DNA of 64,000 nt from Sulfurimicrobium lacus (GTDB lineage: Bacteria; Pseudomonadota; Gammaproteobacteria; Burkholderiales; Sulfuricellaceae), in NCBI RefSeq assembly GCF_011764585.1, contig NZ_AP022853.1, positions 3,071,501-3,135,500 of the forward strand, read 5' to 3'. The notes under the pieces are model-generated. The model did not search any database, was not told where the DNA came from, and was given only the letters and a program-made list of their open reading frames with translations. Below, one piece after another: positions 1-64,000 of the stretch (position 1 is the stretch's first letter; each line of letters starts with the position of its first letter). Made by a program: the position numbers and the translations under genes.

Positions 1-489
1 TACAGCCGTCCGCCCAGGGCCAGCAGCGGTTGCGTGGTACTCACCAACCCCGACATGGCAACGCTGGGCAAGACGCTGCAGGCGGGCCTGACGCCGGTGG
101 TCATCAGCGATCACGTGGAATGGGTCAGCGCCGAGGAATGGCGCTCGCAGCGTGAGCGCTTCAAGGGCGAGGTGGAAGCCTGGCGCCGGGACTGGGAAAG
201 CCTCGACAACGAGCGCTATCTCAACCACTACTCTCGGGCTTTCAGCGCCAACGGGCAGGACTTCGCCATATTCAGCGCGCAAAAAAGACAGGTCAATGCC
301 GGCAAATCGGCCTTGCAGGTCAAGCTTTCCGATGTCAGCATATTCCAGTATCCCGGCAAGGATAATATCTTCGTCGTGACCTTTACTCAGGACTACCAGA
401 GCAACAACCTGAGCAACGTGATGCGCAAACGCCAGTACTGGCAAATGGAAAATGGCCAGTGGCGCATCATGTATGAAGGCGCGGCTTGA
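1..489 (+). CDS. L,D-transpeptidase, C-terminal part (5' end outside window)
   Basis: The frame is open from base 1, so the gene begins before the window; 162 residues are visible. Residues 9-11 are Ser-Gly-Cys followed by VVL, the end of the YkuD catalytic motif (usually SHGCVRL), and this Cys would be the acyl-enzyme nucleophile that cross-links peptidoglycan in the periplasm. About 100 residues follow with the pattern W..DWESLD...YL..YS..F, which resembles an NTF2/SnoaL-like domain often found after YkuD domains. The YkuD call rests on a short motif plus the domain arrangement. The tail domain assignment is family knowledge, and its role is unknown. Confidence 0.75.
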   Translation, partial: YSRPPRASSGCVVLTNPDMATLGKTLQAGLTPVVISDHVEWVSAEEWRSQRERFKGEVEAWRRDWESLDNERYLNHYSRAFSANGQDFAIFSAQKRQVNAGKSALQVKLSDVSIFQYPGKDNIFVVTFTQDYQSNNLSNVMRKRQYWQMENGQWRIMYEGAA

Positions 490-527
490 CACACTGCCTT
501 TGAATTTCGCGTAGAAAAGGAAAAAAC

Positions 528-1181
528 ATGTCCCACTTTCGCTTCTTGCTGTCTATTCTCGCGCTGCTGGCGAGTTTCAGCGCTCAGTCCGCCACCAACC
601 CCCAGGTAATGATCAAGACCAACCTCGGCGAAATGGTGGTGGAGCTTTACCCCCAGAAAGCGCCCAAGACTGTGGAGAACTTCCTGCACTATGTGAAGAA
701 CGGCTTCTACAACGGCACGATCTTTCACCGCGTCATCAACGATTTCATGATCCAGGGCGGCGGCCTGACCCCTGCTTTCGAGCAGAAAGCCACCTTCCCG
801 CCCATCCCCAACGAAGCCGACAACGGGCTTAAGAATGAACCCGGCACGCTGGCCATGGCTCATGCCGCCGACCCGAATTCGGCTACCGCGCAATTCTTCA
901 TCAACCTCGATCAAAACAAGCATCTCGATTTCTACAAGCCGGAGTCCTACTACTACGGCTATTGCGTGTTCGGCAAAGTCATCAAGGGACTGGACGTCGC
1001 CAAGAAAATCGGCGCCATCCCCACTTCCGCCGGCGGACCGTTCGCTTCCGACGTGCCCCAGGAAAAGATTGTCATCGAGGAAGTAGCCCCCATAACGCTT
1101 CAGGCCGCGGCGGAACCGGCCACCGACAAAAAAACCTCAAAACAACCCACTCGCAAGAAAAAGGACGTAAAACATGGTTAA
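528..1181 (+). CDS. ppiA: exported peptidyl-prolyl cis-trans isomerase (cyclophilin)
   Basis: A 217-residue cyclophilin that should catalyse proline cis-trans isomerisation in the periplasm. Residues 1-22 form a signal peptide ending FSAQSA. The fold is marked by [23 protein letters not shown] and the substrate-pocket stretch [11 protein letters not shown]. The C-terminus carries a roughly 25-residue Lys/Thr-rich tail absent from the paralogue that follows. A GAAAAGGAAAA stretch precedes the ATG. Its last 8 bases overlap the start of the next cyclophilin, so the two are translationally linked. The exported call depends on the signal peptide; the enzyme family is clear. Confidence 0.93.
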
Positions 1182-1665
1182 GATTCAAACCAACTTCGGC
1201 ACCATCACTCTCGAACTCGACGCAGAGAAAGCACCGCTGACCGTTGCCAATTTTCTCCAGTACGTGAACGACGGTTTCTTCAACGACACCATTTTCCACC
1301 GCGTGATCGACGGCTTCATGATCCAGGGCGGCGGCTTCATGGCGGACATGATGCAGAAAGCCACGCGCGACCAGATCCAGAACGAGGCCACCAACGGCCT
1401 GAAAAACGATGCCTACACCATCGCCATGGCGCGCACGCCCAACCCGCACTCCGCCAGCTCCCAGTTCTTCATCAACGTCGCCGACAACAGCTTCCTCAAC
1501 CACACCGCGCAGACCTCGCAAGGCTGGGGCTACTGCGTGTTCGGTAAAGTGGTGGAAGGACAGGACGTGATCGACAAGATCGCCAAAGTACGCACCGGCA
1601 ACAAATCCGGCCACCAGGATGTTCCGGTCGAGCCGGTGATCATCGAGAGCGCGGAAGCCGTTTAG
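1174..1665 (+). CDS. ppiB: cytoplasmic peptidyl-prolyl cis-trans isomerase (cyclophilin)
   Basis: A 163-residue cyclophilin without a signal peptide, matching the usual cytoplasmic PpiB length. Motifs include [16 protein letters not shown] at the start, [16 protein letters not shown], and [13 protein letters not shown], which carries the Gln/Phe active-site residues. It starts inside the end of the exported paralogue (8-bp overlap) and is followed by lpxH, an arrangement common in proteobacteria. The close similarity to its neighbour suggests a tandem duplication in which one copy gained an export signal; that history is inference. Confidence 0.95.
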
Positions 1666-1723
1666 GTAAGGCGTGAGGGGTGAGGGGTGAGGCGCAACAG
1701 CCACCCCGCACCCTTTACCGAAA

Positions 1724-2470
1724 ATGGCCCACAGCCTGTTCATCTCCGATCTGCACCTGAGTGCCGATCGCCCGGAAGTTCTTTCCGCCTTTAGCGAATT
1801 TCTTGCCACCACCGCGGTCCATGCCGACGCCTTGTACATTCTGGGCGACCTGTTCGAATACTGGGCGGGCGACGACGACCTGGACGCGCCCTTCAATCGC
1901 CAGGTCGTTGCCGCGCTCGCCGCGCTGAATGCCGGCGGCACTGCCCTCTACCTGATGCACGGCAACCGCGACTTTCTCATGGGCGAAGCCCTGGCGACCG
2001 CCTGCGGCGCGCACTTCCTGCACGACCCCGAGTTGCGGGACATCCATGGCACAGCAACCCTGCTGATGCACGGCGACAAGCTGTGCACCGACGACACCGC
2101 GTACCTGGCCTTCCGCGAACAGGTACGCGATGCGCAATGGCAGCAGGCCTTTCTCGCCCAGCCGCTGGCGCTGCGCAAAGCGCAGATCGAGCAGTTGCGC
2201 GAGCAAAGCAGACAGGCGCAGCGCGAGAAGGCGGCCGAAATCATGGACGTGAACGCCGAATCTGTTATAAATTTACTCGGGAAATACGGCTATCCGCGCC
2301 TGATCCACGGCCACACCCACCGCCCTGCGCTTCACCTGCAGGAAATCGACGGTCGCCGCTGCGAGCGCTGGGTGCTGCCGGACTGGTACGAGCAGGGCGG
2401 CTACTTGCGCTGCGACGAGCACGGTTGCGCGGCAATCAATATCCAGATGGTTAAAGGGGAACAAAAATGA
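1724..2470 (+). CDS. lpxH: UDP-2,3-diacylglucosamine diphosphatase
   Basis: A peripheral inner-membrane metallophosphoesterase of lipid A synthesis that hydrolyses UDP-2,3-diacylglucosamine to lipid X and UMP. The 248 residues carry the full calcineurin-type metal-binding set: SDLHLS near residue 8, GDLFEYW near 41, GNRDF near 80, LMHGDKLC near 113 and HGHTHRP near 196. Length and motif order match LpxH. Its stop overlaps the next start as ATGA, so translation with the DAHP synthase gene may be coupled although the pathways differ. A second, more distant LpxH-like protein lies at 35134-35937. Confidence 0.95.
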   Translation: MAHSLFISDLHLSADRPEVLSAFSEFLATTAVHADALYILGDLFEYWAGDDDLDAPFNRQVVAALAALNAGGTALYLMHGNRDFLMGEALATACGAHFLHDPELRDIHGTATLLMHGDKLCTDDTAYLAFREQVRDAQWQQAFLAQPLALRKAQIEQLREQSRQAQREKAAEIMDVNAESVINLLGKYGYPRLIHGHTHRPALHLQEIDGRRCERWVLPDWYEQGGYLRCDEHGCAAINIQMVKGEQK

Positions 2471-3582
2471 TTCTGATCCTGGCCCAAGACATTTCCCACG
2501 AGAGCGCCGATTTCCGCCAACTGATGGACCACCTCCACGCGCTGCCCGGCATCAAGACGCGCGTTCACCAGGAAAAAGGCGAGCAGCAGACGCTCACCGA
2601 AGTCTATTTGATCGGCGACACCGGCCCGCTTGCCGTCGAAGACATGAAAACCCTGCCCGGCGTGGAGCGCGTGGTGCGGGTCTCGGAAGAATACCGCGTG
2701 CTCGGCCGCCACAAGGACGACGAGCGGCCCACCCACTTCGATTACAACGGCGTGCGCTTCGGCCAGGACACGCTCAACATTTTCGCCGGGCTATGCGCCG
2801 TGGACGTGCAAGAACACGTGGAAGCGATGATGAAGGCGCTGCGCGACAACGGCCAGGTGTGCACGCGCATGGGCGCTTACAAGCCGCGCACCAGCCCCTA
2901 TGCCTTCCAGGGCCACGGCAAGGCCTGTCTGCCCTGGGTGTTCGAACTGGCGGGCAAGTACGGCATCAAGGTGATTGCCATGGAAATCACCCACGAATCC
3001 CACCTCGACGAAATCCGCGCCGCCCTGCACCAGGCCGGCAACCCCACCGGCGTGATGCTGCAGATCGGCACGCGCAACACGCAAAACTTCGAGTTGCTGA
3101 AAATCGTCGGCCGTCAGCAGGAGTTACCGGTGCTGTTCAAGCGCGGCTTCGGCATCACCCTGGACGAATCGCTCAACGCCGCCGAATATCTCGCCTCGGA
3201 GGGCAACCGCAAAGTCGTGTTCGGCCTGCGCGGCATGAAGACCAACATGGGCGACCCGCACCGCAACTTCGTCGATTTCGCCCACGTGCCGGTGGTCAAG
3301 CGCCTCACCCGCATGCCGGTGTGCATCGACCCATCCCATTCGGTCGGCGCGCGTTCGCGCGCGCCGGACGGCCTGCTGGATATTTTCCACGTGGTGGCGC
3401 AGGGCGTGGTCGCCGGCGCCAACATGATCCTGGTGGATTTCCACCCGGCACCAAAAAAAGCGCTGGTGGACGGTCCACAGGCATTGTTGATGGAAGAACT
3501 GCCGCACTTCATCGAGGACGTGCAACTGGCGCGGGAAACCTACCTGCAGCGTCAGTCTCTGGCCCAGCGCTACCGGATATAG
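2467..3582 (+). CDS. aroF: 3-deoxy-7-phosphoheptulonate synthase, type I-beta
   Basis: Catalyses condensation of phosphoenolpyruvate and erythrose 4-phosphate, the first step of the shikimate pathway. The 371 residues consist of an N-terminal ferredoxin-like (ACT-like) segment of about 90 residues and a TIM-barrel catalytic domain. Diagnostic stretches are GAYKPRTSPYAFQG, IGTRNTQNFELL, LFKRGFGITLDE and CIDPSHSVG. The usual AGPC motif reads AGLC, a mild deviation. The N-terminal extension places it in the I-beta subclass rather than with E. coli AroFGH. The symbol aroF is used by family convention only. The ATG overlaps the lpxH stop. Confidence 0.9.
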   Translation: MILILAQDISHESADFRQLMDHLHALPGIKTRVHQEKGEQQTLTEVYLIGDTGPLAVEDMKTLPGVERVVRVSEEYRVLGRHKDDERPTHFDYNGVRFGQDTLNIFAGLCAVDVQEHVEAMMKALRDNGQVCTRMGAYKPRTSPYAFQGHGKACLPWVFELAGKYGIKVIAMEITHESHLDEIRAALHQAGNPTGVMLQIGTRNTQNFELLKIVGRQQELPVLFKRGFGITLDESLNAAEYLASEGNRKVVFGLRGMKTNMGDPHRNFVDFAHVPVVKRLTRMPVCIDPSHSVGARSRAPDGLLDIFHVVAQGVVAGANMILVDFHPAPKKALVDGPQALLMEELPHFIEDVQLARETYLQRQSLAQRYRI

Positions 3583-3638
3583 CAATTTCGACCCGGTCTG
3601 ACAGCGTATGTCGGATCGCGTCCGATCAGGGATCCGAA

Positions 3639-4901
3639 TCACATCTCAAAGTGCTGCCGTACGCGGTCTTCCAGGAGCTGTCGGGCATCGCTTTCGGTAC
3701 TGTTTGCCAGGCGATTGAATATTTCAGGCGCCATGGTGCGAAACACCGTCATGACCGATGGGTCGAAATGGCTGCCTGTGTCTTTTTCAAGAATCGCCAT
3801 TGCCGCCTCGAAGCCCATGGGTTCCTTGTACGGGCGTTTTGAACAGAGTGCGTCGAATACATCGGCGACGGCAAAAATTCGCGCTGCGAGCGGTATCGTC
3901 TCACCGGAAACCTTGTGCGGATAGCCGGAACCGTCCCATTTTTCATGATGTGCGGCCACGACCGCGTTGGCCCCATCGAGCCAGCCCATGCCGGTAACAA
4001 TCTCCTCACCCTGCGCGACGTGGGTACGCATGATGACCAGTTCCGCATCGTCCAGTTTCCCGGGCTTGAGTAAAATTGCATCGGGAATCCCGATTTTCCC
4101 CACATCGTGCAGAAAGCTGCCGGCAATGAGCGCCTGCATGGCGCTTCCCATCAGGCCCATGCGCTCCGCTATGCGTGCGGCGATCCAGGCAACCCGGTAA
4201 TTGTGCGCGCCGGTATCGGAGTCGCGTTTGGCAATGGCGCGGCCAAGCGCCTCCATCATCGAAATATGCGAATCGAGCACCTCGCGTGCCTTGCGCTCGT
4301 TGTCGGCGGATAGACGAATCACCACTGGATAGATCGCGACACCGCATAGCAGGGACGCCAGACCGATCATCAATGCTGCGGTCAAGGAACTAGCGAACAT
4401 TTGCTCCTTCTGCCATGCCGGCACAACGCGTACACCCTCGAAATAGCCGGTAATGAGTCCATTCGTGTCAGTGGCAGAATTGCGCAGAGGGACAAAAACT
4501 CGCAGGACCCACGGTTCCCCTGCAATCTTCAGGCTTTCGTACGAGGCAGCGGTGTAGCTTGGCGTGCCATGATGAGGAAGGAATTTCTCGACCGCCTCAC
4601 CCCCCTTATTCATCGATTCTGCAAGTTTGCGGCCCTTGCCGTCGTATATTTCGGCAATATCAAACAAGCCACCTGCAATGGTTCTAGCCGCGACGGTGGC
4701 ATGCTCGGCGGCATCCGTGCCGGAGAGATCGATTGCGTTGTGGTGGTGCAGCAACCGGTCCGATTCTTCGATGGCCAGGGATACGATACTTTCCTCGGCA
4801 CTTTCACGCGCAACAAACCATGACACAGGGCTGGCAATCGCCGCAAGAATAATGCTGACAGCGGCGATGCGAATAGCAGTGCGCTTCTGGAATGGGTTCA
4901 T
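3639..4901 (-). CDS. membrane-anchored HD-GYP domain protein, probable c-di-GMP phosphodiesterase
   Basis: 420 residues: a transmembrane helix near residues 10-30, a periplasmic sensor region of about 140 residues, a second membrane helix near 170-195 and a C-terminal HD-GYP domain. The domain is intact: FLHDVGKIGIPD holds the HD metal ligands, followed by H..HHEKWDGSGYP (the GYP signature) and ADVFDALCSKRPYK. HD-GYP proteins hydrolyse c-di-GMP to pGpG or GMP. The periplasmic part has no family I recognise and may sense a small molecule. The gene converges with the DAHP synthase gene and lies beside a diguanylate cyclase, suggesting opposing activities. Confidence 0.9.
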   Translation of the reverse strand: MNPFQKRTAIRIAAVSIILAAIASPVSWFVARESAEESIVSLAIEESDRLLHHHNAIDLSGTDAAEHATVAARTIAGGLFDIAEIYDGKGRKLAESMNKGGEAVEKFLPHHGTPSYTAASYESLKIAGEPWVLRVFVPLRNSATDTNGLITGYFEGVRVVPAWQKEQMFASSLTAALMIGLASLLCGVAIYPVVIRLSADNERKAREVLDSHISMMEALGRAIAKRDSDTGAHNYRVAWIAARIAERMGLMGSAMQALIAGSFLHDVGKIGIPDAILLKPGKLDDAELVIMRTHVAQGEEIVTGMGWLDGANAVVAAHHEKWDGSGYPHKVSGETIPLAARIFAVADVFDALCSKRPYKEPMGFEAAMAILEKDTGSHFDPSVMTVFRTMAPEIFNRLANSTESDARQLLEDRVRQHFEM

Positions 4902-5128
4902 CGATTTTTTTCCTTTGGGGGCGTTATTTGCTGGAAAGCACGGCCGGTCTCACGAAACGTCATGAGGTCGTAGCGTTATTGTCCACGCGCAAGCTTAAAG
5001 CCAGCTTAACAGCGCTGTGTGGAAAATAAAAACCAGGGAAGGGGTTGTATCGGTTCTGCCAGGCGACCTGGAGAACATTCGTTACAGGCGCAGGAATTCA
5101 CGCGCAGCGCCAGCCGCCTAAAAGTGAG

Positions 5129-6049
5129 TCACTCGCAGTCGCAGCCCGACTGGTCGCCCAGACAGTCCCACAGGCACACCTGATTGCGCCCTGAAGCCTT
5201 GGCGCAAAGCAGGGCGTGATCGGCTTTTTCGATCGTATCTTCGACCGCTTCGTCCGAACTCATGACGGCGACACCGAATGAAGCTGTGATGTGAATGATG
5301 CCCTTGTCCTTGAGGGCGATCGGATACGCGGCCAGTTCGGCGCACAAGCGCTCCATGGTTTTCACCACGTCCTGCGCGGTACTGGAGGGTAAGCAAAAGA
5401 GGAACTCCTCGCCCCCGTAGCGGAAAATCGCGTCATATTTGCGCAGCTTGCCGTGAAAGAAAGCGATCGTTTCATGCAGCACAGTGTCTCCGGCCAAGTG
5501 GCCGTATTCATCGTTGACCCGCTTGAAGTGATCGAGGTCCATCATGCACACGCAACAGGCGGCGCCGCTGCGCGCCATGCGCTCGTGTTCCTGCTGCAGC
5601 TTGTGCAGCATACCGTTCCTGTTCCACACCCCGGTGAGATGGTCCACCAGGCACATCTTGCTGATGATGCTGGTCTGCAGCCCGCTCATTTCCAGCTTGA
5701 AGCGGATGGACAGATCCATGAACTCGTCGTACTCGTCTGCGGAAACCGCCTGTCCGTTTTCCCTTCTGTTCAACAGGAGGCGCGCGTTATCGTGCATGCT
5801 CTTGTGAAAAGCGCCCATCTTCTCGAACCACGGACCTTCCTGCAGTTCTGGGTAATCGCGCTGGTAATACCACTGGCCGAACTTGCAGCGGCAATGGGCG
5901 TCGGTCAACAAATCCGCGGGACTCGCCCCTCCGCCACAAACCAGGGCGCGGTGCAGATCCTTCAGCCAGGAGGTATGGCTCGTACTGCCGGCATCCAGTT
6001 CATGCAGCGTCTTCAACAAAAAGGAAGTTGAAGCTCGGGAAGAAGGCAT
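5129..6049 (-). CDS. CZB-GGDEF diguanylate cyclase, DgcZ-like
   Basis: 306 residues with no membrane segment. The N-terminal 110 residues match a chemoreceptor zinc-binding (CZB) domain: H.SWL..LHRAL, then CRCKFGQWYY, then H.SMH, giving the His-Cys-His-His zinc set. The GGDEF domain follows with DLDHFKRVND and the active-site loop GGEEF near residue 213. The inhibitory-site motif RKYD sits exactly five residues before GGEEF, so product inhibition is likely. Domain order and length match E. coli DgcZ, in which zinc inhibits the cyclase. An in-frame TTG at 6070 could extend it by seven residues; the ATG at 6049 is preferred. Confidence 0.9.
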   Translation of the reverse strand: MPSSRASTSFLLKTLHELDAGSTSHTSWLKDLHRALVCGGGASPADLLTDAHCRCKFGQWYYQRDYPELQEGPWFEKMGAFHKSMHDNARLLLNRRENGQAVSADEYDEFMDLSIRFKLEMSGLQTSIISKMCLVDHLTGVWNRNGMLHKLQQEHERMARSGAACCVCMMDLDHFKRVNDEYGHLAGDTVLHETIAFFHGKLRKYDAIFRYGGEEFLFCLPSSTAQDVVKTMERLCAELAAYPIALKDKGIIHITASFGVAVMSSDEAVEDTIEKADHALLCAKASGRNQVCLWDCLGDQSGCDCE

Positions 6050-6085
6050 GATCGGGTTCCGCCAAGGCAATGAAAAGAACCTGGA

Positions 6086-7273
6086 TTATAGCCGCATCCG
6101 TAGGATTTTTCCGACATCATTATCAGGGATAACCACCGGGTTGGTCTTCATGCTGCTGCCGCGGCAGTTGGCGACGATGCGCGGAAGGTCCGCCTCGCCC
6201 ACGCCGAACGCGCCCAGGCGCGGCACGTCCATGCGCTCGGTCCATGCGTCGAGGACGCGCAACAGCGCCCCGTGCGCCGCACTGTCGTCGCCATGGGCCT
6301 GGCGGCTCAACAGGCGTCCGGCGCGCGCATACTTTGCCAGCGCCGGATTGGCCGGCTCGCGCGCCTCCATGGCCTCGATGTTCACGCGCGTCGCCGCTGC
6401 CAGCAGGGTGCCGCACGCCACGCCGTGGGGGATGGGGAAGAAAGCGCCGAGCGGCGCGGCCAGGCCGTGCACCGATCCCAACCCCACCTGGGCCAGGGTG
6501 ATGCCGGAAAGCAGCGCGGCATACGCCATCTTCTCCCGCCCGAGTGCAGCATCCATATCATTCTCGTACCATGGCAGCAGGCCATCGCGCACTGCCTCCA
6601 TGCCGGACCACGCCAGCGCGTCGGTGAACGGGTTGGCCTTGCTGGAAACAAAGGACTCCAGCAGCTGGGTGAAGGCATCCATGCCATTGGCGGCGATCAG
6701 GTGCGACGGGCAGGAAGCCAGCAAGTCCGGATCGACCACCGCATATTCCGCCACCAGCTGCTCGTCGCGGAAAGACTTCTTGAAGCCATCCGGGCCGTGC
6801 GTGGAAAGCACCGCGTTCTTGGTCGCCTCGGAGCCCGTCCCGGCGGTCGTCGGCACCGCGACTAAAGGCGTCGCCGGGCCACGGTAAGGCAGTTCCGGGC
6901 CCACGCCCTCAAGGTGATCCATCACCGAATTGCCCGGCTTGAGCAATCCGGCTATTGCCTTGGCGGCGTCCAGCACGCTGCCGCCGCCGATGCCCAGCAC
7001 CACGTCGAACCGTCCGCCACGCAGGCTTGCGACAGCCTCGTCCACCAGTTGCGGCGAAGGCTCGTCCGTAACCTGGAATATTTCCCAGGCGAATCCCTGC
7101 GCCTGCAACGCCGCGTTCAGCCCTTCCCAATGCAGCGAGCCGAGGAAGGATCGGCCGCCGCTGACGAGCAGCACCCGCTTGCCGTAGCGGGCCAAAATAT
7201 CGGGCAGTTTCTTTGCGCTGCCGGCGCCGAACTCGATGCGCGGCAAGCGGGCGATGGAAAAGATATCGGTCAT
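6086..7273 (-). CDS. iron-containing alcohol dehydrogenase family protein
   Basis: 395 residues of the group III (Fe-dependent) alcohol dehydrogenase fold. The nucleotide-binding part shows GIGGGSVLDAAKA near residue 95 and PTTAGTGSEAT near 140. Metal ligands are expected from D in NGMDAFTQLLES and from the histidines of SVHGLAAPLGAFFPIPHG. Such enzymes reduce aldehydes or oxidise alcohols with NAD(P); the substrate cannot be told. It lies 22 bases downstream of an ABC exporter operon on the same strand and may be cotranscribed, though no functional link is evident. Confidence 0.9.
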   Translation of the reverse strand: MTDIFSIARLPRIEFGAGSAKKLPDILARYGKRVLLVSGGRSFLGSLHWEGLNAALQAQGFAWEIFQVTDEPSPQLVDEAVASLRGGRFDVVLGIGGGSVLDAAKAIAGLLKPGNSVMDHLEGVGPELPYRGPATPLVAVPTTAGTGSEATKNAVLSTHGPDGFKKSFRDEQLVAEYAVVDPDLLASCPSHLIAANGMDAFTQLLESFVSSKANPFTDALAWSGMEAVRDGLLPWYENDMDAALGREKMAYAALLSGITLAQVGLGSVHGLAAPLGAFFPIPHGVACGTLLAAATRVNIEAMEAREPANPALAKYARAGRLLSRQAHGDDSAAHGALLRVLDAWTERMDVPRLGAFGVGEADLPRIVANCRGSSMKTNPVVIPDNDVGKILRMRL

Positions 7274-7295
7274 GAAGTTTCCTCAAAATTGAATT

Positions 7296-8498
7296 TCATT
7301 CTGTGCGCAGCGCTTCCACCGGGTCCATCATGGCCGCGCGCCGCGCCGGCAGCACGCCGGCGACGAGCCCGATACCGACCGCGACACCCTCCGCCAGCGC
7401 GGCATAGGACCACGGCGTATGCACGGGCAGGGCGGCGAACGCGACGTGCAGCAGTTGCGCCAGCCCGACGCCCAGCGCCAGCCCCGCCGCCCCGCCCACG
7501 GCGGCGAGCAAGGCCGCTTCGCCGAGGAAAAGCGCGAGAATCTGGCTGCGCTTGGCGCCCAGCGAGCGCAGCAGGCCGATTTCGCTGGTGCGCTCGGTCA
7601 CCGCCATGGTCATGATGGTCAGAATCCCGACCCCGCCCACCAGCAGCGAAATACCGCCCAGCGCGCCCACGGCGAAGGTCAGCACGTCCAGTACCGAACC
7701 CATGACTTCGAGCATTTTCTGCTGCGGCGTGATGGTGAAATCCTCGCGCCCGTGGCGTGCCAACAGCACCTTTTTGATCCCCTCCACCACCGCGTCCAGC
7801 GGGGCGTTGCTGTGATAGGTGACGTGGATTTCCATCAGGCCGGCGCGGTTGAATAGCTCCAGCGCACGGGACACCGGAATGTACACCGTATCGTCCAGGT
7901 CGAAGCCCAGCACCTGCCCCTTGGCCTCCATCACGCCGATCACGCGGTAGCGCTCGCTGCCGATGCGGATGCGGCTGCCGAGCGGATTGACCGCGCCGAA
8001 CAGCTCCTGCTTCACCTTCGCGCCCAGCACCACGAAAGCCCTTGCCGCACGGGGATCGTCAGGGGGCAGAAAACTGCCTGCCTGCACCTTCATGCGGAAG
8101 GTTTGTGCCATCTCGTGCCCCACGCCGTACACCGTCACGCGCCGCGACTTGCCTTCGGCCTGGAGATCGGCGTTGCCCTGGACGCTGGGGTCCACGTACT
8201 CGACGTGGGGCGCGCGCCGCAGCGCCTCCGCGTCCTCGATGCTGAGCGGACGCACCGAACTGATGATGCCGGCGGAAGGCCCGCCGTGGGTGGTCGCCTT
8301 GCCCGGCGCGATGCCGATGAGATTGGAGCCGAACTGGGTGAATTCCGACAGGACGAACTGGTGTATCCCCTCGCCGATGGAAGTGAGCAGAATCACAGCG
8401 GCGATGCCGACGGCGATGCCCAGCGCGGTGAGTAAGCTGCGCAGACGGTGCGCGATGATGGAACTCGCGGTAAAGGGCAGGAAGTCCTGGATCAGCAT
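7296..8498 (-). CDS. MacB-type ABC transporter permease (second of two)
   Basis: 400 residues with the FtsX/MacB architecture: one N-terminal membrane helix (LTALGIAVGIAAVILLTSIG), a periplasmic core of about 220 residues, and three C-terminal helices with the conserved cytoplasmic stretch TERTSEIGLLRSLGAKRSQI. It lacks its own ATPase domain. It follows a similar permease after a short tandem repeat, so the exporter is probably a heterodimer of two half permeases driven by the ATPase at 9734-10408 and linked to the adaptor at 10502-11695. Substrate unknown. Confidence 0.9.
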   Translation of the reverse strand: MLIQDFLPFTASSIIAHRLRSLLTALGIAVGIAAVILLTSIGEGIHQFVLSEFTQFGSNLIGIAPGKATTHGGPSAGIISSVRPLSIEDAEALRRAPHVEYVDPSVQGNADLQAEGKSRRVTVYGVGHEMAQTFRMKVQAGSFLPPDDPRAARAFVVLGAKVKQELFGAVNPLGSRIRIGSERYRVIGVMEAKGQVLGFDLDDTVYIPVSRALELFNRAGLMEIHVTYHSNAPLDAVVEGIKKVLLARHGREDFTITPQQKMLEVMGSVLDVLTFAVGALGGISLLVGGVGILTIMTMAVTERTSEIGLLRSLGAKRSQILALFLGEAALLAAVGGAAGLALGVGLAQLLHVAFAALPVHTPWSYAALAEGVAVGIGLVAGVLPARRAAMMDPVEALRTE

Positions 8499-8500
8499 GG

Positions 8501-8527
8501 TTAGGGCTCTTAGGGCTCTTAGGGCTC
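8501..8527. repeat. three tandem copies of a 9-bp unit between two permease genes
   Basis: The unit TTAGGGCTC is repeated three times without mismatch and fills nearly the whole 30-bp gap between the two permease genes, just ahead of the downstream permease start. Slippage here would alter gene spacing by 9 bp steps. Whether copy number varies is unknown. Confidence 0.85.
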
Positions 8528-8528
8528 G

Positions 8529-9737
8529 TTAATGCCTGGCCAAGGACTCGACCGGGTCGAGCCGAGCCGCCCGCCGCGCCGGTGCCACGCTGAACAGAAT
8601 ACCCGTCGCCAGCGCGGTGCCGAACGCCGCCAGCACCGCCCACCACGGCGGCGTGGTAGGCAGCACCGGATAGATACGGCCGATGATGTAACTTCCCAGC
8701 GCGCCTAGTATCAGGCCGGCTACCGCCCCGGCAAAGGACAGCACCGCGGCCTCGGCGAAAAAGAGCTGGCGAATCTGCCGCGGCGCCGCGCCGAGCGCCT
8801 TGAGCAGGCCGATTTCCTGGGTGCGCTGGGAAACCGCGATCAGCATCACGTTCATGATCAGGATGCCGGCCACGGCGAGGCTGATCGCCGCGATGCCGCC
8901 GACCGCCAGGGTCAGCGCGCGCAGGATGCGGTCGAAGGTGGCGAGGATGGCGTCCTGGGTGATCACGGTCACATCGCGCTCGCCCTCGTGGCGCTTCGCC
9001 AGGATATCCTCCGCGTCCTGCTTGGCGCGGACGATATCCTCGCGGCTGCGCGCCTCGATCAGGATGCGGAACAGGGAGGAGGTGTTGAACAGCATCTGCG
9101 CCGAAGCGACCGGCACGATCACCAGTTCGTCGGTGTCGAAGCCCATCGACTGCCCCTGGCTCGCCAAAATCCCTACCACGCGGAAGCGCCGGTCGCCGAT
9201 GCGCAGCCATTCGCCCACCGCCGGCTGCGCACCGAACAGTTCGCTCTTCACCTTGGCGCCCAGCACGCACACCGGCGTCGCCTGACGCGGGTCGCCGCCG
9301 GGCAGGAAACGCCCCTGCCCCATGCTCATGTGGCGGATTGGCAGCATATCGGCAGTGGAGCCCAGCACCGGCGCTTCGCGGTTGCGTCGATGGGTGCTGA
9401 CCAGCGCCGAGCCCACGTTGAGCGGGGCGATGCGCCGGATGGCGCGGCTGCGCGTGAGGCTCAGCGCATCGTCGAGGGTAAGGTCGCGGGTGGTCTCGCC
9501 CAGCAGCATGCCGGGGGTGCCGCCGGTGGTTTCGGAGCGGCCGGGAAGCACGATCACCAGGTTGCTGCCGAGAGAGGAAAACTGCCCCATCACGTAGCGC
9601 CGCGCGCCTTCGCCGAGCGAAGTGAGCACTACCACCGAGGCCACGCCGATGGACATGGCCGCGACCATCAACAAGGTTCGGGTGCGGGCGCCGGCTAGGC
9701 TGACGGAGGCGAAGCGCAGCACGTCCGCCAGATTCAT
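8529..9737 (-). CDS. MacB-type ABC transporter permease (first of two)
   Basis: 402 residues arranged like its neighbour: N-terminal helix (TLLMVAAMSIGVASVVVLTS), a MacB periplasmic core domain, then three C-terminal helices with the conserved QRTQEIGLLKALGAAPRQIR loop. Its start overlaps the end of the ATPase gene by 4 bases (ATGA), indicating translational coupling. The two permeases share the same plan but differ clearly in sequence, which favours an obligate heterodimer over a recent duplication. Mechanotransmission-type export of a peptide, lipid or small molecule is the family expectation. Confidence 0.9.
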   Translation of the reverse strand: MNLADVLRFASVSLAGARTRTLLMVAAMSIGVASVVVLTSLGEGARRYVMGQFSSLGSNLVIVLPGRSETTGGTPGMLLGETTRDLTLDDALSLTRSRAIRRIAPLNVGSALVSTHRRNREAPVLGSTADMLPIRHMSMGQGRFLPGGDPRQATPVCVLGAKVKSELFGAQPAVGEWLRIGDRRFRVVGILASQGQSMGFDTDELVIVPVASAQMLFNTSSLFRILIEARSREDIVRAKQDAEDILAKRHEGERDVTVITQDAILATFDRILRALTLAVGGIAAISLAVAGILIMNVMLIAVSQRTQEIGLLKALGAAPRQIRQLFFAEAAVLSFAGAVAGLILGALGSYIIGRIYPVLPTTPPWWAVLAAFGTALATGILFSVAPARRAARLDPVESLARH

Positions 9738-10408
9738 GAGCGCAGGTCCGCCACGATCCTGCCGTCGACCATGCGCAACTTGCGCCGGGCGCGGTTGCCG
9801 ATTTCCGGGTCGTGCGTCACCAGGATCAGGGTCACGCCCCTGGCCGCCAGCCCTTCCAGGATACTCATCACTTCCTGCCCTGTGGCGCGGTCGAGGTTGC
9901 CGGTAGGCTCGTCGGCCAGGATCACCGCCGGTTGCATCACCGTGGCGCGCGCGATGGCGACGCGCTGGCGCTGGCCGCCGGAAAGCTGGTCCGGGCGGTG
10001 GGTCTCACGCCCGTTCAGGCCATAATCCGCGATCAGGCGGGCCACGCGGCTGTTGCGCTCGTCGGCCGGGACGCCGGCCAGCAGCAGGGGTAGTTCGATG
10101 TTCGCGGCGGCGGTAAGGCGCGGGATGAGATGGAAGAACTGGAACACGAAACCGATTTTTTCGCGCCGCACCCGCGCCTGCTCCTCGTCGGAAAGGCCGG
10201 TCACGTCGCGCTCGTCGAGGCGGTAAAGGCCGGCAGTGGGGCGGTCCAGCAAGCCGATCAGGTTGAGCAGCGTGGATTTCCCCGAGCCGGACGGCCCCAT
10301 GATGGAAAGGTATTCGCCCGCGTCGATGGACAAATCCACGTCGGACAGGGCATGGACTTCCTGGTCGCCCACCTGGAACACGCGCTGGATGCCCGCGAGC
10401 TGGATCAT
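9734..10408 (-). CDS. ABC transporter ATP-binding protein (MacB/LolD type)
   Basis: 224 residues with Walker A GPSGSGKSTLL near residue 38, the signature LSGGQRQRVAIARA and Walker B VILADEPTGNLD followed by the H-loop LVTHD. FQFFHLIPRLTA is typical of the LolD/MacB/FtsE group. The ATG at 10408 (MIQLAG) is preferred to an upstream TTG at 10420. It powers the two permeases that follow and should act with the membrane-fusion protein encoded just upstream. Confidence 0.94.
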   Translation of the reverse strand: MIQLAGIQRVFQVGDQEVHALSDVDLSIDAGEYLSIMGPSGSGKSTLLNLIGLLDRPTAGLYRLDERDVTGLSDEEQARVRREKIGFVFQFFHLIPRLTAAANIELPLLLAGVPADERNSRVARLIADYGLNGRETHRPDQLSGGQRQRVAIARATVMQPAVILADEPTGNLDRATGQEVMSILEGLAARGVTLILVTHDPEIGNRARRKLRMVDGRIVADLRS

Positions 10409-10427
10409 GGCTAAAAACAACAGCCGC

Positions 10428-10482
10428 GTAGCGGCACTCCGTCCCCCTCTACCTCTGGGAGAGGGCTGGGGGTGAGGGAAAC
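10428..10482 (+). repeat. REP-like palindromic repeat, copy 1
   Basis: An imperfect palindrome with the plan GTAGCG...GTCCCCCTC...GGGAGAGGG...GGTGAGGGAAAC. The same plan recurs at 43953-44010 (same orientation) and 50336-50397 (opposite orientation). All three sit between consecutive genes of one transcription unit; this one separates the adaptor and ATPase genes. It can fold in RNA and may affect mRNA stability or relative expression. No coding role is seen. Confidence 0.75.
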
Positions 10483-10501
10483 GGTCATGGCATTCATAAC
10501 T

Positions 10502-11695
10502 TCACTTGCCATGACCGTTGGGCTTGCTGCCTGCCTGCTCCACCGCGACACGCACCCCGGCCTTGACCCCGGCGCGGTCGAGGGAAGTCACGATCTGTTC
10601 TCCTGCCTTCAGGCCGCCGGTGATTTCGCTGTATTCCCAGTTGGAGAGGCCGGTTCTTACCTGGCGCTCTTCCAGCCGCTCGTCGCCGGGACGCAGCACC
10701 AGCACCTTGTCCCCTTCCAGCAAGGCCGCGGTCGGGATGCGAACCACGTTGGGATGCGTGGTGTAGACGATCTCCACGTCGGCGCTGTAACCCACCAGCA
10801 GCGCCTTGGTCGCCGCAGGATCGTCGAACTGCACCTCCACTTCCACCGTGCGCGCCTGCTTTTCCAGGTCCAGCACGTAAGGCGCGATGCGCCGCACCTT
10901 GCCGCCGAAATGGCGCCCGGGCATGGCGTCCAGGGTGATGCGCGCAAGCATGCCGACCTGCACATGAGGCGCATCCACTTCGTCGATCGGCGCGCTGACG
11001 TAGAGACAGGAGTCATCGATCAGATCAATGGCGGGGGGGGTGGGGATGCCGGGGGGCGACGGCGTGGTGAATTCGCCCAGCTCGCCGGTTACTTCGGCCA
11101 CGATACCGTCGAAAGGCGCGCGCAACTGGGTGCGATCCATGCCGGCCCGGGCCACGGCGATGCGCTCGCGGGCCTGGCCGGCATCGGTGCGTGCGGCGTC
11201 ACAGGCGGCGCGCCGCGCCTTGGCATCCGACACGGCCTGATCCAGGCGCGCGTCGGACACGAAGCCGCGCGCCTTGAGCTCGCGCGTGCGTTCCGCGTCG
11301 CGCTCGAACTGCGCCGCCACGGTGCAGGCCTGCTGAATGCCGGCTTGGGCGGAATTGAGCTGCTGACGCGAAAGTTTTTCCTGCGCCGAGAGGTCCTCGT
11401 TCCACAATTCCAGCAACACCTGTCCGGCTTTCACGCGCTCGCCCTCATGCACCAGCAAGTGCGCGATCTGCCCGCCGGATTGCGGCGCCAGCCGGGCACG
11501 ACGGCACGCCTTGACCGTTCCGGCCCGGGTGTTGGCCACGGTCGCCTCGACGGTGCCGGGTTCCACTTGCGTCACCACCACGACGACTGGCTTTGCGCGC
11601 GTCCCATACCAGCCGGCCGCGAACAGCAGCGCCAGCAACGCTAAGGCCAGGATAAGGCGCAAGGGAAATTTACGTGCTTTGGTCGGGAGGTCCAT
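10502..11695 (-). CDS. periplasmic adaptor (HlyD/MacA-type membrane fusion protein)
   Basis: 397 residues with one N-terminal membrane helix (LRLILALALLALLFAAGW), a lipoyl-like half motif (GQIAHLLVHEGERVKAGQVL), an alpha-helical hairpin rich in Ala, Arg and Glu, the second lipoyl half near LRAPFDGIVAEVTGELGEF, then a beta-barrel domain. This is the MacA/RND adaptor layout. It heads the group adaptor-ATPase-permease-permease, so it should bridge the ABC exporter to an outer-membrane channel, possibly the TolC-like protein at 50418-51722. A hairpin upstream separates it from the CBS gene. Confidence 0.92.
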   Translation of the reverse strand: MDLPTKARKFPLRLILALALLALLFAAGWYGTRAKPVVVVVTQVEPGTVEATVANTRAGTVKACRRARLAPQSGGQIAHLLVHEGERVKAGQVLLELWNEDLSAQEKLSRQQLNSAQAGIQQACTVAAQFERDAERTRELKARGFVSDARLDQAVSDAKARRAACDAARTDAGQARERIAVARAGMDRTQLRAPFDGIVAEVTGELGEFTTPSPPGIPTPPAIDLIDDSCLYVSAPIDEVDAPHVQVGMLARITLDAMPGRHFGGKVRRIAPYVLDLEKQARTVEVEVQFDDPAATKALLVGYSADVEIVYTTHPNVVRIPTAALLEGDKVLVLRPGDERLEERQVRTGLSNWEYSEITGGLKAGEQIVTSLDRAGVKAGVRVAVEQAGSKPNGHGK

Positions 11696-11735
11696 AGAGC
11701 AACAAAATACCCGAACGGGGTGGCAGTAACAAGAA

Positions 11736-11757
11736 GAGGCAGGGTCGCCCCTGCCTC
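11736..11757 (-). terminator. putative Rho-independent terminator after the CBS gene
   Basis: A perfect 9-bp stem (GAGGCAGGG/CCCTGCCTC) with a 4-base loop, followed on the reverse strand by TTCTTGTT. It lies 40 bases past the stop of the reverse-strand CBS gene and before the exporter operon. Confidence 0.6.
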
Positions 11758-11796
11758 AATTTGATTCCAAGACGGGAGTTCGGCCCCCGCGAAAGA

Positions 11797-12396
11797 TCAG
11801 GCGCTGGCCAGCAGCGCTTCGATCTCGGCGAAGGTCTTGGCGATTTCCGTGGTCGGGATTTCGATGTCCAGCTGCCGGGCAATCTGCGACGCGGAGATGA
11901 TGCCGCGGATCACCTGCTTGTTTTCCCGCTCGTGGCGGTCCACCACCAGGGCGTGCGAACGGCCGGCCTGCTTGAGAGTCGCGACGATGTTGCCGACTCG
12001 GGTACGGTTGATGTCTTCCATGCAGATCACTTCGAGCTTGTCCTGCGGCGTCATGATGTCCTGCACAGTAATGTCGTGGTAGGTGCCGCCATGCTTCTGG
12101 ATATGCTGGATCGGCTTGGCGCCGTGCAAATCGGTCGACGTGATCAGCCCGACCACGGTGTCGTCGTCGTTCACCACCAGCAACAAGCGCACGCCGCGAT
12201 GCTTCATGCGCGCATTGGCAGCATCGATCGGCGCCTTTTCCGCGATGGTCAGCGCACTGACCTTCTTGAGGTCCGTCATTACCGCAATGGCCGGATCATC
12301 CAGCTTGATGAGGTCGAAAATCCGCTCGGTACGATGGAAAGAAGCCCCATTTTCCAGCTTGGCGGAAGCGATCGGGGTGTATTCGATGTTGGTCAC
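11797..12396 (-). CDS. CBS-domain pair protein
   Basis: 199 residues made essentially of two CBS motifs: the first around VMTDLKKVSALTIAEKAPIDAA to VGLITSTDLHG, the second around DIMTPQDKLEVICMEDI to VIRGIISASQIARQL. There is no attached enzyme or channel domain. CBS pairs bind adenine nucleotides and act as energy-sensing regulatory modules, so this is probably a free-standing regulator; its partner is not identifiable. It is monocistronic with a hairpin after it. Confidence 0.88.
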   Translation of the reverse strand: MTNIEYTPIASAKLENGASFHRTERIFDLIKLDDPAIAVMTDLKKVSALTIAEKAPIDAANARMKHRGVRLLLVVNDDDTVVGLITSTDLHGAKPIQHIQKHGGTYHDITVQDIMTPQDKLEVICMEDINRTRVGNIVATLKQAGRSHALVVDRHERENKQVIRGIISASQIARQLDIEIPTTEIAKTFAEIEALLASA

Positions 12397-12519
12397 GGCG
12401 CGTCTCTCCTCTATTGTTTTACTGATAAAAGTCGGGTTTTTACCCGTTTCTTATGCTACGCCAACAAACAGAGACGTTTAATCAAAATATTTGATGGCTC
12501 GACGCCACAGCCCTTATCT

Positions 12520-13020
12520 TCACCCGTTCACGGCATCCGGCAGCTTGTCCGCTTCAAGAAAAGAGGAAAGTTCGTTCAGCGCCAGCCGATAGACTTCGCG
12601 CTTGAACTCGATCACCGACTCGAGGGGGATCCAGTAATGGTGCCAGCGCCAGGCATCGAACTCGGGATGGCTGGTGGCGCGCAGTCTGACATCGCAATCG
12701 CGCCCGACCAGGCGCAGCAGGAACCAGATCTGCTTCTGCCCGCGATAACTGCCGCGCCATTCGCGCTTGACCCAGTGCTGCGGCACGTCGTAGTGCAGCC
12801 AGTCCTGGGTGCGCCCGAGAATGCGCACATGCTCCGGCAACAGGCCGACTTCTTCATGCAGTTCGCGATACATCGCCTGCTCCGGCGATTCACCGGATTT
12901 GATGCCGCCTTGCGGGAATTGCCAGGAGTGTTCCCTGATCCGCTTGCCCCAGAATACTTCGTTCCTGGCATTGCACAGAACTATGCCGACATTGGGGCGG
13001 TAACCGTCCTGGTCAATCAT
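12520..13020 (-). CDS. rppH: RNA pyrophosphohydrolase (Nudix)
   Basis: 166 residues. [17 protein letters not shown] at the N-terminus and the Nudix box starting [17 protein letters not shown] and completed by HEEVGL near residues 38-60 identify RppH, which removes pyrophosphate from 5'-triphosphorylated mRNA and triggers RNase E decay. The downstream [15 protein letters not shown] segment is also characteristic. In many betaproteobacteria rppH neighbours proS; here proS lies about 12 kb away, as if the exported-protein cluster had been inserted between them. That last point is inference. Confidence 0.95.
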
Positions 13021-13083
13021 TTTTGAACATCGCTTTGAATTCGTTAAATTACCGCAATTTTTTCACATTTCGCCCCGCAATGA

Positions 13084-13107
13084 AAGCCGCGCCGCCCGGC
13101 GCGGCTT
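13084..13107 (-). terminator. hairpin after the spermidine-synthase-like gene
   Basis: A perfect 10-bp GC-rich stem (AAGCCGCGCC/GGCGCGGCTT) with a 4-base loop, 15 bases past the stop of the reverse-strand gene at 13122. On that strand it is followed by a weak T stretch (TTTCATT if the stem end is counted). It probably ends the six-gene unit that starts near 24466. Confidence 0.6.
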
Positions 13108-13121
13108 GCGGAGGAGGTGTC

Positions 13122-13910
13122 TCAGACCAGCAAACGCTTTTCGCTGTGCACGTTGAGATTGCGCAAGGCGTCGACAAAGTCGGGAAACTCCAGACCGTAT
13201 TCCGCCTCCAGTTGCTTCGCCCGTTCCTTGAGCTCCTGCCAGCGCGGGTTGCCGGGGCTGCGCTTGAATCCGAACACGATGACGTTGCTCAGGCGCGCCG
13301 TGGTCATACACACGACCAGGCTGTTGAAGCTGGCCTCGATGCGCTTGAGATAGACGTCGAACAGCTTGTCGCTGCTCCACAGGTTCACCACCAGCACGCC
13401 GTCGTCTGTCAGCGCCGCCGCGCAGTCGTCGTAAAAGCTCTGGCTCGCCAGCGCCTCCACCAGGCTGCGGTCGTCGTAGCCGTCGACCATCAGCACGTCG
13501 TATCTGGCAGCGTGATCGCGCACATAATCCACGCCATCGGCAATTTCCACCGCAAAGCGCTCATCCGTTTCGGGAAGGAAGAAATGGCTGCGCGCCGCCG
13601 CCAGAACCTGGGGATTGATTTCGACCACATGCGTCTGGACCGAGGGCAGTTTGTGGTACACGAATTTTGCCACGGAGCCGCCACCCAGGCCGACCATCAG
13701 GATGTTCGCGGGAACGTGACGAAACAGCAGAAACCCCATCATCGAGCGGGTGTAAGCCAGTTCCAGCTCGTACGGCGCGTTGATGCGCATCGCGCTTTGC
13801 ACCGTGACGCCGCCCAGGTGCAGGTAACGCACGCCGTCGCGCTCGCTCACGTCCACCGTGCCCTGCTCGCTCACCGCCTTATGGGTGCGCCATTTGGAAA
13901 GAAAACCCAC
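13122..13910 (-). CDS. spermidine synthase-like (polyamine aminopropyltransferase family) protein
   Basis: 262 residues with an SAM-type Rossmann core: ILMVGLGGGSVAKFV near residue 70, THVVEINPQVLAAA near 92, and YDVLMVDGYDD near 137. This matches the short spermidine-synthase-like family of proteobacteria, in which true aminopropyltransfer is often unproven. It lacks the usual N-terminal beta domain of SpeE. It follows the exported-protein genes by 30 bases on the same strand and precedes a hairpin, so it may be the last gene of that unit. Methyltransferase activity is an alternative. Confidence 0.8.
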   Translation of the reverse strand: MGFLSKWRTHKAVSEQGTVDVSERDGVRYLHLGGVTVQSAMRINAPYELELAYTRSMMGFLLFRHVPANILMVGLGGGSVAKFVYHKLPSVQTHVVEINPQVLAAARSHFFLPETDERFAVEIADGVDYVRDHAARYDVLMVDGYDDRSLVEALASQSFYDDCAAALTDDGVLVVNLWSSDKLFDVYLKRIEASFNSLVVCMTTARLSNVIVFGFKRSPGNPRWQELKERAKQLEAEYGLEFPDFVDALRNLNVHSEKRLLV

Positions 13911-13940
13911 TGCTTGCGTTGCTCCTGATGTCCCGAACTA

Positions 13941-14807
13941 CTACTGGACGGCAATGCTTCTGGTCAGCATGCTGGGAGGACGGTTGCTGCCCGGGTTGCT
14001 GTCGAGATAGCGCACGCTCAGTATGGTCGGCACGGAAATGAACTGCAGGATATGATCGCCGGGTGTATTGCTGACCGCTCTTTGCATCGAGACCGGTCCG
14101 TTGAAAACAAAATACCCGGGACCGGCTGCCGTCAGAGTGACATTCTCACGGTCGCCCTGCACAGTCGCAAGCTCCACGGTCAGCGTACTCTGTCCAATGA
14201 GATCAGGATCGGTCACTGCAATCTGCAACGGAATACCTACAACTCCAGCCGCCGGACCCGGCGCCAGAATCGCAGCTGGCCCGAAAGCGATCTGCCCCAG
14301 TACGCCGCTCTGGCTGGAGAAGGGGTTGTCGCCCGAGACCGCCGCCATGCGCCACCCCTCCTTGCCGCGGTGCATCAGGAACATGCTGTGCCCGCTGAAG
14401 ATGCCCGGCTGAAAACTGGTGACGGAGAGAAAACGTTTTTCCCAGTTGGTCTGGATCACCGCGACGTCCGGTCCTGCCACCACCTGGGTGTCGAACAGGT
14501 GCAGACGAATCTGCTTGAGCGCATTGCTGTCTTGGGCAACGCCATCGATCAGACGCTGATAGCCGATCATGGCGGGGTCCAGCCGGGTACGGATCAGATT
14601 GACATTGCCGGTTTCGTAGGCGCGAATAAGCTCGTCCAGCGCAAGCTGCGCCTTCTGTGCCTCGGCCAGATCGGCGATCGGCTTTGCTGCGGCAGCCTTT
14701 GCCTCGCCTGCCGCATCATCCGCCGCCGACGCGGGTTGAATCAAGCCCGCCAACCCCAGCAACAGCAAGCACAGGCTGCTCGTCAGCAGTTTCTTTCTCA
14801 TGGACAT
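13941..14807 (-). CDS. exported protein of unknown function, last of five in cluster
   Basis: 288 residues. A signal peptide spans residues 1-29 (KKLLTSSLCLLLLGLAGLIQPASA). The first mature half is helical (AQKAQLALDELIRAYETGNVNLIRTRLDPAMIGYQRLIDG) and resembles an NTF2-like or stress-type fold with WEKRFLSV; the second half is beta-rich and ends with VRYLDSNPGSNRPPSML. No family is recognised with confidence. It lies 14 bases after the beta-barrel-like gene with an AAAGGGA ribosome site, so it is probably cotranslated with the cluster. Predicted location is the periplasm or cell surface. Confidence 0.75.
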   Translation of the reverse strand: MSMRKKLLTSSLCLLLLGLAGLIQPASAADDAAGEAKAAAAKPIADLAEAQKAQLALDELIRAYETGNVNLIRTRLDPAMIGYQRLIDGVAQDSNALKQIRLHLFDTQVVAGPDVAVIQTNWEKRFLSVTSFQPGIFSGHSMFLMHRGKEGWRMAAVSGDNPFSSQSGVLGQIAFGPAAILAPGPAAGVVGIPLQIAVTDPDLIGQSTLTVELATVQGDRENVTLTAAGPGYFVFNGPVSMQRAVSNTPGDHILQFISVPTILSVRYLDSNPGSNRPPSMLTRSIAVQ

Positions 14808-14821
14808 ATTCCCTTTACAGT

Positions 14822-16546
14822 TCAGTACAGATAAACCAGCTGCAGACCAACGGTCCTGTCGCTATAGTTGGTGATGACGCCACCACCGCCGTTTTGGTTG
14901 TTCCTGACATAAAGTCGGAGCGAATTTTGCCCCTTGAACGGGTAAACCGCATCCACCTGATAGCTCCTCAGGCGCAAATCCGCCCCGCCCGTGGTCTGCG
15001 TTGTTGTCCCGTCCGACAAGCTGGCATTCAGTGACCCCCAGCCGGTACGCTGGGCTGAAACACCCAGGCCCAACATGGTGGAACGGGTGCTGCCGCCAGC
15101 ATCGAGGCGTTGCTCCTGCAGCGAAGCAGTGAAGTTTGTCCCCAGCGTCCAGGTGCCACCGGCCACGCCGGAATCATCGCTCCAGTTCCTGCCCACCGTT
15201 CCGATCCAGCCTGTGGTTTTGGCGTTCGCGCCAGGCGCCGCATTGCTACTGACTTTTTGCTCGGTATAACCGAGGCTGCCACTCCAAGCCTGTCCATAGT
15301 AGAAAAGTGAAGCGCCATTGCCTTCATTTTTGCTGCTGGCACCAGTATTGCCGCTTTCACCCTTGGATTGGGAGTGATTCAACATCAAGCCCCAGCCTGG
15401 CCAATCAGCACCGAAATTGATGAAAGCCCCGGCCAGCAGCGCATCGGTTTTTTGCGCATTGACGGTATTCAGGGCGCCTTCATTGACCGAATGACGCGCA
15501 TCAGCGGTAAACGTCACCCACGGTGCGGCGGTCCAGTCGCCAGCGACATAGGTTTCCTTGATACCCGGGGCCGCCATGCCCGAAAGGGAACTATAGTACC
15601 TGCCGATTTTGTGATGACCCGCGCGCAGTCCCACGCTTTGCACCCGCCAGTTGGCATCGACGATGAGGGCATTATCCTTATGCTCCTGCAGCCCCTCCTC
15701 CTGCCAGCGGCTCACACCGGCTTCGCCCTGCACCCCGAGCTCACCCTGCTGATAGGCAAAACCGGCCGTGGTGGCCCGCGCCGAAGCCGGCGCGAGTAGC
15801 GACATTCCCTGCCCCAGGCTGCCCCTATCGTCAGAATATCCCTGGGTGGTCACATAGCCGCGCCATGCGTCGTTCAGCGGGGTTTCAACCTTGCCCGCAT
15901 AAACATTACGCAGAAACTGGGTACGCTGCACGGTATTGGCCAGACTCTCCCAGCTTTGCGCCAGCACACCCGCACTGGCGGAGAGCATGGATTGCCCGAA
16001 CATCTTCTGCCCCCCCACGCCACGCAGGCCAACGCTGGTGCCCAACTGAGAATAACTTGCCACCACATCCCCCAGCGTGACTTGATAATCCTTCCCCGCG
16101 CGCCCCATCAGCAAGCTGTTGATCTGGGTAGGATGGGATGAAAGCACGGAACGGTCGTTGGTATTGGTCAGGGAAAGCTGCATGTAACTCAGATCACCTT
16201 CAGCGGAAGTCCCGCGCAGGTCGCTTTGCACATCCGCCTTGTAGTAGCTGCCGCTTCTGGTGGGCGTCAGCAGGTTGCCGCCGGAAGAACTGTTCACATA
16301 TTTGTCCAGCGTTACCCCGCCATGCCATTCGATGGTGGTACCGCCATCCGCTTGCTGCACCAGATCCGGCGCCTGTCCGCCGGCAGCGCTTTGCTGCCAG
16401 GCCTGCAGTACCTCGCTGTTATCGGCCAGGATGGCAGGGTTGCTCAAATCAGCCGCAGCAGCCGTGCCGCAGCTCGCTGCAAGCGCCAGCAACCACCCGC
16501 CCTGGAAACCGCAGGAATTCCCCTTGATACCTCGCCTGAATGTCAT
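14822..16546 (-). CDS. outer-membrane beta-barrel-like protein of unknown function
   Basis: 574 residues with an N-terminal export signal (LLALAASCGTAAAA). The mature part is dominated by alternating amphipathic strands joined by Gly/Ser/Asn turns (for example SYYKADVQSDLRG, AGFAYQQGELGVQGEAGVS, SFKGQNS-type strands), has few cysteines, and ends VGLQLVYLY, a terminal aromatic typical of barrels recognised by BamA. It is not one of the named porin families I can recognise. It follows the Fn3 gene by 26 bases with an AAAGG ribosome site. A role as anchor or secretion pore for the neighbouring giant protein is inference. Confidence 0.72.
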   Translation of the reverse strand: MTFRRGIKGNSCGFQGGWLLALAASCGTAAAADLSNPAILADNSEVLQAWQQSAAGGQAPDLVQQADGGTTIEWHGGVTLDKYVNSSSGGNLLTPTRSGSYYKADVQSDLRGTSAEGDLSYMQLSLTNTNDRSVLSSHPTQINSLLMGRAGKDYQVTLGDVVASYSQLGTSVGLRGVGGQKMFGQSMLSASAGVLAQSWESLANTVQRTQFLRNVYAGKVETPLNDAWRGYVTTQGYSDDRGSLGQGMSLLAPASARATTAGFAYQQGELGVQGEAGVSRWQEEGLQEHKDNALIVDANWRVQSVGLRAGHHKIGRYYSSLSGMAAPGIKETYVAGDWTAAPWVTFTADARHSVNEGALNTVNAQKTDALLAGAFINFGADWPGWGLMLNHSQSKGESGNTGASSKNEGNGASLFYYGQAWSGSLGYTEQKVSSNAAPGANAKTTGWIGTVGRNWSDDSGVAGGTWTLGTNFTASLQEQRLDAGGSTRSTMLGLGVSAQRTGWGSLNASLSDGTTTQTTGGADLRLRSYQVDAVYPFKGQNSLRLYVRNNQNGGGGVITNYSDRTVGLQLVYLY

Positions 16547-16572
16547 GGTTCAACGCCTTTTTTCAAACTTGT

Positions 16573-18546
16573 TCATGGCTGTGCAATCTCTACCGCCTCC
16601 GACGGTTTTCCCTGGACGCCGTTGACAGCCTGGTAAACCGCCCGGTACTCGCTCCTGCCGCGCGGCAGATTGGCGTGAGTCGCTTCCCCGCCTTCCGCCG
16701 CCGGCCCGGCCAGAACGATCCAGGCATCCGAAGCCGCTGTCCTGAATTGTATCACCACCCCCAGACCAGCCGGAGGCGCGGAGAAGCGCACCAGGGCATG
16801 GGGAAAGGGCTCGGCTACCCGTGCCACTTCCGGCCTGCGGGCGGTCGGAATTTCCTGGTTGCCCACCCTCACGGCCACTGCGCTGCCCGGATCGCTGCGG
16901 TTGCCGCTCTTGTCCAGCGCCACAAGCTGATACCAGTACACTTTTCCTGCCTCAACCGAGGAATCCTCGAAACTGCGGGCCTTTTGTGGCAACGGATCGC
17001 CCAGCACCAGACCGCGCTCGCGCGCCGAGAGGGAACGCAATACCAGGAACTGCTCCACATCCTCTTCACGCCCCGCCGGCGCAAAACCAAGCGTCACCTT
17101 GCCATTGCTGCCGTCAATAGACGTGATGCGAGGGGCGGGGGGCGGCACCGTGTCAGGCAGTGTCGCCGTTACATCCCTGCCGGGCCGGCTTTCCTGGTTG
17201 TCGTAGCCGACCGCAACAATACGGTAACTGAACGCCCCGCTTCTGCCCGGGCCATAATAGTCATCGTAAAACGGTTCAGGGCGTACCCGGCCATTAAGGC
17301 GCAGCCACTGATCCTCGCCATCGCCACGCCGCTCGATAAAATACCCGGCCACCGCCGCGCTGACCGGCTCCCAGGCAAGGTGCACACGCGTGCGCCCTAC
17401 CTCCGCCTTCAGCCCGGAAACGGCTGGCGGCGCTTGGCGCCCAGCGGTTTGCACCATCACCGCGCGTGAAGGCGTTCCCAGGTCGCCGCGTGGCCCCATG
17501 GCGCGCAGGCGGTAGTAGTAGGCCGTCCCGGGGCGCAGGTTGCGGTCTATGTGGCGCGCGACATCGGCACGCAATCCTTGAGGCGTCAGAGTCTCATAGG
17601 GACCGTCGTAAAGATAGGCACGTTCAACCACGTATCCCGTCGTATGGGGATTACCGCTGCCTTTCCAGCGCAGGGTGACCTCGTCCCGATCCGCAGCAGC
17701 ATTGAATTCGAATGGCGGCTCAAGCGCCTTGAGATCGGCGGCAAACAGCTTGACACTGGCCGGCTCGCTCCTGCGGCCGAGTGCGTCCACGGCGAAAACA
17801 CGGTAAGTCAGTTCGTTTTCGAGGGGCGCATTTCTGTCCACCAGCGCCGGCTGCAAAACATTCCAGCGCAGGCCGCGCACCAGCGGTTTAGGGGTGATCA
17901 GCACGCCATCCCGTTCAACGACATAGGCGATGACGGGGAGATTGCGATCAACATGGGCCGGAGACCAGTACAGTGCCACGCCGCCCCCCTGTGCCAGTGC
18001 CTTCAGCTCCAGGGGTGCAGCAGCGAGGGGGCTGGCAACGGTGCCATCCACGGGAGAACTGGTAAAAGAGACATTCACGGGCTTGGCGTTACGGTCCAGG
18101 CCAATCACCCGATAGGCCCGTTTTCCCGGCGCGACATGCGGCAGAACCCAGCCCAGACCGAGGGCTCGCGCATACGGCCAGTCCGCCATGGCACGTGCAC
18201 CGAGCAATCCATAGACAAGATTCACATCCTCGGGCTTGCTGGCTTTGGCAAGCACATCCTGCAGCTGGCGCACCCCTTCGGCATCTTTTTGCGACACGGC
18301 AGCAAGCGCCTCCGCCTCGCCAGGCACGATGCGATCCACCAGCACCTGCCCGCCTGAGGAATCGAGCAGCCGCCAGCCTCCGGCAGGCCAGCGACCGACG
18401 GGAGGAAACCACCACAGCCTGACCTCGCCCATGCCGTCGGAAGCGGCAAACATGCCGCCGACCGCGTCCTTGGCATCCACCGCCCAGGCCGGGCTCGCCA
18501 GCCAGAGTGCCAGCATGGCCAGCCAGACTGAAAAAATACGTGCCAT
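16573..18546 (-). CDS. exported protein with four fibronectin type III domains
   Basis: 657 residues. The ATG at 18546 (MARIFSVW) is chosen because AGAGGG precedes it and a signal peptide ending SPAWA follows. After an N-terminal region of about 170 residues come four Fn3-like units: around LKALAQGGGVALYWSPA, around VTLRWKGSGNPHTTGYVVERA, around VHLAWEPVSAAVAGYFIERR, and around VTLGFAPAGREEDVEQFLVL. Each shows the W...Y.VER and TAYYYRLRA-type pattern. Such domains usually mediate protein or polysaccharide contact at the surface. It starts 13 bases after the giant protein gene. Confidence 0.85.
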   Translation of the reverse strand: MARIFSVWLAMLALWLASPAWAVDAKDAVGGMFAASDGMGEVRLWWFPPVGRWPAGGWRLLDSSGGQVLVDRIVPGEAEALAAVSQKDAEGVRQLQDVLAKASKPEDVNLVYGLLGARAMADWPYARALGLGWVLPHVAPGKRAYRVIGLDRNAKPVNVSFTSSPVDGTVASPLAAAPLELKALAQGGGVALYWSPAHVDRNLPVIAYVVERDGVLITPKPLVRGLRWNVLQPALVDRNAPLENELTYRVFAVDALGRRSEPASVKLFAADLKALEPPFEFNAAADRDEVTLRWKGSGNPHTTGYVVERAYLYDGPYETLTPQGLRADVARHIDRNLRPGTAYYYRLRAMGPRGDLGTPSRAVMVQTAGRQAPPAVSGLKAEVGRTRVHLAWEPVSAAVAGYFIERRGDGEDQWLRLNGRVRPEPFYDDYYGPGRSGAFSYRIVAVGYDNQESRPGRDVTATLPDTVPPPAPRITSIDGSNGKVTLGFAPAGREEDVEQFLVLRSLSARERGLVLGDPLPQKARSFEDSSVEAGKVYWYQLVALDKSGNRSDPGSAVAVRVGNQEIPTARRPEVARVAEPFPHALVRFSAPPAGLGVVIQFRTAASDAWIVLAGPAAEGGEATHANLPRGRSEYRAVYQAVNGVQGKPSEAVEIAQP

Positions 18547-18559
18547 CTTGGATGCCCTC

Positions 18560-21500
18560 TTACAAATGCACCGTAAAGCTGACATCCGGCGCAAGCGGTA
18601 TTTCTATCTTGGCCTTCGCCCGGACGTCCACTGGAAAAGCTTCGGCATGCACAGCAGCGGTGACTCCCGCGTCATAGCAGCCACCGACGATGCAGGCTCC
18701 AGCCTCAACACCTGCGGCAAAATCGCCGGCCACTTTGGGTTGAGTGGTGATCTGCAGGCCCATGTCCATGTAGCCCTTCACGTACGCCGACGCCACCGAG
18801 GAGGCTCCCACGCCGAGATAGACCTGCTGCGCCCCACCCACCGCGAGGCCGGTATCCGAACCCAGCATCAGGTAGGAGTCCGCATCCTGAATCAGAATGT
18901 GCCCCCTGATGCGCGGGCCGGTATTCTTGCCCGCATACACGTGCCAGCTGCCGCCGCCGACATGCAGGTCGACCGCAGCATTGTTTTCGCCGTTGCCAAG
19001 ATCGAAACGGATGGCGCCACTGAGCATGTCCAGATTGCCCCACAACCGGCCGTCGAAATTACCGCCGCCATATTTGAAAAACCCTGTGAAATCGCCGTCT
19101 CCGCTCTGGCTTGCCTTGAGCAGCCAGGCGCGGAAATCCATGCGGGCTCCGGCGCTGGCACCGGTGGTCACGGTAAAGTCGCCATCCATCATGACCGTGA
19201 ACTTGTCCGAGCTCCCGACCCGCATCCCAACCATGAACGAAGTGTCGGCGCTGGAAGAAAACGCTGCCTGACCAATTGGTTTCCCACCCTGCAGCGAATC
19301 GCCAGTAACGTGATAACCAAGCCCGCCGCGCACCCTGTAAAGGGTCAACGGCACCGGCGAGAGCGATACCCCGCTTGCCCCCAGCGGAATTTCGAGCCGC
19401 GTCAGCCAGTAATCCGTGCTGCCTTCATAACCGAGCAGGAATTCGCCTTTGATCGGCGGCCCGCCAAACATGCCGATGTCGACACTGCCGGTGTAACGCG
19501 TTCCGGGGTTGGGTTTCGGATCATAGACCGGGTCGATGCTGGCCTCCGTCACCGGCTGGCCGGCCGGGAATGCCACTTTGAGATTGAAGGGCGTGCTCAC
19601 CGGCCCACTGCCCTCATAGCTGTCGCCGCTAATCTTGTAAATCGCCTGAACATTTGCCGCCGGCAGCGAGGGAGAGAGGCGGACCTGGCCGCTGAAAGCC
19701 ATTTTCAGGCGCTCGTTGCCGCTGGCCCCGCCTGTCAGGTGCAAGCCCTGCAGTTCCAGCCTGGACTTGCCGAGATCGCCAAAGCCGCCCAGTGGAATAT
19801 CCCGAGTTGCCGTGCCATTTTCGTCGAAATAGGCGCGTCCGTTCATGCCGAAGCGCATGTCAGGCACTGCAATCGGTTCAGAGTTGAAGGCTTTCCCCTC
19901 GGCCTTGAAGCTCAGTTCAGGATCGACAATGGCGCGCCAGCCGCCGCTCTTGTCAAAACCGAAACGGAAGCTGTCCGGCTTGGCGCTCAGGTGAATCGGG
20001 CCAAAATCGCGCTGCACGGTTTCTTTCGGCTTCACGCCTGCAAATTCAAAGCTGCCTTCCTTCTGGTTAGAGGAGAGGAGTTGCACGTCGTCGCTGTGCA
20101 GCAAGGCATTCAGGAACGGCAACTGGACGTCGATGTTGTAGTGCGCATCGAATGTCCCGCTCGATTTGGCTTCCAGCGAAACCTTGTTGAAACTGATCGT
20201 ACCTTTTCCGACGCTCAGGTTCATCAGACGCGGATCATTCTGCAGGGAGAATTTGCCGCAGGCGTGGTTGGTTACACCCCAGTTGCTGCTCTGGATGGTG
20301 ACTGGTGCCAGGTCGGAGGTATTGATCTCGATATCAGCAGAGCCGAAATTCACCCCCACCCAGTTGCTGCCGGAAGCGCCGCCACAGGCATCCGGGCCTT
20401 GGCCGGTGCTGCGGCTCAGATCGAGAGTGACATCGCTGGAGTTCAGGTAAAAACCGCTCCAGCCCAGCGCCACTTTTTTGTCGAGTTTGACTTTAGCACT
20501 CCAGTCGCCGTTTTGCCGCAAATTGGCGGCGGTTTTCCATGACGGCACATCACCGCTACCGGCGAACAGCAGGAAGCTGTCGCCCAGTTTTGCATTCAAG
20601 GTGGCCTTCATTTCCTTCCCTGCCGTGCCTTCGATCTTCGCCACGGACACGTCAGTCAGCCCCATGGTCGAAATGGGTCCGGAAGACACGGTCTGGGACA
20701 GCTTGGTGCCCGGCGCGACGTTTCCAGCCTGGTCCACCTGCCAGTTCTGAAAGGAAACGCCGACGTTCGGAATCAAGGTTGCGCCATTGCTGGAACTGGT
20801 CAGCTTGACATCCAGTGTCCCGCTGCCGCTATATGTCCCTCCCGATTCCTTGGGCAGGTTCTGCTGATCGAGGTAAACGCTGAACTTGTCCCCCTGCTCG
20901 CCGGCAAAATAGAATTCGCACGGCTTGCTCGGATCAATCGCCACCACCTTGTATTTCTTGCTCGGCGATTTCACCTGCTGGCCATCCAGATTAAGGCCCC
21001 CGGCCAAGCGCGAGGAGGTGGCAGACAATTTCCGGCCTGCCGCCGCCAGGGCCGTGGAGGTCTGGGCATCATTGGCATACAGCACGGGCGGCGAGGATTT
21101 TCCGCCTTCCCTGCTCGGCCGCAGGAAGCCCACCTTGACTGCTTTCTCGCCTCTCTGCGCCGCCAGCGCATTCACGTCCACCACACCCCCCCGGCCCTGC
21201 AACCTGAAGGCATGATCGAACAAGGGCTCCGGCTTGACCTTGACCTCGACCCAGATTTCGTACACATCCGCCGGATCCACGGGCAGGGCCGGCGAGTACA
21301 GGTCATGAGTGCCGGGCAGGGGATCTTTCCAGTTTTTTGGGTCCCCTTCCCTTGCTGGCGAACGGCCCACGGTGCCGGGACCGGTTGCCGGGAAGGACTG
21401 GACACCTTTCTTGCCCTTGAGTTTCACTTTCCAGGTCGCGTCAACCGCGCCACTGCCAAAATAGCTCAGCACCGCGTGGGCGGTAAATGCCTTGTTGCAG

Positions 21501-24154
21501 CCGCTGCACGTGGCATCCACCCCATCGTCAAGCTGGAGCACTGCCTGCGAAATGGAGTTATTGGCGAGCTTGACGTTGCCCGGGCCAGAAGCCGATAGAG
21601 ACGCAGCAGATTTTTCCTTGGACGCCACGGCACCACGCGCAATGCCGGTTTTTGCGCTGACTTTGCCGACCGGAGACCGAGCCCGCTGCGGCGGACCGAA
21701 CGACACGATGTCCACCGACTCGAGGTGCAGCGGTCCATAAGCCACTGGATCCATGTACGGCATGATGTTGACCGTCTGGCACATCATCACATATGCACGT
21801 TCGGCGATGTCCTTTGCCTTGGCGTCATTATCCCTTCCTCCGGCCTGCGCCAAGCTGCCGGTGCCGCGCAGTTGTCCGTAAGCTCCAAGCCCTGCCGAGC
21901 CTGACGGATGATCGTAGGCATCCGCCAGATCGGCAGGGTTCGCCTGCTGCACATCCCTTTCCGCCAACTGATAGACGCGGATATTGAAATAGCCGGTGCG
22001 CGAATATTGGTGGGTGAAGAACGTTTCACGCCGCGCGGCATGTTCCTTGTTGCCAATCGCCACCGTATGCGAATACTCGCCGTATTCCTGCTGGTCCGGC
22101 AGCGTCATGGCGACATCGCCGTTGATGCCTTTTTTGTCCTGGTCGTTGTAAAGAGGATCTTCCGGTTTGCCCACCAGCGGTACCACCGTGCCATCGCCCC
22201 AATCCACGAACAGATTGTCGAAGCGATATTTGGCAACCGTCGGAAGAGTCGCCGTGCCCATGCCGGACTGCGACGAACCAGATGACTTGGAAGGCTCCAG
22301 TTCCACGCCGGGATGGGATTCGTAAGGCGAATTGGCGAGCACCACCTTGCCCGAGAGTATCCAGTTGTCGAATGGATGCGCCACTGCGGCCACGCTGGTA
22401 TCGCCTTCGCCCTTGTCCATATTCTGGGCGCGCAGAACCGGCTGCGCCTGGGGCACCAGCGGGCAGGCGCCGAAGCCATTCGGCCGATTCGGCTTCCTGA
22501 GCGGCCAGCGATCGGAAATCTCGACTTCGACAGGTTCACCCGGCTGCACCAGAACGCCCGTCATGCCCTGCCTGCCCGTATCGGAGACACCCTGCGCAGA
22601 CATGTTGGCAGCCACCAATCGGACGGGCGCATCGCTCTCCATGGCCGCTTTCTGCTCGACCCCGTTGCTCAGGTAAACGCGGTAGCCCGCCACTTCCCAC
22701 AGCAGGTCTGTTGCGTTCGGGTAGTTCACGGGAGGCGCACTTTCCTGCTGTGCAGCCCCTCCTGCCGACCCGGCGGGGGAATATTTTGCACTGCTCGGCG
22801 ACTTTACCTTGGCACCGCCCTTGGCCGTGCCTGAAGGAGCGGCACTGAGAGGACCGGTAGCGGGATTAAGCAACGTGTCGAGGAAGGCTGGATCAGGCTG
22901 ATAGTAGGTCGGGGGCGGTAATTTTGTCGGCTGCGAACTGCCCGGCCATACCGCCGTGCCGCCCTCAAGGCGCTTGCGCATCAGCACATTGCCGTTTTTA
23001 TTCAGAATGCGAAACTCGAAAAACTCAGCCGTACCCGGGTTTTTCTCCTGCCAGCGGAACACCAGATCATCCTGCAACAGGGGCGCGCTATCGGCCATGT
23101 TGCACTCACCGCTTAGCGCAACGCCATCCCTCGAGCAAGTCATCTTGGTGCCGGTTGCGGGGTCGGTTTTAGCCGTGGAAGACCATCCCGGCGATTTCAA
23201 CTCGATCCGGCCCGGTTTGAAACTGGTATCGAACGGCCTCAGCTTGGGTTTGACATCCATCGGCTTGAAGCCAGCCAGCACCTGAACGCTAGCAGAAGTC
23301 ATGCTCCACGCCTGGTTTGGCGTCATGCGCGCCCCGACCAGGCGCACGCCCGGCTGAGCACTGGATGCGACTTCCACTTCCATCTGGGCAAAGGACGAAG
23401 TGATGATTTTAGGCGGCGTCTTGATCTTGACGCCGTCGCCAAAGCGCAGTTCCATGCCGTTCACGAAATCGTTCCCGTTCAGTGTCAACTGGTAAGTTTT
23501 TCCGGTCTGCCACTGGTTCGGCACAACCTGCAAGGCGATTACCGGAACGGGATTGGACATCGGCGTCTGTGGTGGCGGTGCTGGCGGTGCTGGCGGCATC
23601 TTCACCCCGGGAAGCGGGGCCGCAGCTCCTGCCATCCCGGCCAGGCCCGGCCCGGGCATAATGGTGATGCGGGCAGGCTGCGGCTGCGGCGGCAGGACCG
23701 CAAGGCTGGAAGGCACGGTGAGAATCACCTGACGCACGCCTGGCGCGGCGCCCGGCTCGACCCTGACATTCACCTGGGCGCCGCGTCCGCCTTCTGCCGC
23801 GAAAATAAGCGGGGAAGTCAGGGTAACTCCGCTGCCGAAGTCCACCTTGATGCCGGGCCGGAGCCCCTGTCCCAGCAATTGCAGGGTGTAGTTCTGCCCC
23901 GGCATCAGCGTGGATGGCGAAACGGACTGAATGGTGGCTGTAGTGGTTTGTGCCGCCGGAGGCGGGGCCATAATGGCGGGGGTTGAAGCGGGCGCTCTAT
24001 TGAGGACCGGCGGCACGGTGATCATGTTCCGCATGTCAGCCGCAAAAGAGAGCTGGGCCGCGAAAATGCTCAGCGATACCAAAAACAATAGCGCGGACAG
24101 ATGCCAAAACCCAGCCCCGCACCACTCAACGGCCCATGCCTTATTCCGCGCCAT
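18560..24154 (-). CDS. giant exported multidomain protein (IPT/TIG-like, PKD-like, long beta-rich C-terminus)
   Basis: 1864 residues. A signal peptide ends near residue 39 (AAQLSFA). Two IPT/TIG-like units lie near 72-165 (SVSPSTLMPGQNYTLQLLG, PGVRQVILTV) and 205-295, separated by a Pro/Gly linker. Residues about 640-725 look PKD-like: DNLFVDWGDGT and HQYSRTGYFNIRVYQ. A CSGC pair lies near 885. From about 950 to the end the chain is rich in short beta strands and ends SFTVHL, with no family I recognise; GGGSWHVYAGKNTGPRIRG and a small GACIVGGCY motif are near the end. It has the build of a large surface or matrix protein. Function unknown. Confidence 0.85.
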   Translation of the reverse strand: MARNKAWAVEWCGAGFWHLSALLFLVSLSIFAAQLSFAADMRNMITVPPVLNRAPASTPAIMAPPPAAQTTTATIQSVSPSTLMPGQNYTLQLLGQGLRPGIKVDFGSGVTLTSPLIFAAEGGRGAQVNVRVEPGAAPGVRQVILTVPSSLAVLPPQPQPARITIMPGPGLAGMAGAAAPLPGVKMPPAPPAPPPQTPMSNPVPVIALQVVPNQWQTGKTYQLTLNGNDFVNGMELRFGDGVKIKTPPKIITSSFAQMEVEVASSAQPGVRLVGARMTPNQAWSMTSASVQVLAGFKPMDVKPKLRPFDTSFKPGRIELKSPGWSSTAKTDPATGTKMTCSRDGVALSGECNMADSAPLLQDDLVFRWQEKNPGTAEFFEFRILNKNGNVLMRKRLEGGTAVWPGSSQPTKLPPPTYYQPDPAFLDTLLNPATGPLSAAPSGTAKGGAKVKSPSSAKYSPAGSAGGAAQQESAPPVNYPNATDLLWEVAGYRVYLSNGVEQKAAMESDAPVRLVAANMSAQGVSDTGRQGMTGVLVQPGEPVEVEISDRWPLRKPNRPNGFGACPLVPQAQPVLRAQNMDKGEGDTSVAAVAHPFDNWILSGKVVLANSPYESHPGVELEPSKSSGSSQSGMGTATLPTVAKYRFDNLFVDWGDGTVVPLVGKPEDPLYNDQDKKGINGDVAMTLPDQQEYGEYSHTVAIGNKEHAARRETFFTHQYSRTGYFNIRVYQLAERDVQQANPADLADAYDHPSGSAGLGAYGQLRGTGSLAQAGGRDNDAKAKDIAERAYVMMCQTVNIMPYMDPVAYGPLHLESVDIVSFGPPQRARSPVGKVSAKTGIARGAVASKEKSAASLSASGPGNVKLANNSISQAVLQLDDGVDATCSGCNKAFTAHAVLSYFGSGAVDATWKVKLKGKKGVQSFPATGPGTVGRSPAREGDPKNWKDPLPGTHDLYSPALPVDPADVYEIWVEVKVKPEPLFDHAFRLQGRGGVVDVNALAAQRGEKAVKVGFLRPSREGGKSSPPVLYANDAQTSTALAAAGRKLSATSSRLAGGLNLDGQQVKSPSKKYKVVAIDPSKPCEFYFAGEQGDKFSVYLDQQNLPKESGGTYSGSGTLDVKLTSSSNGATLIPNVGVSFQNWQVDQAGNVAPGTKLSQTVSSGPISTMGLTDVSVAKIEGTAGKEMKATLNAKLGDSFLLFAGSGDVPSWKTAANLRQNGDWSAKVKLDKKVALGWSGFYLNSSDVTLDLSRSTGQGPDACGGASGSNWVGVNFGSADIEINTSDLAPVTIQSSNWGVTNHACGKFSLQNDPRLMNLSVGKGTISFNKVSLEAKSSGTFDAHYNIDVQLPFLNALLHSDDVQLLSSNQKEGSFEFAGVKPKETVQRDFGPIHLSAKPDSFRFGFDKSGGWRAIVDPELSFKAEGKAFNSEPIAVPDMRFGMNGRAYFDENGTATRDIPLGGFGDLGKSRLELQGLHLTGGASGNERLKMAFSGQVRLSPSLPAANVQAIYKISGDSYEGSGPVSTPFNLKVAFPAGQPVTEASIDPVYDPKPNPGTRYTGSVDIGMFGGPPIKGEFLLGYEGSTDYWLTRLEIPLGASGVSLSPVPLTLYRVRGGLGYHVTGDSLQGGKPIGQAAFSSSADTSFMVGMRVGSSDKFTVMMDGDFTVTTGASAGARMDFRAWLLKASQSGDGDFTGFFKYGGGNFDGRLWGNLDMLSGAIRFDLGNGENNAAVDLHVGGGSWHVYAGKNTGPRIRGHILIQDADSYLMLGSDTGLAVGGAQQVYLGVGASSVASAYVKGYMDMGLQITTQPKVAGDFAAGVEAGACIVGGCYDAGVTAAVHAEAFPVDVRAKAKIEIPLAPDVSFTVHL

Positions 24155-24181
24155 TTGTTTTTCCCCCCCTTTATCCCCTGA

Positions 24182-24466
24182 CTAGCGCCTCTGCGGCATC
24201 GGTGGCTCCGGCTGGGGATTGATACCTACGGCTGTTCCCGGCCTGAGAAGCTTATGCTCCACTGGTAACGGAGGTTCTGGCTGGGGATTGATGCCAACCT
24301 TTTCAGCGGGCTTTAAAATTTTCTGTCTCGGCGCGCCCGGCGGTTCGGGTTGGGGGTTGATAGCGATGGCTTCGCCAGGCTTGAGCGGCTGCGCGCCGAA
24401 CGCGAATGGAGAGGACGTAGCTGCCAGCAACACGAGCAGAATGCCAAACCTTGATTGCATATTCAT
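24182..24466 (-). CDS. small exported protein with three NPQPEPP repeats
   Basis: 94 residues. The ATG at 24466 is chosen because a GAGG site precedes it and a signal peptide follows ([19 protein letters not shown]). The whole mature protein is three repeats of exactly 23 residues starting near positions 28, 51 and 74, each with L(K/R)P(G/A).(A/K).(A/G)INPQPEPP. No globular domain is predicted by eye; the proline-rich repeats suggest an extended linker or ligand chain. It is the first gene of the exported-protein unit, 27 bases before the giant protein gene. Proteins with NPQPEPP repeats occur elsewhere but I know of no assigned function. Confidence 0.8.
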
Positions 24467-24673
24467 GGAAACCTCATTGGAATATGGAAATTTCAGGAAC
24501 ACACGTGCGCCGGCCAAACCACCGCAAACCTGGCAGTTATGACGAATACAAATTCGAGATCGGTGAATCCTTTTATAGCAGAATTCACATGTCCTGACAA
24601 CGCGATATCAAATGGTGTCACGGCAAGGCTGATGGCGGTAGAATTGGAAGTTTTCAGAATCCGGAACATCACC

Positions 24674-26389
24674 ATGCGCGTTTCACAATTTTTCCTCTCC
24701 ACCCTCAAGGAAGCCCCGACCGAAGCCGAGCTGGTCAGCCACAAGCTGATGCTGCGCGCCGGCCTGATCAAGCGCCTGGGCAGCGGGCTTTACAGCTGGA
24801 TGCCGCTGGGCCTGAAGGTGCTGCGCAAGGTGGAAAACATCGTGCGCGAGGAAATGGACCGGGCCGGCGCCATCGAGCTGCTGATGCCCGCCGTGATCCC
24901 CGCCGAGCTGTGGCAGGAAACCGGGCGCTGGGACGTGTTCGGCCCGCAGATGCTGAAGATCAGGGACCGCCACGAACGCGAGTTCTGTTTCGGCCCCACC
25001 CACGAGGAAGTCATCACCGACGTGGCGCGGCGCGAGATCAAGAGCTACCGCCAGCTGCCGATCAACTTCTACCAGATCCAGACCAAGTTCCGCGACGAGA
25101 TCCGCCCGCGCTTCGGCGTGATGCGCGCACGCGAGTTCGTGATGAAGGACTCCTACTCCTTCCATGCCGACCGCGCCTCGCTGGAACAGACCTATGAAGT
25201 GATGTACCAGACCTATTCGCGCATCTTCACCCGCCTGGGGCTGAAGTTCCGCGCCGTGGCGGCGGATACCGGCGCCATCGGCGGCTCCGGCTCGCACGAA
25301 TTCCACGTGCTGGCGGATTCCGGCGAGGACGCCATCGCCTTCTGCCCCAGTTCCGACTATGCCGCCAACGTCGAGCTGGCCGAAGCAGTCTCGCCGAGCG
25401 CCCCACGCCCGGCGCCCACTCAGCCTATGCAGAAGATTTCGACACCGGGCAAGCACAGCATCGAACAGGTGTGCGAATACCTCAAGGTTCCCGCCGAGAA
25501 AACCGTCAAGACGCTGCTGGTCGAAGGCCGCGACGGAGGCGTGGTGGCGCTGCTGCTGCGCGGCGACCATGAGCTGAACGAAGTCAAGGCAGGCAAGCTG
25601 CTCCAGCTCCCCGAAGCCGTGCGCTTCGCCAGCGACGCACAGATTCTTGCTGCCGCCGGCTGCCGGGCCGGTTCGCTGGGCCCGGTCGGGCTGAACATTC
25701 CCATCATCGCCGACCGCTCCGTGGCAGTGATGAGTGATTTCGTCTGCGGCGCCAACGAGGATGGCTACCATCTCACCGGTGTCAATTTCGTGCGCGACCT
25801 GCCCGAACTCAAGGAAGTGGTGGACATCCGCAACGCCGTGGAAGGCGACCCCAGCCCGGACGGCAAGGGCATACTGGAACTGTGCCGCGGCATCGAGGTC
25901 GGCCATATCTTCCAGCTCGGCAACAAGTATTCCTCGGCCATGAACGCCACTTTCCTCGACGAATCCGGCAAGGATCGCGTCATGGAAATGGGCTGCTACG
26001 GCATCGGCGTATCGCGCATCGTGGCCGCCGCCATCGAGCAGAATCACGACGCGCGCGGCATCATCTGGCCGCCCTCCATCGCCCCCTACGAACTGGCCAT
26101 CGTACCCATCGGCATGGGGCGCAGCGAACTGGTGAAAGACACCGTGAACAAGCTCTATGCCGACCTCAAGGCAGCCGGCATCGAAGTGCTGCTGGACGAC
26201 CGCGACGAGCGCCCCGGCGTGATGTTCGCCGACATGGAACTGGTCGGCATCCCGCACCGCATCGTGGTGGGCGAGCGCGGGCTGAAGGAAGGTAACCTCG
26301 AATATCAGGGACGCCGCGACGAAAAAGCGCAGGCCATCGCCTTGAATTCGGTGCTGGAATTCGTACAATCCAAATTATGCGAAGACTGA
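24674..26389 (+). CDS. proS: prolyl-tRNA synthetase, bacterial type with editing domain
   Basis: 571 residues, the length of ProS with the inserted YbaK-like editing domain. Class II motifs are present: [17 protein letters not shown] near the start, [11 protein letters not shown] near residue 108, [17 protein letters not shown], and [20 protein letters not shown] near 440. The insert ([21 protein letters not shown] onward, about 255-380) removes mischarged alanine. The ATG at 24674 (MRVSQFF) is the family start; longer upstream frames are non-conserved. The gene is divergent from the exported-protein unit, with about 200 bases between starts. Confidence 0.97.
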
Positions 26390-27006
26390 TAGCGTTATCG
26401 CTACTCCTGCTGCTGCCGGCGGCCGCCCAGGCCGGGGCGCAGCTTTATGAACCGCTGTCCGACAGCGTGCGGGCAGCGCTTTACAAATCAGTGAGCGACA
26501 GCGCCCCGCGACGCCCGTCCTTTTCCTCGCCGGTGGAAGAGGCGAACTGGCTGGCCGAAATGTCGCACCGCATGGAAAAACGCATACCGGATCGCACCAC
26601 CCGCCTGGATTTCCTCAGAGCAGTACATTACGAAGCATCGCGCGCGGGGCTCGATCCACAGCTGGTACTCGGCCTGATCCAGGTCGAAAGCGGCTTCAAG
26701 AAATACTCCGTTTCCAGCGCTGGTGCGCGCGGCTATATGCAGGTGATGCCGTTCTGGGTCAAGCTCATCGGGGCCAGCGACAACAACCTGTTCCACATCC
26801 GCACCAACCTGCGTTATGGCTGCACCATCCTGCGCCACTATCTGGACATCGAGCGCGGCGACCTGTATCGCGCGCTGGGCCGCTACAACGGCAGTCTCGG
26901 CCGCCCCGAATATCCCACGCTGGTGGTCGGGGCATGGCGCAACGGCTGGTCCTATCCAGACCGGTCGAGAAGCGCTTCCAGCCGGAGTACTCAACCAGCG
27001 TCCTGA
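26377..27006 (+). CDS. lytic transglycosylase (SLT domain)
   Basis: 209 residues with a signal peptide ([16 protein letters not shown]). The catalytic domain shows [22 protein letters not shown] with the catalytic Glu in VES, then GYMQVMPFW and [12 protein letters not shown]...ALGRYNGS. It should cleave the MurNAc-GlcNAc bond of peptidoglycan to form 1,6-anhydro products in the periplasm. The start lies inside the last 13 bases of proS, indicating coupling. A short Ser/Arg-rich tail ends the protein. Confidence 0.92.
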
Positions 27007-27022
27007 TCAAGGAGCACTGAGC

Positions 27023-27439
27023 ATGCAGAAATTTCATCTGGCGTGGGACGAGAGCCGCCACACGCTGGGCATCGCCTCCATCGACCGCCAGCACCACGCG
27101 CTGATCGACATGGTCAACGCCCTGGTGGACGCAGTGGAGCGCAATTGCGACCCTGAGCAGATACGCAGTCAGATGGCCAAGCTCATCCGTTTCACCGAGG
27201 AGCACTTCACCCACGAAGAAGAAATTATGCTCCGCCATGGCTTCCCCGAGCGAGAAAAACACGCCCTCGAACACCAGGAAGTACTGCACAAGGCCGTCAC
27301 CATGATGGAAGATTTCAAGCCCGACGATGCCAATCGCGTTGTGCTGGTCACGGCCTTCCTGATCGACTGTGCGGAGAATCACATCCTGCACGATGACAGG
27401 GAACTCACCCTGTTCCTGCAGGAAAAAGGCCTGCGCTGA
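27023..27439 (+). CDS. bacteriohemerythrin
   Basis: 138 residues, the usual size of a single-domain bacteriohemerythrin. Di-iron ligands are visible as H in SRHTLGI, H in DRQHHALIDM, the HFTHEEEIMLRHGF segment with His and Glu ligands, H..LEHQEVLH, and HILHDD near the end. The protein reversibly binds oxygen and may supply or sense O2. The ATG at 27023 has a strong AAGGAG site 9 bases upstream. It lies 16 bases after the transglycosylase gene and before a c-di-GMP signalling block. Confidence 0.94.
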   Translation: MQKFHLAWDESRHTLGIASIDRQHHALIDMVNALVDAVERNCDPEQIRSQMAKLIRFTEEHFTHEEEIMLRHGFPEREKHALEHQEVLHKAVTMMEDFKPDDANRVVLVTAFLIDCAENHILHDDRELTLFLQEKGLR

Positions 27440-27621
27440 CTCCATCCGATCGCCGCCTTGTCACATCAAGGCAATAAAGACCTGCTACATTCATCACCGG
27501 AATCCGGCCGTTTCTACCCAGAAACGACACATTTCGCGCATTTCCATCTCAGATATTGAGCGCGGCAACGAGGTTCCAATCCGGAAACTTTGCGGTTTTC
27601 CCGGAAAACTAGCGGCCTATC

Positions 27622-29457
27622 ATGAAAAACACCGTGAACAACGCCAAACCGGTCCGGCCCGAAACCCGCGGCAAGCCTTCTCCGGGCATTCACTCCGAAC
27701 CGATTCGAAGCTTGTACGACATCATCGAACGCCAGAATCTGACAGTCCTTTTTCAGCCCATCATCGATTTCTCGAACAGCCGCATTATCGGCTTCGAGGG
27801 CCTGATCCGCGGCCCGTCAGACAGCCTGCTGCATTCGCCGACCAGGCTGTTCGGGCTGGCGCGCCAATCGGGCATCGGCCACGAGCTCGAGAATCTGTGC
27901 TGCAAGCTGGTGGCGGAGCGTTTCGTCGAGCTGCAATTGCAGGGGCTTCTGTTCCTCAACCGCAGCTCAGACGTGCTTGCCATGCACGAACTGCACAACA
28001 ACGACACCATCGGGATCATTCGTCGCGCCGGGCTTGATCCGGAGCGGACCGTGATCGAATTGACGGAGAACAAACCGGTTTGCGAATTCAACCCGGATTT
28101 GCTGCTGGAAGTCATTACCCATTATTCCGCGCTCGGGTTCCAGGTGGCCATCGACGACCAGGGCGACTGCCTTTCAACGCTGGACAATTGGTCGGAGTTC
28201 AAGCCATCCTTCGTAAAAATCGACCGCCATTTTATCCAGAATATCGACAAGGACCAGGCCAAGGCCCAATTTGTAAAGTCCATGCTGGAAAAAGCCGGAA
28301 AAGCCGGGTGCCAGGTGATCGCCGAAGGTGTCGAAACCCATGCCCAGCTTCTCATGGTGCACGAGTTGGGCATTCCCTTTGGTCAGGGTTACCACATCAC
28401 CCGCCCCACGAACAAACCCTCATCGGTGATTCCTGCCGGGGTAGTCAAGGCGCTGTCGCCCCATACAGCCAGGGGCGCCGCGTCCGGCAACCCGCACTCC
28501 GGCCTGGTCGAACGCAGGCTGATGATGAAAGTCCCCTGCTTTTTGTCGGACACCCTCAACGATGAAGTGTTCGATGTCTTCGAATCCAACCCGCAGATTG
28601 ATGAAGCGGCGATCATACAAGAAGACGGTGCGCCGATCGGCATGATCAGCCGCAGCGTGCTGATCGACCGCTTTGCCAGGCCCTACCGCCGCGAATTGTA
28701 TGGCAAGAAACCCTGCGTTACCTTCATGGACCCCGACCCGCTGATCGTGGACGTGAGCATCAGCATACAAGACTTGAGCCACCTGGTTGCGGGCGACCGG
28801 CGATACTTGACCCATGGATTTATTTTTACCGAAAACGGCAAGTATGTCGGCATCGGCACCGGACACGACCTGATCCGCGAAATAACCGACCTGCAAATCC
28901 AGGCCGCGCGCTATGCCAACCCCCTCACCGGCCTGCCCGGCAACACGCCGATCAACGAACACATCGACAAACTGCTGGAACAACAGATCCCATTTGTCGC
29001 CTGTTATTGCGACCTGGATCACTTCAAGCCGTTCAACGACGTTTACGGCTTCAGCAAGGGCGACGCCATGATCCAGATGACCGCGAAGATACTCGCCGAA
29101 ATCTGCGATCCGGAAGTGGATTTTCTCGGCCACATCGGCGGCGACGACTTTATCGCCCTGTTTTGCAGTCCGGACTGGGAAAAGCGCTGCCGCAGCGGAC
29201 TGGAAAAATTCGGCTCAGCCGTCATCCCGTTTTTCAGCGTCAGCGATAACGAGCGCGGCGGCTACGTGACGGAAAACCGGCGCGGCGAAAAGGAATTCAA
29301 CGCGCTCACCTCGCTCTCCATCGGTGCCGTCAATGTCTTGCCGGGGATGTTCAGCTCCCATATGGAAGTTTCCACCGTGGCAGCGGATGCCAAGAAAATG
29401 GCCAAGAAAATCCCCGGCAACAGCCTCTATATCAATCTGCGCAGCTATCCAGAATAA
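27622..29457 (+). CDS. EAL-CBS-GGDEF domain protein
   Basis: 611 residues, soluble. The EAL domain (about 35-270) starts with EGLIRG rather than EAL but keeps the other catalytic residues: N in FLNRSS, E in ELTEN, DD in IDDQG, K in VKIDRHF and E in EGVETH; the loop after IDD is DQGDC instead of DFGTG. A CBS pair follows (about 300-420). The GGDEF domain has GHIGGDDF, so the active-site loop is GGDDF, and the RxxD inhibitory site is absent (PEVD). Phosphodiesterase activity is plausible; cyclase activity is doubtful. A response regulator gene follows. Confidence 0.9.
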   Translation: MKNTVNNAKPVRPETRGKPSPGIHSEPIRSLYDIIERQNLTVLFQPIIDFSNSRIIGFEGLIRGPSDSLLHSPTRLFGLARQSGIGHELENLCCKLVAERFVELQLQGLLFLNRSSDVLAMHELHNNDTIGIIRRAGLDPERTVIELTENKPVCEFNPDLLLEVITHYSALGFQVAIDDQGDCLSTLDNWSEFKPSFVKIDRHFIQNIDKDQAKAQFVKSMLEKAGKAGCQVIAEGVETHAQLLMVHELGIPFGQGYHITRPTNKPSSVIPAGVVKALSPHTARGAASGNPHSGLVERRLMMKVPCFLSDTLNDEVFDVFESNPQIDEAAIIQEDGAPIGMISRSVLIDRFARPYRRELYGKKPCVTFMDPDPLIVDVSISIQDLSHLVAGDRRYLTHGFIFTENGKYVGIGTGHDLIREITDLQIQAARYANPLTGLPGNTPINEHIDKLLEQQIPFVACYCDLDHFKPFNDVYGFSKGDAMIQMTAKILAEICDPEVDFLGHIGGDDFIALFCSPDWEKRCRSGLEKFGSAVIPFFSVSDNERGGYVTENRRGEKEFNALTSLSIGAVNVLPGMFSSHMEVSTVAADAKKMAKKIPGNSLYINLRSYPE

Positions 29458-29614
29458 CCGGGTTGCGTGCATCCCGACCAAGGTGGTTTCCATATGGCCA
29501 CCGCTTATTTGGATACTAAATTAGCATTGCCTCTCATTACGCATAGGCATAGGCTTGAGTTCCTATCCGCAAAAACTCAGTCATTCCCTCGCGCCCCGAA
29601 GGAGTAAGCACCCC

Positions 29615-30064
29615 ATGAACATACAACAGACCATTGACATCCTGTTGGTGGAAGACAATCCAACGGATGCGGAATTGGCTCTACGCTCGCTGAAGAAGCA
29701 CAACCTGGCCAACAGGATAGAGTGGGTGAAGGATGGCGCGGCAGCCCTCGATTTTCTTTTTGGCCGGGGCAAGTTCGCCGAGCAGCAAAACTTTCCGCTG
29801 CCACGGGTGGTGTTGCTGGATCTGGGCCTGCCCAAGGTGAACGGCCTTGAGGTGCTGAAAGCGCTGCGCGCCGATCCGCGCACCTCGGCCTTGCCCATTG
29901 TGGTGCTGACCTCGTCCAAGGAGGAAAAGGACATGGTCGCCGCCTATCGGCTGGGCGTGAACAGCTTTGTGTCCAAGCCGGTGGCTTTCGATGAATTCGC
30001 CAAGACGGTTGCCGACATGGGGTTCTACTGGCTGCTCGTGAACAAGCTTCCGCCAGCTAGCTAG
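29615..30064 (+). CDS. single-domain response regulator, Rcp1-like
   Basis: 149 residues. The receiver domain shows [18 protein letters not shown] with the acidic pair, [13 protein letters not shown] with the phosphoacceptor Asp, VVLTSS with the switch Thr and FVSKPV with the conserved Lys. The insertion around [17 protein letters not shown] is characteristic of the Rcp1 group that pairs with phytochrome-like or GAF-type histidine kinases. There is no output domain. The ATG at 29615 has a GAAGGAG site; no kinase gene is adjacent. It follows the EAL-CBS-GGDEF gene by about 160 bases. Confidence 0.92.
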
Positions 30065-30101
30065 CTTGTAACCCGATCACTGGAATTAGCGTAATCACGC
30101 C

Positions 30102-31220
30102 CTAGTGCGCCAAACAACTGCCTTGCGCTTCTCCCTGGAGCGCAAGATTTTCCAGTTCCTGCATCACCTGGGTGCTGGCAGCCTCCATTTTTGCGGCGGA
30201 TTCCAGGGCGCCCGTAAGGTCTTCGTCGAAGAACTTCTCCACCGCGGCCCTGCCGTGGACGTGCACGGCATTATGCGGTTGCTCGATACTCTTGTAAGCG
30301 GACAACTGGGAGAAGCAAGACCGGCCATCGCCCTCGTAATACCATTTCCCGAGGCGGCAGGTGGTGTGGCTGGAAAACTCCCCGGCAGCTTTCTGGGATG
30401 TGCCCATGAACACCCGGTAAATCTCCATCTTGAATATCAGGTGATCCAGCTTGGCCACTTCCACGAACGTGCGCAGTGCAGTGCCACGAATCGTGGCGCG
30501 CGCCTGGACGGAGAGGTCCAGCAAGCTTTGCATGCTTGATTTTGCGTATTGCGCATCCCGATCATAGGCTGCCGCCTGCTCGGGCGTGATTTCGATACTG
30601 TCTTTGGCGTTGGCGGTTTCCGTCTGGATGGTGCTGACCAGCGAGGCGATCTCGTTGGTGGCGCTGCCGGTGCGTTCGGCCAGCTTGCGCACTTCGTCCG
30701 CCACCACTGCGAATCCCCGTCCCTGCTCGCCAGCCCGCGCCGCCTCGATGGCCGCGTTCAAGGCGAGAAGGTTGGTCTGGTCGGAAATCTCCTTGATCAG
30801 GTAGCCGATACCGCCGATCTGGCTGGCACGGCTATTCAGCGTGTCGACGATCTCGGCAACCTGGCGGGTTTTTTCCGTCATGTCGAACACGTTGGCGGAG
30901 ATTTTCTGCACCGACGACATATTGTCCGTGGTGGCCTGGGATGCGGAGTCCGCGGTTTCCGCCTCGGCTTTCATGGAGGCGGCCAGGAGGGCCATGGTTC
31001 TCTGGGATTCCAGCATGGACTGGCTGAACAGCTGCAACTGACCGCACAAACCCCGCTGAAAAGCCGTCTTCTGGCATTCCCGCTCCAGCGCCAGTTGAAG
31101 GGCGGCATATTTTGTTTCCCAGTCCTGGCTCTGCTGTTGCTTCTCGCTTTCCAGTTCGGCGGCCCGCTTCTGTGCAGCAGCGAGTTCCTGCTTTAACCTC
31201 GACGTCCCAAACATGTGCAT
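30102..31220 (-). CDS. soluble methyl-accepting chemotaxis protein with C-terminal CZB domain
   Basis: 372 residues with no membrane helix. An N-terminal coiled coil ([20 protein letters not shown]) leads to the signalling hairpin, whose tip is conserved: [43 protein letters not shown] (shown here only as the usual MCP signature). After it lies a CZB domain: [20 protein letters not shown] and the H in PHNAVHVH, giving the zinc set. Such receptors sense cytoplasmic zinc, hypochlorite or redox state and act on CheA. No che genes are in the window. Confidence 0.93.
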
Positions 31221-31347
31221 CCCCCGTGGTAATGACTTTTTTGGCTGTTGTAGTTGAGCGGTCCTGCGTTTGTCGTTATTTGGGACATGTTAACGCTAAT
31301 TTCACGCCCTGGCTGGCTAGTGTAGTGCTGCCCGCTAAACGGCACTT

Positions 31348-33465
31348 TCAGCGAGCGCCCGGAAAATCGGCCATGGCAATATTACTCCGCAACAGCGCAG
31401 TCAGGGCATCCGCTGAAACGGGACGGCTGAAGTAGTAACCCTGGGCTTCGCAGCACTGGTGTTCGCGCAGGAATGCGAGCTGCTCCGCGTTCTCCACGCC
31501 TTCGGCAATGACCTTCAGGCTCAGGCTGTGCCCCAGGCCGATGATGGCCTTGGAGATGGTCGCGTCGTCAAAATCATGCGGCACGCCCTGGACGAAAGAG
31601 CGATCGATTTTGATGGCGTTAATGGGAAAGCGCTTCAGGTAGCTCAAGGACGAATAACCGGTACCGAAGTCGTCGATGGAAAAACACACGCCGAGGGACT
31701 TCAGCTGCTGCATGATGCCGATGACGTCGTTGGTGCCGCGCATCACCATGGTTTCGGTCAATTCCAGTTCCAGCCAGACAGGGTCCAGTCCGGTTTCATC
31801 GAGGATCTGCGCCACCTTTTCCGCCAGCGTGCGGATGCGCAACTGACGCGCCGACAGGTTTACCGCTACGCGCATGGGGGCGAAGCCGTCCTTCTGCCAT
31901 TCCGCGTTCTGGGCGCAGGCACGGCGCATAACCCATTCGCCGAGCGGGACGATCAGCCCGGTTTCTTCCGCCAGCGGGATGAAGTCCGCGGGCATGACCA
32001 AGCCGCGCTCCGGATGGTGCCAGCGCACCAGCGCTTCCGTGCCGGTTATCTTTCCCGTTGCCAGGGATATCTGGGGCTGGTACATGACTTCCAGCTCATT
32101 CTTTTCGATGGCCGCACGCAGGCTGCTTTCCATGGCAAAAAGGTCTGTGGCGCCCTCGCCGACCGACGCGCGGTAGTACTGGTAAGTGTTGCGCCCCGTG
32201 GATTTGGCGTGGTACATGGCGACATCGGCGGTTTTGAGCAGCCCGTCCGCCGAGCTGGCGCTGTTGGGGTAGATGGCGATACCGATGCTTGGACTGATTT
32301 TATACGGCTGCTTTTCGGTCGAGTATGGCAAGGCCAGCGCATCGATGATTTTTTCCGCCACCAGGCCCGCCGCCTGGGTATCGGGAATATCGGGCAGCAA
32401 GATGATGAACTCGTCACCGCACATTCGCGCGACGGTGTCGCTGGAGCGCACGCAGTCGCGCAGGCGCTGGGCAATTTCGACCAGCAGGGCATCGCCCGCC
32501 TTGTGGCCGACCATTTCGTTTACGCTGCCGAAGCGATCGAGATCGATGAACAATATGGCCAGTTTGCGCCGCTCCCGCTCGGCCATGACAACGGCCTGAT
32601 TGAGACGGTCCTGGAGCAGCATGCGGTTAGGCAGGTTGGTAAGCGGGTCGTAGTAGGCCAGGTGCTGGAGGTGAAGTTCGTTTTCCCGTGCGGTGGTGAT
32701 GTCCGAAAAAATTGCCACGTAATGGGTTACGTTGCCGTCATCGTTCCGCACGCCGCTGATGGACAGCCATTCCAGGTAAATTTCACCGTTCTTGCGGCGG
32801 TTCCAGATTTCCCCTTCCCAATGCCCTGTGTCCCGGAGGCTCTGCCACATGAGACGGTAAAAATCCGCGTTCTGACGATCGGATTTCAGGATATTGGTTT
32901 TGCGCCCGACCACTTCTTTCAAGCTGTAGCCGGTAATGTGGCTGAACGCGCTGTTGACGTTGAGGATGGAGCCGCTGGTGTCGGAGATCATGACCCCCTC
33001 GGTGGTGTATTCGAACAGTTTGTTCGCCAGGCTGGTTACTTCTTCGCTCCAGTGGTCGTGGCGCATGAGCGGGAGCGGCAGGTAATGCCCGAAGATCGCC
33101 TGGCGGAAGCGATTCAGTTCATGGAGGAAGGAGGTATAAAGCCCGTAACTGACGGTGCGGTTTTTGGCCGACTCCAGCAGCAGGCTGCGCGCGGCGTGGT
33201 GGAGATGCTGGTGAATCCTGCCGAGCGCGATGAATGTCGGATGGTTGCGCAGGACCGGGTCCTCGACCTTGTGGTACCACTGCCCGAACTGGCACAACAG
33301 ATGGGGGGCATCGGCAACATCGTCCGCCTGGTGGTGAAGGCGGCAGATGAGGGTCTCGTAGAGCCGGTTGAGCCATTGGTTATGGTGGGCAAGCGCATGC
33401 TGCAATTGCTGCACGCACTCCCGTGCCTGCTTGGATTCCAGCTCCTGGAGGAGTGCACTCGTCAT
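31348..33465 (-). CDS. CZB-PAS-GGDEF-EAL protein, probable c-di-GMP phosphodiesterase
   Basis: 705 residues, soluble. An N-terminal CZB domain (H.QWLNRLYETLICRL, LLCQFGQWYHK, IHQHLHHA) is followed by a PAS domain (about 150-270, with NVNSAFSHITGYS), a GGDEF domain and an EAL domain. The cyclase loop reads CGDEF: the first Gly is Cys, so cyclase activity is probably lost, although RSSD (an I-site motif) sits five residues before it. The EAL domain is intact: EALVRW, NLSARQ, ELTE, IDDFGTGYSS, IKIDRSF and EGVE. It is adjacent to the CZB chemoreceptor on the same strand. Confidence 0.93.
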   Translation of the reverse strand: MTSALLQELESKQARECVQQLQHALAHHNQWLNRLYETLICRLHHQADDVADAPHLLCQFGQWYHKVEDPVLRNHPTFIALGRIHQHLHHAARSLLLESAKNRTVSYGLYTSFLHELNRFRQAIFGHYLPLPLMRHDHWSEEVTSLANKLFEYTTEGVMISDTSGSILNVNSAFSHITGYSLKEVVGRKTNILKSDRQNADFYRLMWQSLRDTGHWEGEIWNRRKNGEIYLEWLSISGVRNDDGNVTHYVAIFSDITTARENELHLQHLAYYDPLTNLPNRMLLQDRLNQAVVMAERERRKLAILFIDLDRFGSVNEMVGHKAGDALLVEIAQRLRDCVRSSDTVARMCGDEFIILLPDIPDTQAAGLVAEKIIDALALPYSTEKQPYKISPSIGIAIYPNSASSADGLLKTADVAMYHAKSTGRNTYQYYRASVGEGATDLFAMESSLRAAIEKNELEVMYQPQISLATGKITGTEALVRWHHPERGLVMPADFIPLAEETGLIVPLGEWVMRRACAQNAEWQKDGFAPMRVAVNLSARQLRIRTLAEKVAQILDETGLDPVWLELELTETMVMRGTNDVIGIMQQLKSLGVCFSIDDFGTGYSSLSYLKRFPINAIKIDRSFVQGVPHDFDDATISKAIIGLGHSLSLKVIAEGVENAEQLAFLREHQCCEAQGYYFSRPVSADALTALLRSNIAMADFPGAR

Positions 33466-33593
33466 ACGATCGTCTCAATCCCGGGAAAAAACCCGACAGG
33501 TGATGGTCATTACAGATAATTAACATTTTCATGTTATTTCAATGGCCATGCTGCTGTAAAGGTTTTGCTGCCGCATTTCGGATATGCGGCGAG

Positions 33594-34454
33594 TCAATGC
33601 AGGAATTTGTCGCCCAGTTCGAACAGGCCGATGACGATTTCGAACAGGATCAAGCCGATCACGTACCACTCCAGCCTGTGCAGCTGTTTGTTGTCCCATA
33701 CGTCGGCAAGTGTTTGTGCGGTATCGGAAATCAGTCCCAGTTTGCGGTCCAGCGCGGATTGCCGCTCCTTCAGTTCAAATTCGTCTTCCAGCTCGGCATA
33801 TAAACCTTCCAGTTGGGGAAAATTCCATAGCGTTTCCGGCTTGTCCCCGATTTCTGCCCGCCCGACCATGCGGTGTTCGATCAGCAGCATGCTGCCGATC
33901 TTGGACAGCAGCTTCCTGGAATCCGCGCTTACCCTGCCGTGCAGCGCCAGCTCCTGCGCCAGGGGTTCGATCTTGTCGAATTCGCCGGCCACCTTTTTCT
34001 CATAAAGGGAAAGCACCAGATTCTTGCTTAAGGCATCGGCGATCACCTGCAGCTTCTCCAGCGAGATCTCGTCCAGCGAAACGGCGCCACTCTGCACGCC
34101 GACGCTGCCCATGCCGCAATGGATTACCAACTCCTCGGTTTCCGGCATCTCGTAGGAATTGGTCAGCAGCGGACCGAGGGAAGCGATGAACCTGACCTCG
34201 TCCAGCGCCTGCACCCCGAAAAACACCACCACGCCATAGCGGAACAGTACCGCCACGCCGCCCTCGGCGCTGACTTCCAGCGTCAGCGGAGTGGTCGCCA
34301 GGCAATCCGCGATCTTGAAGGACTTCAGGTCCAGCCGGTCGGCAAGCAACAGCGCATGGGCTTTCATATCCGCACGGATATTGAGCCGCAGGCCGGCTGA
34401 CGTCGATGCCGCGCCGCTCTTTTGTTCCATGGCCAAAGCCGCGTTATCAATCAT
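33594..34454 (-). CDS. RMD1/YagE family (DUF155) membrane protein
   Basis: 286 residues. The central part (VLFRYGVVVFFGVQALDEVRF, EELVIHCG) and the C-terminal single membrane helix preceded by LHRLEWYVIGLILFEI match the DUF155 family named after yeast Rmd1. The protein would be a tail-anchored inner-membrane protein. Its biochemical function in bacteria is not established. An AAGGA site precedes the ATG. The MITE-like element at 34469-34704 ends 14 bases upstream of the start, so the promoter must lie in or beyond the element. Confidence 0.88.
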   Translation of the reverse strand: MIDNAALAMEQKSGAASTSAGLRLNIRADMKAHALLLADRLDLKSFKIADCLATTPLTLEVSAEGGVAVLFRYGVVVFFGVQALDEVRFIASLGPLLTNSYEMPETEELVIHCGMGSVGVQSGAVSLDEISLEKLQVIADALSKNLVLSLYEKKVAGEFDKIEPLAQELALHGRVSADSRKLLSKIGSMLLIEHRMVGRAEIGDKPETLWNFPQLEGLYAELEDEFELKERQSALDRKLGLISDTAQTLADVWDNKQLHRLEWYVIGLILFEIVIGLFELGDKFLH

Positions 34455-34468
34455 GACAAGTCCTTGAA

Positions 34469-34704
34469 CCTAGAAACCTCGGTTGACCGCTTAACAAAGT
34501 GCATAACGTAATGATGTTAATAAAATTATTTGTACACATAGTACTCACCTGCCGGGTGAGTGCGCTACAGGCTGAATTGCACGGATTTTGGCGCACATGG
34601 CTGCGTTGTAACTCCTTGGAATGGAACGACCATTCCGCGTCGTTACGCCTTGCCCTGCACTCCAAAATCCGCACACTTCAACCTGTCCAACTAAGGTTTC
34701 TAGG
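34469..34704 (-). mobile_element. MITE-like element, copy A (236 bp)
   Basis: It is bounded by the perfect inverted repeat CCTAGAAACC/GGTTTCTAGG, extended by a weaker match (TAGTTGGAC versus CGGTTGAC), and flanked on both sides by the direct repeat TTGAA (34464-34468 and 34705-34709), a clear 5-bp target duplication. Its reverse complement aligns over most of its length with the element at 61320-61556, including GTGCAGGGCAAGGCG and GGAATGGTC.TTCCATTCC. No open frame encodes a transposase, so it is non-autonomous. It fills most of the 364-bp gap between the DUF155 gene and the next gene. Confidence 0.88.
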
Positions 34705-34818
34705 TTGAATAAACGCTAACAGTTTAAACCGTTTATAACCTCCGCATGCGGTCATCATAGTGCAACAAACACCCGCTATAGTCTGATGTATTCACAAGAT
34801 TTTTTCAGGAGAATCATC

Positions 34819-35073
34819 ATGGCTGCAACTTATCACGACCGGGCACTGACCTTCGCACTGGCAGTCGATTTGTGCTCCCTGTGGAAACATAAAACGGGCA
34901 AAACCGTGATTTCCGTCGACGACCTGATAAAGATCAAGGAATGGATCAGCACCTCGGGAACCAATATCCTGAAATATCCGACCATGTTGCCGCTCGCAGC
35001 CAGCGGCCTGGATGATTTGATCGCCGAAAACCATCAAATCGGCGCGCCCAGCGCCAGCCTGTTAAGAATCTGA
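34819..35073 (+). CDS. small protein of unknown function
   Basis: 84 residues. The ATG at 34819 has an AGGAGA site at good spacing, and a perfect 13-bp hairpin follows the stop by 15 bases, so this is a complete stand-alone gene. The sequence is helical and soluble: ALTFALAVDLCSLWKHKTGKTVISVDDLIKIKEWI, with a conserved-looking TSGTNILKYPTMLPLAASGLDDLIAEN segment. No family is recognised. Its isolation next to a mobile element and its own terminator suggest independent regulation. Confidence 0.72.
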   Translation: MAATYHDRALTFALAVDLCSLWKHKTGKTVISVDDLIKIKEWISTSGTNILKYPTMLPLAASGLDDLIAENHQIGAPSASLLRI

Positions 35074-35088
35074 GCGCTACTTCTGCTC

Positions 35089-35121
35089 GGTGTTTGGCCG
35101 GCTATCACCCGGCCAAACACC
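35089..35121. terminator. perfect 13-bp hairpin between convergent genes
   Basis: The stem GGTGTTTGGCCGG/CCGGCCAAACACC has a 7-base loop and separates a forward gene (stop 35073) from a reverse gene (stop 35134). It has no U-tract on either side, so it may be a weak or bidirectional terminator or an mRNA 3'-end protector. Confidence 0.65.
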
Positions 35122-35133
35122 CGGGTACAAGAA

Positions 35134-35937
35134 CTACCTTGGGCTACCCGCCGATGACGCAACGCAAGCCGACGGAGCGGCCGCCGGCATCTTGAACGGA
35201 TCGGCCCCCCAGGCGACCAATTCCATCCTGCCGTCCAGGTGCTCGACGATGGCGGTGCAACTGTCGACCCAGTCCCCGCAGTTGAGGTAAACCAGTTCGT
35301 CGACCTGCTTGTTCATCGGCCAGTGGATATGGCCGCAAATCACGCCGTCCAGGCCTTGCTCGCGCACGTGGCGAATGACCGAATCCTCGAAATCGAAGAT
35401 GAAGTTGACGGCCGTCTTGACCTTGCGCTTGGCGTAACCCGCCAGCGACCAGTACCCCGGGCGGCGCAGCGTGCGGCGCAACCACGACAGCCAGCCGTTG
35501 AGGCGCACCAGCAGGTTGTAGGAGATATCGCCGAGCACGGCCACCCACTTGTGGTGGCGCGTGACCTGGTCGAATTCGTCGCCGTGCAGCAGGAGGTAGC
35601 GCTTGCCGTCGGCGGCGGTGTGGATGTACTCGTCCTCGATGCGAATATCGCCGAAGGACGCGCCGATGTATTCGCGCAGCGCCTCGTCGTGATTGCCGGG
35701 AATGAATATCACCTTTTCGCCGTGCCGCGCGCGGCGCAACAGCTTCTGCACCAGGGTATTCTGATCGCGCGACCAGTAGATGCTGCCGCGGCTCATGGCC
35801 CAGAAATCGACGATGTCGCCGATCAGGAAAAGATGCTCCGATTCGTATTCACGCAGAAAGTCGACCAGTCTGCCGGCCTGGCAGGCAGACGTTCCGAGGT
35901 GAACGTCGGAGATGAAAACGGCTCTAGCTTGCACCAT
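35134..35937 (-). CDS. LpxH-like metallophosphoesterase (UDP-2,3-diacylglucosamine diphosphatase-like)
   Basis: 267 residues with all calcineurin-type metal motifs: FISDVHLG, IGDIVDFW, IPGNHDE, LLHGDEFDQ and CGHIHWP. It belongs to the LpxH-like branch often annotated as UDP-2,3-diacylglucosamine pyrophosphatase, but it is distant from the LpxH at 1724-2470, which makes a different lipid or nucleotide substrate likely. The C-terminus is Ala/Ser-rich and unconserved. It follows two small unknown genes and the ackA/xfp pair on the same strand. Confidence 0.82.
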   Translation of the reverse strand: MVQARAVFISDVHLGTSACQAGRLVDFLREYESEHLFLIGDIVDFWAMSRGSIYWSRDQNTLVQKLLRRARHGEKVIFIPGNHDEALREYIGASFGDIRIEDEYIHTAADGKRYLLLHGDEFDQVTRHHKWVAVLGDISYNLLVRLNGWLSWLRRTLRRPGYWSLAGYAKRKVKTAVNFIFDFEDSVIRHVREQGLDGVICGHIHWPMNKQVDELVYLNCGDWVDSCTAIVEHLDGRMELVAWGADPFKMPAAAPSACVASSAGSPR

Positions 35938-35966
35938 CGGTCAGGTATTCCGTTCGTAACCGGGAG

Positions 35967-36215
35967 CTAGCCGGCTTCCTGCGGCAACAGCACCACTTCG
36001 CGCAGGCGCTCCTTGGTCTTGGTGTATTGATCGAGACGCCAGTCCTGCATGATCGCCATGGCCAGCTTGAAATCGTCGTACGGCAACTGGTAAAGCTCCG
36101 CGAGGGAGAGCTTTTCCTTCAGGCACAGCGCCTCGACGAGGTGTCTGAAAAATTCGTTTCCCTTGCTTCCGGGCTTGCCGATCAGGCGTTTTTCAAGTTT
36201 CTTCAAGGTATTCAT
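35967..36215 (-). CDS. small protein of unknown function
   Basis: 82 residues, charged and helical (LKKLEKRLIGKPGSKGNEFFRHLVEALCLKEKLSLAELYQL), without signal peptide or membrane helix. The segment LPYDDFKLAMAIMQDWRLDQYTKTKERL looks globular. No family is recognised. The ribosome site is weak. It lies between the Cys-rich small protein and the LpxH-like gene, all on the same strand with gaps under 50 bases. Confidence 0.65.
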   Translation of the reverse strand: MNTLKKLEKRLIGKPGSKGNEFFRHLVEALCLKEKLSLAELYQLPYDDFKLAMAIMQDWRLDQYTKTKERLREVVLLPQEAG

Positions 36216-36263
36216 GGTGTCATTTCCAGGTGAGTGACCAGTCTCATCGCGCTGAAACAGGTT

Positions 36264-36557
36264 TCAACAGCATCTGCTCCAGATCGGGCAATCGGGATTC
36301 GACAGGGGCGTTGCCTTTCCCGGCAGTGCTTCCGAAGACTCCAGTTTGTGCGTCTTGTTGCAGCAGCTTCCCGCGACGCCGCTCAGCGCCGCATAGCCGA
36401 AGCGGCCGTTGCGCACCCTCGGCCCCAGCCAGAAGTGGCAGTTGCCGCAAACGCGCAGCGGCTCGGGAATGAAGATCACATTGGGCTGATAGCTGAGAGG
36501 AATGGATTGGCTGGCGATCATGACGGGCTCGATACGGTTATTGGTTTCTTCCCGCAT
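36264..36557 (-). CDS. small cysteine-rich protein, putative metal-binding
   Basis: 97 residues from the ATG at 36557. Cysteines cluster as CGNCHFWLGP, GSCCN and a C-terminal CPIWSRCC, a pattern suited to binding zinc or an iron-sulfur cluster. There is no signal peptide. No known family is recognised. It begins 26 bases after ackA on the same strand, so it may be cotranscribed with the phosphoketolase pathway genes. No strong ribosome site is seen, which lowers confidence in the start. Confidence 0.6.
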   Translation of the reverse strand: MREETNNRIEPVMIASQSIPLSYQPNVIFIPEPLRVCGNCHFWLGPRVRNGRFGYAALSGVAGSCCNKTHKLESSEALPGKATPLSNPDCPIWSRCC

Positions 36558-36583
36558 TAGGCCACTCGAAGGTTGCAATAGTA

Positions 36584-37669
36584 TTACGTGCGCTCTGTTT
36601 CCAGCAGCTGGCGCACCAGATTGCCGATCTCCTTTTCCTCGTCCGCCGCCAGGTTCAGGACCGGCTTCGACCCCATGGCAGCGAGCATTACTTCGTTGTC
36701 CGAGTTGGATTGCTCGTCGAGGCGAAAACCGAGAAACGCCAGCGGGTCGCAAATCGCGGCCCGGATCGGGGGGGAATGCTCGCCGATGCCGCCGGTGAAC
36801 ACCAAGGCATCGATGCCGCCGGCCTTGGCAGCGAAGGCACCGATGGCGGCGCGCACCTGGCGGCAAAAATATTGCACGGCAAAGTGGGCATCAGCGCTTT
36901 TGCTTCCGATCAGGGCGGACATTTCGCAATCCTCTCCCGCCGAGAGCGCTATCAGGCCCATGCGGTGATAAACCAGGTCGGCCAGCTCGTCGGCGTTGTA
37001 ACGCTTTGCCAGTTCCAGCATCACACCCGGATCGAGGTCGCCGCTGCGGGTGCCCATGGGGATGCCGCCTGCCGGGGTGTACCCCATGCTGGTATCCACC
37101 GACTGGAGATTTTCCAGCAGGCACAGGCTGGCGCCCGAGCCGAGATGGGCGACCACGACGCGGCCGCGTGCGGCTTCGCCCAGAATTGCAGGCAGGCTGC
37201 GCGCCACGTGGGAATAGTTGATGCCGTGAAAGCCGTAACGACGCATGCCCAGATTCCGCGGGATGGGCAGGCGCTTCGACAGCTCCGGCATGGTGACGTG
37301 GAAGGCCGTATCGAAACAGGCCACCTGGGGCACGTCGAAGCGCTCGCGGCACAGGGCCACGCCAAGGATATTGCCCGGCATGTGCAACGGGGCCAGGTGA
37401 ACGATGCTCTCCAGGCGCGCGAGTTCGGCCGCATCGACGAAGCGCGCCGGATCGGTGATGTCCCCGCCGTGGACGAAACGATGTCCGACCGCATCCGGCG
37501 CATCGCCCCCCAGATCCTTCATCAGCTGGTCGAAGGCCTCCGCGTGGTCGTGCGGAAACCCCTGGCCGATGTGCTCGTAGCGGAAATTGCGCCGCGTGCC
37601 GTCCGCGCGGAACAGGCTCGCCTTGAGGGAAGACGAGCCGCTGTTGATGGTCAGGATGATGCGGGGCAT
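36584..37669 (-). CDS. ackA: acetate kinase
   Basis: Converts acetyl phosphate and ADP to acetate and ATP. The ATG at 37669 (MPRIILTINSGSSSLK) is chosen over a longer frame because NSGSSSLK is the conserved N-terminal motif. Further motifs: HRFVHGGD, FDTAFHVTMPELS, YGFHGINYSHV, HLGSGASLC and MGTRSGDLDPG. At 361 residues it is about 40 shorter than E. coli AckA but keeps the active-site stretches. It starts 7 bases after the phosphoketolase stop, forming a two-gene route from xylulose 5-phosphate to acetate plus ATP. Confidence 0.94.
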   Translation of the reverse strand: MPRIILTINSGSSSLKASLFRADGTRRNFRYEHIGQGFPHDHAEAFDQLMKDLGGDAPDAVGHRFVHGGDITDPARFVDAAELARLESIVHLAPLHMPGNILGVALCRERFDVPQVACFDTAFHVTMPELSKRLPIPRNLGMRRYGFHGINYSHVARSLPAILGEAARGRVVVAHLGSGASLCLLENLQSVDTSMGYTPAGGIPMGTRSGDLDPGVMLELAKRYNADELADLVYHRMGLIALSAGEDCEMSALIGSKSADAHFAVQYFCRQVRAAIGAFAAKAGGIDALVFTGGIGEHSPPIRAAICDPLAFLGFRLDEQSNSDNEVMLAAMGSKPVLNLAADEEKEIGNLVRQLLETERT

Positions 37670-37676
37670 GGCTGGG

Positions 37677-40046
37677 TCAGTACGGCCACGTCCAGCCGTC
37701 GGCCTCGGGCAGGTCCACGCCATTTTCATAGGCGTAGTTGCGGCACTCGAGCTGCTTGTCGCGCAGCCGCTCCTTGACGTGGGCGCCGGATACGCGCAAC
37801 TCGGGGATGCGGTCGATCACGTCGATGGCCAGGCTGAAGCGGTCGATTTCGTTCTGGATGGCGAGTTCCAGCGGCGTGTTGATGCTGCCCTTCTCCTTGT
37901 AGCCGCGCACGTGCATGTTCTTGTGATTGGTGCGGCGATAGGCGAGGCGATGGATCAGCCAGGGGTAGCCGTGGAAATTGAAGATCACCGGCTTGTCCAC
38001 CGTGAACAGGCTGTCGAAGTCCTTGTCCGACAGGCCGTGCGGGTGCTCGCTGGAGGGCGTCAGCTTGTAGAGATCGACCACGTTGACGAAACGGATTTTG
38101 AGCGCGGGGAAATTCTCGCGCAGCAACACCACTGCCGCCAGCGCCTCCTTGGTGGGAACATCGCCCGCGCTGGCCATCACCACGTCCGGTTCCTCGCCGT
38201 CGTCGTTGCTGGCCCAGTCCCAGATGCCGATGCCCTTGCTGCAGTGCTTGATCGCCGCGTCCATGTCGAGAAACTGCAAATGCTTCTGCTTGTCGCACAC
38301 GATCACGTTGATGTAGTCGGTGCTTTCCAGGCAATGCTGCGAGACCGACAACAGGGTGTTGACGTCGGGCGGCAAATAGATACGGGTGACATTCGGGCTC
38401 TTGTTGACCACCACGTCGAGGAAACCGGGGTCCTGGTGGGTGAAACCGTTGTGATCCTGGCGCCACACCGTCGAGGTAATCAGCAGGTTGAGCGAGGACA
38501 CCGGCGCGCGCCAGGGGACCGCCTTGGACATGGCGAGCCACTTGGCATGCTGGTTGAACATCGAATCGATGACGTGGACGAAGGCTTCATAAGTGGAGAA
38601 GAAGCCGTGACGCCCGGTCAGCAGGTAGCCTTCGAGCCAGCCTTCCAGCGTATGCTCGGAGAGCATCTCCATCACCCGTCCGTCCGGTGACAGTTCGCCG
38701 CCGTCGGCGTCTTCCGGCAGGTAATCGGCGAGCCAGGTCTTCTTGCTGGCTTCATAGATGTTGTCGAGTTTGTTGGATGAATTTTCGTCCGGGCCGAAGA
38801 CGCGGAAATTGCTCATGTTGTCGCGCATGATGTCGCGCAGCAGCTTGCCCAGCGGGCGGGTGTTCTCGGCCACCGTGGTGCCCGGCTTGGTGACGGCGAT
38901 GGCGTAATCGCGATAGTCCGGCATGCGCAGCGCCTTGCGCAACAAGCCGCCGTTGGCGTGAAGGTTGGCGCTCATGCGGCGCATGCCCTTGGGCGCCAGT
39001 GCCTTGAGTTCCGGCCGCAGCTTGCCGCTCTGGTCGAACAGTTCTTCCGGTTTGTAACTGCGCAGCCAGGCTTCCAGTTGGGCCAGGTGCGCCGGATCGT
39101 TGCGCACGTTGCCGATCGGCACCTGGTGCGCGCGCCAGAATCCTTCCACCTTGTGTCCGTCAACCGCCTTGGGGCCGGTCCAGCCCTTGGGGCTGCGCAG
39201 CACGATCATCGGCCAGCGCGGGCGGGTCGGCTTGCCGCTGGCGCGCGCTTCCGCCTGGATGCTGCGGATTTCCAGCAGGCACTGCTCCGTGACGGCGGCC
39301 ATGGCCTGGTGCATGGTTTCGGGATCGCTGCCCTCGACGAAATGCGGCGTCCAGCCGTAGCCCTTGAACAGGTTTTCCAGCTCCTCGTGGGAGATGCGCG
39401 CGAGGATGGTAGGGTTGTTGATCTTGTAGCCGTTGAGATGCAGGATCGGCAGCACCGCGCCGTCGCGGATCGGGTTGAGGAACTTGTTGGAATGCCAGCT
39501 CGTTGCCAGCGGCGCCGTTTCCGACTCGCCGTCGCCCACCACCACCGTCACCAGCAGGTCCGGGTTGTCGTAAGCCGCACCGAAGGCGTGCGAAATGCTG
39601 TAACCCAGCTCACCCCCCTCGTGGATCGAGCCCGGCGTCTCCGGCGTGCAGTGGCTGCCGATGCCGCCGGGGAAGGAAAACTCCTTGAAAAACTGGCGCA
39701 TGCCCTCCTCGTCCTCGCCCTTGTTGGGGTAGATTTCGCTGTAGGTGCCCTCCAGGTAGACCGGCCCCAGCACGCCGGGCGCGCCGTGACCTGGCCCAGC
39801 CAGGAAAATGGCGTCCTGGTCGTACTTGTTGATCAGGCGGTTGAGGTGAATGTAGGCGAAAGCCAGGCCGGGGCTCGACCCCCAGTGCCCCAACAGGCGG
39901 CTCTTGACGTGCTCGGGCTTGAGCGGTTCCTTGAGCAGGGGATTGTCGCGCAGGTAGATCATGCCCGCGGCGAGGTAGTTGCAAGCGCGCCAGTAGGCGT
40001 CGATCTGGAGCAGTTCTTCCGGGTTCAGGGTAAGCGGAGCATTCAC
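37677..40046 (-). CDS. xfp: xylulose-5-phosphate/fructose-6-phosphate phosphoketolase
   Basis: 789 residues, the standard length. It splits xylulose 5-phosphate or fructose 6-phosphate with phosphate to acetyl phosphate and an aldose phosphate, using thiamine diphosphate. Seen: [40 protein letters not shown] (ThDP site), [20 protein letters not shown] and the C-terminal [17 protein letters not shown]. The GTG at 40046 (VNAPLTL) is preferred because AAGGAG lies just upstream. It is followed directly by ackA, so its product is probably used for ATP formation. Confidence 0.97.
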
Positions 40047-40262
40047 TTGTCGTTCTCCTTGCTGGAAATGGCAGGAATTGTCCGGCGGCTCGGCGACAAC
40101 TTCATGACAAGGCCGCCACAAGTTTCAAACCACGCAAGTCCTATGAGCACCCGTGCGTTTCAGAAGTTCAGTGTCGCACAAAGCGAGAGCACCGACGGGG
40201 AAGAAGACAAAGAACAAGATTCGCCACCGCTTCTGTTTAAATCCGGCAGCCCCCTGGCCCGG

Positions 40263-41165
40263 TCACTTCGCTCCCGCTGTCCGCCGCGCGCGATCCACCA
40301 GCAGGCATAGCTGCTCCGCACCGTCCAGAATGCGCGGGCTGTGGCGCTGCAGGATGTCCGGCGGCACGAAATACAGGCGCCCGGCCTGCACCGCCTTCAT
40401 GCGCGGCCAGCGCCGCCATTCGTCGAGCCACTCCGGGCGCGCCTCGTCCATGCCGCTCGCTATGATCACTTCGGGATCGGCCACCAGCACCGCTTCCTCG
40501 CTGACGGTCGGGGTCAGCAACGGCAGGTCGGCAAACACGTTTTGCGCGCCGCATAGTTTCATCACGTCGCCGATCAGGTGCGCGCCGTTGACGGTCATGA
40601 GCGGGCGATTCCACACCTCGTAAAAGGTGCGCACCGGGGAACGCCGCGCGTATTGCGCCTGCAGCCGAGCATAACGGCTGCGGAAATCCCGCAGCGCGCG
40701 CGCCGCCTGCTCGCCGCCGCCGGCCAGCGCAGCGATGCGCTCCATGCTCGAAGCGACGTCCGTGATGCGGCGCGGCTCGCTGAGGTAAACGGGAAAGCCG
40801 AGTTGCTTCAACTGCGCGATCTGCCCCGCGTTGTTGCCGCTCTGCCATGCGACGATCAGGTCGGGGCGCAAGCCGATCACCGTTTCCAGGTCGACTTGCT
40901 GGTAGCCGCCGATGCGCGGCAGTTTTTTCGCCTCGGGCGGATAATCGCTGTACTGCACCGCGCCCACCACCCTGCCGCCCGCCCCCACCGCGAAGAGGAT
41001 CTCGGTGAGGTGCGGCGCCAGGCTGACGATGCGCTGGGCCGGGCGCGGCAGCGTCACGACCTGGCCGCCGTCGTCAGTCACGCTGACGGCGGCCGCGAGC
41101 GTGTGCCAGAGCAGCAGGAACAGGGCCACGCCGATGCGGACCGGTAGATTATGCAAAAATCGCAA
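40263..41165 (-). CDS. btuF: cobalamin-binding periplasmic protein BtuF-like
   Basis: 300 residues with a signal peptide ([14 protein letters not shown]). The class III substrate-binding fold is indicated by [43 protein letters not shown] and [13 protein letters not shown]. The last-gene position in the cobalamin locus supports vitamin B12 or cobinamide binding. No BtuC or BtuD gene is in the window, so its inner-membrane partner must be elsewhere. It overlaps the end of cobQ by 17 bases. Confidence 0.9.
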
Positions 41166-42600
41166 CGATTTTCTCCCAGTCCAGGTACTTTTCCACCGCG
41201 TCCGCCATGCGCCCTATGCCCTGCTCGCGCAGATCGACATAATCCAGCTCGGCGGGCGCCGCCAGCCCGGCCCAGCGCAGCAGGGCGGCGCCCGCGGGGC
41301 TGGAGTCGAACAGGCCGTGGAGGTAGGTGCCGAGCACCTGCCCGTCCGCCGCCATCGCCCCGTCGTCGCGTCCCGTCAAACGCACAGCGGGGCGCAACAG
41401 GCCCGGCCCGCTGCTGATGCCGGCGTGGATCTCGTAACCCTCGACGGCGGCGTTTTCCAGGGTCAGATGGCCGCCGACGCGATGCAACTGCTTTTCCGCC
41501 CGCAGTTCGGTGTCGATTTCCAGCAGGCCCAGGCCGGTGCTGCTGCCGGCCGGCCCCTCGATGCCCAGCGGATCGTGGATCGCCTGCCCCAGCATCTGGA
41601 AGCCGCCGCAGATGCCGATGACCTTGCCGCCATAGCGCAGGTGGCGCAGCAGCGCGGCTTCCCAGCCGCTGGCGCGCAGCCAGTCGAGGTCGGCGCGCAC
41701 GTTCTTGCTGCCGGGCAGGATGATCAGGTCGGCGCCTGGAATGGCTTCGCCCATGCCGACGAACTGCAGGTCCACGTCGGGATGCAGGCGCAGGGGGTCG
41801 AAGTCGGTGTGGTTGCTGATGCGCGGCAGGCGCGGCACGATGACGCGGAACTTGTCTGCCGACGAGCCTGCCGCGGGCTGGGGCAGTGCATCTTCGGCTT
41901 CCAGGTGCAGGTCGTGCAGGTAGGGCAGCACGCCCAGCACCGGCTTGCCGCTGCGCGCCTCCAGCCAGTCCAGGCCGGGTTTCAGCAGCGCGATGTCGCC
42001 GCGGAAACGGTTGATGACGAAGCCCCTGACCCGCGCCTGCTCGGACTCGGACAGCAGTTCCAGCGTACCGACCAGGTGGGCGAACACGCCGCCGCGGTCG
42101 ATGTCGGCGATGATCACCACCGGGCAGTCGGCAGCCTCGGCGAAACCCATGTTGGCGATGTCGCGGTCGCGCAGGTTGATCTCCGCCGGGCTGCCCGCCC
42201 CTTCCACCACCACGAAATCGTAAGCCTGCTTGAGCCGCCCGAAGGACTCCAGCACCTTTCCCAGCAGGCGCGGCTTGTGGCCGTGATAATCGCAGGCATC
42301 CAGGTTGCCGACGGCGTGCCCCTGGACGATCACCTGCGCGCCGATATCGCTGTTTGGCTTGAGCAGCACCGGGTTCATGTCGCTGTGCGGCAGCAGGCCG
42401 CAAGCCTGCGCCTGCACCGCCTGGGCGCGGCCGATCTCGCCGCCGTCCACGGTCACTGCGCTGTTGAGCGCCATGTTCTGCGGCTTGAACGGCGCGACCT
42501 TCAAGCCGCGCCGCGCGAGGACGCGGCAGATGCCCGTCACCAGCGCGCTTTTGCCGGCATCCGAGGTGCAGCCCTGCACCATCAAAACTTTCGCGTTCAT
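41149..42600 (-). CDS. cobQ: cobyric acid synthase
   Basis: 483 residues. It amidates adenosylcobyrinic a,c-diamide at four side chains to form adenosylcobyrate. Visible: the ATP-grasp-like P-loop [45 protein letters not shown] and the class I glutaminase site [11 protein letters not shown] with its Cys nucleophile near residue 330. Its start and the end of cobS share bases (ATGA type), indicating coupling. Function is clear; the amide donor is glutamine. Confidence 0.96.
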
Positions 42601-43331
42601 AATTGGATTTCAAGCGCCAGGGCCAGCAAGGCGGCCGCTTCGCTCAACTCGACCGCAGCCCCCAGCATGTCGCCGGTCATACCGTCGAGGCGGGCAAGGA
42701 ACGCCCGGCGCAGCAGAAAACCGACAACCAGCACGGCGAGCAAGGCTTTCCAGCCATCCGCCGCAAAGCAAACGCCGAGCGCCGTCGCCAGCAGCAGGAT
42801 CAGGGCGGCCTTGCGCGGCAAGTGCCCGGCGATGGCCGCGCCCATGCCGCCGGCCCGCACGTAGGGCGTGCTCAGCAGCATGCCGAGCAAACTCGCCCGT
42901 CCCAGCAGCGGGGCCAACAGCAGGGCCGGCCAGAAACCGCTTTTTAGCAGCACGGCCAGTGCGGCGAATTTAAGCAGCAGCACCAGCACGATGGCGGACA
43001 CCGCCGCCGGGCCGCTGCGCGGGTCTTTCATGATGTCGAGCGTGCGCTGGCGGTCGCCGTGTCCGCCCACCCAGGCGTCGGCGGTGTCCGCCAGGCCGTC
43101 GAGATGCAGCCCGCCGGTCAGCAGCACCCAGACAGTCAGCAGCAATGCCGCCTGCAGCGGCGCAGCGCTGGCGCCGATGGCGAATTGCAGCGCAGCGAGC
43201 AAGGTGCCGATGAGCAGGCCCACCAGCGGGTAGAACAGCGCCGAGCGGCCCCAGTCGCGCGGCGCAAGGTCGGCCAGCGCCGGTGTCGGCAGGCGGGTGA
43301 GGAACTGGATCGCCAGCAGCAGGGCTTTCAT
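42597..43331 (-). CDS. cobS: cobalamin synthase (adenosylcobinamide-GDP ribazoletransferase)
   Basis: 244 residues, a polytopic inner-membrane enzyme that joins adenosylcobinamide-GDP to alpha-ribazole (or its phosphate). The ATG at 43331 ([15 protein letters not shown]) is the family start. Motifs: [22 protein letters not shown] (seen here as [15 protein letters not shown]) and [19 protein letters not shown], with several hydrophobic helices. It overlaps cobC by 4 bases. All neighbours belong to nucleotide-loop assembly. Confidence 0.96.
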
Positions 43332-43933
43332 CGCAGCGCCCCGCCGAGGTGCACCAGTTCCGCCAAGGCGGTATTGCCGCTGCCGCGCACCCGGACACGA
43401 CAAGCCGCGGCGAACGGGACACTGAGGCGGAACAGGTGGCTGCGCGGCATCTGCAGCAGTTGGGCGAGGATGAGGCGAATCACGCCGCCGTGGCATACCA
43501 GCAATATTCTTTTGCCGGCGTGGCGCTGCAGCAGGTCGTTCCAGCACGCCGCCACCCGCGCCTCGAAATCGGCCAGCGGCTCGCCGCCGGGCGGGGTGTG
43601 CTGCGCCGGGTCGCGCCAGAAGCGCTCCAGGGCGTCCGGGTCGCGGGCCGCGACCTGCTCCGCCGTGAGTCCTTCCCAGACGCCGAAGCCGATTTCCTTG
43701 AGGCGCGCCTCCATTTCCACGGGTAGGCTGTAACGTGCGGCCAGCTCGGCGGCAAAGTCGGCGCAGCGCCGCAAGGGCGAAGTCGCGATCACCTCCCAGC
43801 CTCCGGCGCTTGCCGCCGCGGCACGCATCTGCGCCCAGCCAGCCGAGCTGAGCAGGTTGTCGCTATGGCCGCGAAACCTCACCCCGCCTTCGGGCTCGCC
43901 GTGGCGCAGCAGGTCGATCAGGGTTTCAGCCAT
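43328..43933 (-). CDS. cobC: alpha-ribazole phosphatase
   Basis: 201 residues of the histidine phosphatase family: DLLRHGEPEGG near residue 8 carries the catalytic RHG, TSPLRRCADFA the second Arg, and ILLVCHGGVIRLIL the second His. It removes the 5'-phosphate of alpha-ribazole phosphate or of adenosylcobalamin phosphate. A general phosphoglycerate mutase role is possible by fold, but its place between cobS and cobT makes CobC the better call. Confidence 0.88.
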   Translation of the reverse strand: MAETLIDLLRHGEPEGGVRFRGHSDNLLSSAGWAQMRAAAASAGGWEVIATSPLRRCADFAAELAARYSLPVEMEARLKEIGFGVWEGLTAEQVAARDPDALERFWRDPAQHTPPGGEPLADFEARVAACWNDLLQRHAGKRILLVCHGGVIRLILAQLLQMPRSHLFRLSVPFAAACRVRVRGSGNTALAELVHLGGALR

Positions 43934-43952
43934 GGCTAGATATGAGACTCGC

Positions 43953-44010
43953 GTAGCGAGCCTGCGTCCCCCTCTCCCGCAAGCGGGGGAGGGCAGGGGT
44001 GGGGGAAAAC
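43953..44010 (+). repeat. REP-like palindromic repeat, copy 2
   Basis: Same plan as copy 1 (GTAGCG...GTCCCCCTCTCCC...GGGGGAGGG...GGGGGAAAAC) and same orientation. It occupies the gap between cobT and cobC and forms an imperfect stem around GCAAGC. Confidence 0.72.
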
Positions 44011-44045
44011 TGCACGACGAGTGTCATCTTAGGAGCAGTCCGTCG

Positions 44046-45101
44046 TCATGCCCGTTTTGCTGACACCCCGGCCTCGGCGAAAGTCGCCATCTGGCCGTGC
44101 AGCGCAGCGGCCAGACGCAGGATGGGCAGCGCCACCGCCGCGCCGCTGCCTTCGCCCAGGCGCATGTCGAGGTTCACCAGGGGACGGGCGTCGAGGGCCT
44201 GCATGAGGTGGACATAGCCCGGCTCGGCCGAGGCGTGGCCGAAGAACAGCCAGTCCGCCACGTCGGGGCGGATGCGCAGGGCCAGCAGGGCGGCGCTGCT
44301 GGCGATGAAACCGTCCACCAGCACCGGCAGGCCGGCCTGGGCGCTGGCGATATAGGCGCCGCACAGGGCGGCGATCTCGAAGCCGCCGACGTGGCGCAGG
44401 ATTTCCAGCGGCGAGGTCAGCGCGGGCCGGTGCAGGGCCAATGCGTCGTCGATGATTTGCGCCTTGCGGCTGACGCCGGTGGCGTCCAGCCCGGTGCCGG
44501 GACCGGCGATGTCATGCGCCGACCTTTCCAGCAGAGCGCAGGCCACGGCGGTGGCGGCGCTGGTGTTGGCGATGCCCATTTCGCCGCCGATGAACAGCTG
44601 GGCGTCATCCTTCAGTGCCTGTATCACGGCATCCCGTCCGACCTGCAGGGCGGCCGCAAGCTGGTTCTCGCTCATCGCGGGTTGGCGGCGGAAATTGGCC
44701 GTGCCCTCCCCCGCCTTGTTGACGATCACGCCCAGCATCGCGGCGGAATCCGCCTTGCTGCCCACGTCCACCACTTCCAGCGAGGCGCCGAGGTTGCGCG
44801 CAAGCACGCTGATGGCCGCACCGCCATGGGCGAAATTGGCGATCATCTGGCCGGTGACGGCCTGGGGAAAGGCCGACACGCCTTCGTCGGCGATGCCGTG
44901 GTCGGCGGCGAACACCGTGATGCGCACCCGCTCCAGGCTGGGTTGCTGCGTGCCCTGCATGGCCGCCAGACGCACGGCGATTTCTTCCAGGCAGCCGAGC
45001 GAGCCCGGCGGCTTGGTGAGCTGGCCCTGGCGGGCTAGCGCGGCGGCCAGCATGGCTTGGTCGATCGGTTGGGCCGGGGTTTCCAGCCATTGCATGCTCA
45101 T
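44046..45101 (-). CDS. cobT: nicotinate-nucleotide-dimethylbenzimidazole phosphoribosyltransferase
   Basis: 351 residues. It makes alpha-ribazole 5'-phosphate from nicotinate mononucleotide and 5,6-dimethylbenzimidazole. Seen: [53 protein letters not shown] and [15 protein letters not shown], with the catalytic Glu expected in the [10 protein letters not shown] stretch. The apparent Shine-Dalgarno, AGAGG 8 bases before the ATG, lies in the terminal repeat of the foldback element upstream. Confidence 0.96.
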
Positions 45102-45103
45102 AA

Positions 45104-45373
45104 GGAACCTCTGATTAAGTTAAACGCGGATCGCGTTACATCGAAAACAGGCTTGAGCAAGGCGCGCGACGCAGGTCGTAGCTGTGCCTACGACGCCAAG
45201 GAGCGCAACGCAACTCAAGCCTGTTTTCGATGTAACCCAGAGGGACGGGGTATTGCGGGCGCCATGCGGCGTCAAGAGTCGCTAGTGCAGAATGACTGCA
45301 CGGCGCGACTCTTTCCTTACCTGGCATCCCGCAATACCCCGTCGCGACCGCGTTTGACTTAATCAGAGGTTCC
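45104..45373. mobile_element. foldback MITE-like element between cobT and cobU (270 bp)
   Basis: Terminal inverted repeats of about 26 bp with one mismatch (left end begins GGAACCTCTGATTAAGTT, right end begins GGAACCTCTGATTAAGTC on the other strand). Inside are two further hairpins: a perfect 22-bp stem (45136-45157 with 45214-45235) and a 16-bp stem (45244-45259 with 45328-45343), so the single strand could fold into a three-arm structure. No transposase frame and no obvious target duplication are present. It fills nearly the whole gap between two genes of the cobalamin locus. Confidence 0.85.
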
Positions 45374-45374
45374 A

Positions 45375-45896
45375 TTAGGGGTTTCCTTTCAATACCAGCG
45401 GCAATCCGGCCGCCACGAATACCACTCGGTCGCAGATCTGCGCCAGATGCTGATGCAGGCGTCCCGCCTCGTCGCAGAAACGGCGCGACAGCTCGCCCAG
45501 CGGCACGATGCCCATGCCGACTTCGTTGCTCACCAGCAGGATGCGCCCCGGCAGATCGGGCAGGGTGTGCAGCAAGGCGTCGCACTCGTCGCGCAACCGG
45601 GATTCGTCTTCCGCGGCGAGCAGGTTGTTGAGCCACAGGGTGAGGCAATCGACGATCAGGCAGCGATCCGGGGCGGCATGCGCTTTCATGGCCGACGCCA
45701 GCCGCAGGGGCTCTTCCACCACGCGCCACTCGGCGGGGCGCCGCGCCCGATGATGGGCGATGCGCTCGCTCATTTCGCCGTCCCCGGCGGTGGCGGTGGC
45801 AATGTAGGTCACGGCCAGCCAGGATTCCCGCGCCAACCTTTCGGCCAGCGCGCTCTTGCCGGAACGGGCGCCGCCGAGGATCAATTCACCGCTCAT
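45375..45896 (-). CDS. cobU: adenosylcobinamide kinase/adenosylcobinamide-phosphate guanylyltransferase
   Basis: 173 residues. The ATG at 45896 (MSGELILGGARSGKS) is the family start, with the P-loop GGARSGKS at once. Also seen: VTYIATATAGDGEMSERIAHHRARR, including the guanylated His region, DCLTLWLNNLL and VSNEVGMGIVPLGELSRRF. It phosphorylates and then activates adenosylcobinamide with GTP. It overlaps cobO by 4 bases. The foldback element separates it from cobT. Confidence 0.96.
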   Translation of the reverse strand: MSGELILGGARSGKSALAERLARESWLAVTYIATATAGDGEMSERIAHHRARRPAEWRVVEEPLRLASAMKAHAAPDRCLIVDCLTLWLNNLLAAEDESRLRDECDALLHTLPDLPGRILLVSNEVGMGIVPLGELSRRFCDEAGRLHQHLAQICDRVVFVAAGLPLVLKGNP

Positions 45897-46495
45897 AAAT
45901 CCACGCCTTTCTGCGCCTTGACCCCGGCGCGATAGGCGTGTTTTTCGTCGGCGATTTGAGACACCGTGTCGGCCAGCTCGACCAGCGCAGGAGAGGCGCC
46001 GCGCCCGGTGACGACCACGTGCTGCATCGGAGGCCGTGCAGCGATGGCGTCCAGCACGGCGTCCTGGTCGAGGTAGCCGTAGCTCAGCAGGTAGGTGAGT
46101 TCGTCCAGCACCACCAGGTCGAACGAGGCGTCGGCCAGCATGCGCTGCGCGACCTCCCAGCCGCGCCGGGCGGTGGCGATGTCGCCCGCGCGATCCTGGG
46201 TATCCCAGGTGAAGCCGTCGCCGAGCACGTGCCATTCCACGCCCGGCTGGCGGCTGAAGAAGGCTTCTTCGCCCGTATCGGTGCGGCTTTTGATGAACTG
46301 GGCCACGCCCACTTTCATGCCGTGCCCCAGGGCGCGCGCCACCATGCCGAAGGCGGAGGAGCTCTTGCCCTTGCCGTTGCCGGTGAGCACGATCAGCAGG
46401 CCGCGCTCGTCGCCGGCGCGCGCGATGTTCGCGTCGATCAGCGCTTTCTTGCGCGCCATGCGGGCCTTGTGGCGGCTGTCGAGATCGTCGCTCAT
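45893..46495 (-). CDS. cobO: cob(I)yrinic acid a,c-diamide adenosyltransferase
   Basis: 200 residues of the CobA/BtuR type: LTGNGKGKSSSAFGMVARAL is the P-loop, followed by GVAQFIKS, DLVVLDELTYLLSYGYLD and VVTGRGASPALVELADTVS. It transfers the adenosyl group from ATP to corrinoid cobalt(I), serving both synthesis and salvage. It overlaps both neighbours by 4 bases, so it lies in the middle of a tightly coupled unit. Confidence 0.95.
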   Translation of the reverse strand: MSDDLDSRHKARMARKKALIDANIARAGDERGLLIVLTGNGKGKSSSAFGMVARALGHGMKVGVAQFIKSRTDTGEEAFFSRQPGVEWHVLGDGFTWDTQDRAGDIATARRGWEVAQRMLADASFDLVVLDELTYLLSYGYLDQDAVLDAIAARPPMQHVVVTGRGASPALVELADTVSQIADEKHAYRAGVKAQKGVDL

Positions 46496-47067
46496 GGCTG
46501 ACCGGCTTTCCTTGCGCCGGCATCCAGGCTTGCCGCGGCGAATTGCACCAGCGCGGCCAGACCGAGGTAAAGCGCAAGGGACGAGAGGGTGGCGGGGAAA
46601 TACCTCACCAGACGCGGGATGAATTCAGCCACGACGGGATCGGCGAAGCGACCGGAGAAGAAATAAAAGCCGCCGCTGGAGAACAGTTCGGCCAGCCCCG
46701 CGCCGCCCAGCGCGCAACCCAGCAACCACGGCAGCGCCGACCAGGACAGGCGGTGGTGCCGCGCGTAGACGCGGCCGGCCAGGAACAGGGCGGCATAGGC
46801 CGGGATGAGGAAGCCGTAGGCGGGCGAGACGCAGAAATCGCTCACCCCGCCCACGGTGATGGCGAGGTAATCGACCAGCGCCGCCTCCAGCATCAGCGCG
46901 GGCACGGCCCAGAAAGGTCGCAGGTAGATGCCGGCAAGGAAAAACACCGCCCACGAGGCATCCGGCAGGGCATGCAGCGTCGCCCAGTGATGGCTGCGGG
47001 TGAGGGCCATCAGCAGGGCGAGGGCGAGCCCGATAACGGCTTGTTGGCGGGAAATCAGGAACGACAT
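46492..47067 (-). CDS. integral membrane protein in cobalamin locus, probably corrinoid or cobalt transport
   Basis: 191 residues with about five to six hydrophobic helices (VIGLALALLMALTRS, SWAVFFLAGIYLRPFWAVPALML, FLIPAYAALFLAGRVYA, SALPWLLGCALGGAGLAELF, LSSLALYLGLAALVQF). It has the size and helix count of an ECF transporter S component but no motif that proves it. Its position directly after btuB and overlapping cobO suggests corrinoid uptake; that is inference from context. A terminal charged tail is present. Confidence 0.7.
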   Translation of the reverse strand: MSFLISRQQAVIGLALALLMALTRSHHWATLHALPDASWAVFFLAGIYLRPFWAVPALMLEAALVDYLAITVGGVSDFCVSPAYGFLIPAYAALFLAGRVYARHHRLSWSALPWLLGCALGGAGLAELFSSGGFYFFSGRFADPVVAEFIPRLVRYFPATLSSLALYLGLAALVQFAAASLDAGARKAGQP

Positions 47068-47127
47068 TGCAGACTCCTTAATTTGGCAAGTTAATCATAT
47101 CCGTCACTTGCAAGCGAGGTAGCGGAA

Positions 47128-49116
47128 TTACTTGAAGTCATAGCCGACCGTAAGCGCGAAGCTGCGTCCATCCGCCGGATAGTAGAAGTAATTAGGCGGC
47201 GTCAGGTAGGACGCGTAGCCGGCGTAGGCTGCATAGCGCTTATCGAGGGCGTTGAGGAGACGCGCCGTGACCTTCCATGGCTTCATATCCCAGGCCGCAA
47301 GCAGATCGAGGGTGGCGTAACCGGCGAGGTTGCCGCGTGAGTTGCTGAAATCACCGCTGTAAATGCGCTCACCGACGGCGTTGGCCACAGCGCTGTAACT
47401 GCCCGCGGAACCTGTGTCCCAGGTCAGTTGCAGGCTCGCCTTGTTGCGGGGAACGATGGGTACCCGCTTGCCGGCGTAAGGCCCGTCACGGAACTCGGCG
47501 TCGCTATAGGCGTAGGCGAGGCGCGTTTTGAACCGCTCGCTGATCTGCCAGTCCACCTCGGCTTCCAGCCCCTGGCGACGGGTCGGATCGAAGTTGACGT
47601 TAGCGCCGGCAGAATTGTCGTAGCCGATCTCGTCCGTCATGTCCAGGCGATAGATGGCGCCTCGCAGCTTGACCGGTCCGGCGTTCACGCTGCCGCCGAG
47701 CTCGTGCAGCGTGCCCTGCTGCGGCCGCAGATCGCCTGCAAATACCGGCGCATAGGTAACGAGGTCCAGGCCGAACAGCTCGTCGGTGTTGGCGAAGCGA
47801 AAGGTGCGCCCCGTTTTGCCGTAGACCCGCCAGCCCTGGCCGTCGTAGCTGGCACCCAGGTCGTAGGCGTTGCGCGTGCGCGTGGCGCTGCCATCCATGG
47901 TGGGGGTGAACCAGGATGCGTAAGCGTCCTGGTGGGCGCGCTGCTCCATGCGCTGGCTGCGCCCGCCGAGCGTGACGGTCCAGGCTGAGGTCAAGGCGGT
48001 GGAGTTCTGGAAGTAGGCGGCGCTGCTGGTCTGCGTTGCCCATTGGACAGGCGCAGCCGAAGAGCGCGCATCGACCCTGCCGTCGTAATAATCGATGCCG
48101 ACCACCGTCTCGCTGGCGAGTCCGCCGAGACCGTGGCGCACGCGCAGGCGGGGTGTCACTGACTGAGTGTGGTTGTCCCGGTCGTAGACGCTGCCCCAGG
48201 AAACCGTGTCCCAGTGCTGAGACGAATGCTCGTCCGACACCTCAGCCTCCAACGTCACCGCATCGGATATCTGTATTTTTACCCCGGGGCGCAGGCGGTA
48301 CCCGCTACGGCTTTGGGTGTCGAGGGGCGTCCGCGTGCTGCGCGGATCGGCCCGGTATGCATCGGGCAGCAGGTAGCCGGGCAGGCCCGAGGATTCCTTG
48401 TAGGCTGCGTAGTCGAGGGCGACTTCACCCTTTTCAAGGTAGAAGCCGGCGCGACCGGAGAGCGATTGCTGGTCCTGCTGGCTATTGCGGCGCCAGCCGT
48501 CGGACGAGGCGCCGTGCGCGAAAATATTGGCGTAACCGGTGTCGCTGCCTCCGCCGGCGGAGGCGTCCAGGCTGCGATAGCCATAACTGCCCGCGCTGGC
48601 CGAAACGGAGGCGCGCCGCGCGCCGGATTTGTCGGTGATGATATTGATGACGCCGCCACTGGCGCGGTCTCCGTAAAGCACAGTGCCGGCGCCCCGCTGG
48701 ATCTCGATGCGCTGAATGCCGCTCAGCGGGACGGTCGACCAGTTGATGTTTCCGCCGTCAATTGGATTAAGCCGCTGGCCGTCGAGCAGAACAAGGGTAT
48801 TGCTGGCGGCGGAATCGCCAAAGCCGCGCAGGTCCACTGTAGCGTCGATGCCCATTTGGCCATACAGCGGCCGCACGTCGATGCCAGCCCGGGTTTTGAG
48901 GATATCTGGCAAATCGAGGGCGGGCGAGTTGCGGATTTCATCGCCGCTGATAACGCTGATATTGGCCGGTACGCGCGACTGAGCATCGAAGCGTGTCGCG
49001 GTGACGATAATTTCATCCCCGAAATAATGGGGAATTTCCTCGGCGGAAGCCGCGGGCGCCAGGATGGCAAGAGTGATCAGGCTGAGATTGCAGGTGTGTT
49101 TCATCAGGATTTCCAT
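47128..49116 (-). CDS. btuB: TonB-dependent outer-membrane receptor, BtuB-like
   Basis: 662 residues. A signal peptide (LSLITLAILAPAASA) is followed by a TonB-box-like stretch (DEIIVTATRFDA), a plug domain (VDLRGFGDSAASNTLVLLDGQRLN, GAGTVLYGDRASGGVINIIT) and a 22-strand-type barrel ending FALTVGYDFK. The cobalamin riboswitch directly upstream and the operon content assign it to corrinoid uptake. A second in-frame ATG at 49104 is equally possible as start. It heads the reverse-strand cobalamin locus. Confidence 0.92.
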   Translation of the reverse strand: MEILMKHTCNLSLITLAILAPAASAEEIPHYFGDEIIVTATRFDAQSRVPANISVISGDEIRNSPALDLPDILKTRAGIDVRPLYGQMGIDATVDLRGFGDSAASNTLVLLDGQRLNPIDGGNINWSTVPLSGIQRIEIQRGAGTVLYGDRASGGVINIITDKSGARRASVSASAGSYGYRSLDASAGGGSDTGYANIFAHGASSDGWRRNSQQDQQSLSGRAGFYLEKGEVALDYAAYKESSGLPGYLLPDAYRADPRSTRTPLDTQSRSGYRLRPGVKIQISDAVTLEAEVSDEHSSQHWDTVSWGSVYDRDNHTQSVTPRLRVRHGLGGLASETVVGIDYYDGRVDARSSAAPVQWATQTSSAAYFQNSTALTSAWTVTLGGRSQRMEQRAHQDAYASWFTPTMDGSATRTRNAYDLGASYDGQGWRVYGKTGRTFRFANTDELFGLDLVTYAPVFAGDLRPQQGTLHELGGSVNAGPVKLRGAIYRLDMTDEIGYDNSAGANVNFDPTRRQGLEAEVDWQISERFKTRLAYAYSDAEFRDGPYAGKRVPIVPRNKASLQLTWDTGSAGSYSAVANAVGERIYSGDFSNSRGNLAGYATLDLLAAWDMKPWKVTARLLNALDKRYAAYAGYASYLTPPNYFYYPADGRSFALTVGYDFK

Positions 49117-49219
49117 AATTCCGGCGAGCGTCCCCGCAGGCCGTTATTTTCAAATAATGGAAACACCCCGGAATGGCACAAGGCCAAGCTGGCTAACCGT
49201 CACCCCGCGGCATTTCCAC

Positions 49220-49418
49220 TTCCTGTTCCAGGCCGGTCTCCGGGCTCGCAAGTCTTGACGTATCGCCTTCCCATGTTTGCACACAGTGGCTGGTTGATAC
49301 GCCCGCACTCGCTTACCGTTGCGGGGGCAGCATCGGCTTGATCCGCCCTGAGGCAGACTCACCGATTTCCCGTTTAACTCCTGCGCCGGATGGCGGCAGG
49401 GGCACCTGAAACGGGGTG
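49220..49418 (-). promoter_or_regulatory. cobalamin (adenosylcobalamin) riboswitch
   Basis: Read on the reverse strand the leader shows, in order, GGTGCC near the 5' end, GAGTTAAACGGGAA, the CCCCCGCAACGGTAA core, the B12-box part GCCACTG in CAGCCACTGTG, GGGAAGGCG and the closing AGCCCGGAGACCGGCC. These are the conserved blocks of the class I cobalamin riboswitch. About 100 bases lie between it and the btuB start, room for an expression platform that hides the ribosome site or forms a terminator. High adenosylcobalamin should lower expression of btuB and the linked cob genes. Confidence 0.93.
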
Positions 49419-49419
49419 T

Positions 49420-49428
49420 ATTTTAGCA
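49420..49428 (-). promoter_or_regulatory. putative extended -10 promoter of the cobalamin locus
   Basis: On the reverse strand TGCTAAAAT lies just upstream of the first conserved riboswitch block, matching an extended -10 (TGnTAnnnT). No good -35 is seen at the expected spacing. Start of transcription would fall at about 49413, consistent with the riboswitch 5' end. Confidence 0.5.
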
Positions 49429-49554
49429 TGGGGGAAGAGGGAACGGATTTGGATGCGTTTCAGCAGGGTTGTTTTCCCGCCTCCAAGCAAAATTTTGGGC
49501 CGTGTGGGCGCGTCATGGCTGCCGCATAACTGGCGAACAGGGCACCACGTGCAC

Positions 49555-50331
49555 TCACCGCCCGGACAACGCCAGCGACGCCTGTCCGCCGGCCCGCAAC
49601 ACGTTTTCCCCCGGCGCAAACAACACTTCCAGCGCGTATAGCGGCGATCCGTTCTTGTCGCGCGCCGCGGGCTCCAGGCCGAGCAGGGTGATTCTGCCGC
49701 GGAAGTGCAACTGGCCGACGGAGACGTTCACTTCCCCGCCGACTTTCAGGCTGTTCAGCTGGTCTTCGCCCACCTGGGCGTGGGCGATCATTTCTCCGGC
49801 CTTGGCCAGCGCCAGCAAAGCCTGCGGTTGCAAGCCCGCCGCCACGGCCTGGCCCGGTTCTGCCATACGCGCCACGATCAGCGCATCGAAGGGTGCGCGC
49901 AGCACGCTGTCGGCACGGTTCTTCGCTTCCTGCTTGTAGCGCGCCTGGGCTTCCCGGAACTGAGCCGCCGCCCTTGCATTGCGCAATTTGGCCTGGTCCA
50001 GTTCGGTGGTGGAAATCACGCTGCGGTCGTATAGCTCCTGCACGCGCTTCAGGTCGCGCTGCGCCTCGGCGGCCTCGTCCTTCTGGCGCGCCACGGCGGC
50101 GGCGGCCTCCTCGGCGCGCGCGGCATAGATGCGGTCATCGAGCTGCAGCAGTGACTGGCCTTTCTTGACGCGGTCTCCCGGCTTCACGTTCACCGTTTGC
50201 ACCACGCCCGAAACCGGATTGGAGAGCTCCACCCGCTGCGACCACTGCAGCACGGCGGGCACCTCTGCCGCCTGGGCCGCAGCGGCAGCCAGCCAGGTTG
50301 CCATCAAAACAAGCATGAGGCTGCGCTTCAT
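49555..50331 (-). CDS. efflux periplasmic adaptor (HlyD/RND type)
   Basis: 258 residues, compact for this family. A signal peptide (MLVLMATWLAAAAAQA) is followed by a lipoyl half (SGVVQTVNVKPGDRVKKGQSLLQLD), a short Ala/Glu/Arg-rich hairpin, the second half (APFDALIVARMAEPGQAV) and a beta-barrel. The ATG at 50331 is chosen for the signal peptide. It pairs with the TolC-like gene upstream but no pump gene is nearby, so the inner-membrane partner is unknown. Confidence 0.85.
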   Translation of the reverse strand: MKRSLMLVLMATWLAAAAAQAAEVPAVLQWSQRVELSNPVSGVVQTVNVKPGDRVKKGQSLLQLDDRIYAARAEEAAAAVARQKDEAAEAQRDLKRVQELYDRSVISTTELDQAKLRNARAAAQFREAQARYKQEAKNRADSVLRAPFDALIVARMAEPGQAVAAGLQPQALLALAKAGEMIAHAQVGEDQLNSLKVGGEVNVSVGQLHFRGRITLLGLEPAARDKNGSPLYALEVLFAPGENVLRAGGQASLALSGR

Positions 50332-50335
50332 GCTT

Positions 50336-50397
50336 GTTTCCCTCACCCCTTCCCTCTCCCATAAATGGGCGAGGGGGACGAAGTGTCGCTGCGCGAC
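50336..50397 (-). repeat. REP-like palindromic repeat, copy 3
   Basis: Reverse complement of the plan seen at 10428-10482 and 43953-44010: GTTTCCCTCACC...CCCTCTCCC...GGGCGAGGGGGAC...GTCGCTGCGCGAC. It lies between the TolC-like gene and the adaptor gene. Confidence 0.72.
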
Positions 50398-50417
50398 CGT
50401 CACGATCAGCCATCGTT

Positions 50418-51722
50418 TCATTTCGTTTGCTCCTTGTTTTCCCCGGCCGTCTTATCCCCGGCGACTTTTTCCAGGGGCTGGCCCAGCAGCGCCTCCAGTC
50501 TGGCGAAGGCCAGGGCGAGCCGGTATTCGGTCTGGCGCTCGTGCAGCTTGGCGGCCATGGTCGCCGCCATGGAATCGCCGAGATTGGTTTTCAGCTCCAT
50601 CTCGTACTGGCCGCGCGCGCGCTCCAGCGCCAGATCGCGGTAGTCGGTGTTCTTCTTCGCCGCAGTGCGCGCGGTGCGCTGCAGCTCGCCGATTTCGAGC
50701 CAGGTTTCCAGCAGCGTCTGCTCCAGGTCGAGGCTCAATTTCTCGCTTTCCGCCTGCAGGCGCTGGAATTGCGCCTGCTCCCGCGCCATCTGCGCGTTCA
50801 CCCGGTTGCCGGTATATAACGGCCAGGTCAGCACCACGCCGCCCCGCAGGTTGTCCCGCGTGGACGCTTCGCGGCTGTAGTCGGCGGCCTCCAGTTCGAG
50901 ATCGAGCGCCGGCGATTTTTCGGCGCGCACCGCCTCGATGCGCTGGGTTGCCGCCGCGAGCTGGGCGCGCAGCGCGGCAAGGCGCGGGTTGGAGGTGCGC
51001 AGCAGCGGCAGCAGCTGTTCGTATTCGGGCAAGGGACGATTATTGCCAACCAGGTCGGGATCGGTCAGGTCGGCAGACAGCCGTCCGGAGCGGTTCATGG
51101 CGTTGGCCAGCTGGGCGCGGGCCAGGCGCTGGCGTGCCTGGGCGGCATTGCGCTTGACCAGCCACTCCTGGTAGGCGGACTCCAGTTCGGCCACGTCGGC
51201 GGCAGCGAGCTGACCCGCGGCGAGGCGGTCGCGGGCGTTGTCGAAATTGACGTAGGCGACGGCCATGTATTCGTTGTCGCTGGCGTATTGCAGGTCGGCC
51301 AGCAACACGTCGAAAAAGCGCGCCATGATGTCGAGGCGCCGCCGCGCGCGGACGTCCAGCAGGCTGGCCGCGCGCGCTTCGAGCAGCGAATCGGCCGCCT
51401 GGGTGGCGAGGGCGGTGCGGCCGAAGTCGTAGAGCGATTTGCGCGCATTGAGCTTGAAGCTGTTGTCGCTCACGGCATCCGGCCCGGTGGTCGGCCTGGC
51501 CTGGCGCAGGCCGGCTTCGAGGCTGAGGTTCCAGTCGCTGCGCGCGGCGGCGAGGTCGCGATCGGCCGCCGCCACGGCCTGATCGGCCACGGCCAGGGCG
51601 AGATCGGGGTGGGCCTCCTGCGCCGCCGCCAACGCCTGATCGAGGGTCAACGCCGCGGCACTTGCGGCATGCGACGATAGGCTGGCGAACGATAGCAGCA
51701 CGGCCAGCACGACCGACCTCAT
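50418..51722 (-). CDS. TolC-family outer-membrane efflux channel
   Basis: 434 residues with a signal peptide (VVLAVLLSFASLSSHA). The two repeated OEP halves are visible: LTLDQALAAAQEAHPDLALAVADQAV with SLYDFGRT, and LPLLRTSNPRLAALRAQLAAATQRIEAVRAE with GGVVLTWPLYTGNR, each rich in long Ala/Arg/Gln helices. It should form a trimeric outer-membrane duct. The ATG at 51722 overlaps the thioredoxin-like gene by 4 bases. The frame stays open upstream but that part is antisense to nothing conserved and is not counted. Confidence 0.92.
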   Translation of the reverse strand: MRSVVLAVLLSFASLSSHAASAAALTLDQALAAAQEAHPDLALAVADQAVAAADRDLAAARSDWNLSLEAGLRQARPTTGPDAVSDNSFKLNARKSLYDFGRTALATQAADSLLEARAASLLDVRARRRLDIMARFFDVLLADLQYASDNEYMAVAYVNFDNARDRLAAGQLAAADVAELESAYQEWLVKRNAAQARQRLARAQLANAMNRSGRLSADLTDPDLVGNNRPLPEYEQLLPLLRTSNPRLAALRAQLAAATQRIEAVRAEKSPALDLELEAADYSREASTRDNLRGGVVLTWPLYTGNRVNAQMAREQAQFQRLQAESEKLSLDLEQTLLETWLEIGELQRTARTAAKKNTDYRDLALERARGQYEMELKTNLGDSMAATMAAKLHERQTEYRLALAFARLEALLGQPLEKVAGDKTAGENKEQTK

Positions 51723-52234
51723 TGCACAACCTGTTGCTTGTACTTGGCAAAAGGCATGGTTTTGTATGCGCCGTCGACGACGTAGCGGCCCAGCGCCATG
51801 AATTCCTTCACGTCCTTGGCTGCGCCGGTAAAGCGCGTGAGCGGCTGGCCGGAGAGGTCGAAAAAGATGAATGCCGGCGTGGCGCGCACGCGGTGCTCGA
51901 GGGCGAACTTCTTCTCCGTGGTTTCCTTGCCGGAAAAGTCCACCAGAGCGTTGGAGCCCTCGGTGTCGACGCTGAAAACCAGGAAATGCTTGCGGTAATA
52001 GTCCTGCACTTCCGACTGGTTGAGGATGGTCTCTTTCATGCGGTGGCAGAAGGGGCACTCTTCCATCTCGAACATCAGCAGGATGCCTTGCTTGCCTCCC
52101 TTTTTCGCCGTGTCCAGCTCGGCCTTGAAATCGCCCAGATGCTGATCGAAGAAATACTGTTGCACGTCGCGCGTCTCCGCCCGAGCGGCGAATGCGCACA
52201 GGCACAGCATCAGCACCAGCAGGAATTTGGCCAT
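51719..52234 (-). CDS. exported thioredoxin-fold protein with CPFC motif
   Basis: 171 residues with a signal peptide (KFLLVLMLCLCAFAARA). The thioredoxin fold is shown by ILLMFEMEECPFCHRM with the redox pair in CPFC, LVFSVDTEG, and the cis-Pro stretch RVRATPAFIFFD. This resembles SoxW-type or DsbD-linked periplasmic thioredoxins that reduce disulfides. It lies between a TlpA-like gene and the TolC-like gene and overlaps the latter by 4 bases. The specific partner is not known. Confidence 0.88.
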   Translation of the reverse strand: MAKFLLVLMLCLCAFAARAETRDVQQYFFDQHLGDFKAELDTAKKGGKQGILLMFEMEECPFCHRMKETILNQSEVQDYYRKHFLVFSVDTEGSNALVDFSGKETTEKKFALEHRVRATPAFIFFDLSGQPLTRFTGAAKDVKEFMALGRYVVDGAYKTMPFAKYKQQVVQ

Positions 52235-52248
52235 GCCGCTCACCTCAC

Positions 52249-52719
52249 CTATTTTTTCGCTTTAATATAGTTTTCTATCGCCTTGCGCGTGAGAGCGCCG
52301 ACGTTATAGGCCACGATCTTGCCCTGCGGGTTGAACAGGTAGGTGGTCGGCAAGCCGTTCACCGCGCCCACCTGGGCGGCCGATTCGTAAGTGCCGAGAA
52401 TTATCGGGTAGGTGATGAACATCTGGTCGGCGAACTCCTTCACCTGCTGGGGGCTGCGGTAATCCAGCGCCACGCCCAGCACCACCAGGTCCTTGTCCTT
52501 GTGCTTGTCGTGCAGCGCAATCAGGTCGGGAATTTCTTCCAGGCAGGGCGGACACCAGGTCGCCCAGAAATTAACCAGCACCCATTTGCCTTTGTAACCG
52601 TCCAGGGTGTGCTTCTTCCCCTGCGTGTCCTGGAACGAAAACCCGGCCGCGGACGCCAGCGTGGAGAGGCTCAGCAGGACGACTGCGAGGATGGCGCGCA
52701 ACGACATCTTAGTGGCCAT
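52249..52719 (-). CDS. TlpA-like thiol-disulfide oxidoreductase
   Basis: 156 residues. A signal peptide (LRAILAVVLLSLSTLASA) precedes the redoxin core WVLVNFWATWCPPCLEEIPDL with the CPPC motif, then VVLGVALDYR and GLPTTYLFNPQGKIV with the cis-Pro. Proteins of this type reduce cytochrome c apoproteins or keep periplasmic thiols reduced. The ATG at 52719 lies inside the end of the YqhA gene (11-bp overlap). Two thioredoxin-fold genes in a row suggest a shared periplasmic redox job. Confidence 0.92.
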   Translation of the reverse strand: MATKMSLRAILAVVLLSLSTLASAAGFSFQDTQGKKHTLDGYKGKWVLVNFWATWCPPCLEEIPDLIALHDKHKDKDLVVLGVALDYRSPQQVKEFADQMFITYPIILGTYESAAQVGAVNGLPTTYLFNPQGKIVAYNVGALTRKAIENYIKAKK

Positions 52720-53290
52720 GTTTATCACCCCCCTTCTCTTCCTCGTGTTTTTCGCCGCCATGCGAAGAGTCGGCCGCATGAGTCAGGTACAGCGCCAGGC
52801 CGATCAGCGCCAGGCTGCCGCCGAGGTAGAGCAGGTCCAGCGTGGTCTTCATTTCCATCTTGAGCGCCTGTTCGAACAGGGTGACGATGAGGATCATCAG
52901 GATCACCTTGGCAAGGCGGGCTTTCAGGTCGTCCAGGCTTTCGATCACCAGGATCTTGCTCGATGTCTTGCTGCCATGCGCCTCGTCGATGTCGCTGATA
53001 AACAGTTCGTACATGCCGAGGGAGAATATCAGCATCACCGTCGCCAGCAGGTAGCCGTCGACCACCTCGACGATGTGGGTGATGGTTTCGTCGTGCAGCA
53101 CCTTGCGCGCGTCGACGGCCAGGCTCGGGTCGGCGTAGTGAAAGATGTGCGCGATGAGATAGACCACGTCGACCGTGGCCATGTAGAAAATCGCAAATCC
53201 GGCCGCCATGCTGGCGATCACCGCGAACAGCACGACATAGCGGCTGCGCCACAGCGCACCTTCAAACAGTTTTTCGAGCAGACTCATCAT
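52709..53290 (-). CDS. YqhA/UPF0114 family inner-membrane protein
   Basis: 193 residues with about four membrane helices (VVLFAVIASMAAGFAIFYMA, YLLATVMLIFSLGMYELFIS, VILMILIVTLFEQAL, GGSLALIGLALYLTH). FSLGMYELFISDID is the signature of UPF0114. Function is unknown in the family. The C-terminus is an unusual His/Glu/Lys-rich tail (HGGEKHEEEKGGDKHGH) that could bind metal. It leads the reverse-strand group that ends at the adaptor gene. Confidence 0.88.
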   Translation of the reverse strand: MMSLLEKLFEGALWRSRYVVLFAVIASMAAGFAIFYMATVDVVYLIAHIFHYADPSLAVDARKVLHDETITHIVEVVDGYLLATVMLIFSLGMYELFISDIDEAHGSKTSSKILVIESLDDLKARLAKVILMILIVTLFEQALKMEMKTTLDLLYLGGSLALIGLALYLTHAADSSHGGEKHEEEKGGDKHGH

Positions 53291-53448
53291 GTATTAATTA
53301 CCTGGACCAGAAGGGAAATGCGGGCAATCCCGGAGAATTGAGTTATATCGGCCATTTTACGCGGTTTAAATGTTTTACAAACCGGGTAATAGTTTCTAGA
53401 ATCAATGCTGATAACACATAAAAACAGCAGGCTGGGAAATACGCCATC

Positions 53449-55062
53449 ATGACCATCAAACTTTCCGTACCCGCGCCGGAACAGAATTTAACCGTAGAAA
53501 CACATCCCAAGCAAGTCGCCGAGTGGCTGGAGGCGCTGCCGCTCACCAATCTGAACGAGGCTTCACGCGCTATTCTGGACACGCTGAGCGCGATGAACCG
53601 CAGCAAGGTCGCGGAGGACACCCGCCTAAAATTGCTCGAGCTTTACCGCGCCAGCATCACCAACCTGATGCCGTCACTGGAACAACAATACTCCGGCCAG
53701 CCCTTGCCGCTGCCGGAAAAAAGCCGTCACATGGCCGCCCAGGCGCGCCAGTTGCACACGGAACTGGCTTATGGATACAAGATCATCCTGCTCGAACACG
53801 CCGGCAAACGCCTTAATTTCGGCAGCAACAAGCAACTGCCGCTGGTGGCGGAACGCGCCATTGCCAGCCTGGGACAAATGCTGGTGGTGTGCTACCAGAC
53901 CTACGCACCGACCCCTGCCGGCGTATGGGCGGAAATGCACACCCTGTTCATGTACGCCGTGGAACAGGGCATACAGGATGAACCCGTACTCAACGCGGAA
54001 CAGCAAAGCAGCGTCAACCTGGCCTACAAGCAGGCCCTGCTGCTGGCACTGCTCGACCCTTATCGCCTGATGCAGGGCGAAGTCAACAAGGTGCTGGAAT
54101 ACCTCGCCAGCTTCGGCGGCCACGCCCATTTGCAACCGCTGATGCAGACCAGCAGTCCTTCCGGCTTTTTCCTGGTGCGCCTCGACAGCGACAAGCCGCC
54201 ACGCGCCCTGGCCCATGACTCCACCGTCATCGACGCGCGTACCGACATCCTGCTCAACACCATAGAACTGGCGCGCCTGTTGCACCAGCAGATTCAGCGC
54301 CTGGAAGCCGGCGTCAATCCGAAATCGCTGCTGCTGCCCGTCAGCGCCAACGATTTCGGCTTCCCGAACCTGCTGCGGCGCATGCTCAAGCATTGGGGCA
54401 TCGCCCCCAAGCGGCTGTTCAACAGGATGCAGAACAGCGCCCGTATGGACATCTGCGCCGGCATCCGCGCCATCCACTACTTCCTTAGCGGCGAAAGCGC
54501 TTCAAACGCCGACAATCAGCCGGACAGCCCGGGAATCCAGGGGCAGAATACGGAAATCACGCTGGAACTGGCGGACTCGCCGTTCGACAAGACCAGCCAC
54601 CAGACCTACGTATCGAAAAACTGGCTGATCATCAACGAAAGCGCCGGCGGCTTGGCGCTCTCCAAGGACCCCAAGACCGATGCCCAGGTGCGGGTCGGGG
54701 AAATCATCGGCCTGCGCCCGGAGAGCAACGAAGCCTGGAACATCGGCGTGGTGCGCTGGGTGAGCAGCGAAAACCCCAACCACCTGCAGCTCGGTGCCCA
54801 GATGCTCGCGCCGACCGCAACACCTGCGCTGATCCGTCCGGTGATCGCCAGCATCGGCACGCTTTTCCAGCCGGCGCTGCTGCTGCCGGAAATTCCCGCG
54901 CTCAAGCAGCCTGCCACCCTGCTGGCGCTGCGCGGCAGCTTCGCTCCGCAGCGCGAATTCATGGTCGAAGGCATGGGCCGTCCGCAAAACATACGCGCCA
55001 CCAAGCTGCTGGAACAGTCCGCCACCTTCGATCTATTCGAGTTCGCGCACATTCATCCCTAA
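53449..55062 (+). CDS. PilZ-like C-terminal domain protein, paralogue 1
   Basis: 537 residues, soluble. The first 370 residues are helical (LPLTNLNEASRAILDTLSAMNR, AYGYKIILLEHAG). The last 150 contain a PilZ-like strand set: WLIINESAGGLALS, GEIIGLR and WNIGVVRWVSS...LQLGAQML. The N(E)S..G motif resembles the second c-di-GMP-binding motif of PilZ, but a clear RxxxR is not seen before it. A second copy of the same layout lies at 58249-59850. It may be a c-di-GMP effector; that is inference. Its stop overlaps that of the convergent yihY gene by 4 bases. Confidence 0.75.
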   Translation: MTIKLSVPAPEQNLTVETHPKQVAEWLEALPLTNLNEASRAILDTLSAMNRSKVAEDTRLKLLELYRASITNLMPSLEQQYSGQPLPLPEKSRHMAAQARQLHTELAYGYKIILLEHAGKRLNFGSNKQLPLVAERAIASLGQMLVVCYQTYAPTPAGVWAEMHTLFMYAVEQGIQDEPVLNAEQQSSVNLAYKQALLLALLDPYRLMQGEVNKVLEYLASFGGHAHLQPLMQTSSPSGFFLVRLDSDKPPRALAHDSTVIDARTDILLNTIELARLLHQQIQRLEAGVNPKSLLLPVSANDFGFPNLLRRMLKHWGIAPKRLFNRMQNSARMDICAGIRAIHYFLSGESASNADNQPDSPGIQGQNTEITLELADSPFDKTSHQTYVSKNWLIINESAGGLALSKDPKTDAQVRVGEIIGLRPESNEAWNIGVVRWVSSENPNHLQLGAQMLAPTATPALIRPVIASIGTLFQPALLLPEIPALKQPATLLALRGSFAPQREFMVEGMGRPQNIRATKLLEQSATFDLFEFAHIHP

Positions 55063-56276
55063 GCACCGTCGGATTTGATACACAAATCCTCCAGCGATCC
55101 GGACAGCGCTTCATCGATGTGACCGGATGCCCTTTGCGCCAGTTCCAGCAAAGGCCGGTCACCGTTCTGAGGCACACTGCTTTCAGGCCGGAATACGAAC
55201 AGGCGGAAAACATCCGCCAGCGATATCTCCGCCGCATTGCGCGCCAGCATCCAGCCTTGCCGAGCCGTCCGTTCCACCAGGCTCGCGTCGCGCAACTGGC
55301 GCAGGATGTCTTCGAGTTCTCCCAGTGCCAGACCGGTTTCCTGCCGCAGCAGCGGCAGGCTCAATGCCGCACCGCGCTGCTGAGCGTGACGCAACGCGCG
55401 CAGCACGTGCAACGCATCGAAATAGTTCCGCGCGGTCGTGCGTTCGATGCGCCAGGCACCGCCGCGCCAGTACGACAGGGACGCCGCCACCACGGCACCC
55501 GCCACGACCACCAGCCAGGAAAGATATATCCAGATCAGGAATACCGGCATGCTGGCGAACGCGCCGTACACCAGGGTATAGCTGGAAAAATGCAGGATGT
55601 AGGCGGTAAAACCCCTGCTCATCAACTCCAGGCCCAGCCCCGCCACCAGCCCCCCCGCCAGCGCATGCTTGACCGGAACATAGCGATTGGGCACCGCCAG
55701 ATAGAGCAGGGAGAAAGCCGCGATGGTTATCACGACCGGCACGACTTTCAGCACCACCACGCCCAATTCCGGAATGGACTCCACGTAACCGAGAGAATAG
55801 CTCACCAGGTAGGAGGTCAGCGACAGGCTGGCGCCGACGGACAACGGCCCCAGGGTCAGCACCGCCCAATAGGTGAGGATGCGCTGCAACAGGGGGCGCT
55901 GCGTGCGCACCCGCCAGATCAGGTTGAAGGCGTGCTCGATGGTCAGCATCAGCATCAGGGCGGTCACCGCCAGCGCCGCGATGCCGGCGGCGGTAAGACG
56001 CGCGGCTTTCTCCGAGAACTGCTGCATGTACACGGTGATGATCTTGCCCGCGACTTCCGGCACCATGGTGGTGAGCAAAAAAATCTTGAGCTGCGTCATC
56101 AGGCCGGAGAACGCCGGAAACGCCGAGATCACCGTCAAGGCGATGACGATCAGCGGCACCAGTGACAGCAGCGTGGTGTAAGTCAGACTGGAGGCGATCT
56201 GGACGCAGCGGTCCTCGTCGAAGCGACGCGCCAGGAAACGCAGGAAACCGAGCAGTTCTGAGAGTTGGGCGGACAT
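55059..56276 (-). CDS. YihY/virulence factor BrkB family inner-membrane protein
   Basis: 405 residues with about six membrane helices. SLTYTTLLSLVPLIVIALTV near residue 28 and VYGAFASMPVFLIWIYLSWLVVVAGA near 245 are family marks. The C-terminal 125 residues form a soluble winged-helix-like part (LPLLRQETGLALGELEDILRQLRDASLVER). The family was once called RNase BN, but that activity belongs elsewhere; the real function is unknown. It is divergent from wrbA, as in related genomes. Confidence 0.92.
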   Translation of the reverse strand: MSAQLSELLGFLRFLARRFDEDRCVQIASSLTYTTLLSLVPLIVIALTVISAFPAFSGLMTQLKIFLLTTMVPEVAGKIITVYMQQFSEKAARLTAAGIAALAVTALMLMLTIEHAFNLIWRVRTQRPLLQRILTYWAVLTLGPLSVGASLSLTSYLVSYSLGYVESIPELGVVVLKVVPVVITIAAFSLLYLAVPNRYVPVKHALAGGLVAGLGLELMSRGFTAYILHFSSYTLVYGAFASMPVFLIWIYLSWLVVVAGAVVAASLSYWRGGAWRIERTTARNYFDALHVLRALRHAQQRGAALSLPLLRQETGLALGELEDILRQLRDASLVERTARQGWMLARNAAEISLADVFRLFVFRPESSVPQNGDRPLLELAQRASGHIDEALSGSLEDLCIKSDGA

Positions 56277-56328
56277 GGGAATGAATGAAATGAGGTCAGC
56301 TATAATAGGCCATATTCAACCCCCTTGA

Positions 56329-57562
<1,234 letters not shown>

Positions 57563-57566
<4 letters not shown>

Positions 57567-57901
57567 AAAACCTGCTTCACTACAGCACCATCGTCAGCCT
57601 GATCGCTCTGATCGTCCTTTGCCTGGCATGGGAAGGCTGGCTCGCCCCCGTCCGTCCAGGCGGCTCGCTGCTGGTGGTGAAGGCCGTGCCCCTGCTGCTG
57701 CCCCTGTTCGGCATCCTGCGCGGCAAGATTTACACCTACCAGTGGTCCTCGATGCTGATCCTGCTCTACCTCAGCGAAGGCGCGGTGCGCGCCTGGTCCG
57801 ACCATGGCCTGGGTGCCGTGCTGGCTGCGGTCGAGGCGGTTCTCAGCGTGGTCTTTTATCTCAGCGCGGTGTTTTATGTCCGAGTCAGCGCACGTCGCTA
57901 A
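57563..57901 (+). CDS. DUF2069 family membrane protein
   Basis: 112 residues with three to four hydrophobic helices (STIVSLIALIVLCLAWEGWL, VVKAVPLLLPLFGILRG, SSMLILLYLSEGAV, AVLSVVFYLSAVFYV). The segment LPLFGILRGKIYTYQWSSML is the DUF2069 signature; the gene often follows wrbA in betaproteobacteria. Function unknown. It overlaps the preceding gene by 4 bases and the next by 26. Confidence 0.9.
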
Positions 57902-58163
57902 ACTCATCCGGCTCCACGGCCGCGTGCAGGGCGTCTTTTACCGCGAGTCGATGTGCCGCAAGGCGGCGGAACTCGGCATCGCGGGCTGGGTGCGCAACCG
58001 CCGTGACGGCACCGTGGAAGCCATGGTGCAGGGCGACGCGGAAGCCGTGCAGCGCATGCTGGAATGGGCGCGGCGGGGGCCGGAAATGGCGCAGGTCACG
58101 GACATGACGGTGGAACCGGGCAGCGGCAGTTTTACCGGGTTCGAGCGGCGGGATACGGACTGA
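57876..58163 (+). CDS. acyP: acylphosphatase
   Basis: 95 residues. LIRLHGRVQGVFYRESMCRKAAELGIAGWVRN contains the family signature (shown in two parts here: GRVQGVFYRE with the catalytic Arg, and GWVRNRRDGTVEA with the catalytic Asn). It hydrolyses acyl phosphates. The ATG at 57876 starts inside the DUF2069 gene. Acetyl phosphate made by phosphoketolase elsewhere in the window is a possible substrate, but no link is shown. Confidence 0.93.
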   Translation: MSESAHVAKLIRLHGRVQGVFYRESMCRKAAELGIAGWVRNRRDGTVEAMVQGDAEAVQRMLEWARRGPEMAQVTDMTVEPGSGSFTGFERRDTD

Positions 58164-58248
58164 CTTTTATCACCCATTTATGCCCTTTGCATTACCCTGA
58201 TAAGCGGACTATCATGTCCGCTTAGTTAATTCCAACTCAGGGGGAACC

Positions 58249-59850
58249 ATGTTCGATTTCAAGGGATTGATCAATGCCTTGCTGCGCAGGAAAAATGACG
58301 ATCCCGTCGGCGACCTGAAATCCGCCACCATCTGGGTGCAGGAACTGCCGAAAAGCGACATCGGGCAGGCGCAGCAGGAGATTATCAAGGCGCTGGGCAG
58401 TCTCAACACCAATCCCACTACCAGCCTCAAGGAACGCATCCGCGTCCTGCTCTACCTGGATGAAAAAGCACTCACCCTGCAGGAAACGCTGTGCCGCGAA
58501 TACCTCGCCGCCATCGATCAACCGTCCTCTTCCGCGCATCAGCAAATACACACCATCCTCCAGTTCTGGGAAGAGATGGCGAACGGCTACCGCCTGTGCA
58601 TCCGCATCTTTTCCAAGACCGGCGGCAATGGGGAAATCCGCAAGCAGATCCCGCTCCTGACCGCCAAGGCGATCCACTTTTGCGCCATGCAGGCGAAATG
58701 GTGTCATCTGCGCTACCTGCCGGTCGAGCCCGGCGTGTGGCGCAAGCTGCACCGCCTGTACCAGTTCGCCGAACAGGAAAACTTCGACCGCACCCCGGTG
58801 CAGCTTTATCCGCAGCAGGACGAGACGACCTGCGCGGCCGAATACCTGCAGCCGATGATGCTGCATCTGGCCAACCCCGCCAGCCTGCTTCCGGCGCAGA
58901 TCGAGATGGTGGATTTCTGGCTCGACACGTGGGCCAAAAGCCTGGTGATCGAAAGCGCTTTCCGCCCCCACCGCCAGCTCTTTGCCATCAACCTCGGCGA
59001 CACGAAACCCGCGCGCAAGCTGCGGCGCAACATGCTGGGGGAAAAATACCGCTACTGGGGCGTGGGCATGCTGCTGATCACCATCACCAAGGTTGTCGAG
59101 CGCCTGAAACAAGGGGAAATGCCCGCACGCCTGAAGTTAAGCGAGGATTGCCGCCTGCCGGGCTGCTTCGAGCTGATCGACGAAGTCACACGGCGCTGGA
59201 GCGGGCAAGGCGGTACCCGCAAGCACGAAAGGACGGCAGCGCAGAAAACGCTGCTGGCGGTGCAAGGGCTCGGAAACATCGTTGCCCACCTGAAAGGGCG
59301 GCATCAAGCGGGAATGACCGCGACTTACCGCATGCAGGACAATGCCCTGGACGGCCAGACCATCATTCCGCCAAGCAGGGAGGCGGAATTGTTCGAAGAA
59401 GCCCAGCAATGGCAGGTGGAAAACGAATCGCTGAGCGGCTATGGCGTCACCTTCCACAGCAACGGCGCCGCCCAGCTCAAAATCGGCACCCTGATCAGCC
59501 TCAAGGAGGCAACCACGCCCAAACTCGCCATCGGCATCGTGCGCCGCATCAACAATGAACCGCCGCGCCAGGTGCATGCGGGCATCCAGACCTTGAGCCA
59601 GACCCCGGTGCTGGTGTCCCTGCACCCCCTGCCGGGAGAGAAAGGCAGGCCCGCCAGCGCCATCTACCTGCCCGAACTGACCAAGCTCGAATTGGGGCGC
59701 AGCCTGCTGCTCCCCAGCAGGATCTACGCCCAGGGCAAGCTGGTGCAGCTCAAGGCACAGGGAAAGGCCTATACCATCCGCCTGCAGAACGAGGGGGAAC
59801 GCGGCGGAGATTACGTCAGGACCGGCTTCGACGTGGTGGCGAAGCACTGA
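58249..59850 (+). CDS. PilZ-like C-terminal domain protein, paralogue 2
   Basis: 533 residues with the same plan as 53449-55062: a helical first 370 residues (LPKSDIGQAQQEIIKALGSLN, ANGYRLCIRIFSKTGG) and a C-terminal beta part with ENESLSGYGVTF, GTLISLKE and IGIVRRINNE. Shared positions include the N.ES..G and IG(I/V)VR motifs, so the two are paralogues that have diverged. The canonical RxxxR is again unclear. A GGGGGAA site precedes the ATG. It is probably a c-di-GMP- or nucleotide-responsive regulator; the ligand is unproven. Confidence 0.75.
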   Translation: MFDFKGLINALLRRKNDDPVGDLKSATIWVQELPKSDIGQAQQEIIKALGSLNTNPTTSLKERIRVLLYLDEKALTLQETLCREYLAAIDQPSSSAHQQIHTILQFWEEMANGYRLCIRIFSKTGGNGEIRKQIPLLTAKAIHFCAMQAKWCHLRYLPVEPGVWRKLHRLYQFAEQENFDRTPVQLYPQQDETTCAAEYLQPMMLHLANPASLLPAQIEMVDFWLDTWAKSLVIESAFRPHRQLFAINLGDTKPARKLRRNMLGEKYRYWGVGMLLITITKVVERLKQGEMPARLKLSEDCRLPGCFELIDEVTRRWSGQGGTRKHERTAAQKTLLAVQGLGNIVAHLKGRHQAGMTATYRMQDNALDGQTIIPPSREAELFEEAQQWQVENESLSGYGVTFHSNGAAQLKIGTLISLKEATTPKLAIGIVRRINNEPPRQVHAGIQTLSQTPVLVSLHPLPGEKGRPASAIYLPELTKLELGRSLLLPSRIYAQGKLVQLKAQGKAYTIRLQNEGERGGDYVRTGFDVVAKH

Positions 59851-59966
59851 AATATGAGCTGACCGCAATACGCAGACTGGACCTCATGCCGCAGTTGCAC
59901 CATGTCCGCCAGCGTGGCAAAGTGCTTTTGATCAATCATGATTTTGAGCTGTTTCAGCACGCCATG

Positions 59967-59993
59967 ATTGCCGTTTGGTTACGGCAATTTTCT
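59967..59993 (+). terminator. Rho-independent terminator after PilZ-like paralogue 2
   Basis: An 8-bp stem ATTGCCGT/ACGGCAAT with a 6-base loop, followed by TTTCTCT on the forward strand. It lies about 117 bases after the stop at 59850 and before the MBL-fold gene. Confidence 0.7.
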
Positions 59994-60025
59994 CTCCGCG
60001 AAACGCCGGTGCGCAAGGAGGAATC

Positions 60026-60790
60026 ATGCAGGTCAAAATTCTCGGCTGCAGCGGCGGCATCGGGGGCGCCAGGCGCACCATGTCGCTGCTGGTGGATGAT
60101 GAAATCGCCATCGACGCGGGTTCCGGGCTGGGGGACCTGGCGCTGGAACAGATGGCGCGCATCGACCATGTATTTCTCACCCACACCCATCTCGACCACA
60201 CCGGTTTCCTGCCCCTGCTGGCGGATGCGGCCGCCTACCTGCGCCAGCGGCCGCTAGAGGTCCACGCCCAGGCACAGACCATCGCGGCACTGCGCGAGCA
60301 CATGCTGAACGGAATACTGTGGCCGGACTACAGCGTAAAACCCAGCCGCGAAAACCCTTACCTGCGTTTCCATCCCCTGACGGTGGGGCAAGCCGTTGCG
60401 CTGGGCGAACGCCGCATCACCGCGCTGCCGGCCCTGCACGCGGTGCCCGGGGTGGGCTACCGCATCGACAGCGGCGCCGCGAGCTTCGTTTACAGCGGCG
60501 ACACCACCTTATGCCCCGCGTTCTGGGAAGCGCTCAACGCCATCGATAACCTGGCCTGCCTGATGATCGAAGCCACATTCCTCAACGCCAATCGGCACGT
60601 GGCCGCTGAATCGGGGCACATGACGGCGGAGCTGCTCGCCCAAGGGCTGGCGACCCTGCGCCGGCCGGTGCAACTGCTGATCGCCCACATGGAATCGGGG
60701 CGCGAGCAGGAGAGCATGGCCGAAGTGCTGGCAGCGGCGGAAAAATGGCAGCCGCGGGCGGTGCTGCAGGGCGAAACATTCGTACTCTGA
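60026..60790 (+). CDS. MBL-fold metallohydrolase (class II cyclic-nucleotide phosphodiesterase-like)
   Basis: 254 residues. The metal site HTHLDHTG near residue 52 and the downstream H/D set (ALHAVPG, YSGDTTLCPAFWEAL, HMTAELLAQ) are those of the metallo-beta-lactamase fold. IDAGSGLGDLALEQMARIDHVFLTHTHLDH (seen in parts) resembles class II cAMP phosphodiesterases. The ATG at 60026 has a strong AAGGAGG site. The substrate could be a cyclic nucleotide or another phosphodiester; context gives no further hint. Confidence 0.85.
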   Translation: MQVKILGCSGGIGGARRTMSLLVDDEIAIDAGSGLGDLALEQMARIDHVFLTHTHLDHTGFLPLLADAAAYLRQRPLEVHAQAQTIAALREHMLNGILWPDYSVKPSRENPYLRFHPLTVGQAVALGERRITALPALHAVPGVGYRIDSGAASFVYSGDTTLCPAFWEALNAIDNLACLMIEATFLNANRHVAAESGHMTAELLAQGLATLRRPVQLLIAHMESGREQESMAEVLAAAEKWQPRAVLQGETFVL

Positions 60791-60819
60791 ACTGCTTTGG
60801 AACCAGGAAACCTCAGTCT

Positions 60820-60864
60820 TCCGGATATTTCACGAACGCGGGTTGGCTTGGCAAAATATCCGGA
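60820..60864. repeat. 11-bp inverted repeat between convergent genes
   Basis: TCCGGATATTT and AAATATCCGGA are separated by 23 bases, between the MBL gene (stop 60790) and the Lrp-like gene (stop 60865, directly abutting). No T-run follows on either strand. The sequence just before it, GGAAACCTCAGT, faintly resembles the end of the MITE-like elements. Confidence 0.5.
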
Positions 60865-61311
60865 CTAGATACGCGTCCCGCCTCTCCGGTTTTTCACTCG
60901 GGTAAGCAGCATCTTGCAGTTGACTTTCACCACATGTCGGCGCGAGAGCAGGTTGCGGCGTGCGAAATCCTCAAGCGCCTTGTTGTCCTCGGTAAGGGTA
61001 TGGATATGCAGGCTCATCATGTCGCTCATGATGTAGAGACTGCGAACCTCCGGCTGGCGCGCGAGATCTTCCGCCACCAGCTCGATGCCCTGCGGATCCA
61101 CTTCGACGTCAAAAAACGCCGACACGGTGTTGCCGATCTTCTCCGGATTCACAATAACGGTGAATTTCTCGATAATGCCATCGGCGATAAGGCGCTGCAC
61201 CCGGTCGCGGGCATGCACTCTCGAAATACCCAGATCGCGCGCGATGTCGGCGAAGCTTAAGCGCCCGTCGTCGATCAGCATGGTGAGGATTTTCTGATCC
61301 AGGTCGTTCAT
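60865..61311 (-). CDS. Lrp/AsnC family transcriptional regulator
   Basis: 148 residues. An N-terminal winged helix (DLDQKILTMLIDDGRLSFADIARDLGISRVHARDRVQRLIADGII, the AsnC-type HTH seen in parts) is followed by an alpha-beta RAM domain (VSAFFDVEVDPQGIELVAEDLA, HIHTLTEDNKALEDF). Members respond to amino acids. The MITE-like element ends 8 bases upstream of the ATG and appears to supply its AGGA ribosome site, so expression depends on the element. The regulated genes are unknown. Confidence 0.92.
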   Translation of the reverse strand: MNDLDQKILTMLIDDGRLSFADIARDLGISRVHARDRVQRLIADGIIEKFTVIVNPEKIGNTVSAFFDVEVDPQGIELVAEDLARQPEVRSLYIMSDMMSLHIHTLTEDNKALEDFARRNLLSRRHVVKVNCKMLLTRVKNRRGGTRI

Positions 61312-61319
61312 AAAATTAT

Positions 61320-61556
61320 CCTAGAAACCGTAGTTGGACGGGGTGGAATGTGCGGTTTTGCGGGTGCAGGGCAAGGCGCGACAACGAGGAATGGTCATTC
61401 CATTCCGAGGCGGAGCAACACCGCCATGCGCCCGCAAAACCGTGCAATCCGCCCCGTAGCGGGCTCACCAAACGGGTGAACATTAAAATCGTGAAAAAGC
61501 ATATTTGCGTCATGTCGTTAAACCCCAAGAGGAGCGGTCAACTGCGGTTTCTAGGA
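61320..61556 (+). mobile_element. MITE-like element, copy B (237 bp)
   Basis: Ends CCTAGAAACCG and CGGTTTCTAGG form terminal inverted repeats, continuing as TAGTTGGAC versus CAGTTGAC. Flanks ATTAT and ATTAC look like a decayed 5-bp target duplication. It aligns with the reverse complement of copy A at 34469-34704 along most of its length, including GTGCAGGGCAAGGCG, GGAATGGTCATTCCATTCC and CCGTGCAAT. No transposase is encoded. It fills the gap between the Lrp-like gene and the TauE/SafE gene. Confidence 0.87.
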
Positions 61557-61568
61557 TTACTCCTTCCA

Positions 61569-62366
61569 CTAGAAATAGATGCTCCACAGCATGGTCGTGG
61601 ATATCGCCAATACCAGCAAGCCGAATACTCGCTTGAGCTTCTTCACCGGCAGGTCGTGAGCGAGCCGCACGCCCAAGGGTGCCACCAGAATGGCGGTCGC
61701 GGAGATAGCGCCGAGCGCCGGTAGAGAAACGTAGCCCACGGTGCCGGCGGGCAGCGCCGCGTTGCCCCAACCGGAGAGCACGAATCCGGCGGCGCCGAAC
61801 AGCGCGATAGGGAACCCCAGCGCAGTGGAGATGGCAATGGCGCGCTTGATATCCAGGTTGCAGGCATGCAGGAAGGGCACGGTAATATTGCCCCCCCCGA
61901 TGCCGAGCAGCGCGGAGAGCGAGCCAATGCCGAGCCCGGCGCCCCACAGCCCACCACGTCCCGGAAGGCGCCAGTGGGTTGCCGGCTTCCAGTCCAGGAT
62001 GAACTGGATGCCCACCAGGAACAGAAAAGCGGCAAACGTGGTTTTGAGGATTTCTGCCGGGATAAAGCCCGCCAGGTAGCCGCTCACGAATCCGCCCAGC
62101 AGTGTAGCGGGGGCGAGCAGGCGCACTATCTGCCAGTCAATTGCACGTCGCTTGTGCTGCGCGCGAATGGCTGATAGCGAGGTAAACACGATAGCGGCCA
62201 GCGAGGTGCCGATGGCCAGGTGGGGGATAATCTGCTCGCTGAGCCCGTCTCGGTGGAACAACCAGATCAGGACGGGTACGACCACCACACCGCCACCGAT
62301 GCCCAGCATGCCGGCGAGCAAGCCGGCTGCCAGCCCCAGTGCAAGAAAAGAAAAAATCTCGATCAT
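61569..62366 (-). CDS. TauE/SafE family sulfite/organosulfonate exporter-like permease
   Basis: 265 residues with about eight hydrophobic helices. Both family repeats show the G.GGG motif: GLAAGLLAGMLGIGGGVVVVPVL at the start and LGIGSLSALLGIGGGNITVPFL in the middle. The ATG at 62366 (MIEIFSF) follows GAGGAACG. Members export sulfite, sulfonates or other anions; the substrate is not evident. It lies 12 bases after the MITE-like element's end and downstream of a gamma-glutamyltransferase gene on the same strand. Confidence 0.9.
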   Translation of the reverse strand: MIEIFSFLALGLAAGLLAGMLGIGGGVVVVPVLIWLFHRDGLSEQIIPHLAIGTSLAAIVFTSLSAIRAQHKRRAIDWQIVRLLAPATLLGGFVSGYLAGFIPAEILKTTFAAFLFLVGIQFILDWKPATHWRLPGRGGLWGAGLGIGSLSALLGIGGGNITVPFLHACNLDIKRAIAISTALGFPIALFGAAGFVLSGWGNAALPAGTVGYVSLPALGAISATAILVAPLGVRLAHDLPVKKLKRVFGLLVLAISTTMLWSIYF

Positions 62367-62412
62367 TCGTCGTTCCTCATGTAGCCGCGAAGCCACTTTT
62401 ATCGTTTTTGCT

Positions 62413-64000
62413 TCAAATTCCGGCGGCTGACCCATCGCTTCGGGGATCGGCGGCCGCCTCCATATGGCCGTTGCCGGTCGCGCGGATCACGCCTGCATGG
62501 CCCATCATCTGGGCGTAGTCTTCCACCCGTTCCACCTCGTGGCCGCGCCGCGCCAACTCATCGAATACCTCGGGCGCGAAACGCGATTCCAGCTTGAGCG
62601 AGACAGAGGCATTGCCCCAGGTTCTACCGAGCAGCCAGCGCGGGCTGTCCAGCACCTCGGACAGCGGCAGTGCGTAATCGAGGGCACGCGTGGCGACTGC
62701 GGCCTGGGTCTGGGGCTGGCCATCGCCGCCCATGGTGCCGTAGACCAATCTGGGTCGACCGTGCTCCAGGTACATGGCGGGGTTGAGCGTATGGAAGGGC
62801 CGCTTGCCCGGTTCGAGCGTGTTGACGTGTTCGGGATGCAGCGAAAACGAGGCGCCCCGGTTCTGCCACAGAATGCCGGTATCGCCTGCGACGATACCGC
62901 TGCCGTACTCGTGATACAGGCTCTGGATCGCGCTTACCGCCCGCCCGCGAGCATCCATGACACCAAACCACACGGTATCGGCCGGCCCCACGCCCGGCCC
63001 CCAGGGCGTGGCCCTGGACAAATCGAGCTCACTGGCAAGGCGATCGAGGTGCGCGGAGGCAAGCAGTTCAGCGACCGGGACGGGAATGCGATCCGGGTCG
63101 GCGACATGACGGTCGCGCAGGCGGAACGCCGCCTTGGTCGCCTCCACCACGAGGTGCACGTAGTCGGCTGACCGATGGTCATAGCGGGACAGATCGAAGC
63201 GATTCAGGATACCCAGGATAAGCAACGAGGCAACACCCTGCGTGGGAGGCGGCATATTGGCCGCCAGGCCATTCCGATAGGGCACGGTGATCGGGGTCAC
63301 CTCCTTGCAGTGGAAGCCGGCAAGGTCATCGGTTCCCAGCAAGCTGCCGGCTTGCGCCAACCCGTGGGCGATGCGGCGACCCAGTTCGCCGCGATAGAAG
63401 CTATCGGCACCGTCGCGCTGGAGCAGGCGCAGGGACGCGGCGAGATGCGGCTGCTGGAAATTGCTGCCCGATGGCGGCGGGTGCCCACCGGGGGCATAGT
63501 GTTCTGCCAGCCCTGCGAAATCGCCGAGCTCCGACCACTTCTGCGCGAGAAATTCTCCCTGGCTGGCACTGCATGCAAAGCCCTCCTCGGCATAGGCGCG
63601 GGCGCGGTCGAGCAGCTCGGGCCAGGAAAATTTCCCGCCCCAACGCTGCTGGCTGGCGGCGTGAGCCGCGCCCCAGACGGCGACCAGGCCGGCCACGGTG
63701 TTGGCGGCATGCGGCCCGCGTACCGGCATGGCGGAGATGCCCTGGCCAGCGTAGAACTCGCGGCTGTAGCGTAGCCCCGCCGGGCCGGCGCCGTCCAGGC
63801 CAGTGAGGTTTCCGGCTCCGTCGCTCAGCAGCCAGAAGCTGTCGCCGCCGAGGCTGTTCATGTGCGGGTAAACCACGCACAGGGCGCTTCCGACGGCGAG
63901 TGCCGCTTCAATAGCATTGCCGCCTGCTTCAAGCACGGCTTTGCCGGCGGCGGTGGCCAGATAGTGGGGCGAGGTCACCACGCCTTGCGACGACGCAGCA
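62413..64000 (-). CDS. gamma-glutamyltransferase family protein (5' end outside window)
   Basis: The frame runs to the window edge (visible ...SSQGVVTSPHYLATAAGKAVLEAGGNA), so the N-terminus is missing. This is an Ntn hydrolase: LGGDSFWLL in the large-subunit part and GPADTVWFGVMDARGRAVSAIQ where self-cleavage before Thr creates the small subunit, then SGIVAGDTGILWQNRGASFSL and GTMGGDGQPQTQAA. The DTVWF form is nearer to YwrD-like members than to E. coli Ggt, so the substrate may be a gamma-glutamyl or cephalosporin-like amide. Visible length is about 528 residues. Confidence 0.93.
   Translation of the reverse strand, partial: AASSQGVVTSPHYLATAAGKAVLEAGGNAIEAALAVGSALCVVYPHMNSLGGDSFWLLSDGAGNLTGLDGAGPAGLRYSREFYAGQGISAMPVRGPHAANTVAGLVAVWGAAHAASQQRWGGKFSWPELLDRARAYAEEGFACSASQGEFLAQKWSELGDFAGLAEHYAPGGHPPPSGSNFQQPHLAASLRLLQRDGADSFYRGELGRRIAHGLAQAGSLLGTDDLAGFHCKEVTPITVPYRNGLAANMPPPTQGVASLLILGILNRFDLSRYDHRSADYVHLVVEATKAAFRLRDRHVADPDRIPVPVAELLASAHLDRLASELDLSRATPWGPGVGPADTVWFGVMDARGRAVSAIQSLYHEYGSGIVAGDTGILWQNRGASFSLHPEHVNTLEPGKRPFHTLNPAMYLEHGRPRLVYGTMGGDGQPQTQAAVATRALDYALPLSEVLDSPRWLLGRTWGNASVSLKLESRFAPEVFDELARRGHEVERVEDYAQMMGHAGVIRATGNGHMEAAADPRSDGSAAGI

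Follow-up and report, generated by a model that had tools for sequence, protein, structure and literature searches.

Both two-partner secretion (TpsB/TpsA) and the inverse autotransporters combine an outer-membrane barrel with a large exported chain that is Ig-like or repetitive, and the barrel of the ushers consists of 24 strands. Few 26-strand barrels are known to which a function has been assigned. For the MtrB sheath of the MtrCAB complex (6r2q), the published description gives 26 antiparallel strands (PMC7198977). In the present work, we have analysed a window (viz. the whole stretch of 64,000 nucleotides from Sulfurimicrobium lacus) containing a cassette in which a predicted outer-membrane barrel occurs with an exported multidomain partner. 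Broadly, the cassette recalls inverse autotransporters, ushers and two-partner secretion, but for each of these one or more defining features were looked for and not found. The cassette resembles two-partner secretion and the inverse autotransporters in combining an outer-membrane barrel (predicted here) with a large exported chain, but it differs from both in having an extra conserved NTF2-like partner; no Pfam match to POTRA or TpsB was found, and, unlike in inverse autotransporters, barrel and chain are encoded by separate genes, the 574-aa barrel having no passenger. The FimD and PapC ushers differ in that 26 strands are modelled for the window barrel versus their 24, and no Pfam usher or pilus chaperone match was obtained among the six window proteins.

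Gene content of the block and its place between speE and proS

The features of the locus are as follows.

24572..24600, reverse strand: possible sigma-70 promoter TTGTCA-17-TATAAA (pattern match only)
24182..24466, reverse strand: npq, exported protein of 94 aa containing NPQPEPP in three copies (ORF list, motif positions)
18560..24154, reverse strand: giant, 1864-aa exported protein with Ig-like domains (PF09099 over cut-off)
16573..18546, reverse strand: fn3, 657-aa exported fibronectin-type-III protein (PF00041, E 1.2e-9; homologues in G107 and L032)
14822..16546, reverse strand: barrel, outer-membrane protein of 574 aa with a predicted beta-barrel of 26 strands (residues 71–573) and an aromatic C-terminus
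13941..14807, reverse strand: p288, 288-aa exported protein, NTF2/SnoaL-like domain and one Ig-like domain (SnoaL_3 sub-threshold; family alignment)
13122..13910, reverse strand: speE, 262-aa polyamine aminopropyltransferase, outside the cassette (NF003380; proS neighbour in congeners)
13084..13107, reverse strand: hairpin with a 10-bp stem, 3' of speE, lacking a T run (sequence)

An earlier note on this DNA had described six reverse-strand genes ending at a 10-bp hairpin, five of them with signal peptides, and this description is confirmed. The intergenic gaps (27, 13, 26, 14, and 30 bases; 13–27 bases inside the five-gene block) were identical upon recomputation, Sec-type signal sequences read by eye open the first five proteins, NPQPEPP occurs three times in the repeat protein (residues 37, 60, and 83), the protein called beta-barrel-like is modelled as a 26-strand barrel, and the gene called spermidine-synthase-like is speE, which matches NF003380 of NCBIfam at 354.3 bits against a cut-off of 304. 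In the fn3 protein, Pfam fn3 is matched at the E-value given above with two stretches at E ≤ 1, and four Fn3-like units were counted by eye. The start of fn3 was taken as the ATG at 18546; the ORF list extends the frame to 673 aa by beginning at a TTG further 5'. A ribosome-binding stretch was seen by eye before every gene, that of the barrel being the weakest, and the candidate promoter, which falls outside the −10 rule of the promoter scan, lies 106 bases 5' of the npq start codon. The hairpin is present, though absent from the terminator scan, and it probably belongs to speE, because a similar but imperfect stem occurs 3' of speE in one of the five congeners read (G006); no clear counterpart was seen in the other four.

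The gene proS is present in all eight genomes of the genus, own genome included. Its flank was compared in six of the seven other genomes (G001, in which proS is split between contigs, was left out), and five of these (G002, G003, G005, G006, and G007) are informative, the G004 contig being too short to inform. In all five, speE and proS are immediate neighbours, and the stretch compared yielded none of the exported genes. Hence, npq-giant-fn3-barrel-p288 appears, from comparative gene order, to be an inserted block and speE an ancestral neighbour outside the unit, which reduces the six-gene unit of the earlier note to five genes. That note had regarded a known unrelated enzyme among the genes as evidence against a unit; speE is a known enzyme and lies outside the insert. 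As an ancestral proS neighbour, speE, an ordinary aminopropyltransferase, is ruled out as a functional member of the cassette. A defence-gene reading was also rejected: the sole PADLOC match at E ≤ 0.01 is that of speE to mad2 (E 7.9e-7), most likely due to a shared methyltransferase-like domain.

We infer that the event was a gain and not repeated loss. Base composition weakly supports a foreign origin: GC3 is 0.68–0.72 in the four large insert genes and 0.63 in npq, compared with a mean of 0.79 (sd 0.07) over 46 other ORFs chosen by a script favouring high GC3, which exaggerates the difference; the four large genes are only 1–1.5 sd low, and 6 of the 46 ORFs also fall below 0.73. No common word of at least 8 bases, direct or inverted, was found at the junctions. 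A plasmid origin was considered and rejected, since a search of the plasmid collection (E ≤ 1e-5) matched neither barrel nor giant. The speE-proS insertion offers a natural with/without comparison within one genus.

The barrel and its p288 partner

The AF2 model of the barrel contains 26 strands (pLDDT 81.3), the last of which ends at residue 573, whereas residues 1–67 have pLDDT below 50. The barrel matched no Pfam family at E ≤ 1, and a 12-row profile drew no PDB sequence at that threshold; no sequence match to the MtrB/PioB family was obtained in these searches. Among the solved folds aligned with the model, MtrB is nearest, followed by AlgE, porins, and ushers. The likeness to MtrB, the top row of the fold list, includes the predicted strand number, but identity over the aligned part is 12% and the partner in the window is an NTF2/Ig protein. 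That the barrel is an electron-conduit sheath, as MtrB is for MtrA, is extremely improbable, since the five cassette proteins contain no CxxCH haem motif and the PDB sequence search gave no match. A further explanation has the barrel exporting polysaccharide or lipid in the manner of AlgE or LptD, with the polymer bound or organised by the Ig/Fn3 proteins. We consider this improbable: the AlgE alignments cover only 312–318 residues at 7–8 Å, the five genes have no Pfam match to glycan synthesis, and the barrel matches none of the Pfam families at the threshold given.

The p288 protein has a sub-threshold Pfam match to SnoaL_3 (E 0.052; 14.3 bits, cut-off 22) and an Ig-like tail. Relatives of p288 were found in 6 of 200 related genomes, own included, and in four of these a barrel relative lies just upstream; a match in G051 (E 4.8e-4), located inside a 736-aa ORF that looked unrelated by eye, was discarded. 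Barrel relatives were detected by a five-row profile in 11 of 399 genomes of the order, own included, and by the twelve-row profile in 2 of 239 genomes of the phylum, viz. our own and one with a weak partial match. A barrel match in G511 (E 3.4e-5, 142 positions) was excluded; no p288 match was found at its locus. The 13 barrel places correspond to 12 loci (the window, L036–L039, L054–L058, L060, and L061), since the G293 barrel is split over two contigs and L059 is its other end; L062 and L063 are outside the locus counts. In all 12 loci, a p288 relative adjoins the barrel on its downstream side, in the same orientation, and the C-terminus of the barrel is aromatic in 11 of the 12. Pairwise distances of barrels and p288 domains are correlated, with a Mantel r of 0.93 over 11 loci (L058 was omitted, its barrel being truncated at the edge of a contig) and of 0.80 over 9 loci after removal of two near copies; in each test, 1 of 9999 permutations did no worse than the observed correlation. 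Shared descent would by itself be enough to produce such correlated divergence. Barrel and p288 are a conserved pair for which the libraries searched contain no named family.

The p288 relatives are variable in their accessory domains. In five larger ones scanned, the Pfam FecR domain is over cut-off at L036, L056, and L057, just under it at L037, and absent at L039, and long Ig-like or adhesin-type repeat arrays were seen by eye in some relatives. A second short NTF2-like gene is present at L036, L037, L038, L056, and L058, and further exported proline-rich or Ig-like proteins were noted by eye near the pair in at least L036, L039, and L057. A likeness to LapA-type retained adhesins is seen in the two p288 homologues scanned for it (L056 and L037), whose weak N-terminal matches to retention_LapA (NF033682) score 24.5 and 25.7 bits, respectively, against a cut-off of 50, and the L056 homologue also carries a long repeat array; the window p288 has no retention_LapA region and no NF033682 match.

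Some side observations concern the neighbourhoods of these loci. ECF-type sigma factors or BTAD-type regulators occur near the pair at L036, L056, L057, and L058/L059, whereas the six-gene block in the window includes neither. At L037 (1760-6380), exported proteins of 1128 and 426 aa encoded 5' of the barrel have in common, by eye, the repeat ESKWLMQCKNEQCK...DLRIKANLD. Another genome from the phylum (L093:8939-11957) encodes a weak barrel relative of 574 aa and, after it, a 426-aa protein that by eye is exported; this couple is perhaps a distant version of the barrel and p288 pair.

The giant and its Fn3 companion

The giant matches PF09099 of Pfam at 33.5 bits (cut-off 22), with an Ig-like domain at residues 74–145 and a weaker second one at 202–276; a match to NF058597 (19.1 bits) is below the cut-off of 30, and VDWGDGT at residue 650 is PKD-like by eye. 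No family was found for the remainder, and a self-BLAST gave no internal repeats. Of 200 relatives searched with the giant, only two matched, viz. our own genome and G107; further searches detected these two and one weak domain match among 399 genomes of the order, and only our own among 239 genomes of the phylum; a match in G329 (E 3.5e-5, ~100 positions near the Ig-like domains) was excluded from the counts. A contig scan based on a pair of short peptide patterns, an approach that may miss relatives, recovered the G107 contig (a Hydrogenophilales MAG) again and a Gallionellaceae MAG. The giant is 31–32% identical to these two MAG homologues.

In all three loci (the window and the two MAG loci), giant and fn3 adjoin, the spacing in both MAGs being 2 bases. 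The Fn3 homologue beside the giant in G107 matches with E 3.7e-99 and 44% identity over residues 230–667 of the 673-aa frame, and one is also present beside the giant in L032. Fn3 matches occur in 9 of 200 relatives, and, besides that of our own genome, only the G107 match spans most of the protein, the other seven being partial. The PDB matches of the protein are titin Fn3 domains, and PHROGs gave a single match, to central tail fibre J (E 4.5e-19); we read both as general Fn3 similarity.

The gene order in the MAGs is der, a 678–707-aa exported barrel-like protein, a 389–392-aa exported protein, giant, fn3, a further ORF, hfq, and hflX. The two loci are near copies (their barrel-like proteins are 88% identical), so the giant and fn3 pairing rests on two lineages and not three. 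Both giant-bearing lineages place the giant beside an exported barrel-type gene. Of 31 genomes in the family of G107, only G107 itself gave a match to the MAG barrel-like protein. Homology between this protein and the window barrel was rejected (hhalign probability 1.5%), as was p288 as a counterpart of the MAG 392-aa protein, the two having no similarity. The further ORF between fn3 and hfq in G107 encodes a 391-aa protein (L005:18368-19543) with no Pfam match at E ≤ 1 and no NCBIfam match at E ≤ 0.1, and a close relative occupies the same place in L032.

Possible function of the cassette, and the npq gene

We tentatively favour, while holding it to be somewhat short of probable, the explanation that these genes are a five-gene surface cassette, probably acquired as a block, between speE and proS that provides a wide channel, its p288 partner, and a giant and Fn3 protein passed or held at the surface. 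The barrel, as modelled, would form a wide outer-membrane channel; p288 would be its dedicated partner, probably acting on the periplasmic side via the NTF2-like domain; the giant and its Fn3 companion would constitute an exported Ig-rich chain passed or surface-held by the channel; and the NPQPEPP protein may serve as a linker or ligand. This explanation, which draws on the block present here and absent in congeners, the two pairings and the predicted barrel fold, presumes joint transcription, localisation, and use of this barrel by the giant.

Another explanation, which we consider quite possible if doubtful, is that two independent exported pairs have come together in one cassette by chance, barrel and p288 having a job of their own and the giant and Fn3 protein leaving by another route (e.g. 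type II secretion) or being periplasmic. The barrel and p288 pair occurs without the giant in 11 other loci, the giant and fn3 occur without a window-type barrel in the two MAG loci, and our own genome has several secretin matches, none above the GspD cut-off. However, the gaps within the one block are tight, giant and fn3 adjoin an exported barrel-like gene in the MAGs too, and the three loci with additional exported proline-rich or Ig-like proteins also speak against chance pairing.

The proposal of the earlier note that the proteins could form one surface or matrix assembly, for which it had suggested a search for co-occurrence in other genomes, is partly supported. Each pair does recur elsewhere, and the single exported block absent from the five congeners, together with the wide barrel model, fits this proposal; however, the four major genes (giant, fn3, barrel, and p288) occur together only in the window, the MAGs have different barrel-like and 392-aa proteins, and npq is unrecognised in other genomes. 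A broader version, which we regard as rather unlikely, is that barrel and p288 are the core of an undescribed outer-membrane export and display system, in which a 26-strand pore has an NTF2/Ig protein, often with FecR, as its partner and different lineages have attached unrelated cargo genes, giant or Ig-like; the cargo in the window would be the giant and Fn3 protein, and the MAGs would have the same design with a replaced barrel. The cassette may build an unstudied bacterial surface structure, and, if true, such a conserved pair of barrel and partner, linked to giant exported proteins that are exchangeable, would give bacteria an additional way of bringing large proteins to their surface.

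The npq protein has no family over cut-off in Pfam or NCBIfam and none in PHROGs at E ≤ 0.001. A search of 61 genomes gave matches at E ≤ 1 in 27, own included, none of them convincing, the best non-self match being at E 0.0046. A literature search for the related motif NPQPLPP found no publication. One of nine frames compared, a small ORF in G036 (L103) whose leader by eye resembles the double-glycine type, contains the motif ALNPQPLPPK, which resembles the NPQPEPP repeats.
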